DNA of 40,139 nt from Cytophagales bacterium (lineage in GTDB: Bacteria; Bacteroidota; Bacteroidia; Cytophagales; Thermoflexibacteraceae), in contig JAAFJS010000021.1 in NCBI GenBank assembly GCA_013298985.1, forward strand, positions 1 to 40,139, given 5' to 3'. A program made the translations under genes and the position numbers. This document shows, piece by piece, positions 1-40,139 of the stretch (positions are counted from its first letter, which is position 1; each line of letters starts with the position of its first letter). The notes under the pieces were generated by a model, which saw nothing but the letters and a program-made list of their open reading frames with translations, did not search any database and had not been told where the DNA came from.

Positions 1-1
1 A

Positions 2-472
2 TCGCTCAATGATTGCTTGGATAGTTTTCGCAAAAAACTCAGAAAAACAGAGGCAGATAATGAACACTATAAAAAAATTAAATGGATACTTTACAAACAA
101 TATCAGACCCTTTCAGACCAAGAATTAGACTCCTTACACCTCGCATTTGAGCAAAGTCCAAAACTGAAAGAATTGTATTTTACAAGAGAAAAGTTCCACC
201 ATATCCTTGAAAATAATAACGAAGTTGAACCCACTATAAAGCAATTAGATAATTGGATAGAGGAGGTAGAAAAAGGAAAAAACACCATCTTTGACACATT
301 CATTAAAACTTTGAAAAGTACAAAAAACTATGTAGCAAATTATGTCCAAAATAACCTCTCAAATGCTATAACGGAAGGACTGAACAACCTCATTAGAAGT
401 GTAAGAAGAACCGCTTTTGGTATGCCTAATTTTGAAAATCTGAGATGGAGGTGTTTAGCCATTTCTAATTGA
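2..472 (+). CDS. ISL3-family transposase, C-terminal part (5' end outside window)
   Basis: The frame is open from the first bases of the window (it reads S-L-N-D-C-L-D before the first possible TTG start at 17), so this is the tail of a longer gene. The C-terminal block NAITEGLNNLIRSVRRTAFG, followed by NFENLRWRCL, is the signature of the DDE transposase of ISL3 elements, where the last catalytic Glu sits in the EGLNN motif and is followed by a basic stretch and the NFENxRxR motif. Transposases of this family cut and rejoin the ends of their own element. No frameshift is visible in the part present, so the copy could be intact. Nothing can be said about the two upstream catalytic Asp residues. 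Confidence 0.8.
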   Translation, partial: SLNDCLDSFRKKLRKTEADNEHYKKIKWILYKQYQTLSDQELDSLHLAFEQSPKLKELYFTREKFHHILENNNEVEPTIKQLDNWIEEVEKGKNTIFDTFIKTLKSTKNYVANYVQNNLSNAITEGLNNLIRSVRRTAFGMPNFENLRWRCLAISN

Positions 473-474
473 TT

Positions 475-496
475 CCACAAAAATTGTCAGACAACC
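475..496. repeat. Putative right terminal inverted repeat of the ISL3 element
   Basis: Three bases after the transposase stop lies CCACAAAAATTGTCAGACAACC. Read inward on the other strand it begins GGTTGTCTGACA, which resembles the GG-rich outer tips and T-rich inner part of ISL3 terminal repeats. The matching left repeat is outside the window, so this is recognition by resemblance and position only. Confidence 0.4.
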
Positions 497-613
497 GAAA
501 GTTTTTTCTACCTTTAAGTATAAAACGTTCTCTTTTTTTCCTAAATCACTTGTTTTCCTTAAACTTGCAAGTCAATTTTATTTATACATTTCACATCTGA
601 CCTTACTATTTAG

Positions 614-2185
614 ATGACAAAAGCAGAAAAATTAGCCATTTTAGATACAAAAAATGCCGAAGCATTATTGGGTGGAGGCGCAGGGCGTATCGAAGCACAG
701 CACAAAAAAGGCAAACTCACCGCTCGCGAGCGTGTAGAACTCCTCCTTGATTTGGGTTCTTTTGAGGAGATAGGGAAGTTCGTGATGCACCGTTGCAAGG
801 ATTTTGGCTTGGACAAGGAGTATTACTTAGGTGATGGCGTAGTTACGGGCTATGGCACAGTGAATGGGCGTTTGGTATATGTTTTTTCCCAAGATTTTAC
901 TGTTTTTGGAGGCTCACTTTCAGAAACTCATGCGGAGAAAATCTGTAAAATCATGGACTTGGCAATGAAAAACGGCGCGCCCATCATTGGCTTAAACGAC
1001 TCTGGCGGTGCAAGAATCCAAGAAGGCGTGATGTCTTTGGGTGGCTATGCAGACATTTTTTACCGCAATACGCGTGCCTCTGGTGTGATTCCTCAAATCT
1101 CTGCTGTCATGGGACCTTGTGCGGGTGGCGCGGTCTATTCCCCTGCCATTACTGATTTTATTTTTATGGTCGAGAATACTTCTTATATGTTCGTAACAGG
1201 ACCTAACGTGGTCAAAACCGTTACCCATGAGGAAGTTACCTCCGAAGAACTTGGTGGCGCAAGTACGCACAGCACCAAAAGCGGTGTTACCCATTTTTCT
1301 TGTGCTAACGAATTGGCTTGCATCAACGAAATTAAACAGTTATTGAGTTTTATTCCGCAAAACTGTGAAGATGAAGCCCCTTTCCTGCCTTATCAATCTG
1401 ATGGAAATGAGCTTAGACCTGCGCTAAATGATATTTTGCCAGAAAACCCCAACCAGCCTTATGATATGCGTGAAGTGATTTATGGTATTATTGATGAAGG
1501 CGAAAGCGGAGTGCCGCCCAACGGTTTTCAGGAAGTGCATAAAAACTTTGCTGACAATATTTTGGTGGGTTTTGCACGCATTGGCGGCAGAAGCATTGGC
1601 ATTGTTGGCAATCAGCCTGCGGTATTGGCGGGTGTGCTGGACATCAATTCCAGTGTGAAAGCGGCGCGCTTTATTCGTTTCTGCGATTCTTTTAATATTC
1701 CTTTGCTCGTATTGGTAGATGTTCCTGGATTTTTGCCTGGTACAGACCAAGAGTGGCATGGCATCATCACCAATGGCGCAAAACTTTTGTATGCTTTCTG
1801 CGAGGCTACTGTCCCCAGAGTTACCGTTATCACGCGCAAGGCTTACGGTGGCGCGTATGACGTGATGAACTCCAAGCACATTGGCGCAGACATGAATTTT
1901 GCTTGGCACTCCGCCGAAATTGCCGTTATGGGAGCAAAAGGCGCGGCAGAAATTATTTTCAAAAAAGAAATCAGCGAGGCAGAAAACCCCGAAGCCAAAC
2001 TCCAAGAAAAGGTCGATGAATATACCCACAAATTTGCTACGCCTTACCGCGCCGCGCACAGGGGCTTTGTAGATGAGGTGATTACACCTGACATGACCAG
2101 AAAAAAGCTAATTTCGGCTTTCAAAATGCTTGAAAATAAGGTCGATACCTTGCCAAGGAAAAAGCATGGAAATATTCCTTTGTAA
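614..2185 (+). CDS. Acyl-CoA (propionyl-CoA type) carboxylase, carboxyltransferase beta subunit
   Basis: This 523-residue protein is the carboxyltransferase half of a biotin-dependent acyl-CoA carboxylase, most likely acting on propionyl-CoA to give methylmalonyl-CoA. It has the full two-domain crotonase-like architecture: an N-terminal half with [11 protein letters not shown] and [12 protein letters not shown] (acyl-CoA site and oxyanion hole) and a C-terminal half with [12 protein letters not shown] and [11 protein letters not shown]. The C-terminus RKKHGNIPL is typical of the PccB/MmdA group. Length is normal for the family. The ATG at 614 fits the usual N-terminus. The biotin carboxylase/biotin carrier partner is not in the window, so substrate choice and operon structure cannot be fixed; a decarboxylase subunit (MmdA) is the main alternative. 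A strong hairpin closes the unit downstream. Confidence 0.9.
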
Positions 2186-2191
2186 AAAGAA

Positions 2192-2236
2192 ATAGCGTTT
2201 GAAACTTGCGCGCATTTCAAAAGTTTCAAACGCTAT
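2192..2236. terminator. Bidirectional hairpin terminator
   Basis: A perfect 16-bp inverted repeat (2192-2207 with 2221-2236, outer arm ATAGCGTTTGAAACTT) encloses a 13-base loop. It lies between two converging genes whose stop codons are 71 bases apart, so it can serve both directions. The flanks are A-rich on the left (AAAAAGAA) but only moderately T-rich on the right. Confidence 0.75.
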
Positions 2237-2255
2237 CTAAAATCTTTGTGCTGCT

Positions 2256-3245
2256 TTACTTCGCCCAGCTATACAATCGTTTCCCTTGTGAATTTTGCAT
2301 GGAAATCCAAATATTTCGCTGTACTCCATCAGCATCTAAGTATTGCTGATGATATTGTCTAATAAGTTTATCTAAAACAGAAATATCACCTAAATATTCA
2401 AAAATAAAGTGATAGCGTACTTGTTTGCGACTATGAGAAGTAGCAGGCAAGAAAGATGGTTGTAAAGTTTCTCCTTTTTCGTCAATTTTAAAATAAATAT
2501 AATCTCCTGTAGGATAAGCTATAAACTTTGCATCTAATGTCTTCAATTTTTCTAAAAAATCAGCATAAAAATTATTTGGCATGGGTTCATTGTATTGAAA
2601 ATCACCCCAAATCATATTTTTAGGTAATTTCATTACTTTGGTTTGTAAAACTTTTACCAGCTTTTGTTCAGGCAATACTAACTCATAAAACTGTTTATCA
2701 ACTATTAACTTCCCTCGAATCGTTTTCTCTGTTAGTTGAGCAATTCGTTCTTTGGAAAGACTTTGTAGTATTAGCGAGTCCCCCATTTCTATAGTTAAGG
2801 GATAAACTCCATTTTCCAATTGATTGATTTTGATAGTAGTACGAGCTGAACCTATGGAAGCATCACCAAAGTTAATTTCAGGAACTTTGTCAAACTTCAT
2901 AGTAATACCTTCTGCATTGATAATCACCTCTCTCTTAATCCTATAACTTCCAGAGGAGTATTGTAAAATAGTAGCAAAATCTAACTGGAAGGATTGCCCA
3001 TTCTCACTGAGTTCATTCCAAAAACGAACACTCAATATTGTATCATTTTCTGGAATAATAAATGGTTTGGGCAAGCCATATAACCCATTTGTCTTTGGGA
3101 TAGTATCTTCATTATACGTATTTTTTGGAATACTGTCTTTCTTTATTATTTCGTAAGCAAGCTCTTCCTTGGGGCTAAGACGCTCATTTTTACAGCTATA
3201 GAGCAGGAAAAATAAAATAAAACATAGACAATTAATTTTTTTCAT
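2256..3245 (-). CDS. Putative lipoprotein of unknown function
   Basis: A 329-residue protein starting with a classic lipoprotein signal: positive MKK, a hydrophobic run (FILFFLLY) and the lipobox LLYSC with Cys18 as the probable lipidated residue. It is therefore expected to be anchored in the inner or outer membrane facing the periplasm. The mature part is mixed alpha/beta, without cysteine clusters or enzyme motifs that I recognise; it ends in W-I-S-M-Q-N-S-Q-G-K-R-L-Y-S-W-A-K. The gene stands alone, converging on the carboxyltransferase across a shared hairpin, and is divergent from pruA. I do not recognise a family. Confidence 0.7.
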   Translation of the reverse strand: MKKINCLCFILFFLLYSCKNERLSPKEELAYEIIKKDSIPKNTYNEDTIPKTNGLYGLPKPFIIPENDTILSVRFWNELSENGQSFQLDFATILQYSSGSYRIKREVIINAEGITMKFDKVPEINFGDASIGSARTTIKINQLENGVYPLTIEMGDSLILQSLSKERIAQLTEKTIRGKLIVDKQFYELVLPEQKLVKVLQTKVMKLPKNMIWGDFQYNEPMPNNFYADFLEKLKTLDAKFIAYPTGDYIYFKIDEKGETLQPSFLPATSHSRKQVRYHFIFEYLGDISVLDKLIRQYHQQYLDADGVQRNIWISMQNSQGKRLYSWAK

Positions 3246-3469
3246 GGTTTCTGCGAGATTTTTTAATTTTAAATATTACGATGTTATATGTTAGTTGGTT
3301 GCAAAAAGGGAAAGTATTTTTTTGCCTTGCTACTTATGAGTCAAATGCAGCCATTTTTTAGACTGCTTTGATTTATCAGATAATCCATGCTACAATGTTG
3401 TTTTTTCTGATGGCAGCCCAAAAAAGCAATCACATTACATTACGAACCATTTTTTTTGAAAATAATTTT

Positions 3470-3477
3470 TAACTTTG
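3470..3477 (+). promoter_or_regulatory. Bacteroidota -7 box (TAACTTTG) for pruA
   Basis: TAACTTTG followed by C matches the TAnnTTTG -7 consensus of the Bacteroidota primary sigma factor. It lies 27 bases before the ATG at 3505, leaving a short leader. No convincing -33 TTG was found at the usual spacing. The rest of the 3246-3504 gap shows no other structure. Confidence 0.5.
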
Positions 3478-3504
3478 CGACCTATCTAATCCCAAGTAAA
3501 AACC

Positions 3505-5139
3505 ATGATGACCTTCGGAAATTTTAAAGTACCTTTTCCAATCAATGAACCTGTAAAAAGTTACGCGCCTCACTCGCCCGAAAAGAAAGCGTTAAAGGCT
3601 ACACTCGCCACTATGAAAGCGGAACTAATTGATATTCCGATGTATATAGGCAGTGAAAAAGTTTATACTGACCACAAAGTACGCATCGCACCGCCCTACG
3701 AACACCAGCATACACTTGGTCATTTCAATATGGGCGATAGCTTGCACGTGGCGCAGGCGATACGCGCAGCCATGGGCGCAAAGTACGCATGGGCAAACTT
3801 AGCGTGGGAACACCGCGCAAGCATTTTTTTGAAGGCAGCAGACCTACTTGCTACTAAATACCGCGCCAGTATCAACGCCGCCACCATGCTCGGTCAGTCC
3901 AAAAATGCTTTTCAGGCAGAAATAGATGCCGCCTGCGAACTTATTGATTTTCTGCGCTTTAACGTTTATTTTATGACAGAGATTTATAGCCAGCAAGTCC
4001 AAAGCGCGGCAGGCATCTGGAATAGATTAGAACAAAGACCGTTGGAAGGTTTTGTATTTGCGGTTACGCCCTTCAATTTTACGGCGATTGGCGGCAATCT
4101 GCCCACTGCGCCCGCACTCATGGGCAATACGGTGGTGTGGAAGCCTGCTTTTACGCAGATTTACTCTGCCCAAGTTTTTATGGAAGTGTTACTCGAAGCG
4201 GGCTTGCCCGACGGCGTGATTAACCTCATTTATACCGAAGGTGCAGACGCGGGCGAGGTCGTTTTCAATCACCCAGATTTTGCAGGATTGCACTTTACAG
4301 GGAGTACAGGCGTTTTTCAACAGCTTTGGAAAACAATTGGCAATCGCATAGACAAATATAAATCTTACCCAAGAATAGTAGGCGAAACGGGCGGCAAAGA
4401 TTTTGTGGTGGCGCACAAGTCTGCTGACGCAAAAGCATTGGCAACAGCCTTAGTGAGAGGGGCGTTTGAGTTTCAGGGACAAAAATGCTCGGCGGCTTCG
4501 AGGGCTTATATTCCGTCCAATCTGTGGGAAGAAGTCAAAAATTACCTCATCGAAGATTTGAAATCTATCAAAATGGGTTCGCCCGAAGATTTTAGAAATT
4601 TTGTAAACGCAGTCATTGACGAACGTGCTTTTGATAAAATTACTAACTACATTGACGAAGCCAAAAAAGCACAAGGCGTAGAACTGATTGCAGGTGGAAA
4701 CTATGATAAATCAGTAGGTTATTTCATCGAGCCAACCATTTTTCGTGTAGACGATAACCAATATACGACTATGGTAGAAGAAATTTTTGGACCTGTTCTG
4801 ACTATTTATGTCTATCAGCCCGAACTTTTTGAGGAAGTTTTGGAATTAACGGATATGACCTCACCTTATGCCCTGACAGGAGCTATTTTTGCCCAAGACC
4901 GCTATGCCATAGATTTTGCTTCACAGAAATTGGTAAACGCGGCAGGCAATTTTTACATCAATGACAAGCCTACGGGCGCAGTAGTGGGGCAGCAACCTTT
5001 TGGAGGCGCAAGAGGTTCTGGCACAAACGACAAGGCGGGCGCAATTTACAACCTTTTGCGCTGGGTTTCCACACGCACTATCAAGGAAACATTCAATCCG
5101 CCCACAGATTATCGATACCCATTTTTGGAGGAAGAATAA
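3505..5139 (+). CDS. pruA: 1-pyrroline-5-carboxylate dehydrogenase (L-glutamate gamma-semialdehyde dehydrogenase)
   Basis: The enzyme oxidises L-glutamate gamma-semialdehyde (the open form of P5C) to glutamate with NAD+, the last step of proline catabolism. The 544-residue length and the N-terminus (G-N-F-K-V-P-F-P-I-N-E-P) match the stand-alone P5CDH group rather than the PutA fusion. Visible aldehyde dehydrogenase motifs in order: PFNFTAIGGNLPTAPALMGN (cofactor site), FTGSTGVF, GETGGKDF with the general base Glu294, GQKCSAASR with catalytic Cys328, EEIFGPVLTIYVY, and the C-terminal KPTGAVVGQQPFGGARGSGT that is characteristic of P5CDH. Two in-frame ATGs (3505, 3508) are possible starts. No proline dehydrogenase is adjacent. 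It has its own promoter-like -7 box and a hairpin downstream. Confidence 0.95.
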   Translation: MMTFGNFKVPFPINEPVKSYAPHSPEKKALKATLATMKAELIDIPMYIGSEKVYTDHKVRIAPPYEHQHTLGHFNMGDSLHVAQAIRAAMGAKYAWANLAWEHRASIFLKAADLLATKYRASINAATMLGQSKNAFQAEIDAACELIDFLRFNVYFMTEIYSQQVQSAAGIWNRLEQRPLEGFVFAVTPFNFTAIGGNLPTAPALMGNTVVWKPAFTQIYSAQVFMEVLLEAGLPDGVINLIYTEGADAGEVVFNHPDFAGLHFTGSTGVFQQLWKTIGNRIDKYKSYPRIVGETGGKDFVVAHKSADAKALATALVRGAFEFQGQKCSAASRAYIPSNLWEEVKNYLIEDLKSIKMGSPEDFRNFVNAVIDERAFDKITNYIDEAKKAQGVELIAGGNYDKSVGYFIEPTIFRVDDNQYTTMVEEIFGPVLTIYVYQPELFEEVLELTDMTSPYALTGAIFAQDRYAIDFASQKLVNAAGNFYINDKPTGAVVGQQPFGGARGSGTNDKAGAIYNLLRWVSTRTIKETFNPPTDYRYPFLEEE

Positions 5140-5155
5140 AAAAATCTTGAAAAAC

Positions 5156-5190
5156 GTGCTTATTTATAGCAGTAAGGCGTAAATAAGCAC
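5156..5190. terminator. Hairpin terminator between pruA and the GNAT gene
   Basis: An 11-bp perfect inverted repeat (GTGCTTATTTA at 5156-5166 with its complement at 5180-5190), loop 13 bases, preceded by A-rich sequence and followed by CTTTT. It sits in the 55-base gap between two converging genes, so it probably works in both directions. Confidence 0.7.
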
Positions 5191-5194
5191 CTTT

Positions 5195-5692
5195 TCAAAT
5201 GAGTTTGTCCATGATTAGGTCTTCCATCAAAAAACCATTTCCTATGTCAATATTTTCTGAACCAACTTTTTCAAAGCCTATCTTTTCATAAAAATAAATT
5301 GCCTTATTGTGCTTATTTACATTCAAAGACAAGGTAGAATTATTATTCTTTTTGGCAATTTCTATGATTTCATTCATCAGGCTTTTACCTACGCCCTTGC
5401 CCTGCGCGCTGGGAAGTACATAAATTTTATGAATTTTGGTCTTGTCTGTTCCTTTATAATTGGTTTCGTAAGATGCGTAGCCTAAGCAGTTTATGTCCTC
5501 TTGGGCAAGCAAAAAAACATGATTTTTTTGCTCGACTTGTTCCGCAATAGCCTCCATGCTATACATCATTTCCAACATATATTTTATTTGGGCGATGGAG
5601 AGAATTTCCGCAAAAGTTGGAAACCAAGTTTCGTGGGCTATTTGCTGGATAGTAGCGTAGTTCTCTTTTTTAGCAATATTAATTTGAATCAT
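5195..5692 (-). CDS. GNAT-family N-acetyltransferase
   Basis: A 165-residue acetyltransferase of the GNAT superfamily. The acetyl-CoA pyrophosphate-binding loop is clear: QGKGVG at residues 97-102 after the beta-strand KIYVLPS. The later segment N-K-H-N-K-A-I-x-F-Y-E-K-I-G-F is the usual GNAT motif B region (NxxAxxFYxxxGF). Overall it resembles the small-molecule polyamine/amino-acid type rather than the ribosomal RimI type, but the acceptor cannot be read from sequence. It begins 34 bases after the stop of lutC on the same strand, so it may be the last gene of that operon or have its own promoter. Confidence 0.85.
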   Translation of the reverse strand: MIQINIAKKENYATIQQIAHETWFPTFAEILSIAQIKYMLEMMYSMEAIAEQVEQKNHVFLLAQEDINCLGYASYETNYKGTDKTKIHKIYVLPSAQGKGVGKSLMNEIIEIAKKNNNSTLSLNVNKHNKAIYFYEKIGFEKVGSENIDIGNGFLMEDLIMDKLI

Positions 5693-5726
5693 ACTTTTTG
5701 GTAAAGTTGAATTTTCGGGGAGTAGT

Positions 5727-6311
5727 TCAAACCAAATACACTTTTAAGCTACGCGCACCATGCGCGCCAATCACCAGCGATTGCTCTATGTCAGCCGTTT
5801 TGGAAGGTCCTGCAAGGAAAAGTCCAAAACCTATCTCATTGATTTTTAAGTTTTTGTACGCTTTGTGCATATTTTCCACGAGATTTTCTTTTTTCAAAAC
5901 AATGATGAGGTGCTGGGTAATAAAAGGCAGCACTCGATGCCCGCCAAAGCAAGTTTCGTCGAGCCAAATAGAACCATTCTCGGCTACACCCATGCGCCCT
6001 TCTATGATTGCCAAATCCACCAAAGCCAAGTCATGTGCGTCTTTGATTTGTGCTATATCTTCACCTATTATCTCTAAATTTGGGTATAAATTAATGATTT
6101 TCAAAGTTTTAGAAAAATACAGGGAAATATCTTTTTTGATAAAATCAACGTCTGCCTCCACAGCCTCTCCGCCAATACTTTTGAGTACCGCTACAAATTT
6201 CTGCACCTTATCATCTGTAAAGTTTTCAAAATCAATGTTGGTTGGTAAAGCAACTTCCTCTTTGGGACGGTTTTGGCGAATATTAGAAAGTATTTTTTCT
6301 CTACTGCTCAT
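5727..6311 (-). CDS. lutC: Lactate utilization protein C (LUD domain)
   Basis: This 194-residue protein is a LUD-domain protein of the LutC/YkgG type, the third subunit of the non-flavin L-lactate oxidising complex LutABC. Recognisable features are the start SSREKILSNIR, the central segment IEGRMGVAENGSIWL and the C-terminal A-G-P-S-K-T-A-D-I-E-Q-S-L-V-x-G-A-H-G-A block, which is the most conserved part of the LUD fold. Its ATG lies inside the 3' end of lutB (11-bp overlap), showing translational coupling. LutB carries its own LUD domain, so the pair provides two. Confidence 0.9.
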   Translation of the reverse strand: MSSREKILSNIRQNRPKEEVALPTNIDFENFTDDKVQKFVAVLKSIGGEAVEADVDFIKKDISLYFSKTLKIINLYPNLEIIGEDIAQIKDAHDLALVDLAIIEGRMGVAENGSIWLDETCFGGHRVLPFITQHLIIVLKKENLVENMHKAYKNLKINEIGFGLFLAGPSKTADIEQSLVIGAHGARSLKVYLV

Positions 6312-7680
6312 TTTTGTTATTATTTCTATTTTTCAGATACCATTCTCTAAAACTTTCTTTGGGTGGCGCGGGCATTTCCCTGTTTTTAAACCACTTGTTT
6401 AACGAATTATTGACCAAAAATGGGGCGAAACGCATGGTTTGCCTCCCCATTTTGCCTGCAAAACGATAAATTTTGGGGTTTGAAAGCACTGTATTCATCA
6501 GTTTGATACCTTGCGTTTTCTCAAATCCTGCATAGCCTTCGTTAATAACCTCTTGTCGCCACTTCCAAATCTGCTCGTGAATGTTTATTTTGACGGGGCA
6601 AACATTGGTGCAACTGCCACAAAGCGTAGAGGCAAACGGTAAATCTTTATTTTTTTTCATGTCCAAGTTAGGCGCAAGGATAATTCCGATAGGTCCCGCT
6701 ACGGCGCTGTGGTAAGAATGTCCGCCACTCCGACGATATACAGGGCAGGTATTCATGCACGCACCGCAGCGAATACACTTCAAGGAACTTCTGAAATCTT
6801 CGCGACCTAACTGCGTGGAACGCCCATTATCCACAATGATTACGTGCATTTCCTGACCTGCGCGCGGCTTTTGGAAATGACTCGAATACGTCGTAACAGG
6901 CTGACCTGTCGCACTACGCGCCAACAAACGCAGGAAAACACCTAAATTCTCTGCTTTGGGAATAATTTTCTCGAAACCCATGCAAGCAATATGCACTTTT
7001 GCTAAGTGCGCGCCCATGTCTGCATTGCCTTCGTTCGTACAGACCACAAATCCTCCCGTTTCAGCAATCGCAAAGTTTACGCCTGTGAGTGCCAAATCTG
7101 CGGCAATGAATTTTTCCCTCAAATGTTGTCGAGCCGCTTCGGTGAGGTATTGAGGGTCAGAGGCACCTTTTTCCGTACCGAGATGCTCATGGAAAGTATC
7201 GCCCACATCTTGTTTTTTGAGGTGAATTGCAGGCAAAACGATATGGCTTGGCGGTTCGTTGCGTAGCTGAACAATTCTCTCACCAAGGTCAGTATCAATG
7301 ACTTCTATGCCGTTTTTTTCCAAAAAAGGATTCAAATGACATTCTTCAGTAAGCATGGATTTGGATTTGACCATTTTTTTAAAGCCATGCTTTTGCAAGA
7401 TTTGTAGAACAAGTTGGTTATGCTCCTCTGCGTCAGCCGCCCAGTGAATTTGAATCCCGTTTTGCTGTGCTTTTTCCTCAAATTCAAGTAGATACGTATC
7501 CATATTTGCCAATACATTTTCCTTGATTTGTGAGGCAATATCTCGCAAATTTTCCCATTCAGGGATAGCAAAAGCTGCCTTGTCGCGCTTTTGGCGGATA
7601 AACCAAAGCGACTCGTCATGCCAATCAACGCGAGGCTCGTCTTGGTTAAAAATATCAGAAGCCTGTGAATGTGTTTTCAT
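6301..7680 (-). CDS. lutB: Lactate utilization protein B (LUD domain plus iron-sulfur ferredoxin domain)
   Basis: A 459-residue subunit with an N-terminal LUD domain (about 70-300, including AETGGFVVCTNEGNADM) and two cysteine clusters for [4Fe-4S] centres: CIRCGACMNTCP and CGSCTNVCPVKI. The C-terminal W-R-Q-E-V-I-N-E-G-Y-A region is typical of LutB. It moves electrons from lactate oxidation inside the cytoplasmic LutABC complex. The gene overlaps lutA by 4 bp (ATGA) and lutC by 11 bp, so the three are expected in fixed ratio. Length and domain order are normal for the family. Confidence 0.93.
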   Translation of the reverse strand: MKTHSQASDIFNQDEPRVDWHDESLWFIRQKRDKAAFAIPEWENLRDIASQIKENVLANMDTYLLEFEEKAQQNGIQIHWAADAEEHNQLVLQILQKHGFKKMVKSKSMLTEECHLNPFLEKNGIEVIDTDLGERIVQLRNEPPSHIVLPAIHLKKQDVGDTFHEHLGTEKGASDPQYLTEAARQHLREKFIAADLALTGVNFAIAETGGFVVCTNEGNADMGAHLAKVHIACMGFEKIIPKAENLGVFLRLLARSATGQPVTTYSSHFQKPRAGQEMHVIIVDNGRSTQLGREDFRSSLKCIRCGACMNTCPVYRRSGGHSYHSAVAGPIGIILAPNLDMKKNKDLPFASTLCGSCTNVCPVKINIHEQIWKWRQEVINEGYAGFEKTQGIKLMNTVLSNPKIYRFAGKMGRQTMRFAPFLVNNSLNKWFKNREMPAPPKESFREWYLKNRNNNKNEQ

Positions 7681-8411
7681 TTTGAATTAAGAATTTCTGC
7701 AATGTGAATTATTTTTACCTCACTTTTTTGTCTTTTCAAAATCCCTTCTAAGTGCATCAGGCAAGACATATCGCCACCTGTGATGTATTCTACTTTTTTT
7801 GAAAGATGGTCTGCCACTCGGTCTTTGCCCATTTTGACTGAAACTGCCTCTTCGGTTACACAAAAAGTACCACCGAATCCACAACATTCATCATTTCTGT
7901 TCAGCTCTGCCAACTCTAAACCTTTGACCTGTTTCAAAAGTGAAAGTGGCTTCGAAAATCGTTCGCCTACTTTCTCTGACATAGACGATAAGCCCAACAT
8001 TCGCTGTCCATGACAGCTATTGTGAAAGCCCACTCGATGCTCAAAAGTGGCGTTTATTTTTTCAACTTTTAAAATATCCGTTAAAAACTCGCACAATTCA
8101 AATGTCTGATGCTGTAAAAATTCAGCTTGTTCCTTATTTTCGGCACTGTGCAAATGCTCTTTGATGTGCAACACGCAACTGCCCGAAGGCGAAACCACAT
8201 AGTCGATGCCCTTAAAATTTTCAATAAAATTGGCATTACAGCCCTTGGTCAAGCCAGCAAAGCCCGAATTTGCCATAGGTTGCCCGCAGCAAGTCTGGTT
8301 GAGAGGATAGCTTACGTCCATACCCAATTTTTCCAGTACCTCCAATGTGGCGATACCCACTTGTGGATAAAATTGGTCAATATAACAAGGAATAAAAAGT
8401 CCTACTTTCAT
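7677..8411 (-). CDS. lutA: Lactate utilization protein A (CCG-domain Fe-S oxidoreductase)
   Basis: A 244-residue protein with two cysteine-rich CCG domains, as in LutA/YkgE and the heterodisulfide reductase/GlpC group: the first ends in QTCCGQPMANSG, the second has NSCHGQRMLG and NDECCGFGGTF. Such domains bind an iron-sulfur cluster and form, with LutB and LutC, the L-lactate oxidising system. It begins with VGLFIPCYIDQFYP, normal for LutA. Its start codon overlaps the stop of the upstream sugar kinase by 4 bp, which ties lactate oxidation to that kinase in one transcript. Confidence 0.93.
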   Translation of the reverse strand: MKVGLFIPCYIDQFYPQVGIATLEVLEKLGMDVSYPLNQTCCGQPMANSGFAGLTKGCNANFIENFKGIDYVVSPSGSCVLHIKEHLHSAENKEQAEFLQHQTFELCEFLTDILKVEKINATFEHRVGFHNSCHGQRMLGLSSMSEKVGERFSKPLSLLKQVKGLELAELNRNDECCGFGGTFCVTEEAVSVKMGKDRVADHLSKKVEYITGGDMSCLMHLEGILKRQKSEVKIIHIAEILNSK

Positions 8412-9850
8412 TGATGAATTTCTTTTGTGCTTGTGTCCAAGTTTTTAATACGTTGATAATCAATTAAATTGCTTCTTAATGATTGGCTATTCCAAGACTG
8501 GTGTATCGCCAATGCCGCGCCAACGGAAGTAGATTGAGCTACCGACGCAGCAAAAATTTCTTTATTCGGAAAAAACATCGCCAGAAGGTGCAGATAGATA
8601 CTGTTTTTGGAAAAACCACCATCTACAAAAATATGCTTCACTGCTTGTTGTCCTTCCAAATTTGAAATAACGAGCTGAGTAGAGGCAACTTGCTGATTTA
8701 CAATAGCTAACATTAAATGGTGATATGCTATTTTTTCATTTTCAAAATCTATCAAATTCCGTTTTGAAAAACCAGACGTTTTGGGTGAAATATCATTTGA
8801 CAAATTTTTACTTTCAAAAAATCCATGATGATTTTCTTTCCTCAAATTTTTTATGATTTCTATGTCAAAACTCATTTTTTCATAAAAATCATTCGCGCAA
8901 TCAAAATGTTTTGCGATTCGTTTCACTTGTATTTGATGCTCATTTCCAGCAAAAATACGTGATGCTTTTACAGATTTGCCTTCGTAGCTCATAAAACACA
9001 AGCAATCTTGGGCTAACTCCTCCGCAGTCAAAGCACTGTCATTGAATGGATTAAGCGAGATACACCATGTACCTGTCGAGATGAGTACAAAAGGTTCTTT
9101 CAAACAAGTCAGGTATGGAATCAACGCGGCAGAGCTATCATGCAAGCCCACGCCTGCCTTCAATTTTTTGTCTTCAAAAAGAATCTCAACTGCTTTATTA
9201 GAAGGAAAAATAGGGGGAAATATAACATTTATTTTTTCATTTTTTACCCACTCGTGGTAGTCATTTTGCTCAAAATCCCAAAGTTGTGTATGGCAACCGA
9301 TGCTTGTAATGTCTGAAAAAAAACGTTTAGTTATCAAAAAGCTCACATACTGAGGCAGATGCAAAGCATATTTTATTTTTTTGAAAATTGCTGGCTTTTG
9401 GTATTTGAGGCGAAAAAGTTGCATTCCTGAGTTGAGATTTCCCAAAATAGGAGAGGCGGTTTGCTGAGAAATCAGTGATTTTTCGCCATATTTTTGATAA
9501 AAATCATGACTTAAAACATCAGGAAAAGGCTTCAAATAATTGTAAAGTGGGGCTACGGGCGTTCCGTTTTCATCTACGCAGACGAAACTTGCACCGTAGG
9601 TAGAAAAATTAATCGCTTTTATCTCAAAATCAGTCAGATGCGATACAAATTTCAGCGCGTTTATTACCCATTTTGAAAGTTTATTGATGTCTTCGCACGC
9701 GTCGCCGTCTTCGTCTGTGATTTCCTCGAATACCTCATTTTTTTCGAAGACGATATGGTACTGCTCATCAAAAAGAAACAACTTTTTGTTGGTCTTGCCA
9801 ATGTCCAAAATAGCAATGACAGGCACGCGCATGGGGAAATTTTTCGCCAT
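8408..9850 (-). CDS. FGGY-family carbohydrate kinase (rhamnulokinase/fuculokinase-like)
   Basis: A 480-residue sugar kinase of the FGGY family. The N-terminal phosphate loop is ILDIGKTNKKLFLFD; the sugar-side segment is INFSTYGASFVCVDENGTP; ATP-domain motifs are LISTGTW and F-V-D-G-G-F-S-K-N. Another family segment is GLHDSSAALIPYL. These features point toward deoxyketose kinases such as L-rhamnulose or L-fuculose kinase. Those pathways yield lactaldehyde and then lactate, which would explain the 4-bp overlap with lutABC downstream. No isomerase or aldolase is in the window, so the substrate is inferred. MRVPVIAILDIG at the sixth codon after the first Met is an alternative start. Confidence 0.82.
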   Translation of the reverse strand: MAKNFPMRVPVIAILDIGKTNKKLFLFDEQYHIVFEKNEVFEEITDEDGDACEDINKLSKWVINALKFVSHLTDFEIKAINFSTYGASFVCVDENGTPVAPLYNYLKPFPDVLSHDFYQKYGEKSLISQQTASPILGNLNSGMQLFRLKYQKPAIFKKIKYALHLPQYVSFLITKRFFSDITSIGCHTQLWDFEQNDYHEWVKNEKINVIFPPIFPSNKAVEILFEDKKLKAGVGLHDSSAALIPYLTCLKEPFVLISTGTWCISLNPFNDSALTAEELAQDCLCFMSYEGKSVKASRIFAGNEHQIQVKRIAKHFDCANDFYEKMSFDIEIIKNLRKENHHGFFESKNLSNDISPKTSGFSKRNLIDFENEKIAYHHLMLAIVNQQVASTQLVISNLEGQQAVKHIFVDGGFSKNSIYLHLLAMFFPNKEIFAASVAQSTSVGAALAIHQSWNSQSLRSNLIDYQRIKNLDTSTKEIHQ

Positions 9851-9905
9851 TTTATTCTCTTTTTTGTGTATGCTACTGATAATTGCGAAGTAAGGATTAT
9901 TTCAG

Positions 9906-11498
9906 TTATAATTTCAATTTTTTGAAATAAATATCCATTAAAACTCGCATAAAATCTGTCCAAGTGCTTTGAGGATACGAAATAATTACTGTTTTTGAGG
10001 GTTCGCTCTCATTGTGCAGGTGGTCTGCCGCCGTAACTATGTAGCGATAATCATTGCCTTCCTGTGCGGTTTTATCTACAAAAAAATTGCCTTGTTCGCG
10101 ACGTATGCCTATGATTTTTGTGGCATCATTCAGGTCTATCTTTTCTTGTTGTAAAAACCTGTAAATCACGTAATAAGCTGCTTCATCTCCATCTTTGGCG
10201 CGGAGTGGAGTCTGCCAAGTAAGGTAAACGGCTTGGTAAGATTTGCTTGCCTGTACGTTAGTGGGTGCGTTGGGGGGTACGTTGTCTTTCCAGGTCATGG
10301 GTGGCACCAAAGCAGGATATTTGTAAAAGTTATTTTTTAAGCTATCTGTGATGGCTATATTGTTATTTGTCAGCGATTTAGAGCTAAAAAATACACTTCC
10401 TTGCACCTGCCCGCGCGTGCGATTGAGCCTGATTTGTTTTGGCATTTCCGAAAGATTTTGCCAAAGCGTATCTGTCTTAGAGCCAATCTTATACGCCGCC
10501 TGCCCGATGTATAAATGTTTCCCAAAACTATTAGCTGCCCACCAATCCACTGTATTTGGGTAGGGCGCAGGGCGGAATTGGTGATGAAAATAAACTTGTG
10601 GGACTACATAATCAATCCAATTATTTTTGAGCCAAAGACGAACATCTGCAAATAAATGGTCGTAACTTGTTGTTCCTGTGGTAGTTTGCGAGCCTTGTGC
10701 ATCATCGCGTCCGTTGCGCCAAACCCCAAAAGGGCTGACACCAAACTTGACTTTGGGCTTGATTTCTTTTATTTTTTCTGACACATTTTTGATAAGCAAG
10801 TTCACATTATTTCTGCGCCAGTCGCCAATATTGCTAAAATCTTTGCCATATTTTTCAAAATCTGCTTGGTCATTCAGAGGAACATTGGCGATGGGATAAG
10901 GATAAAAATAATCGTCAAAATGCACAGCATCAATAGGATACCTACTTACCACATCTGCGATAACTTCCGTAATGTACTGCCTCACTTGTGGAAGAGCAGG
11001 ATTGAAATATTTATTTTTTCCATATTGGATAAACCAATCAGGTTTTTGGATTGTAATATGCTCATGATGAAGAGAATTGCTGCGCGCAGTAGTATCATAG
11101 AAAGCGCGATACGGATTGAACCACGCGTGAAACTCCATGCCGTTTTTGTGCGCTTCGCCAATCATAAATACCAAGGGGTCATAGAAAGGTTTGGGAGGAT
11201 TGCCTTGCTTACCTGTGAGCCATTCTGACCATAACTCTCTGTCGCTGTGATAAAAAGCATCAGTGGCGGGGCGTATCTGGACAATGACGGCATTGATTCC
11301 TGTCTGTCGGTGTTTTTCTAATAACTTGCTAAACTCATCTTGCTGCTGAAAGGGGTGCAAATTTTTCTTGGAAGGGAAATCTGTATTGGCGATGGTCGCA
11401 ATCCATACGGCTCGCATTTCGCGCTTGGGGGGCGGAGATTGTGCAAAGCTAACAATAACAAGAAAAGTAGAAAATATACAAGTAAAGATTAGTTTCAT
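9906..11498 (-). CDS. Secreted GHL10/DUF187 family glycoside hydrolase with C-terminal fibronectin III-like domain
   Basis: A 530-residue exported protein: signal peptide (LIFTCIFSTFLVIVSFAQ), then a TIM-barrel of the glycosyl-hydrolase-like 10 family (about 25-390) with MRAVWIATIANTDFP, VIVQIRPATDAFY, E-F-H-A-W-F-N-P-Y-R, AVHFDDYFYPYP and DYVVPQVYFHH. A fibronectin type III-like module follows (about 405-515; PPNAPTNVQASKSYQAVYLT). In E. coli the GHL10 protein DigH (YddW) cleaves peptide-free peptidoglycan strands at the septum, so a cell-wall role is likely but not proven here. It lies 55 bases upstream of the kinase-lutABC run on the same strand and may be co-transcribed with it. Confidence 0.9.
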   Translation of the reverse strand: MKLIFTCIFSTFLVIVSFAQSPPPKREMRAVWIATIANTDFPSKKNLHPFQQQDEFSKLLEKHRQTGINAVIVQIRPATDAFYHSDRELWSEWLTGKQGNPPKPFYDPLVFMIGEAHKNGMEFHAWFNPYRAFYDTTARSNSLHHEHITIQKPDWFIQYGKNKYFNPALPQVRQYITEVIADVVSRYPIDAVHFDDYFYPYPIANVPLNDQADFEKYGKDFSNIGDWRRNNVNLLIKNVSEKIKEIKPKVKFGVSPFGVWRNGRDDAQGSQTTTGTTSYDHLFADVRLWLKNNWIDYVVPQVYFHHQFRPAPYPNTVDWWAANSFGKHLYIGQAAYKIGSKTDTLWQNLSEMPKQIRLNRTRGQVQGSVFFSSKSLTNNNIAITDSLKNNFYKYPALVPPMTWKDNVPPNAPTNVQASKSYQAVYLTWQTPLRAKDGDEAAYYVIYRFLQQEKIDLNDATKIIGIRREQGNFFVDKTAQEGNDYRYIVTAADHLHNESEPSKTVIISYPQSTWTDFMRVLMDIYFKKLKL

Positions 11499-11587
11499 TT
11501 ATTTGATTATCAGATATTAAAAGGAGTTTTTGAATTTAATGCAGACTATGATTCTGCTCAAAAATGTTTTTTACAGTTCTTACCACG

Positions 11588-11595
11588 CAAATTTA
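11588..11595 (-). promoter_or_regulatory. Bacteroidota -7 box (TAAATTTG) upstream of the GHL10 gene
   Basis: On the minus strand TAAATTTG followed by CG matches TAnnTTTG. It lies about 90 bases before the GHL10 start codon, in the 110-base gap after the histidine kinase. No good -33 TTG was found. If real it would start the GHL10-kinase-lutABC transcript. Confidence 0.35.
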
Positions 11596-11608
11596 CAAAT
11601 AAAATTAA

Positions 11609-13642
11609 TCAGACGAGATGTGCCACTTTGGGCAATGTAAAATAAAACGTACTTCCCTTGCCAACTTCGCTTTCCACCCAAATCTGCCCCCCATTTTTCT
11701 CTACAAAATCCTTGCAAAGCAACAAACCCAAGCCCGTCCCTTTTTCGTTATTGATGCCTCTGGTGGTATAAAGTGTGCTTTTCTCAAAAAGTTTATGGAC
11801 TTGTTCTTTGGCAATACCCACGCCATTATCTGCCACAGAAATCGTAATAAAGTCATCATTTCCATGATTTGCTGCCACTGTGATTACGCCATTTTTGGGA
11901 GTAAATTTAAAGGCATTGGCAATGAGATTCCTCAAAATTATCTGTAAATGATTGATGTCCGCATAGACTTTGGTAGTTTCGGCAACAGCATTAATGAGCT
12001 GAATATCTTTGTGGTCTGATACAAAATCAAACCAATCTATTTTTAGTGCTATGACATTGCTGAGTTGTATTTCCTCTTTGTGGGTGGTCGCGCCGTTCAT
12101 CTGGCTTCCCGCCCATTGGAGCAGGTTGTTAAGCGTTTCGTCTATATTCCCTAAGCGTTTCTGAATATCTTTGCTAATAGACTTGAGTTCTTTTTCACTC
12201 AAAATCCCCACCTCTAACACAGACAACATTCCCTTCAGGGCGTTCAAAGGACTGCGAAGGTCATGCGAAATGATAGAAAACAGTTTGTCTTTGGTCGCAT
12301 TGCTTTCCTCCAGCTCGGCAGTACGTTGTGTTACCTTCAAGCCCAATTCCTCATTTTTCTCCTCTATCAGTGCCTCACGTTCCTGTGCCTGTACTAATTT
12401 TTGTTCCACCAGTGCCTTTTTAGCCTCATTGATTTTACTTGCCAAGCCCAAAGAAAACAAACTCATCTCAATCAAACTACCTATCAAAACACCATTAAAC
12501 GTATAAATATTATAAGAAGTGGCAGGAATCAAAATATATACTATCATGCCGATAATCAAAGCGATGACCCCTAACAAATAAAAAAAAGCAGTAGTTTTTC
12601 TATTCTTAATCACCGTTGCTACAGCTATCACAAGTAACCCAACATTAGAAACTATGATAGTAAAGGCATAAAAAATATAAAAATAACGATACAAGCCCGA
12701 AAGCATCAAAAGCAAATTTAAAGATAGCCCTCCTATCAGCACCCACACCAAACGACTCGCCCAAGGAATGTTTTTTTTGAGTTCTAAAAAACTACGCGTA
12801 AATAATAATTGGAAAATAGTAAAAAGAACAGGCATAATCAAAGAAAGCAACAAAGCATATTTGGGAGGCTCAGGTGCAATCCAATCCGCATAAAAATCTC
12901 TTTCTACAAATACGCGCAAGCCAAAAAAGAACAAATATGCCACATAGAACAAATAACTGTTGTCTAATAAAATAAAAAATAATACCAAATTATACAGAAA
13001 CATCAGGCTCAGTGCGCCCAAAAATAGCAAGGTAAAAGCATAAATAGAGGCTTTGTACTTTGTCCAAATATTTTGATAATCTCCATGAAAAAACGAAAAT
13101 AGCCCAAAACTTTCTTGTATAAATGCTTTGTAAATGCCTTGTTCTATGCGGACATGGAAATAAATCGTACTCTGTTGAGGTGGCAGCTTGAGGTAAGTTA
13201 ATTCCCTATATTTCTTAAAACTGCGCTGGATAACTGGCTTTGGTTGTTGAAGCCCAAGCGTATCTCCCAACGTAGCTGGAAAAATATACACATTCAAATT
13301 CTCAATAGCCCTAAAATAAAAAGCCAGTCGTAAGCTATCCCGATTCAGGTTATTGACACTGCACTTTACCCAGTACGCATTGGCATTGAGGTCTATTTGT
13401 TTTAATTCTAAGGGAACGAATTTGCGCTGAATGTCATTCTCAAGCACATCAAGTATCGTTTTTTGGTTAGCAACATCTGTCCAAATCTCGCAATGAGGGG
13501 CTAAAAAATATTGCTTGTTTGAGTCCAACGTCTTAATTTCTAAAATAGTAGCTTTTGGTAAAACGATGCCTTTCTCATTTTGGGCAAATGAAAACAAAGA
13601 AAAAAACAACATGAAAAGAGTGAGGACTGTATCTTTTTTCAT
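11609..13642 (-). CDS. 7TMR-DISM sensor histidine kinase
   Basis: A 677-residue hybrid membrane sensor. After a signal peptide (LFMLFFSLFSFAQ) comes an extracytoplasmic 7TMR-DISM ligand-binding domain (about 35-185), then seven closely spaced membrane helices (about 195-410), a short coiled coil (about 405-445), a HisKA dimerisation domain with the phospho-acceptor His460 in SIISHDLRSPLNA, and an HATPase_c domain with N-box L-R-N-L-I-A-N-A-F-K-F, VADNGVGI and KGTGLGLLLC. DISM sensors are thought to bind carbohydrates or related small molecules. No response regulator lies beside it, so the output partner is elsewhere. Its position upstream of the GHL10-sugar kinase run would fit a sugar or cell-wall signal, but that link is only positional. 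Confidence 0.92.
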   Translation of the reverse strand: MKKDTVLTLFMLFFSLFSFAQNEKGIVLPKATILEIKTLDSNKQYFLAPHCEIWTDVANQKTILDVLENDIQRKFVPLELKQIDLNANAYWVKCSVNNLNRDSLRLAFYFRAIENLNVYIFPATLGDTLGLQQPKPVIQRSFKKYRELTYLKLPPQQSTIYFHVRIEQGIYKAFIQESFGLFSFFHGDYQNIWTKYKASIYAFTLLFLGALSLMFLYNLVLFFILLDNSYLFYVAYLFFFGLRVFVERDFYADWIAPEPPKYALLLSLIMPVLFTIFQLLFTRSFLELKKNIPWASRLVWVLIGGLSLNLLLMLSGLYRYFYIFYAFTIIVSNVGLLVIAVATVIKNRKTTAFFYLLGVIALIIGMIVYILIPATSYNIYTFNGVLIGSLIEMSLFSLGLASKINEAKKALVEQKLVQAQEREALIEEKNEELGLKVTQRTAELEESNATKDKLFSIISHDLRSPLNALKGMLSVLEVGILSEKELKSISKDIQKRLGNIDETLNNLLQWAGSQMNGATTHKEEIQLSNVIALKIDWFDFVSDHKDIQLINAVAETTKVYADINHLQIILRNLIANAFKFTPKNGVITVAANHGNDDFITISVADNGVGIAKEQVHKLFEKSTLYTTRGINNEKGTGLGLLLCKDFVEKNGGQIWVESEVGKGSTFYFTLPKVAHLV

Positions 13643-13788
13643 AAAATTAGAACAAAATTACGAAATTAAAATTCAAAAAGTTACATTTTTTGAACAAATT
13701 ACCAGTGTAGATTTCACAACTCGGCGTGTGCTTGTTTTGTTTTTATGCTAATTTCTAATACATTTTTATCAATTTAGTGAATTATCTA

Positions 13789-13796
13789 TATATTTG
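13789..13796 (+). promoter_or_regulatory. Bacteroidota -7 box (TATATTTG) for gldH
   Basis: TATATTTG is an exact TAnnTTTG match, 17 bases before the gldH ATG, implying a very short leader. A -33 TTG at the usual spacing is not evident. Confidence 0.45.
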
Positions 13797-13813
13797 TTAA
13801 AAATACCAAAGTT

Positions 13814-14269
13814 ATGAAAAAACAAAAAGCACTATTTTTATTATTTATAATTGCTTCATTTACAGCGTGTAATCAATTATATAATGAACACAAATCTCTT
13901 CCAGGTATGCACTGGGAAAAGCAAAACAAGCTCACTTTTGTTGTAGATATTCCAGAGGCAAAAGAATATACCCTCAAAATTAACCTTCGGCATACATCAC
14001 ATATCCAGATTGGGAATGTGCCTGTAAAGCTAACTATTAATGCTGAAAATCAGTCTAATGAACTTGAAAATCAAGTATTTGTGATTCCTATTCGCGACCC
14101 AGCAACTGGCGACTTAGTTGGCTCGGCAATGGGCGATATTTGTGATACAGAATACCCTATCAAGTTCACTTTCAAGCAAAAAGGGAAATATACACTTACT
14201 TTGGAACACCAAATGGAGGAGGAAAAAATTGAATCCATCATGGAAATAGGCATTAACATAGATAAATAA
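13814..14269 (+). CDS. gldH: Gliding motility lipoprotein GldH
   Basis: A 151-residue lipoprotein: MKKQKALFLLFIIASFTAC with lipobox and Cys19. The mature part follows the GldH pattern, with an early W (HWEKQNKLTFVVDI), a beta-rich core with L-R-H-T-S-H-I-Q-I, D-I-C-D-T-E-Y-P-I-K-F, and a final strand pair ending E-I-G-I-N-I-D-K, the usual GldH tail (ExGxxIxK). GldH is needed for gliding and chitin use in Flavobacterium johnsoniae, where it is a membrane lipoprotein working with the GldK-N/type IX secretion machinery. The match is by pattern, so some doubt remains. It is followed after 6 bp by the oxoprolinase gene. Confidence 0.7.
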   Translation: MKKQKALFLLFIIASFTACNQLYNEHKSLPGMHWEKQNKLTFVVDIPEAKEYTLKINLRHTSHIQIGNVPVKLTINAENQSNELENQVFVIPIRDPATGDLVGSAMGDICDTEYPIKFTFKQKGKYTLTLEHQMEEEKIESIMEIGINIDK

Positions 14270-14275
14270 AATCAA

Positions 14276-17200
14276 ATGATAAAAGTTTGGATTGATACAG
14301 GTGGTACTTTTACGGATTGTATTGCCGTTTTTCCTGATGGTAGTGAGCAGAATATCAAGGTGTTAAGTAGTGGGAATCTGCGAGGAAAAATCATTGCTCC
14401 ACTCCATGAAAATACCTTCCAAATCCAAGCGAATTGGCAAACGGAAGCAAATATTTTTGAAGGATATACATTTAAAAGGCTACGCGCCAATAATGCGCCA
14501 ATGCTGAAAATCGTAAAAACTGACCTGCAAAATCAGACTATCACCCTTTCTGCGCCCCTGCCCTTACTGACAGATTTTCCTCTCGACTTCGAGATTACTG
14601 CCTACGAAGAAGCACCTATCTTAGCCACGCGAATAGCTACACAAACCCCTTTGAATCAAGCACTTCCACCTATCCAGATGCGGCTTGGCTCTACCAAAGG
14701 CACTAATGCGCTGCTGGAACGCAAAGGTGCAAAAGTTACCTTGCTCATTACCAAAGGTTTCCGAGATTTGCTCAATATTGGCACGCAGCAACGCCCTCAT
14801 CTTTTTGCGCTTAATATCGTAAAACCTAAGCCTCTGTACGAAAATGTAGTAGAAGTAAATGAACGGCTGGACAGCAAAGGAAATATTTTAAAACAACTAT
14901 CTGATAATGAAATAGATAGAGTTATTGATATTTTAAAAAAACAAAATGTAGAGGCAGTAGCTATTGCTTTCGTGCATAGCTATTTGAATCCAATCCATGA
15001 AATTTTATTAAGACAACAGCTTGAAAAAGAAGGCTTTACTTTGATTTCTTTGTCCTCGGAGTTGGCAAATGCCATCAAAATTTTACCTCGCGCACAAACG
15101 GCACTTGTCAATGCCTATCTTTCTCCTGTTATTCATCATTACTTGTCTTCTATAAAAAGTACAATTTTAGCAGATACATTTTCTTTATTTTTAGATACGG
15201 GAAAAGAGAAAATTCAGCCTTCTTCCCTCAAAGTAATGACCAGCGCGGGCGGCTTGATAGAAGCTGATTTTTTCAATCCCAAAGACAGCCTTTTGAGTGG
15301 ACCCGCAGGCGGAATTGTGGGCGCAATAGAAACGGCAAAACGGGCTGGTTTTCAACAAATTATCACCTTAGACATTGGTGGAACAAGTACAGACGTAGCG
15401 CGCTACAATGGTAGCTTTGATTATCAGTATGAAACTAAAATCAATGATATTCAATTACTTAGCCCCAGCTTGGCAATAGAAACCGTTGCGGCAGGTGGTG
15501 GCTCAGTTTGCACGTTTGACGGGTTCAAGCTGACCGTCGGTCCCGAAAGTGTAGGCGCAAATCCAGGAGCGGCTTGCTACGGAATCGGGGAAAAGTTAGC
15601 CATTACAGATGTAAACTTACTACTTGGAAGGCTACTTCCTGACAATTTTAACATTCCAATCCATCAAGATTTTGCTCAGAAAGCCCTTGAAAAAGTACAA
15701 AAAAAGATTTATGAAGACACAGGAAATTTACTCAAACAAAGTGAAATTTTAGAGGGCTTTGTGCAGATTGTGAATGAAAAAATGACGGAGGCAATCCGCA
15801 AAATTTCAGTGAGCAAAGGCTACAACCCCCAAGATTATGCCTTGTTTGCCTTTGGGGGAGCAGGCGGGCAGCACGCGTGCGCGGTAGCCAAACTATTGAA
15901 TATCAAGCAAATAATTATTCCATACAAGGCAGGCTTACTGAGTGCATTAGGCATGGGTGTAGCGCAAATCGAACGTTTTGCCTCTTTGCAAATTTTAAAA
16001 CCTTTAGCCGAAGTTGAAAATCAGTTTGGAAAAATAATTGAAGATTTAAGCCAAAAAGCACAGCAACAGCTTCAAAAAGAAGGCTTTACAGCAAAAGAAA
16101 TAGAAATAAGAACCATCTATGCCTACTTGCGTTTCAGAGGACAAGACAGCACGATAGAACTCACTTTGCCCACAGTTGAAACCCGAAGTGGAACGTTTGC
16201 CAACAGTTACAACCCAACTTTACCAAAAAATCCTACCAAAAAATTATTGAATGATTTAAAAGAAACCTTCAAAGAAAAGTACGAAAAAATCTATGGGCAT
16301 TGGGTAGGAGAAACACAAACTATTGAAATTGAATCAATTAAAGTAGTTGCTTCAACAAAAAAAGTGGTCAGTAAGGACACAGACAACGGCAAAAATATTG
16401 AAAAGGACGCAGGGAAACCAAGTTATTTCCCCCAGCCTGAAAAATACCATCAAGCCTATTTTAATGGTCGTTTTCAAGAAATTCCTGTCTTTATATGGGA
16501 AAACTTACACGCGGGTGCAAGCATCAAAGGCGCGGCACTTCTGCTCTCTCAAAATAGCTCTGTTTTCATAGAGCCTGAATGGGAATTGGTGATAGACGCA
16601 TCAAATAATGCCCTCCTTCATTTGGCAACGCCCAAACTCACTTCTGAATCGTCAGTAAGTATTGAAAATTTGACCAACAGTGCTATTGATTTAGAATTGT
16701 TTACCAATCGTTTCAAAAGTATTGCCGAAGAAATGGGCGCGCTTTTACAACGCACTTCTTTTTCGGTAAATGTAAAAGAACGTTTGGATTTTTCTTGTGC
16801 ATTGCTGGACGCAAAAGGTGAGCTAATTGTCAATGCACCACATATTCCTGTGCATTTGGGGAGTTTAGGGATTTGTGTGCGAACTTTGAAAAGTGCAATT
16901 CAGATGAGAGAGGGTGATGTGATTATCACCAATCACCCCAGCTTTGGTGGCTCGCACCTACCCGATATTACTTTGGTTGCGCCTGTATTCTTTAAAAATC
17001 AATTAGTTGGCTATGTAGCTAATAGAGCGCACCATGCAGAAATAGGCGGAAAACGACCTGGCTCCATGCCACCCGATGCTACCTGCTTGGCAGAGGAAGG
17101 CGTGGTAATTTCACCTACTTATTTGATGCAAAACTTTGAATTACAATGGGATAAGATAGAAAAAATCTTACTTTCTGCTCCCTTCCCTACGCGAGCAGTC

Positions 17201-18280
17201 CAAGAGAACTTGGCAGATTTGAATGGGGCTTTTGCTTCCATAAAGACAGGAATAGATGCTTTACAAATGCTTTGTCAAAACTATAATATAGAAAAAGTAC
17301 AATTTTATATGCAAGCACTCAAAGACCATGCGTTTTACAGTTTGCAAAAAAGTTTAGAAACATTTTCAGTGATGAAGATGCCTTTTTTTGCCTTGATGGG
17401 TGGTTTTGTTTCAATGAATCTTTTTTTGAACGCTTCCGAAAGATTAGATGATGGCACAAAGCTCAATGTGCGTTTTGAAATTACACAAGATGAAGAAAAT
17501 GAATATGTTGTAACGATAGATTTTAGAGGAACATCTAAGACCCACAAAGGAAATCTGAACGCAACACCAGCGATTGTGAATAGTGCAGTGATTTACGTAT
17601 TGCGCCTTTTGCTGGAAACGAACATTCCTCTTAACGAGGGCATAATGAAAAAAGTCAAATTAAAAATTCCTGAAAATACGATGTTGAACCCTGTGTTTGT
17701 TGAAGACATTTTCCGATGCCCTGCGGTGGTAGGCGGGAATACGGAAACGAGCCAACGTTTGGTTGATACTTTGCTCAGGGCGTTGGGCTTGGCGGCGTGC
17801 AGTCAGGGGACAATGAACAACTTACTCTTTGGAAATGAGCATTTTGGCTACTACGAAACGATTTGTGGAGGTACAGGCGCAGGCGAAGGTTTTAATGGCT
17901 GTGATGCTGTTCACCAGCACATGACCAACACCAGAATTACAGACGTGGAAGTGATGGAATTGCGCTATCCTGTGCGTGTGGAACGCTTTGAGATTCGGGA
18001 AAATTCGGGTGGAGAAGGCAAATGGAAAGGTGGCAACGGCATTGTTCGTGAATTGACTTTTTTGGAAAAAGTTTCACTGAGTGTGCTTACCCAACACCGA
18101 AAAGTGTCCCCGTATGGACTGGAAGGTGGAAAAAATGGAAAAGTAGGCAAGCAGTTTATCATTCGCAAAAATGGTGATATTGAACAACTTAATGGCTTGG
18201 ACAAGCGAGAAATGGAAGTGGGTGATAGGATAGTGATGGAAACACCAGGCGGTGGCGGGTTTGGGGAAGTGCAAAAATGA
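14276..18280 (+). CDS. 5-oxoprolinase / hydantoinase A-B fusion
   Basis: A 1334-residue ATP-dependent 5-oxoprolinase (or related hydantoinase) that opens 5-oxoproline to glutamate in the cytoplasm. The N-terminal HyuA-like half begins IDTGGTFTDCI (nucleotide site), with TKGTNALLERKGAKV, TLDIGGTSTDVARY and FGGAGGQHACAVAKLL. The C-terminal HyuB-like half (from about 780) has ISPTYLM, NHPSFGGSHLPDIT, R-A-H-H-A-E-I-G-G and ends ETPGGGGFGEV. Both halves are intact in one frame. It is somewhat longer than most oxoprolinases (about 1250-1290), with a low-complexity Lys/Asp-rich linker near residue 700. The start lies 6 bp after gldH, suggesting co-transcription. It converges on the PP2C gene with only 13 bp between. 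Confidence 0.92.
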   Translation: MIKVWIDTGGTFTDCIAVFPDGSEQNIKVLSSGNLRGKIIAPLHENTFQIQANWQTEANIFEGYTFKRLRANNAPMLKIVKTDLQNQTITLSAPLPLLTDFPLDFEITAYEEAPILATRIATQTPLNQALPPIQMRLGSTKGTNALLERKGAKVTLLITKGFRDLLNIGTQQRPHLFALNIVKPKPLYENVVEVNERLDSKGNILKQLSDNEIDRVIDILKKQNVEAVAIAFVHSYLNPIHEILLRQQLEKEGFTLISLSSELANAIKILPRAQTALVNAYLSPVIHHYLSSIKSTILADTFSLFLDTGKEKIQPSSLKVMTSAGGLIEADFFNPKDSLLSGPAGGIVGAIETAKRAGFQQIITLDIGGTSTDVARYNGSFDYQYETKINDIQLLSPSLAIETVAAGGGSVCTFDGFKLTVGPESVGANPGAACYGIGEKLAITDVNLLLGRLLPDNFNIPIHQDFAQKALEKVQKKIYEDTGNLLKQSEILEGFVQIVNEKMTEAIRKISVSKGYNPQDYALFAFGGAGGQHACAVAKLLNIKQIIIPYKAGLLSALGMGVAQIERFASLQILKPLAEVENQFGKIIEDLSQKAQQQLQKEGFTAKEIEIRTIYAYLRFRGQDSTIELTLPTVETRSGTFANSYNPTLPKNPTKKLLNDLKETFKEKYEKIYGHWVGETQTIEIESIKVVASTKKVVSKDTDNGKNIEKDAGKPSYFPQPEKYHQAYFNGRFQEIPVFIWENLHAGASIKGAALLLSQNSSVFIEPEWELVIDASNNALLHLATPKLTSESSVSIENLTNSAIDLELFTNRFKSIAEEMGALLQRTSFSVNVKERLDFSCALLDAKGELIVNAPHIPVHLGSLGICVRTLKSAIQMREGDVIITNHPSFGGSHLPDITLVAPVFFKNQLVGYVANRAHHAEIGGKRPGSMPPDATCLAEEGVVISPTYLMQNFELQWDKIEKILLSAPFPTRAVQENLADLNGAFASIKTGIDALQMLCQNYNIEKVQFYMQALKDHAFYSLQKSLETFSVMKMPFFALMGGFVSMNLFLNASERLDDGTKLNVRFEITQDEENEYVVTIDFRGTSKTHKGNLNATPAIVNSAVIYVLRLLLETNIPLNEGIMKKVKLKIPENTMLNPVFVEDIFRCPAVVGGNTETSQRLVDTLLRALGLAACSQGTMNNLLFGNEHFGYYETICGGTGAGEGFNGCDAVHQHMTNTRITDVEVMELRYPVRVERFEIRENSGGEGKWKGGNGIVRELTFLEKVSLSVLTQHRKVSPYGLEGGKNGKVGKQFIIRKNGDIEQLNGLDKREMEVGDRIVMETPGGGGFGEVQK

Positions 18281-18293
18281 GAAAAATAGTACA

Positions 18294-19118
18294 TCATAGT
18301 TTTACGCCCAAAATCAGCGTTTTGTCATCTGGCTCGTTTTTGAGGTGAGTATTGCCACCTTCCAAAAATCCTTGCCAAAGTGTGTTTATCTCGTCTTGGC
18401 TTTTGTTTTGCTGGTATAATTGCTTTAATGCCAATATATTAGGATTAAAAAATTTGGGAAAAGGGCGATTAGGGTCGTAGTAAAGATTTCGTTCTCTGTC
18501 GTAGAGATTGCACTCAAAAGCAGATTTTTCGCAGCCATCAGAGAGCAGGCAAAAAGCAGCAATTTGCCCTGTAACTACCTTACTGCCAATGCTTTTCTCA
18601 AAATCAGACGTGATGAAAATGGTTTGGTTTGCTTCCTCGCCTTTGAAGGGAGTCAGCAGGGGTTTCCATTCTTCGCCTGCGTCCATGTAGCCCGCGCGCC
18701 CATCGCCTACGTGTGCGAGCAAAACTCCTATCGTACTGTAAACCAATACAATAAGCGTACAAGACAAACTTTCAAAGACAATTTCTTTTTGTTCAGAAAA
18801 AATAAATAAATCGTCTTTGATAAGTTTAAAATTTTCTAAGGACAACCTCGCCCACTCTTCTTCGGTAGGTAAGGAGTTTTTCTCTATCCACTTATTTCTA
18901 TACACCAGATTGGCAAAATGCTGAATCGCCAAATTAACCGCGTGTGCCGCGCCTTTATCAGCATATTCGCAAGAGCCAGCCCCGTCCGCAACGACTGCCA
19001 CGCCCCAGCCAGCCCCTAAGTTTTTGATGGCACAGGCATCTTGGCAAGGCAAGTTTTCTTTGATATGCAAATTCCCTATCGCAGAGGCGTAGGCTACTAT
19101 CCAATCTTTGTTTTTCAT
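18294..19118 (-). CDS. PP2C-family serine/threonine protein phosphatase
   Basis: A metal-dependent protein phosphatase (PPM/PP2C_2 type). Motifs: W-I-V-A-Y-A-S-A-I-G-N-L-H, PCQDA, V-V-A-D-G-A-G-S-C with the metal-binding Asp-Gly, LLAHVGDGRAGYM, LLSDGCEKS, and D-D-K-T-L at the end for the last acidic pair. I place the start at the ATG at 19118 (MKNKDW, 274 residues), because family members begin just before this point; the frame can be read further upstream only from a TTG at 19220. The extra 34 codons contain a segment resembling the 3' end of the SpoIIE gene and are probably untranslated. No partner kinase or von Willebrand gene is adjacent. Confidence 0.85.
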   Translation of the reverse strand: MKNKDWIVAYASAIGNLHIKENLPCQDACAIKNLGAGWGVAVVADGAGSCEYADKGAAHAVNLAIQHFANLVYRNKWIEKNSLPTEEEWARLSLENFKLIKDDLFIFSEQKEIVFESLSCTLIVLVYSTIGVLLAHVGDGRAGYMDAGEEWKPLLTPFKGEEANQTIFITSDFEKSIGSKVVTGQIAAFCLLSDGCEKSAFECNLYDRERNLYYDPNRPFPKFFNPNILALKQLYQQNKSQDEINTLWQGFLEGGNTHLKNEPDDKTLILGVKL

Positions 19119-19127
19119 ACGCGCTCT

Positions 19128-19154
19128 ACTACCAAAATATTGTCTATTTGGATT
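19128..19154 (-). repeat. Fossil copy of the SpoIIE-gene 3' end upstream of the PP2C gene
   Basis: On the minus strand AATCCAAATAGACAATATTT and the next seven bases (GGTAGT end) match 24172-24198 with only G-to-A differences over about 27 bases. That second copy is the decayed end of a SpoIIE-phosphatase gene. The PP2C ATG lies nearly where the Met codon of the SpoIIE C-terminus would be. Confidence 0.5.
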
Positions 19155-19229
19155 GCTTTGTATAAATGAGGTGAAGTTTTTTTCATAAGACTCAAATTTT
19201 AAAACTAATTTTTTTGACAAATAGAGAGG

Positions 19230-19688
19230 CTAAAGGTTCATTTGAGTAATATCTATGTAAGCTAATTTTAAGAAATTTTCGTGTAAGTGATGAAAATCCT
19301 TATCAGTGGTAAGCAGGGTAGCATTTAATACTGAGGCTGTTGCTGCAATCCATAAGTCATTTTTTGACATATTCCTTGCACTATCATTTAGGGGATGAGG
19401 TTTTAATTTCCCCTGACTAAATGCGTCTATCACAGCATATTGATTAATGATGGTTTCCACTTTAATATCTGCAATAATAAATTGCTTTAAAAATTGTGAT
19501 AGTTTTTGTTGCTTTTCATCGCCCCAATTATTTTGCAAAGCCAAAGATTTGATTTCCCCAACACTCACCACAGAAATAAGAGGAATGTTTGGACGCTGTA
19601 AGGGTTGATAAATCTGGTCGAGGTAAGCAGAACGATTTTTATCTCTCAAATACAAAAGCAAAATATTAGTATCTAATAAGTAAATCAT
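19230..19688 (-). CDS. VapC-like PIN-domain toxin
   Basis: A 152-residue PIN-domain ribonuclease. The acidic metal-binding residues are all present: Asp6 in LLDTN, Glu45 in V-S-V-G-E-I, Asp111 in K-N-D-L-W-I-A-A-T-A, and Asp129 in TTDKDF. Length and layout are normal for VapC toxins, which cut tRNA or rRNA and are held inactive by a co-made antitoxin. It starts 2 bp after the stop of the small gene upstream, the usual antitoxin-toxin order. The active site is intact, so it is likely functional. Confidence 0.9.
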   Translation of the reverse strand: MIYLLDTNILLLYLRDKNRSAYLDQIYQPLQRPNIPLISVVSVGEIKSLALQNNWGDEKQQKLSQFLKQFIIADIKVETIINQYAVIDAFSQGKLKPHPLNDSARNMSKNDLWIAATASVLNATLLTTDKDFHHLHENFLKLAYIDITQMNL

Positions 19689-19690
19689 AA

Positions 19691-19975
19691 TCAGTCAATT
19701 ATAATTAATTCTTCTAATGTTTCCTCAATATGTATTTCTTCTACCAGAGAGTCAAAATACTGCCTGTCAATACCTGAATAGTTTTGTTTTTGTATCAGAT
19801 TTTCTATAGAAATATCTTTCTGTACTGGTTGAGAAAGTTGGGCGAGCAAATCAAAATCAATCTTTGTATGATTCCAGTCTTGTAGGAGTACCTCTAAATA
19901 TTTAATCAAATATTCATTTTGAGCATCAGCGATTTGCTTAATAAGGCGAAATTTTCTTATTTCTAAATCTTGCAT
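19691..19975 (-). CDS. Antitoxin partner of the VapC-like toxin
   Basis: A small acidic protein (94 residues from the ATG at 19975, MQDLEIRKFRLIKQIADAQN). I prefer this start because the longer reading needs a TTG and would overlap the promoter. The N-terminal amphipathic helix (R-K-F-R-L-I-K-Q-I) and the acidic Glu/Ile-rich tail (VEEIHIEETLEELIIID) fit an antitoxin whose tail wraps the toxin. No classic AbrB or ribbon-helix-helix motif is obvious. Assignment comes mainly from position: it lies 2 bp before vapC and behind a good promoter. Confidence 0.72.
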   Translation of the reverse strand: MQDLEIRKFRLIKQIADAQNEYLIKYLEVLLQDWNHTKIDFDLLAQLSQPVQKDISIENLIQKQNYSGIDRQYFDSLVEEIHIEETLEELIIID

Positions 19976-20005
19976 AATTGTATTTATTTGATGAAAAAAT
20001 TTAAT

Positions 20006-20036
20006 CAAATCTAATAAATCTACAATTATAAAACAA
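20006..20036 (-). promoter_or_regulatory. Promoter of the VapC-type toxin-antitoxin pair
   Basis: On the minus strand TTG (20034-20036), a 20-base spacer and TAGATTTG (20006-20013) match the Bacteroidota -33/-7 arrangement. It lies 31 bases before the antitoxin ATG. The -33 part lies inside a segment duplicated at 24106-24194, where the MazF-type pair has the same arrangement. Confidence 0.6.
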
Positions 20037-20109
20037 TTTTGACTACAAAATCATATTTATATCCTCACAATTTCATTGCGACCCCCACCACCAAAATATC
20101 GTCTATCTG
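20023..20109. repeat. Duplicated segment, copy A (SpoIIE gene 3' end plus downstream promoter region)
   Basis: These 87 bases match 24106-24194 at about 90% by eye, in the same orientation. The best block is 46 bases with one mismatch and covers the last 15 codons of the SpoIIE gene. The rest is the downstream spacer with the -33 part of the antitoxin promoter. Confidence 0.85.
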
Positions 20110-23100
20110 CCGTTCCTTGCCTTCTGCCATCCACTGTTCTATGGTGTCATCAAGGATTTGCTTTTGCTCGTCCATAGGCAAGTGGTGAATAGAAAAGAGC
20201 AATTCTCTGAACCGCTTGACCATGAACTTCTTGCCCTGCGCTCCCCCAAACTGGTCTTGGAATCCGTCGGAACACAGATAAATAATAGTTGATTGTTGTT
20301 GATTGTTACGGTTCGCCGTCGCGATTGTTTGGGGTTGATTTTCTGCATTTTGTATTTCATTCCAGATTTCAGATTTATCATTCCAGATTCCTAACGGAAT
20401 TTCATGTTTGGTGAAGGTGCGTTCCTGCTCCTTTTGCATTCCGCCAATAGGAAATTTGTCTGCTTTGATTTCGTGTAATTCACCGTTTTGAACATAGTAA
20501 AGCGGGTTCATTGCCCCTGCGTATTCTAAAACTCCCTTCTCCTTGTCTATCAATACAATAGCTATATCCATGCCGTCCCGATTTTCAGATTCACCTTGTT
20601 TGAGGGCAGTGCGAATACTTTTGTGTAGCTCATTCAGAATCAAATCAGGGCTTGTAATGCCTTGTATTTCAACGATATTGGTCAATATTTCATTGCCTAT
20701 CATGCTCATAAATGCCCCAGGGACACCATGCCCTGTGCAGTCAGCGCAGGCGAGAATGGTTTTGTCTTCTTTTTTTACAAAAAAGTAAAAATCACCACTC
20801 ACTATATCTCTGGGTTTGAACAAGATAAAAGACTCAAGCAAAGATTTCTGAATATCCTCTATGCGTGGAAGTATCGCAGTTTGAATTCGCTTGGCGTAGG
20901 TGATAGAGGCAGTAATGTCTTCGTTTTTCTTATGAAGTTCGTCATTGGTAGAGTGTAGTTCTTCATTTGCTTCTTTGAGTTCGAGGGTGCGACTGGCAAC
21001 TTGGCTTTCCAATAATTCATTTTTTTGCCGAATGGAGTAGGTGCGCCAGCGTACAATACTCACCATCAGACCAATCAGAAATAAAATGAGTAATGAACGA
21101 AACCACCAAGTTTCATAAAAGAAAGGCTGAATGGTAAAAGTCAAACTTGCACCCTTTTCATTCCAAACGCCATCATTATTGCAGGCAATTACCTGAAAAG
21201 TGTATGTACCCGAAGGGAGATTGGTATAAAAAGCCCTTCGCTCGCCTAATGCACTTATCCAATCTTGGTCGTAGCCCATCAAGCGAAACTTAAATTGTAC
21301 CTTTTCGGGGGCAACCAAGCTCAGTCCACTGTATTCAAAAATAAAACGACGATTTCCAGGGTCAAGGCGCAATGATTGGGTCAAATCTTGCGCTTTGTCT
21401 TCCCATAAAAACTGATGAATCACCACAGAAGGCGGAGTGGGATTTTTAATCAATTTATTAGGGTCTATTTCCACCAAGCCGCCAAAAGTAGGCACTAATA
21501 TCTTTCCATCTGTGGTAATTGCTGAATGTCTTGCCCCTACACATTGGCGATTCAACATTCCGTCTCCATCATCATAAACTTGCCAGTTGATTTTCTCTAT
21601 TTTCTTATCCAAATAATCGTCTAACTCTTGTTTTTTAGCTCTAATCAAACCTCGATTACTCGGAAACCAGATAAAGCCTTGTTTATCAGGTAAAAAATCA
21701 AAAATTCCATTATCAGGCAAACCATCTTTGTAGGTGATATGGGCAAACTTTTTGTTTTGATACCGAGAAATCCCTGAATTAGAAACGAGCCAAATTGTAC
21801 CATTTTTCTCTTCATAAGTATTAAATACACCAATGGTATTCAACCCGTTTTTTTCATTAAAATAAGTGGGTTTTCCCTGAGAATCAATCAATACAATGCC
21901 CTGATTATAGGAAGCTACCAGCCATGTTCCATCAACCAATTTGCGAATGGTAGAAATACTACACCCTTCCAAATTTACTTGTGGTAAATTGAGCATTTCT
22001 AATTCATCTTTGTCATTCAAAAAAGCAATCCCTTTTCTGGGAATTGCAAACCACATTTTTTTCTGATTATCTTCAAAAGCAAATCTGACAATTGCATTGC
22101 TTTGATATGTTTTTTCGCCCTCTTTATTGATTTTAATAATCTTACTAATAGAGCAAATCCAAATATTAGCCTGTGAATCTTTGAAAATATGAAATACTTC
22201 TTCTTTGGCTTTGGCGGCATCTTGATTTTTATATTGATAAGGACTTACTTGCCCATTTTCAATCCATAATAATGTATTGGCATTATAGGTCAAGTATTTA
22301 TTCGGTTCAACCTCACAAACTGCTGAGGTGCGCCCATTCAAAAAACTTCCATCAGTTTGCAGAAAATTGGTGAATTTACTGTAACTCAATTTGAAAATAC
22401 CTTTATCGCTACTCAGCCATATATTTCCTTCTTTGTCTTCTAACATTGAGCTAAAATTAGTAAACTTGAAATAGTCATTGGGGGCAAAAAAGAATTGTGA
22501 TGAATTACTGGGTAAATATGCTACTCCTCCAGGATAAGCCACCCAAATCCCTCCTCTACTATCTTCTAAAATTTGTTTTGGGAAATCAGAATTTAGGCTA
22601 AAAACCTTATCTTTCAGTTCAGGAATTTGAATCATTTTCTCTCCATTCCATAGCCATAAGCCCTTGTTAGAAGATAGCCAAACCCGGCTTTGACTATCTA
22701 CATATAATTTGCCATAAAATACATCATTCGTAATTCCCTCCTGAGCAGTCAAGAAATGTATTTTCCCATCTTTGGACTTTCCTACTCCTCTGCGTGATAA
22801 TCGCCAGATATTACCAAATTTATCAGTTTGATTGGGGATAGTTACTTTTTTTTCTTGCACTAATTTATTGAAAATGAGCGAGTCTAACTCCTGAACTTTC
22901 TTTGATTTTGAATCAAATAGCATAGGTTTTTGAGCAAAAATGAGTAACTGATGATTGGCTTGTAGTATTACCTGATATAAATTATTATAATTAGGAAGGT
23001 ATTGCTCAAATTTGCCCTGCTTGTATGCCAATAAGCCACTACTTTGCGTACCAATCCAAAGCGTACCATTGTCTGTTTCGCTTATCTCAAACACATTGTC

Positions 23101-23346
23101 AGATTTTAGTAATGGCAGATTCCGAGAGTTGAAAGTAGTAAAGCTCACGCCGTCAAATCGGGTAAGCCCTGTATAGCTATTCATCCACAAAAACCCGTCT
23201 TTTGATTGAAATATAGACAGAACCAAATCATTGGGCAACCCTTTTTTGGTATCCCAATGCTCTATTTTCAACCGATTAAAAGGATTTTGAGCAACAACTA
23301 TGTTTGCATAAGCACAAAATATAATGATTAGCAGTTTTTTCATCAT
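20065..23346 (-). CDS. Beta-propeller membrane sensor with SpoIIE-type PP2C phosphatase domain
   Basis: A 1093-residue sensor phosphatase. After a signal peptide (LLIIIFCAYANIVVAQ) comes a long periplasmic part made of two-component-regulator propeller repeats (about 20-640; repeated D-G-x-x-W and L-W-x-x-T units such as NGTLWIGTQSSG), a Y_Y_Y domain (about 670-735), one membrane helix (about 748-768), a coiled coil, and a cytoplasmic SpoIIE phosphatase domain (about 850-1093) with V-S-G-D-F-Y, CADCTGHGVPGAFMSMIGNE, LCSDGFQDQFGG and IDDILVVG supplying the metal-binding Asp residues. It has no kinase domain, so it should dephosphorylate a partner (for example an anti-sigma antagonist) in response to an outside signal. 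A polar insert of about 35 residues near 988-1022 is unusual. Confidence 0.92.
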   Translation of the reverse strand: MMKKLLIIIFCAYANIVVAQNPFNRLKIEHWDTKKGLPNDLVLSIFQSKDGFLWMNSYTGLTRFDGVSFTTFNSRNLPLLKSDNVFEISETDNGTLWIGTQSSGLLAYKQGKFEQYLPNYNNLYQVILQANHQLLIFAQKPMLFDSKSKKVQELDSLIFNKLVQEKKVTIPNQTDKFGNIWRLSRRGVGKSKDGKIHFLTAQEGITNDVFYGKLYVDSQSRVWLSSNKGLWLWNGEKMIQIPELKDKVFSLNSDFPKQILEDSRGGIWVAYPGGVAYLPSNSSQFFFAPNDYFKFTNFSSMLEDKEGNIWLSSDKGIFKLSYSKFTNFLQTDGSFLNGRTSAVCEVEPNKYLTYNANTLLWIENGQVSPYQYKNQDAAKAKEEVFHIFKDSQANIWICSISKIIKINKEGEKTYQSNAIVRFAFEDNQKKMWFAIPRKGIAFLNDKDELEMLNLPQVNLEGCSISTIRKLVDGTWLVASYNQGIVLIDSQGKPTYFNEKNGLNTIGVFNTYEEKNGTIWLVSNSGISRYQNKKFAHITYKDGLPDNGIFDFLPDKQGFIWFPSNRGLIRAKKQELDDYLDKKIEKINWQVYDDGDGMLNRQCVGARHSAITTDGKILVPTFGGLVEIDPNKLIKNPTPPSVVIHQFLWEDKAQDLTQSLRLDPGNRRFIFEYSGLSLVAPEKVQFKFRLMGYDQDWISALGERRAFYTNLPSGTYTFQVIACNNDGVWNEKGASLTFTIQPFFYETWWFRSLLILFLIGLMVSIVRWRTYSIRQKNELLESQVASRTLELKEANEELHSTNDELHKKNEDITASITYAKRIQTAILPRIEDIQKSLLESFILFKPRDIVSGDFYFFVKKEDKTILACADCTGHGVPGAFMSMIGNEILTNIVEIQGITSPDLILNELHKSIRTALKQGESENRDGMDIAIVLIDKEKGVLEYAGAMNPLYYVQNGELHEIKADKFPIGGMQKEQERTFTKHEIPLGIWNDKSEIWNEIQNAENQPQTIATANRNNQQQSTIIYLCSDGFQDQFGGAQGKKFMVKRFRELLFSIHHLPMDEQKQILDDTIEQWMAEGKERQIDDILVVGVAMKL

Positions 23347-23407
23347 TCAGTAATTTCAACAGCAAATTACAAATTATCTTCCACAAAATATAGCTTTAAT
23401 AGGAAAC

Positions 23408-23479
23408 TCATATCATGAAATAAGTAAATTTAGTGTAACAAACAAACAGCAGAATTACCAAGCCAATCGCTTTTTTCAT
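23408..23479 (-). pseudogene. Orphan signal-peptide fragment upstream of the SpoIIE gene
   Basis: ATG at 23479 opens a 23-codon frame, MKKAIGLVILLFVCYTKF then T-Y-F-M-I-stop, which looks like the start of an exported protein. It lies 14 bases after the MazF-type gene stop and ends 62 bases before the real SpoIIE start. The same 5' sequence recurs at 24219-24250 in the deleted copy, so I read it as the left-over start of another gene of this family. It could instead be a short leader peptide. Confidence 0.45.
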
Positions 23480-23489
23480 GGAGATTCAG
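23458..23489. repeat. Duplicated gene-start segment, copy A
   Basis: 32 bases (CCAAGCCAATCGCTTTTTTC onward to 23489) match 24219-24250 with two mismatches, same orientation. On the minus strand the segment reads CTGAATCTCCATGAAAAAAG and then GCGATTGGCTTGG, a gene start. Confidence 0.8.
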
Positions 23490-23492
23490 GTT

Positions 23493-23846
23493 TTAGTCAA
23501 GTTCAAATACCATTTTCAATGCTTCGTCTATTTGTAAGAGGTAATTTTTTTCTATGACACCTCTGATTGCTACCAATCTTTCTTTGTAATCTACAGGGCG
23601 TGTTTGTAGGCAATCAGCTACAGAGGGTTTGGTAAGTCCGTTGAGTTCAGAGGGGTGTAGTGTTACATTGGTTTTGATAAGTGCTTTTTTCTCAGACCAT
23701 TCTGTAACGGGGACAACTTGGATTACTGATAGTTTTTCATTATAAATATCATTTGTTACCACAATACAAGGACGAATTTTACCCGTTTCAGAGCCTTTGC
23801 TTGGGTCAAGATTCAGGTCTAAGACCATTCCACGTTTGATTTTCAT
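23493..23846 (-). CDS. MazF/PemK-family toxin (endoribonuclease)
   Basis: A 117-residue protein of the MazF/PemK/CcdB fold. The opening K-R-G-M-V-L-D-L-N-L-D-P-S-K-G-S-E and G-K-I-R-P-C-I-V-V-T-N-D are the hallmark of MazF toxins (GDIVxVDLDPxxGSExGKxRPxVVV). Arg25 and Thr48 occupy the positions known to be catalytic in the family, so the toxin is probably active as an mRNA interferase. Its ATG overlaps the stop of the upstream antitoxin gene by 4 bp. It lies just upstream of the SpoIIE gene. Confidence 0.9.
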   Translation of the reverse strand: MKIKRGMVLDLNLDPSKGSETGKIRPCIVVTNDIYNEKLSVIQVVPVTEWSEKKALIKTNVTLHPSELNGLTKPSVADCLQTRPVDYKERLVAIRGVIEKNYLLQIDEALKMVFELD

Positions 23847-24073
23847 TCCACCATGTCATTTAAGGCACTTTCCGTTAAAAGTTTTAATTCTTCATCTTCT
23901 TCATAGATTTCCGCATACAATTGTGCTGATAGAGATAATTCTCTACGTTTCTGTAACTCTTTCTCAAGCAGATGAAAGGCATATAAAACCAAATCTACCT
24001 CACTATCAAATCCAAGTTCTTTGAATTGAGTAATAATATTACCTTTTTCTTGTGGAATATCTAATGTAAGCAT
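23843..24073 (-). CDS. Antitoxin partner of the MazF-type toxin
   Basis: A 76-residue protein (MLTLDIPQEKGNIITQFKEL) with a central helix rich in charged residues (H-L-L-E-K-E-L-Q-K-R-R-E-L) and an acidic tail (IYEEDEELKLLTES). It overlaps the toxin start by 4 bp and has its own promoter, the expected arrangement for an antitoxin. The segment G-F-D-S-E-V-D-L-V-L-Y-A-F-H-L-L-E-K could be a ribbon-helix-helix DNA-binding part. Family not firmly recognised; call based on position, size and charge. Confidence 0.75.
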   Translation of the reverse strand: MLTLDIPQEKGNIITQFKELGFDSEVDLVLYAFHLLEKELQKRRELSLSAQLYAEIYEEDEELKLLTESALNDMVE

Positions 24074-24089
24074 AGCGATATATTTTAAT

Positions 24090-24120
24090 CAAAAATATAA
24101 AAAAGCAATTTATAAAGCAA
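24090..24120 (-). promoter_or_regulatory. Promoter of the MazF-type toxin-antitoxin pair
   Basis: On the minus strand TTG (24118-24120), a 20-base spacer and TATTTTTG (24090-24097) match the Bacteroidota consensus with ideal spacing. It lies 17 bases before the antitoxin ATG and is closely related to the promoter at 20006-20036. Confidence 0.6.
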
Positions 24121-24194
24121 TTTTGACTACAAAATCTTATTTCACACCCTCACAATTTCATTGCGACTCCCACCACCAAAATATCGTCTATCTG
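24106..24194. repeat. Duplicated segment, copy B (SpoIIE 3' end plus downstream promoter region)
   Basis: Second copy of 20023-20109 (about 90% by eye), same orientation. Here the coding part is not attached to a gene: it stops at 24194, exactly where the match to the SpoIIE gene ends. Confidence 0.85.
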
Positions 24195-24240
24195 GATTAA
24201 AATAATATTTTTCCCAAGCCAAGCTAATCGCTTTTTTGAT
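24150..24240 (-). pseudogene. Deletion scar of a second SpoIIE-phosphatase gene
   Basis: Read on the minus strand, a gene start like that at 23479 (but ATG changed to ATC at 24240; I-K-K-A-I-S-L-A-W) runs after about 45 bases into the last 14 codons of the SpoIIE gene (Q-I-D-D-I-L-V-V-G-V-A-M-K-L-stop, 24150-24194). The two parts are in different frames. The simplest reading is that a paralog of the 20065-23346 gene lost its whole interior, leaving only its two ends. Confidence 0.6.
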
Positions 24241-24250
24241 GGAGATTCAG
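24219..24250. repeat. Duplicated gene-start segment, copy B
   Basis: 32 bases matching 23458-23489 with two mismatches, one of which destroys the ATG. This is the upstream end of the deletion scar. Confidence 0.8.
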
Positions 24251-24340
24251 TTTTTTTGGGAAATATTTTTTTCACAAGTAGAGGTAAGTAAAATCAATCC
24301 TTAAAGGTAACAATTTTTAGTATTTTCAAGAGATTTTTTG

Positions 24341-24348
24341 TATCTTTG
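24341..24348 (+). promoter_or_regulatory. Bacteroidota -7 box (TATCTTTG) for the tandem paralog pair
   Basis: TATCTTTG followed by C is an exact TAnnTTTG match. It lies 38 bases before the ATG at 24386 and 20 bases before the ATG at 24368. No clear -33 TTG. Confidence 0.5.
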
Positions 24349-24385
24349 CATAAAGAAATAGGCAAAAATGAAAGAGAAAAATAAA

Positions 24386-25027
24386 ATGAAAACTTTTGAA
24401 AAGTGGAAAATAGATGAACTAATCAATACTTTTGGGTTAAGGCGCAATCGTAATCCAAACTTTCCTCCTTTGGCTGATTGGCTAAAAGCAAAATCAGTGA
24501 TTACAAAGGAAGATACAACAGTATTAGAGGAAATTCAAAAAGACTTACAAGATAATGCGGAATATTGGAATGAAGATGAATTAAAGTTTATGTTCATCAG
24601 TCCTTTTCTTAAAATTGTAAATCTTAAAAGTAGCTATTATAAAATCTTTACACAACGCCCTATTTCTGCGGAGGTTAAAAACACGAAGTTGAATGGTATT
24701 GTAGATTTTGTGATTGCCAAAGGCGAAGCAGAGCCTCAAAAGCCTTATTTCTTTATTCACGAGTATAAGCAGGAAAAGAAAAGTGCTAATGACCCTACAG
24801 CACAGCTATTGGCAGAAATGCTGGCAGCGCAAGTACAAAATGAAAATGATACCCCGCTTTACGGCTGCTACGTCATGGGTAGATTTTGGTTTTTTATTGT
24901 TTTGCAGGGCAATGAGTATTCCATAAGTAATGCTTACAATGCTTCTGACGATGATATTTTTCAGATTGTGAGCATTTTACGAGCAGCAAAAATAAAAATA
25001 GAAGAAAGAATAAAATTAGAAAAATAA
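24386..25027 (+). CDS. PD-(D/E)XK nuclease-like protein, first tandem copy
   Basis: A protein of 213 residues with a restriction-endonuclease-like motif set: Glu-rich helix (W-N-E-D-E-L-K-F-M-F, 61-70), Asp107 in N-G-I-V-D-F-V-I-A, Glu126-x-Lys128 in F-F-I-H-E-Y-K-Q-E and Gln140 in A-Q-L-L-A-E-M. This D, ExK, Q order is that of PD-(D/E)XK nucleases. I do not know its target. The start at 24386 is chosen because it lines up with the second copy (MKTFEKWKIDE); an ATG at 24368 adds MKEKNK and is an alternative. The neighbour gene 15 bp downstream is a clear paralog. Whether it cuts DNA is inferred from motifs only. Confidence 0.72.
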   Translation: MKTFEKWKIDELINTFGLRRNRNPNFPPLADWLKAKSVITKEDTTVLEEIQKDLQDNAEYWNEDELKFMFISPFLKIVNLKSSYYKIFTQRPISAEVKNTKLNGIVDFVIAKGEAEPQKPYFFIHEYKQEKKSANDPTAQLLAEMLAAQVQNENDTPLYGCYVMGRFWFFIVLQGNEYSISNAYNASDDDIFQIVSILRAAKIKIEERIKLEK

Positions 25028-25042
25028 AATTAGAGAAATGCA

Positions 25043-25681
25043 ATGAAAACTTTTGAAAAATGGAAAATAGATGAAGTCATAGATACTTTTGGACTCAAAC
25101 GCATCTATGATATAAACTTTGCACCCCTATCAGAGTGGTTAAAGTCTAACTACGCCATTTCTGATTTAGAAAAAATGCAGATAGAAGATTTAAAATCAGA
25201 GTTACAAATCAATGCAGAATATTGGAACGAAGATGAGTTGAAATTTATGTTTATTAGCCCTTTTCTTAAAGTGGTGAATCTAAGAAGTCCATATTATAAA
25301 ATTTTCACACAACGCCCTATTTCTGCGGAAGTAAAAGGCATAAAAATGAACGGAATCGTTGATTTGGTAATCGCAAAGGGAGAAGCCGCACCCAAAAAGC
25401 CTTTTTTCTTCATTCATGAGTATAAGCAGGAGCAAAAAGGAAATAATGACCCTATTGCTCAATTAGTTACTGAAATGTTAGTAGCACAGGCACAAAATGA
25501 AAATGATACACCACTTTACGGTTGCTACGTCATGGGAAGGTTTTGGTTTTTCGTCATACTCCAAGGACATGAATATGCGGTAAGTGATGCTTATACAGCT
25601 ACACAAGACGATATTTTTCAGATTGTGAGCATTTTACGGGCAGTAAAAATAAAAATTGAAGACAGAATAAAATCAGAATAA
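25043..25681 (+). CDS. PD-(D/E)XK nuclease-like protein, second tandem copy
   Basis: 212 residues, roughly 70% identical by eye to the preceding gene, with the same motifs (N-G-I-V-D-L-V-I-A, F-F-I-H-E-Y-K-Q-E, Q-L-V-T-E-M) fully kept. The long block NAEYWNEDELKFMFISPFLK is identical but for its last neighbours, and DTPLYGCYVMGRFWFF is identical. Divergence is concentrated in residues 17-55, which may be the part that decides partner or target. Only 15 bp separate the two genes and the second has no visible promoter, so they are probably co-translated from one mRNA, perhaps as a heterodimer. Confidence 0.72.
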   Translation: MKTFEKWKIDEVIDTFGLKRIYDINFAPLSEWLKSNYAISDLEKMQIEDLKSELQINAEYWNEDELKFMFISPFLKVVNLRSPYYKIFTQRPISAEVKGIKMNGIVDLVIAKGEAAPKKPFFFIHEYKQEQKGNNDPIAQLVTEMLVAQAQNENDTPLYGCYVMGRFWFFVILQGHEYAVSDAYTATQDDIFQIVSILRAVKIKIEDRIKSE

Positions 25682-25767
25682 AGTACCAGAAAAGTTTAAA
25701 CAAGCACTCATTTTGCCCAAACGCTTAAATTCGTCAATTTTTTCCATGTCAAAATAATTTATGCAAC

Positions 25768-26418
25768 ATGAAAAGAACAAGCACTTTTTCAGCCCCTGAT
25801 GAGAATAGGTATAAGCCATTCACTCCCAAGCATACAGGAAAGAGACAGTTGTTCCAAAATCCATATTTAGAGCGACTTACGCGTACGCACATCTTAGTTC
25901 CCATAAGCGTGTTTTTTATTTTTGCTTCTTTTTTGCTTTACTATGTAGCAGTTTATAAAAGTCTGTCATTCTTACTTTTAGCAGGTTCATTTGTAGTAGG
26001 AATGTTTGCTTTTACGCTGATTGAATATTTGGTGCATCGCTATGTATTCCATTTGTTTCCAGATACACCAGAGAAAGCAGATTTTCAGTACAAATTTCAT
26101 GGAGTTCATCACGAATACCCCAAAGACAAGGACAGGCTGGCGATGCCTCCGATTTTGAGTGCATTGATTATTTCATTATTTTTTGGGCTTTACTACTTGA
26201 TAATGGGGAACTTAGCCTATGGATTTACGGCAGGGTTTGCGATAGGTTACGCAAGTTATTTGGGTGTACATTACATGGTTCATGCGTTTCAGCCACCCAA
26301 AAATTTCTTTAAAATTTTATGGATAAACCACGGAATCCATCACTACAAAAATGATGACGTTGCTTTTGGGGTTTCCTCTCCACTTTGGGATTGGGTTTTT
26401 GGGACATTACCCAAGTAA
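25768..26418 (+). CDS. Fatty acid hydroxylase superfamily membrane protein
   Basis: A 216-residue membrane enzyme with the di-iron histidine boxes of the fatty acid hydroxylase/sterol desaturase superfamily: H-R-Y-V-F-H, H-G-V-H-H, H-Y-M-V-H and H-G-I-H-H-Y, in the spacing of fatty acid 2-hydroxylases (Scs7/FA2H type). About four membrane helices surround them (for example VFFIFASFLLYYVAVY and FLLLAGSFVVGMFAFTLIEY). It would put a hydroxyl on the alpha carbon of a lipid acyl chain, possibly of sphingolipids or the sulfonolipids common in Cytophagales; the substrate is inferred. It converges on the cytochrome gene, 5 bp away. Confidence 0.9.
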   Translation: MKRTSTFSAPDENRYKPFTPKHTGKRQLFQNPYLERLTRTHILVPISVFFIFASFLLYYVAVYKSLSFLLLAGSFVVGMFAFTLIEYLVHRYVFHLFPDTPEKADFQYKFHGVHHEYPKDKDRLAMPPILSALIISLFFGLYYLIMGNLAYGFTAGFAIGYASYLGVHYMVHAFQPPKNFFKILWINHGIHHYKNDDVAFGVSSPLWDWVFGTLPK

Positions 26419-26423
26419 GAAAT

Positions 26424-27473
26424 TTAGTTTTTTAAATCTTTAATCCATGCTTTGATGAGGGCAACTCCTTCTTTGTGAATAATTTGCCTACCAAGTTCGG
26501 GCATCATTTCAGCAGGGTCTGTCGACTCTATCCGATATACCAAAATGGAATGTTCGGGCTTGGAAGGAACAATGTCAAATTTGCGATTCCCTGAACCTTT
26601 GCCTGCCGCTACGGGCGTTTTGAAAATGCCCAATGCCGTTGGGTTTTGTTGGTTATACTCCAAAAACAAGCCCGATGTACTTGCTACACCTTTGGGATTG
26701 TGGCAAAAAGCGCAGTTTATGTCCAGCCAAGCCCTTGCTCTCTTGTCCAAATTTCCAGCACCAATGTCCACCGACCACTCAGGTAGTTTTTCTATTTTAT
26801 CAAGCTGGGGAAGGTGGGCGAGTATTCCTGCCTTTTCCCACCTCACGAGCTGATTCTCTTTGCCGTCTGCATACTGGAAATCTCCATTTAACTGTCTTGC
26901 TACCAACCCAATAGGAGTCATTTTCTCACTTTTTAGGTGGCAGCCTTTGCATTGGTTTACGTTAGGAATCGCGTAATCCAACACCTGTTTTTTGCCTTTT
27001 TCATCTTTCCAAACCACTTCTTTGCGCTCACCCGCCACGTCCAAATACGCCTCTGTCTGCTCATCATTCCAGCGATAAGGCAATGCCTCCCAGCCGCTTT
27101 CTTGGTGAATGAGTAATCGCGTTTCTAAGATTCTCCTGCCCTTGCTTGGGTCTTTGGCATCATTAAAAAAATAAAAATTTTTGATTAAAACTGTACCTAC
27201 TGGAAAATCAAATGCTTCCGTAGGCTGAAAAGTAGCAATCGTTCCTTTGGGCAAAGCCACAAAACGCAATTTCTCAGCATAATCAGAGAAAAGCGGCGTA
27301 TTGAGTTGGTAGGGCATAACACCATCATTCGGACTCAAATCTGCCAGCTTCCCCTCAAAAAAGCCATAGTCAGAGAGTTTTTCCTTACTTTCTATTTTTG
27401 ATGTTTTTTTGACATGAAAAGCAGTGATTGTAAACACGATACACGCAAAAACTAAGGTAATTTGTAATTTCAT
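26424..27473 (-). CDS. SO2930-family diheme c-type cytochrome
   Basis: A secreted protein with two c-type heme sites, C175-K-G-C-H and C254-A-F-C-H. The N-terminal part (Y-G-F-F-E-G-K-L, YQLNTPLFSDYAEKLRF, LPKGT) and the final P-E-M-G-R-like segment (M-M-P-E-L-G-R) are the pattern of the SO2930/HNE_0200 family. I start at the ATG at 27473 (MKLQITLVFACIVFTITAF, a signal peptide; 349 residues), because the longer frame needs a TTG. An ATG at 27482 is also possible. It probably carries electrons in the periplasm, but the partner is unknown; the beta-helix protein that often accompanies this family is not here. Confidence 0.85.
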   Translation of the reverse strand: MKLQITLVFACIVFTITAFHVKKTSKIESKEKLSDYGFFEGKLADLSPNDGVMPYQLNTPLFSDYAEKLRFVALPKGTIATFQPTEAFDFPVGTVLIKNFYFFNDAKDPSKGRRILETRLLIHQESGWEALPYRWNDEQTEAYLDVAGERKEVVWKDEKGKKQVLDYAIPNVNQCKGCHLKSEKMTPIGLVARQLNGDFQYADGKENQLVRWEKAGILAHLPQLDKIEKLPEWSVDIGAGNLDKRARAWLDINCAFCHNPKGVASTSGLFLEYNQQNPTALGIFKTPVAAGKGSGNRKFDIVPSKPEHSILVYRIESTDPAEMMPELGRQIIHKEGVALIKAWIKDLKN

Positions 27474-27838
27474 TTTCAGCATAAGAGATTGATTTGACAA
27501 ATTGCAATTTACGAAAAAAGATAAAAACCAGAAAAAAAGTCTTAATTTTGATAAAACTTGTGGAGAGAATATCCAAATAAACTTCAATAAAAATTAAAAG
27601 ATTGTAAATCACCTACTTAGAAAATCACGTATTTTTCCCTATTGGTTTGTTAAATAATTCTATGTAAATTGCATTTGTAATTAATAATTTCCCAGTCAAA
27701 AATTTGATTAGCAAGCTGTTATAAATCTAACCACTTAGGTTTAGCATCTATTATTTTCATTTTTCGATTCGACGCATAAACTCATCACTCAATATTTATC
27801 ACATTAGTTTGGTTATTACCACTTATCATTTTTAAAAT
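27474..27838. other. 365-base intergenic region between diverging genes
   Basis: This AT-rich gap separates the cytochrome (minus) and the ribonucleotide reductase gene (plus). I looked for NrdR boxes, riboswitches and small genes and see none with confidence. A TAATTTTG at 27543-27550 fits the -7 pattern but is almost 300 bases from the start codon at 27839. Confidence 0.4.
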
Positions 27839-30364
27839 ATGTTAGTAACAAAAAGAGATGGAAGATTAGAAACGAGCAGACCTGAAAAAATCATGGCTCG
27901 GATAGAACGTCTTTGCTACGGCTTGGACATGAATTTTATTGACGTTTTTCAGATTTGCCAGAAGGTAATTACGGGTATGTACGAAAAAATTACAACCGTA
28001 GAGCTTGACAATTTGGCGGCAGAAGTTTCAGCTTCTATGACGACCAAGCACCCTGATTATGCTGTATTGGCGGCGCGTATTGCGATTTCGAACTTGCAAA
28101 AAGAAACCAGCAAGTCGTTTTCCAATACCATGAAAAGATTGTATATGTATAATGACCCCAAAACGGGGGAAAATGCGTCTTTGCTTTCCAAAGAGGTCTA
28201 TGAAGTAGTCCGCAAAAATGCCTCTTTGCTTGATTCGGCGATTATTTATGACCGCGATTTTAATTATGACTACTTTGGTTTCAAAACCTTAGAACGTTCT
28301 TATCTACTCAAATTGCATGGAAAAGTGGCAGAACGTCCACAACATATGCTCATGCGCGTCGCGGTGGGGATTCATGGAGAGGACGTAGAAGCCGCCGTCG
28401 AAACGTATAATTTGATGTCCGAAAAGTGGTTTACGCACGCCACACCTACACTTTTTAATGCAGGAACACCCAAACCACAGCTTTCTTCTTGTTTTTTGCT
28501 CACCATGAAAGATGACAGCGTGGAAGGTATTTATGATACGCTGAAACAGTGCGCCAAGATTTCACAATCTGCTGGCGGTATTGGCTTGGCGGTGCATAAC
28601 GTCAGGGCGACAGGTTCTTACATCAAAGGTACAAACGGGACTTCGAACGGAATTGTGCCTATGTTGCGCGTTTTCAATGATACTGCCCGCTACATAGACC
28701 AAGGCGGGGGCAAGCGCAAAGGTGCTTTTGCTGTTTATTTAGAGCCTTGGCACGCAGACGTTTTCGAATTTTTGCAACTAAAAAAGAATCATGGTAAAGA
28801 GGAAATGCGCGCACGCGATTTGTTTTACGCATTGTGGATACCCGATTTGTTTATGAAACGTGTAGAATCTGACGATGAATGGTCTTTGTTTTGCCCTAAC
28901 GAAGCACCAGGATTAGCGGATTGCTATGGCGAAGAATTTGAAAAACTCTATGAAAAATATGAGCGCGAAGGCAGAGCAAGAAAAGTAGTGAAAGCGCAAG
29001 AGCTTTGGTTCGAGATTTTAGAATCACAAACCGAAACAGGCACACCTTATATGCTCTATAAAGACCATGCAAACCGCAAGTCCAACCAAAAGAATTTAGG
29101 CACTATCAAATCGAGCAATCTTTGCACAGAAATCATAGAATATACTGCCCCTGACGAGGTCGCAGTCTGTAATTTGGCTTCGATAGCCCTGCCTCGATAT
29201 ATCAGCGAGGGCAAGTTTGACCACCAAAAGTTGTTTGAAGTTACCTACGTAGCTACCAAAAATCTGAATAAAGTTATTGACATCAATTACTATCCTGTCG
29301 AGGAAGCAAGAAACTCCAATATGCGCCACCGCCCTATCGGATTGGGCGTGCAAGGGCTTGCAGATGTGTTCATTATGTTGCGTATGCCCTTCGAGTCTGA
29401 GGAAGCCAAAGGGTTAAACACAGATATTTTTGAAACCATTTACTTTGCGGCAATGACCGCCTCCAAAGACTTGGCAAAAGTAGATGGGGCTTATGAATCC
29501 TTCCCTGGTTCGCCGATTTCACAAGGCATTTTTCAGTTTGATATGTGGGGCATAAAGCCACAATCGGGGCGTTGGGACTGGGAAAGTCTGCGTAAAGAAG
29601 TTGTGCAATATGGAGTCAGAAATTCGCTATTGGTTGCCCCAATGCCGACTGCTTCTACTTCGCAAATTTTGGGGAACAATGAGTGCTTTGAGCCTTACAC
29701 TTCCAATATTTATACGCGTCGCGTGCTTTCAGGAGAGTTTGTGGTGGTAAACAAACACCTACTCAAAGACTTGATTAAGCTCGGATTGTGGAACGAAACT
29801 ATGAAAAACTTAGTGATTCAGGCAAATGGCTCTGTCCAAAATATTCCAAATATACCACAGAGAATCAAGGATTTGTATAAAACGGTATGGGAAATTAGCC
29901 AAAAAACAATTATTGATATGGCGGCAGAACGCGCACCGTACATCTGCCAAAGCCAAAGTTTAAATATTCACTTGCAAGACCCTAACTTTGGCAAACTGAC
30001 TTCGATGCACTTCTACGCTTGGAAAAAAGGCTTAAAAACGGGTATGTACTATCTCCGCACCAAAGCCGCTACTGATGCGATTAAGTTCACGATTGACAAA
30101 ACGGAACTTGCGGCGGGTGTGCAAACGCAGATGGAAAATCGCCTTCATGAAATTGAAAATGTAGCTGTGGCAACCAATGTAACTTTTTACGAAAAGAAAA
30201 ACATCAGCCTCAATACCACTAACTATCAAGTAAGGCAGGAAACGCAAGTGCGCCAAGAAGCCAAAATAGAGATTGAAGAAGATTTGTCTGAATACGAGCA
30301 AAAAATGAGTGATATGTCTTGCTCTTTGGACGACCCTGATGGCTGCGAGGCTTGCGGGAGTTAG
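27839..30364 (+). CDS. nrdA: Class I ribonucleoside-diphosphate reductase, alpha (large) subunit
   Basis: Reduces ribonucleoside diphosphates to deoxyribonucleotides with the beta subunit. The 841-residue protein has an N-terminal ATP-cone ([16 protein letters not shown], 1-90), the redox Cys218 in SSCFLL, the catalytic N427-x-C429-x-E431 in SSNLCTEI, the [19 protein letters not shown] loop, [12 protein letters not shown], and a C-terminal pair C836-x-x-C839 (CEACGS) that passes electrons from thioredoxin/glutaredoxin. The ATP-cone implies dATP feedback. No nrdB follows; a hairpin terminator does, so the small subunit must be elsewhere. Sequence style resembles the eukaryote-like NrdA of Bacteroidota. 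Confidence 0.95.
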
Positions 30365-30444
30365 TTTTTTTGATTTTTATTCTTTCAGTTATATAAAGTC
30401 AAATCTGCCTCAAAAAAGCAAATTATTGATTATTACTATTTTTT

Positions 30445-30470
30445 ATTCCCCTTGCTTTGGTGAGGGGAAT
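30445..30470 (+). terminator. Hairpin terminator of nrdA
   Basis: ATTCCCCT (30445-30452) pairs perfectly with AGGGGAAT (30463-30470), 10-base loop, followed by TTTATTTTCT. Located 80 bases after the nrdA stop. Confidence 0.65.
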
Positions 30471-30500
30471 TTTATTTTCTAAAAAGTTTTAAAACCTATT

Positions 30501-30535
30501 TTGCAACCTTCCGCCCAAAAAATTTCGTATCTTTG
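30501..30535 (+). promoter_or_regulatory. Promoter of the large surface protein gene
   Basis: TATCTTTG (30528-30535, followed by C) is an exact -7 match, 29 bases before the ATG. A TTG at 30501-30503 may be the -33 element, though the 24-base spacer is a little long. Confidence 0.5.
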
Positions 30536-30564
30536 CTTAAAACAAATACCAAACTTCCAAAGCC

Positions 30565-33500
30565 ATGCGAATTTTTTTGATTTTGTTGCTCGTTATTTCC
30601 TTTGATTTATTTGCCCAAGACAAGTTGGTGGTCAAAAGCCCCAAGACAGCACCTGCGCCTCTTTTCCAATTTGTGGAAAATAAAAACCAATGGAATAAAG
30701 AAATATTATTTCGTGCTGATGTGCCTGCGGGCTTTTTGTTTCTCAAAAACAATGGCTTGCATTATGGTTTTTATGATGCAGAAGCAATTCGCGAGCTAAG
30801 ACACCCACGAAAAAAAACAGGAAGTGATGACACCAGCAACCGCGCTCGCGTTGGTAATGAAAAAAAGTATGACATCAACGCGCATGGTGTGGCTATCTCG
30901 TTCTTAAATGCCAATATGAAACCTTTGGTGCATGGACAGGGCGACACAGATACCAAAAGAAATTATTTTTTGGGAGAAGATGCTTCCAGATGGGCAAGTG
31001 ATGTTCGTGCATTTGGTGAAATAAACTATTCTTCTGTTTATCAAGCGATTGACCTACGATTTTTTGAGGAAAGAGAACGTTTGAAGTATGAGTTTGTAGT
31101 CGGATTGGGTGGCAATCCCAAACAAATCCAACTCAAATACGAGGGCGCAGACAGTATTCGCATCAATGAATATGGAGATTTAGAAATAACAACTTCGGTG
31201 CATACTTTTGGCGAAAAGAAGCCCTATTGCTATCAAGTCGTGAACGGCGAAAAGATAGAAATTCCTTCTCAGTTTGTTTTAGAAAATGAAATTGTGAGTT
31301 TTGAAATCAAAAATTATGACAAAAATTTACCTTTAATCATAGACCCTCAGTTGGTTTTCTCTACTTTTTCTGGCTCTGCGGCAGACAACTGGGGCAATAC
31401 GGCGACTTATGATACGCTGGGGAATCTCTATACCGCAGGGACTGTTTTTGGTGCAGGCTTCCCCACTACCGTTGGTGCTTTTCAGTTTAATTTTGCGGGC
31501 GCAGTAGATGTGGGTATTTCCAAATACAACCCCACAGGCACACGACAGCTTTATACCACTCACTTGGGTGGACTTTTCGCAGAAATACCACACAGCATTA
31601 TCGTCAATAATCAAAATAACTTAGTCGTGCTGGGGACGACAAGCTCCCTAAATTTTCCCACTACTTTTGGGGCTTTTGACAGAATCTATAATGGCGGAAA
31701 TGGCTCAAATGGATTGGAAGCAATTAGTGGGATTCCTTACAGCAATGGTAGCGATATTTTTGTAAGCACGCTGAATGAAAATGGAAGCGCGCTGCTGGCT
31801 TCGACCTATCTTGGCGGAAGTGATAATGACGGTATCAATATTTTTGGAACTTCCTTTGTGCATAATTATGGAGATGAGCTTCGCGGAGAAGTAAATGTCG
31901 ATAGACTCAACAATGTTTATATCGCCTCGACGACGCGTTCTTCAAACTTTCCTACTTTTAATGGTACACAGACCGCTTTATCAGGTGTCCAAGATGCCGT
32001 TTTTGTCAAACTAAATCCCCAACTTACTGCTTTGCAATGGAGTACCTATTGGGGCGGAAACTCCTTTGATGTGGGTTATTCTGTCAAACTCAACAAAAGA
32101 AATGAAATTTATGTTTGTGGTAGCACCACCAGTACCAACCTACGCGTAAGTACAGACGCGCTACGAAACTCGTATCAAGGCTCTACTGATGGATATGTGG
32201 CACGTTTTACGAATGATGGACGATTCTTAAATGCTTCTTTTTTAGGCACTTCGCGTTACGACCAAACTTTTTTTGTGGATTTGGATACAGCCAATAATGT
32301 GTATGTGTTGGGAAATACCGAAGGGCAATATCCTGTAAGTCAGGGAGTTTATAGCAATCCTAACAGTGGGCAGTTTATTCAAAAACTAAATCCTGCTTTG
32401 ACCACTTCGCTTTGGTCGACAGTCATAGGCGCAAGACGCGGCAGACCAGATTTGTCGCTGACTGCTTTTTTGGTAAACGAGTGCGGAAATATTTATGTAG
32501 CAGGCTGGGGAGGAAATCTGGCAACTAACTACCCCGCTAATAGCACCTCAGTAGGCTTGCCCGTAACGGCAGATGCTATCAAAGCAACCACTGATGGATT
32601 GGATTTTCATATTACCTTGCTGGAAAGAGAGGCACGTTCCTTGCTTTATGGAACATTTTTTGGTGGAAACGGTGGTGATGGCGACCACGTGGACGGTGGA
32701 ACGTGCCGTTTTGATAAAAAAGGAATTATTTATCATGCTGCTTGCGTCTGCCGTACCAACCGCTTTTTTTCTACGCCAGGTGCTTGGTCTAATGTGAATA
32801 GAGCCGCCCCCAACTTTGTAGATACGGGAGGTTGCAATAATGCCGCTTTCAAAATAGACATTGGCAACGTTCGCGCACTGTTTACGCCCTTAGATGCCGC
32901 CACAAGCATAGAAAAACGCACTGGTTGCGCGCCTTTGCGTGTTCGTTTCCAAAACAGAAGTACCAATGCCCAAGAAATAGAGTGGAATATTGCTAATTTG
33001 CTCACCACGCAGACTGCCGAGCCAACTTATACTTTCACACAAACAGGACGTTATGCGGTTCGTTTGAGAGTCAGCAACAAAATTACTTGTACTACTGATT
33101 TTGCCTACGATACCATTACAGTTATTCCGAACCCAAACCCTACTATTTCTAAAGATAGTGTGATTTGCACAGGCGAAAGTGTGCAGTTAAATGCTTCTGG
33201 TGGTGTAAGTTATAGATGGAGTCCTACCACAGGGCTAAGTAACCCAAGCATTTCAAATCCAGTTGCCCAGCCTACACAAACCACACGCTATACCGTAACA
33301 GTTACAAACAGAGAAGGTTGCAGTCGCGATACCTCAACTTTAATTACCATTATCAACCCTGTCATTCGTTTTGTAGCAAGTGTAGAAGATGTGTGCGCGC
33401 CCTCCCCGACGGTCAGGATTACCAATAACAGTGTAGGTTCAAGTAATTTTGTATGGGATTTGGGTGATGGAAGAGCATTTATTGGACAAACTCCTCCCCC

Positions 33501-34794
33501 ATTCAGATACGCACAAACAGGTAATTACCGTATTTCACTGACTTCGCGCGTGGGTAATTGCTTCAGAGTATTCTCACAAGACATCATGGTAAACGTTACA
33601 CCTGCCAGTAATCCCATTACCATCACAAGAAATACTTCTATTTGTCGAGGAGAAAATTTACAATTAAACGCCACAGGTGGAACAACTTACAGATGGAGTC
33701 CCGCCACTGGACTAAGCGACCCCAACATAGCTAACCCTGTGGCACAGCCCACGCAAACGACACGTTACACAGTCAGTATCAGGGTCAAAGAAGGCTGTAA
33801 TATTGATACCGCAGTGCTGATAACTGTGCCAAATCCTGTGGCAAATTTTACAGTCAATCTTGATGATATTTGTGCCGCCTCGCCCACTGTTAGGTTAGTG
33901 AATAGTGTTACAGAAACGGGTGATTTTGTGTGGGATTTGGGAAATGGACAAACATTTAATGGTCGACAACCGCCGCCCTTCAAATATGCTCAAAGTGGTA
34001 GCTATCGTATTTTGCTAACGGCTATTTCAGGGAATTGTTCTAATCAATTTACTCAAAATGTGAATGTTACCGTTGTGCCAGATACGCCTTTCTCGATTTC
34101 CAGAGATAGCATAGTTTGTAGTGGAGAAAGCCTCCAACTGAACGCTACGGGAGGTACTACTTATCAGTGGACTCCTACTACAGGACTGAGCAATCCAAAT
34201 ATTCCAAACCCTATTGCTCGCCCAAATACTACCACACGCTATACTGTAACTATCAATAAAAGAGATGGTTGTACGCGAAATTTATCTACCGAACTTCGCG
34301 TCGTAAACCCTACGGCAGTTAATTTTACAGTCAATTTTGATGACTTTTGCGACCCATTCCCCACGATTCGCTTGGTGAATACCAGTCCAGAAGCTGCCAA
34401 TTTTACATGGGATTTTGGCAATGGACAAACATTCAGAGGGCAAACACCGCCACCTTTCAAGTATGCCCAAGAAGGCAACTATCGCGTTGCGCTCACTGCC
34501 CAAGCAGGCGTATGTACCAGCCAATTTTTCCAAAATGTAGTAGTAGCTAAAGTGCTTTTCCCAAATGTGATTACACCTAACGGAGATGGAAAGAATGAAA
34601 CGCTAATTTTTAATACACCAACCAAAAATTTTAAATTAGAAATCTTTAATCGCTGGGGAAAATTGGTTTATCAGAGTGAAAACTATCAAAATGACTGGAA
34701 AGGAGAAGGCATTGCCGCCATGTACTACTATCTCATTACCTCGCCCGACGGCAAAACTTGTAAGGTCTGGCTCAATGTTTTTGCGGGAAATTAA
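30565..34794 (+). CDS. Large surface protein with beta-propeller and PKD/Ig-like repeats and gliding-associated C-terminal sorting domain
   Basis: A 1409-residue exported protein. Signal peptide (IFLILLLVISFDLFAQ); N-terminal domain typical of such proteins (F-V-E-N-K-N-Q-W, F-R-A-D-V-P-A-G-F-L-F-L, about 30-260); a SBBP-type propeller (about 270-770) with repeats like LLASTYLGGSDNDGIN; a first PKD domain (about 775-855); three ~158-residue tandem repeats each pairing an Ig-like and a PKD module (about 856-1328); and a C-terminal FPNVITPNGDGKNE domain with F-N-R-W-G-K-L-V-Y and W-L-N-V-F-A-G-N. That last domain is the gliding motility-associated/T9SS type B signal that exports the protein through the type IX system. 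Probably an adhesin or surface polymer; its partner is unknown. Confidence 0.93.
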   Translation: MRIFLILLLVISFDLFAQDKLVVKSPKTAPAPLFQFVENKNQWNKEILFRADVPAGFLFLKNNGLHYGFYDAEAIRELRHPRKKTGSDDTSNRARVGNEKKYDINAHGVAISFLNANMKPLVHGQGDTDTKRNYFLGEDASRWASDVRAFGEINYSSVYQAIDLRFFEERERLKYEFVVGLGGNPKQIQLKYEGADSIRINEYGDLEITTSVHTFGEKKPYCYQVVNGEKIEIPSQFVLENEIVSFEIKNYDKNLPLIIDPQLVFSTFSGSAADNWGNTATYDTLGNLYTAGTVFGAGFPTTVGAFQFNFAGAVDVGISKYNPTGTRQLYTTHLGGLFAEIPHSIIVNNQNNLVVLGTTSSLNFPTTFGAFDRIYNGGNGSNGLEAISGIPYSNGSDIFVSTLNENGSALLASTYLGGSDNDGINIFGTSFVHNYGDELRGEVNVDRLNNVYIASTTRSSNFPTFNGTQTALSGVQDAVFVKLNPQLTALQWSTYWGGNSFDVGYSVKLNKRNEIYVCGSTTSTNLRVSTDALRNSYQGSTDGYVARFTNDGRFLNASFLGTSRYDQTFFVDLDTANNVYVLGNTEGQYPVSQGVYSNPNSGQFIQKLNPALTTSLWSTVIGARRGRPDLSLTAFLVNECGNIYVAGWGGNLATNYPANSTSVGLPVTADAIKATTDGLDFHITLLEREARSLLYGTFFGGNGGDGDHVDGGTCRFDKKGIIYHAACVCRTNRFFSTPGAWSNVNRAAPNFVDTGGCNNAAFKIDIGNVRALFTPLDAATSIEKRTGCAPLRVRFQNRSTNAQEIEWNIANLLTTQTAEPTYTFTQTGRYAVRLRVSNKITCTTDFAYDTITVIPNPNPTISKDSVICTGESVQLNASGGVSYRWSPTTGLSNPSISNPVAQPTQTTRYTVTVTNREGCSRDTSTLITIINPVIRFVASVEDVCAPSPTVRITNNSVGSSNFVWDLGDGRAFIGQTPPPFRYAQTGNYRISLTSRVGNCFRVFSQDIMVNVTPASNPITITRNTSICRGENLQLNATGGTTYRWSPATGLSDPNIANPVAQPTQTTRYTVSIRVKEGCNIDTAVLITVPNPVANFTVNLDDICAASPTVRLVNSVTETGDFVWDLGNGQTFNGRQPPPFKYAQSGSYRILLTAISGNCSNQFTQNVNVTVVPDTPFSISRDSIVCSGESLQLNATGGTTYQWTPTTGLSNPNIPNPIARPNTTTRYTVTINKRDGCTRNLSTELRVVNPTAVNFTVNFDDFCDPFPTIRLVNTSPEAANFTWDFGNGQTFRGQTPPPFKYAQEGNYRVALTAQAGVCTSQFFQNVVVAKVLFPNVITPNGDGKNETLIFNTPTKNFKLEIFNRWGKLVYQSENYQNDWKGEGIAAMYYYLITSPDGKTCKVWLNVFAGN
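33127..34549 (+). repeat. Three tandem ~158-codon repeats in the surface protein gene
   Basis: Repeat starts near 33127, 33611 and 34086. Each opens with I-x-R/K-D/N-S/T-x-x-C-x-G-E-x-L/V-Q-L-N-A, continues through T-T-x-Y-x-W-x-P-x-T-G-L-S, TTRYTV, N-P..., and ends with F-x-W-D-L/F-G-N/D-G, T-P-P-P-F-K/R-Y-A-Q, G-N-Y-R. The second and third copies are closer to each other than to the first. Confidence 0.8.
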
Positions 34795-34817
34795 ACGTAG
34801 AGATTTGAAAGCAAATC

Positions 34818-34839
34818 GCCTTTTCCTAAGCAAAAAGGC
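34818..34839 (+). terminator. Possible hairpin terminator after the surface protein gene
   Basis: GCCTTTT (34818-34824) pairs with AAAAGGC (34833-34839) around an 8-base loop. A smaller hairpin (GATTTG/CAAATC) lies just before it. The T tail is weak. Confidence 0.35.
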
Positions 34840-34915
34840 TTCCCCTGTCCTAATTTCAGATTGGTAAACTTTTTGTTCTACCTATCCAGAAGAATTATTT
34901 AACTACAAACAGAAA

Positions 34916-35884
34916 ATGTACATATTTTTGAAACGACAGGTGATATTTTTTTTGGTAACGTTTTTATGCTTCTGCCTTTCTGCGTCTGCCCAACAAGTGG
35001 TATTTACAGTAACAGGTGTAAAGGGGTTTGCCAAAATAGGTGATTCAAAGCTAAAAGTAGGCTTAAAAATCAGGAATGACCAAATTTTGAAGGTAGAACC
35101 CAATACGTATTTGAGCTTGGCTACGACGGACAATCGCGTACTGGAAGTTACGAAAGAAGGCAGCTATTCGGTCAGAGATTTGCTCGCCAAAGTACCATCG
35201 CGACAGGACTTAAATACTTCTTATGTGGCATTTGTCGTCAGTGAGCTTACCAAAGGTAGCGAAGAGCAGGTTGCCGCCAAAAATCGATTTCAGCACATGA
35301 ACAAAACTGGTGCTGTCAAGCGTAGCTATACAAATAAACCTACTACCAAAGCGGAAAAAGACTACAAGTTCGGTTTTCTTTTGGAATACATAGAAACCAA
35401 AGAAGGACATACACTGTTTGGAAATATATTAGAATTGGACTGGAAAGTAGAACAGCCCAAAGGCGCAGATACCATCACAAACTACGAGGTAGAAATATTA
35501 TCGCGTGATGAAACTTCTCTTTTCTCACAAACGGTGAATGGTACAGAGCTGAGTATTGATTTGAGTTTTTTGGATTTGGCAGGCAAAGAAGACATCATCT
35601 GCCGCGTCATTCCTCTCAACAAAGCTGGTGAATTTTGGTCAAAACAAAAAGATAGTTTCGACATCGCTATCAAATTATTAGATGAGAAAACAAAAAATGA
35701 AATAGCTTCTAAGCTCATACCAAGCCGTAGCGCAATGGAAAAATTGGTGGAAGCAAAGTTTTTCGAAGATAAAGAATTGTTCCTTGATGCGATGCACGCT
35801 TACAAAGAAGCCATGCGCCTCGATACCAATCCGCTTTACGAGGAACTTTATTACCGATTTCTATTGAGGAATAGCAAAAAATAG
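34916..35884 (+). CDS. Secreted protein with FecR-like N-terminal domain
   Basis: A 322-residue exported protein: signal peptide (VIFFLVTFLCFCLSASAQ), then a beta-rich segment (about 29-100; VTGVKGFAKIGDSKLKVGLK, T-Y-L-S-L-A-T-T-D-N-R-V-L-E-V, E-G-S-Y-S-V-R-D-L) that resembles the FecR-like domain of many Bacteroidota surface proteins. A middle beta domain (about 145-240) and a helical end (about 260-318; FFEDKELFLDAMHAYKEAMR) resembling one or two TPR-like helices follow. It starts 121 bases after the surface protein on the same strand and could be functionally linked to it. The exact family is not recognised; the domain calls are by resemblance. Confidence 0.65.
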   Translation: MYIFLKRQVIFFLVTFLCFCLSASAQQVVFTVTGVKGFAKIGDSKLKVGLKIRNDQILKVEPNTYLSLATTDNRVLEVTKEGSYSVRDLLAKVPSRQDLNTSYVAFVVSELTKGSEEQVAAKNRFQHMNKTGAVKRSYTNKPTTKAEKDYKFGFLLEYIETKEGHTLFGNILELDWKVEQPKGADTITNYEVEILSRDETSLFSQTVNGTELSIDLSFLDLAGKEDIICRVIPLNKAGEFWSKQKDSFDIAIKLLDEKTKNEIASKLIPSRSAMEKLVEAKFFEDKELFLDAMHAYKEAMRLDTNPLYEELYYRFLLRNSKK

Positions 35885-36011
35885 AATTTTATTCAAAAAA
35901 ACACCTCTTTTGAATGTTTTTGGCGACTATACAAAACTTTCTTTTAATTTTCTGATACAAATTTATTCATAATACGTTAATTTCGCAGCATCAAAATTAA
36001 CTATTCAAAAT

Positions 36012-37550
36012 ATGGTTGCTAAAACCTTTGGTGCTTCTACTTACGGCGTTGATGCTTCTATCATCACCATTGAGGTCAATGTAATGCAAGGTACAAAGGT
36101 ATTCATGGTGGGCTTGGCAGATAGTGCAGTAAAGGAAAGTGAGCAACGCATAGAATCTTCGTTGAAGCATTATGGCTATAAAATGCCGCGTCAAAAAACC
36201 TTAGTGAACCTTGCCCCTGCTGATGTTCGCAAGGAAGGCTCTGCCTACGACCTGCCCATTGCCCTGGGAATCCTCAAAGCATCAGACCAACTCATCACTG
36301 ATAGCATAGAACAATATCTCATTATGGGCGAACTTTCCTTGGACGGCGAGTTGCGCCCCATCAGAGGCGTGCTTCCAATTGCTATTGAGGCAAGAAAAAA
36401 AGGATTTAAAGGGTTTATTTTGCCCAAGGAAAACGCAAGTGAAGCGGCTATTGTCAATAATTTGGAAGTTATTGGTGTGAGCAATATGCAAGAATCCATA
36501 GATTTTTTGGAGGGAAACCTCAAAATTGCTCCTTTGGAGATTGACACCAGAGAGATATTTTTTACCACTCAAAATGAATACTCCGCAGATTTTTCTAATG
36601 TCCAAGGACAGGAAAATATCAAACGCGCACTGGAAATAGCCGCCGCAGGTGGACATAACGTTATTATGATAGGTCCTCCAGGCGCAGGAAAAACCATGCT
36701 TGCCAAGCGTTTGCCTTCTATTTTGCCTCCTTTGACCTTGCACGAAGCATTAGAAACGACCAAAATCCATTCTGTGGCAGGAAAATTAGGAAAATCATCA
36801 GGCTTAATCGCCCAAAGACCTTTCCGTTCGCCTCATCATACCATTAGTGATGTGGCTTTGGTCGGCGGTGGTGGTATTCCCCAGCCTGGCGAAATTTCTT
36901 TGGCGCACAATGGCGTACTTTTCTTAGACGAGTTACCTGAATTTAAACGAACTGTCTTAGAAGTAATGCGACAACCTTTGGAAGAGCGCAAGGTAACTAT
37001 CTCACGTGCAAAGGTTTCCGTAGAATTTCCAGCCAGTTTTATGCTCATTGCCAGCATGAATCCCTGTCCCTGTGGCTACTATAATCACCCTGAAAAGGAC
37101 TGTGTTTGTCCGCCTGGTGCTGTTCAGCGTTATTTAAACAAAATTTCGGGACCTCTTTTGGACAGGATAGACTTACACATTGAGGTTACGCCCGTTTCTT
37201 TTGACCAAATGACCTCCAATCGCCCCGCGGTCAGCAGTGAAGAAATTAGGATTCGCGTCATCAGAGCAAGAGAAATACAAACAGAACGCTTCAAAGCGCA
37301 CAAAGGTATTTATTCTAATGCAATGATGCCTTCGCAAATGGTCAAAGAAATTTGCGAAATAAGCGCGCCCAGCAAGGTATTATTAAAAACGGCAATGGAA
37401 AAGTTAGGGCTTTCTGCACGCGCTTACGACCGCATTTTAAAAGTAGCGCGTACGATTGCTGACCTCGACGGCAATCCAGACATCAAAATAGAGAACTTAG
37501 CAGAAGCGATTCAGTTCCGAAGTCTGGATAGAGAAAACTGGGCGGGTTGA
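36012..37550 (+). CDS. comM: YifB/ComM-family Mg-chelatase-like AAA+ ATPase
   Basis: A 512-residue AAA+ ATPase. N-terminal ChlI-type fold (VAKTFGASTYGVDA, RQKTLVNLAPADVRKEGSAY, LPIALGIL), Walker A GPPGAGKTM at about 221-229, Walker B G-V-L-F-L-D-E-L-P-E-F, the cysteine-rich insertion N-P-C-P-C-G-Y-Y with C-V-C-P-P, and the C-terminal R-A-Y-D-R-I-L-K-V-A-R-T-I-A-D-L. In Vibrio and others ComM is a helicase that promotes branch migration during natural transformation; whether this organism is competent is unknown. The ATG at 36012 matches the usual N-terminus. Length is standard. Confidence 0.95.
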   Translation: MVAKTFGASTYGVDASIITIEVNVMQGTKVFMVGLADSAVKESEQRIESSLKHYGYKMPRQKTLVNLAPADVRKEGSAYDLPIALGILKASDQLITDSIEQYLIMGELSLDGELRPIRGVLPIAIEARKKGFKGFILPKENASEAAIVNNLEVIGVSNMQESIDFLEGNLKIAPLEIDTREIFFTTQNEYSADFSNVQGQENIKRALEIAAAGGHNVIMIGPPGAGKTMLAKRLPSILPPLTLHEALETTKIHSVAGKLGKSSGLIAQRPFRSPHHTISDVALVGGGGIPQPGEISLAHNGVLFLDELPEFKRTVLEVMRQPLEERKVTISRAKVSVEFPASFMLIASMNPCPCGYYNHPEKDCVCPPGAVQRYLNKISGPLLDRIDLHIEVTPVSFDQMTSNRPAVSSEEIRIRVIRAREIQTERFKAHKGIYSNAMMPSQMVKEICEISAPSKVLLKTAMEKLGLSARAYDRILKVARTIADLDGNPDIKIENLAEAIQFRSLDRENWAG

Positions 37551-37564
37551 AATGTAAAAATAAT

Positions 37565-37599
37565 AAATCTTGCCCTATTTTAAAAATATGACAAGATTT
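37565..37599. terminator. Weak hairpin between comM and mnmG
   Basis: AAATCTTG (37565-37572) pairs with CAAGATTT (37592-37599), 19-base loop, in the 72-base gap between two converging genes. Long loop and short stem make this a tentative call. Confidence 0.3.
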
Positions 37600-37622
37600 C
37601 TTATTCTCATTCAAAATCCATA

Positions 37623-39488
37623 TTACCTATTCAGATACACCATCAATACAGAAATATCCGCAGGAGAAATTCCACTTATCCTTGACGCTTGCCCCAATGT
37701 CTGTGGTTTTATTTTGTGTAACTTGTCTTTTGCTTCATTAGAAAGTTGTTTTATTTCCTTATAGTTTAGCCAATCTCCCAATTTGATATTATCCAAATTG
37801 CCCAATTTATCTGCCAGTTTCTCCTCTTTTTCTATATAAGCATCATACTTTACTAAAATTTCCGCTTGCATCAGTGCGTCTTCACTATATTTGCTAAGTT
37901 CTTCTTTTAATCCGTCTGTCATATTCATCAGCGCGCTTAGTTCCATTTCAGGACGTTTGAGCAACTGTGCCGCTTTTTGACTTTGGGAAAGTTCAGCAGA
38001 ATTTATTTCTTTTAGTTTCTCATTGATGTCAGTAGGACTAATACTTTTATTTTTCAAAAAATCAATAATACTTGCAGTATCTTTAAGTTTTTGTTGCACT
38101 TTTGTCAGACGAAACTCCTCTGCCAAACCTATTTTATATCCTTTTTCTGTGAGGCGAATATCCGCATTATCCTGACGGAGTAAGATTCTATACTCTGCAC
38201 GCGAAGTAAACATACGGTAAGGTTCTTCCGTTCCTTTATGTACCAAGTCATCAATCAACACGCCAATATAAGCCTCAGAACGACTTAATATAAACTCTTC
38301 TTTGCCAAATGCTTTGTTGTAGGCATTAATTCCTGCCATCAATCCTTGACAAGCTGCTTCCTCGTAGCCTGTAGTTCCATTGATTTGCCCTGCAAAAAAC
38401 AGGTTTTCAATCTGTTTTGTTTCCAAACTTGCTTTTAGTTGGGTAGGCGGAAAGAAATCATACTCTATCGCATAGCCAGGGCGAAACATTCTACAATTCT
38501 CAAAACCTACAATTTTTTTCAACGCCTTGTACTGCACATCTTCTGGCAGCGAAGTCGAGAAGCCATTTACATAGACTTCTACCGTATCCCAGCCTTCGGG
38601 TTCTACAAAGATTTGATGGCGTTCTCTCTCTGCAAAACGATTAATTTTATCCTCTACCGAAGGGCAATAACGAGGTCCTATAGATTTGATTGTTCCATTA
38701 AACATCGGAGAACGGTCAAAACCACTGCGTAAAACTTCATGCACATCTTCATTGGTATAGGTAATAAAACAGCTTCTTTGCTTTTTCAGAGAGGTAGTTT
38801 CATCTGAATACGAAAATTTACTTGGGTTTTCATCACCTGCCTGTTCTTGCATAGCTTCATAGTTCAGCGTTCTGCCGTCCACTCTTGGCGGTGTGCCTGT
38901 CTTCATTCTACCAGCTTCCATACCCAAACTTATCAGTTGCTCCGTAATTCCCGTTGCCGCCTTCTCCCCTGTTCTGCCACCACCAAACTGCTTTGTGCCT
39001 ATATGAATCAATCCATTCAAGAATGTTCCATTGGTAAGCACGACTGCTTTTGCCCTAAACTCTATACCCAAAGCTGTTTTAATACCCAGAACTCTCCCAT
39101 CTTCTATGAGCAAACTTGGAATCATCTCCTGCCAAAAATCTACATTGGGGTTTCTTTCTAAGGTCAAACGCCACTCTTCCGCAAAGCGCATACGGTCAGA
39201 TTGCGCGCGGGGACTCCACATTGCCGCCCCTTTGGAACGATTGAGCATACGAAACTGAATCATAGTTTTGTCTGTAATAATACCAGACATTCCGCCCAGT
39301 GCGTCAATTTCTCTCACAATCTGCCCCTTAGCAACGCCACCCATAGCGGGATTACAACTCATCTGGGCTATGGTGTGCATATTCATGGTCGCAAGCAAAA
39401 CCTTTGCCCCCATCTTAGCGGCAGCGTGTGCCGCTTCGCAACCTGCGTGTCCTGCGCCTACTACTATAATATCGTAATTTGGATACAT
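37623..39488 (-). CDS. mnmG: tRNA uridine-5-carboxymethylaminomethyl synthesis enzyme MnmG
   Basis: The 621-residue FAD enzyme MnmG (GidA) that, with MnmE, puts the cmnm group on U34 of several tRNAs. The FAD site IIVVGAGHAGCEAAHAAAKM, the second motif C-N-P-A-M-G-G-V-A-K-G, G-G-R-T-G-E, the cysteine segment C-F-I-T-Y-T-N, L-F-F-A-G-Q-I-N-G-T-T-G-Y-E-E and the C-terminal helical domain with A-S-R-I-S-G-I-S-P-A-D-I are all present. Length and ends are typical. In many bacteria this gene lies close to the replication origin, in line with the parS site just upstream. Confidence 0.97.
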   Translation of the reverse strand: MYPNYDIIVVGAGHAGCEAAHAAAKMGAKVLLATMNMHTIAQMSCNPAMGGVAKGQIVREIDALGGMSGIITDKTMIQFRMLNRSKGAAMWSPRAQSDRMRFAEEWRLTLERNPNVDFWQEMIPSLLIEDGRVLGIKTALGIEFRAKAVVLTNGTFLNGLIHIGTKQFGGGRTGEKAATGITEQLISLGMEAGRMKTGTPPRVDGRTLNYEAMQEQAGDENPSKFSYSDETTSLKKQRSCFITYTNEDVHEVLRSGFDRSPMFNGTIKSIGPRYCPSVEDKINRFAERERHQIFVEPEGWDTVEVYVNGFSTSLPEDVQYKALKKIVGFENCRMFRPGYAIEYDFFPPTQLKASLETKQIENLFFAGQINGTTGYEEAACQGLMAGINAYNKAFGKEEFILSRSEAYIGVLIDDLVHKGTEEPYRMFTSRAEYRILLRQDNADIRLTEKGYKIGLAEEFRLTKVQQKLKDTASIIDFLKNKSISPTDINEKLKEINSAELSQSQKAAQLLKRPEMELSALMNMTDGLKEELSKYSEDALMQAEILVKYDAYIEKEEKLADKLGNLDNIKLGDWLNYKEIKQLSNEAKDKLHKIKPQTLGQASRISGISPADISVLMVYLNR

Positions 39489-39622
39489 TTAATTCAATGA
39501 TGAATTATGAATAATAAAATTTATTATATATATTCTTAATAACTAACAACAATAAATGAAGGCACAAAGTTCGTAATTTTTTAGCAGAAAAGGAAGTAGA
39601 AGGGTGCTTTATTCTATTAAGA

Positions 39623-39638
39623 TGTTTCACGTGGAACA
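39623..39638 (-). promoter_or_regulatory. parS centromere site for ParB
   Basis: TGTTTCACGTGGAACA on the plus strand reads TGTTCCACGTGAAACA on the minus strand, an exact match to the bacterial parS consensus TGTTNCACGTGAAACA. It lies 135 bases upstream of mnmG in a non-coding gap. parS sites bind ParB/Spo0J and cluster near chromosome origins. The surrounding 39489-39727 gap is AT-rich and holds no gene that I can see; no DnaA box was found. Confidence 0.85.
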
Positions 39639-39727
39639 CACATAATATACTTAGCCTCCCTGATAAAATCATATTAAGATTTCCAAACTATTAAATCCCT
39701 ATTAATTAACTCTATGCTACTTTATAA

Positions 39728-40139
39728 TTAGAAATCTATATTTTAAATTTGAATGATAGTTGGGCAAGATTGATAACAAATGAGCTAACACTGCCTGAAT
39801 ACGAATACTATCACAAGCAAGTCAAGGAAGAGAACCTAAATAATCTATATGATGAAAAAGGGGTTTATTTAGTAAGGAGTGGAGAGATTAATGCAATGAA
39901 ATATTTGAAAAAACTATTAAAAGTATTTGATAAAAACTTGTATCTTCAAACTTCCACTCTTGGTTTATCCATATACCCCAATCCTTCTCATGAAAAAACC
40001 AATATTGCTTTTTCTTTAAGAGATTCTTCCAATATTTCTCTGCTAATATTTGACAAAGAAGGCTTACTTGTCAAAAAAATAGTAGAAAATGTTATGTATC
40101 CTCAAGGGAGCTATCATCTTGAATGGAATAATGACAATG
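39728..40139 (+). CDS. Fragment ending in a T9SS type A sorting domain (no clear start, 3' end outside window)
   Basis: From the stop at 39725 a frame stays open to the end of the window. Its distal part reads L-S-I-Y-P-N-P-S, then K-T-N-I-A-F-S-L, L-L-I-F-D-K-E-G, P-Q-G-S-Y-H-L-E-W, the pattern of the type IX secretion type A C-terminal sorting domain (about the last 70 residues). The part before it (L-P-E-Y-E-Y-Y-H-K-Q-V-K, about 55 residues) has no signal peptide and no recognised domain. The only candidate starts are a TTG at 39749 and an ATG at 39896. It is probably the 3' remnant of a larger secreted-protein gene. Confidence 0.6.

Follow-up and report, generated by a model that had tools for sequence, protein, structure and literature searches.

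Gene-end relics beside a SpoIIE sensor-phosphatase gene suggest a decayed tandem array in a Cytophagales bacterium

How a sequence resembling a gene start came to be joined, within a few tens of bases, to the last codons of a sensor-phosphatase gene, close to a complete gene with the same ending, is the question raised by a locus of a Cytophagales bacterium (Thermoflexibacteraceae; assembly GCA_013298985.1; 6.06 Mb on 383 contigs). The stretch analyzed, in the following called the window, comprises 40,139 nt of contig JAAFJS010000021.1. An earlier note on this DNA had described the join as the scar of a second 3-kb sensor-phosphatase gene, lost by internal deletion from a former tandem array of units that each held a sensor phosphatase and a toxin-antitoxin (TA) module. 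Read along the minus strand, the locus starts next to divergent genes of the PD-(D/E)XK type on the plus strand and continues with a lead block (24256-24285), a start-like block U' (24219-24255), a filler of 24 nt (24195-24218), an orphan gene tail T' (24150-24194), a spacer P' (24077-24149), a small gene of 76 aa in antitoxin position (23843-24073) and a PemK/MazF-type toxin gene (23493-23846; Pfam PF02452, 5.8e-23), the start of which the small gene overlaps. Directly behind the stop of the toxin gene stands the block U (23458-23494), followed after 111 bp by the living gene (20065-23346; 1093 aa) with domain matches to a Reg_prop propeller, Y_Y_Y and a SpoIIE phosphatase, the last 14 codons and stop of which (20065-20109) are termed T. 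Behind it follow the spacer P (19993-20064), a second gene in antitoxin position (19691-19975; 94 aa from the first ATG), a PIN-domain (VapC-like) toxin gene (19230-19688; Pfam PF01850, 1.9e-10), a second relic (19112-19226) and a PP2C phosphatase gene (18294-19118; Pfam PP2C_2, 1.5e-35, on the longer frame from TTG 19220). The scar had been placed between two TA modules, which does not hold: it is flanked by MazEF and by the divergent PD-(D/E)XK-type gene, and the gene between both modules is the living SpoIIE gene. The adjoining PD-(D/E)XK-type genes, at 24368 and 25043 on the plus strand, form a tandem pair (24364-25681) with 73% amino acid identity, and their family has 49 matches in the own genome at E 1e-10 or better, the window pair included; when eight proteins were submitted to PADLOC, only the PD-(D/E)XK-type gene gave a match, to Cas-associated nuclease models.

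The pieces that compose the scar correspond closely to sequences around the living gene. Within the window, U' matches U in 34 of 37 nt (blastn E 1.2e-7), with the ATG of U changed to ATC at 24240-24238, and the stretch 24084-24194, comprising T' and most of P', matches 20000-20109 with 87.5% identity over 112 columns (blastn E 1.9e-30). Taken separately, T' agrees with the living gene's tail in 44 of 45 nt, the single difference being synonymous, and P' agrees with P in 59 of 75 positions. Alignment thus bore out what had been said about the composition of the scar, namely a gene-start-like sequence with ATG changed to ATC, joined to the last 14 codons of the SpoIIE gene and its downstream spacer. 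The scar itself contains no coding gene, as the ATG is lost and U', counted from the ATC, and T' lie 46 nt apart in different frames. When the 6.06 Mb were searched for a 32-nt pattern of U, allowing three mismatches at most, two places fitted the pattern and none fitted its reversed control; mononucleotide-shuffled U scored at most 11 compared with 31 for the real pair, and the shuffled P spacer reached a maximum of 25 (mean 14.7) compared with 39 (1000 shuffles each). A chance origin of the matches is therefore excluded. A structured RNA or a terminator at the scar is unsupported: the hairpin is unremarkable (z -1.27 as DNA; -0.61 in the second folding test), no terminator-like site lies at the scar, and both types of site looked for were fewer than the mean of the shuffles. 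Read as reverse complement, the adjacent 24256-24272 is similar to the filler (inverted match score of 12, a value that 9 of 2000 shuffles also attained, for a target picked after sighting), as would be expected if repair had copied nearby DNA, and this likeness is at most suggestive.

From which gene the tail was derived can be judged by comparison with the paralogs. A search of the own genome with the scar gave, besides the scar, the two corresponding stretches of the window and the ends of two SpoIIE genes on other contigs (E 4e-4 and 8e-4), with 40 of 125 first-look candidates scored; as only part of the candidates was scored in the genome searches that gave many of them, including the profile search described below, weak far copies could be missed. 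A codon-degenerate tail pattern has exact matches at eight places in the genome, of which seven lie inside SpoIIE open reading frames (ORFs) and T' is the sole orphan. A regular expression applied to 25 loci (L001-L025) gave ten SpoIIE-type tails, i.e., those of the scar, the living gene and eight paralogs, and paralog loci that did not fit the expression were left out of the scoring. Against T', the living tail scores 43 and the eight paralog tails score 14-24, which rules these out as the source; against P', the living spacer scores 39 and the paralog spacers 9-18. Because the scar is closer to the living copy than to any of these paralogs, and because the similarity continues into the non-coding spacer, T' and P' derive from this very gene and its flank. 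The possibility that the segments are a dispersed repeat or mobile element, which would have spoken against the deletion scenario, was also checked and is not supported: U stands at two places only, exact matches to the tail pattern otherwise lie within SpoIIE genes, and the unit-end sequences were found at this locus only. A search of viral_contigs gave no exact match.

U is not the start of the living gene. The earlier note had described 23458-23489 as a gene-start sequence, but the living ATG, at 23346, lies 133 bp further on than the ATG of U at 23479. The ORF opened by U (23408-23479) stops after 23 codons and looks, read by eye, like a signal peptide. Of the weak genomic matches to U, two, on contigs C338 and C248, were inspected, and neither looks like the start of a sensor gene: one opens a short frame inside a longer open frame of another phase, and in the other the ATG is replaced by TTG. 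The living protein gives 162 match segments in the own genome and 14 loci at 21-35% identity in genome_contigs; many, though not all, of the paralog matches break within the SpoIIE domain at 20293-20391 (query residues ~986-1018, ~33 residues). With Reg_prop, Y_Y_Y and SpoIIE the protein has all three domains of the propeller sensors with SpoIIE output of Bacteroidota, but differs in having no close counterpart in two genomes of the same genus (best 31%).

Another relic, more diverged than the scar, stands behind the PIN toxin gene and ahead of the PP2C gene. Its first sign was a 27-nt match at 19128-19154 in a repeat search, and gapped alignment of the scar with 19112-19226 recovers lead, U-like and T-like blocks in collinear order with a score of 81. 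None of 2000 first-order Markov sequences (maximum 65) and none of 2832 random window segments (best 67) scored as high, and the core, with 24 of 27 positions identical, exceeds the best match in all 60 simulations of the whole window (21). Divided into parts, plain shuffles did as well as the relic in 0 of 500 cases for the U' region, 1 of 500 for T' and 7 of 500 for T. With the start of the living gene, in two cuts of the region, 41 and 19 of 500 shuffles aligned as well, and homology to that start is unsupported. The relic is too diverged to be detected by blastn at E 0.01 and rests on the gapped alignment. A profile built from the sequences of both relics recovers, in the own genome, these sequences by construction, and T; beyond these nothing is better than E 0.007 (150 of 1901 first-look candidates scored), the two matches that come directly after T being ends of SpoIIE genes and U itself reaching E 0.7. 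On 25 further loci of the own and related genomes the profile gave nothing better than E 0.025. The second relic contains an ORF of 23 codons (19115-19186) that shares its frame with the T-like end and whose TGA overlaps the PP2C start codon ATG (19118-19115). The lead block is common to both relics and is absent before U, and both carry AATC just before a CAG/CAA codon, whereas the living gene lacks AATC. The common junction bases are four only, the rest of the two fillers aligns poorly, and T' is far nearer to T (44/45) than to the second relic (24/27).

The spacers P and P' both stand ahead of TA operons and may carry promoters. P' contains TTG-N20-TATTTTTG at 24090-24120 ahead of MazEF, and P contains TTG-N20-TAGATTTG at 20006-20036 ahead of the PIN-toxin operon. 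These are the only two sites in the window that fit TTG-N20-TAnnTTTG, where chance alone predicts 1.26 and at least two appeared in 29 of 100 shuffles. The Bacteroidetes promoter consensus is given as TTTG/TANNTTTG with a revised -7 element TAHHTTTG (PMC6847099). Compared with it, the -33 element in both spacers is ATTG and agrees in three of four positions, and the -7 element of P' fits the revised form, while in P one of the two H positions is occupied by G. From these elements P is probably a TA promoter, on modest evidence, and P' may drive transcription of the MazEF operon, a role that would account for the retention of the tail end. No homology links the TA module behind P to that behind P' (antitoxin match at E 6-8 only); duplication of complete units alone is hence insufficient, and at least one module must have been exchanged or inserted after duplication. 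As in type II systems (MazEF/PemK, VapBC), the PemK/MazF and PIN toxin genes each stand behind a small partner gene, which in the former case overlaps the toxin gene as in MazEF/PemK-type modules. In contrast to these systems, no recognizable antitoxin is encoded, as neither the 76-aa nor the 94-aa protein matched a Pfam, NCBIfam or PADLOC model, and the sequence preceding each operon corresponds to the sensor gene's 3' flank. Behind a different SpoIIE gene, on another contig (C101; L151 15089-18788), stand a PIN toxin gene and a ParE-type toxin gene that is accompanied by a weak antitoxin match.

Relatives provide context for the flanks, for the PP2C gene and for tandem arrangement. Neither two SpoIIE genes nor even one was found at this place in any relative searched, a result that speaks no more against a lost second gene than for one. 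Among 11 relatives, seven of which have a match at E 1e-100, the closest protein to the living one has 35% identity, and plasmids yielded weak relatives only, the best being a full-length one of 35% on a Bernardetia sp. plasmid. Left of the locus, both same-genus genomes (G001 and G002) have the oxoprolinase-like gene (14276-18280), at 75%; its neighbor GldH stands next to it in G001 as well, though it was not seen in the stretch compared in G002, and the right side differs in both. The G002 counterpart of the gene at 25043 (88%) lacks the block beside it. When the scar DNA was searched against 38 relatives, the best match (E 5e-10) was to a P-like stretch of G002 and the others had E 2.6e-5 or weaker; the P-like stretch (L027 1501-1568) is 79% identical over 68 nt and lies ahead of a gene for 199 aa. 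PP2C matches at E 1e-20 occur in 3 of 13 genomes of the family (own, G001 and G002), and the orthologs in the latter two (67-68%) stand behind a VWA gene with gaps of 15 and 0 bp. Loss of the VWA gene from the own genome is ruled out, as it is intact on contig C59, with 92 and 86% identity to the copies in the relatives and no PP2C gene behind it. The PP2C gene has apparently moved away from its VWA partner. Elsewhere in the own genome, contig C290 (L150 1926-12764) carries three complete Reg_prop/Y_Y_Y/SpoIIE genes in tandem, 105 and 108 bp apart and 43-46% identical.

Taken together, we favor, with a probability of about 0.6, the reading that sensor-phosphatase units once stood in tandem at 18.3-24.3 kb and that this array has decayed, two of the units having collapsed by internal deletion. 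The ancestral unit would have consisted, in this order, of lead, U, sensor gene, T, P and accessory module. The middle unit would have kept its sensor gene, while the upstream unit would have lost everything from U' to the last 14 codons, leaving the scar, with the junction sealed by a short filler that was perhaps locally templated; a third, more diverged unit would have undergone the same collapse in front of the PP2C gene. If P' is the promoter of MazEF, a need to keep these genes expressed could have set where the deletion stopped. This account is favored by the tail copied from this very gene, the restriction of U to two places, the orphan state of T', the collinear second relic, the tandem genes on C290, the adjoining gene pair and the restriction of the TTG-N20-TAnnTTTG sites to P and P'. 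Against it count the missing interior, the distance of U from the living start, the unlike TA modules, the P-like stretch ahead of another gene in G002 with weaker ones in other genomes, and the second relic, which lies below blastn detection and aligns weakly with T and hardly with the living start. Of what the earlier note had proposed, the idea of an array is strengthened by the second relic and by C290, but the unlike TA modules do not follow from repetition of one unit alone. The loss of a second 3-kb gene agrees with end pieces that lie in order, with a tail that comes from this gene, while nothing of an interior survives; a full-length gene in either relic is inferred.

The existence of end pieces alone would also fit a history in which no second full gene was ever present and a template switch or complex duplication copied U and T-P together with the acquisition of MazEF, which would thereby have been supplied with a ready promoter. 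The promoter-like elements ahead of both TA operons with their equal 20-nt spacing, the difference between the modules and the apparently locally templated filler agree with such partial copying. We regard it as unlikely, as it requires two separate end pieces to land in the right order and orientation, a block order that recurs in the second relic, and as full tandem arrays of this gene type are present in the own genome. The features that the two relics share bear on how often the deletion happened: with a common junction, one deletion may have been copied rather than made twice. In its full form, where the U-T junction arose once, the collapsed unit was duplicated or moved and T' was then converted toward the living tail, this history accounts for the shared lead block and for AATC, yet it has to accommodate the few common junction bases, the otherwise dissimilar fillers and the far greater nearness of T' to T, and appears rather improbable to us. 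That the fragmented assembly joined unrelated ends might be suspected from its many contigs and from the repeats in the region; since the relic sequences diverge by 2-21% from their living counterparts, collapsed or re-used reads are not their source, and such a chimera is very improbable. As an extension of the decayed tandem array, one could speculate, with considerable doubt, that the array forms a frame whose content can be exchanged, in which the unit ends (lead-U and T-P) were kept, sensor bodies, TA modules and the relocated PP2C gene were swapped, and collapsed ends were re-used as a MazEF promoter and as a 23-codon leader ORF coupling translation of PP2C.

Relics of tandem-duplicated genes that result from internal deletion are known from the birth-and-death evolution of gene families. 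The present case resembles them in that two gene-end pieces are retained in order and orientation beside a living paralog with the middle gone, and differs in that there are two relics per locus, one of which is an in-frame short ORF overlapping the start of a gene from elsewhere. A literature search covering listings and abstract openings did not find a description of this case. The type of event is ordinary genome decay, well preserved here, and as the process itself is familiar its general interest is modest; newly described beyond the scar is the second relic. The locus provides a fossil of how large sensor families may grow and shrink, by tandem duplication followed by deletion that spares ends which neighbors may need, and dead gene ends may now have new roles, as promoter or leader ORF.
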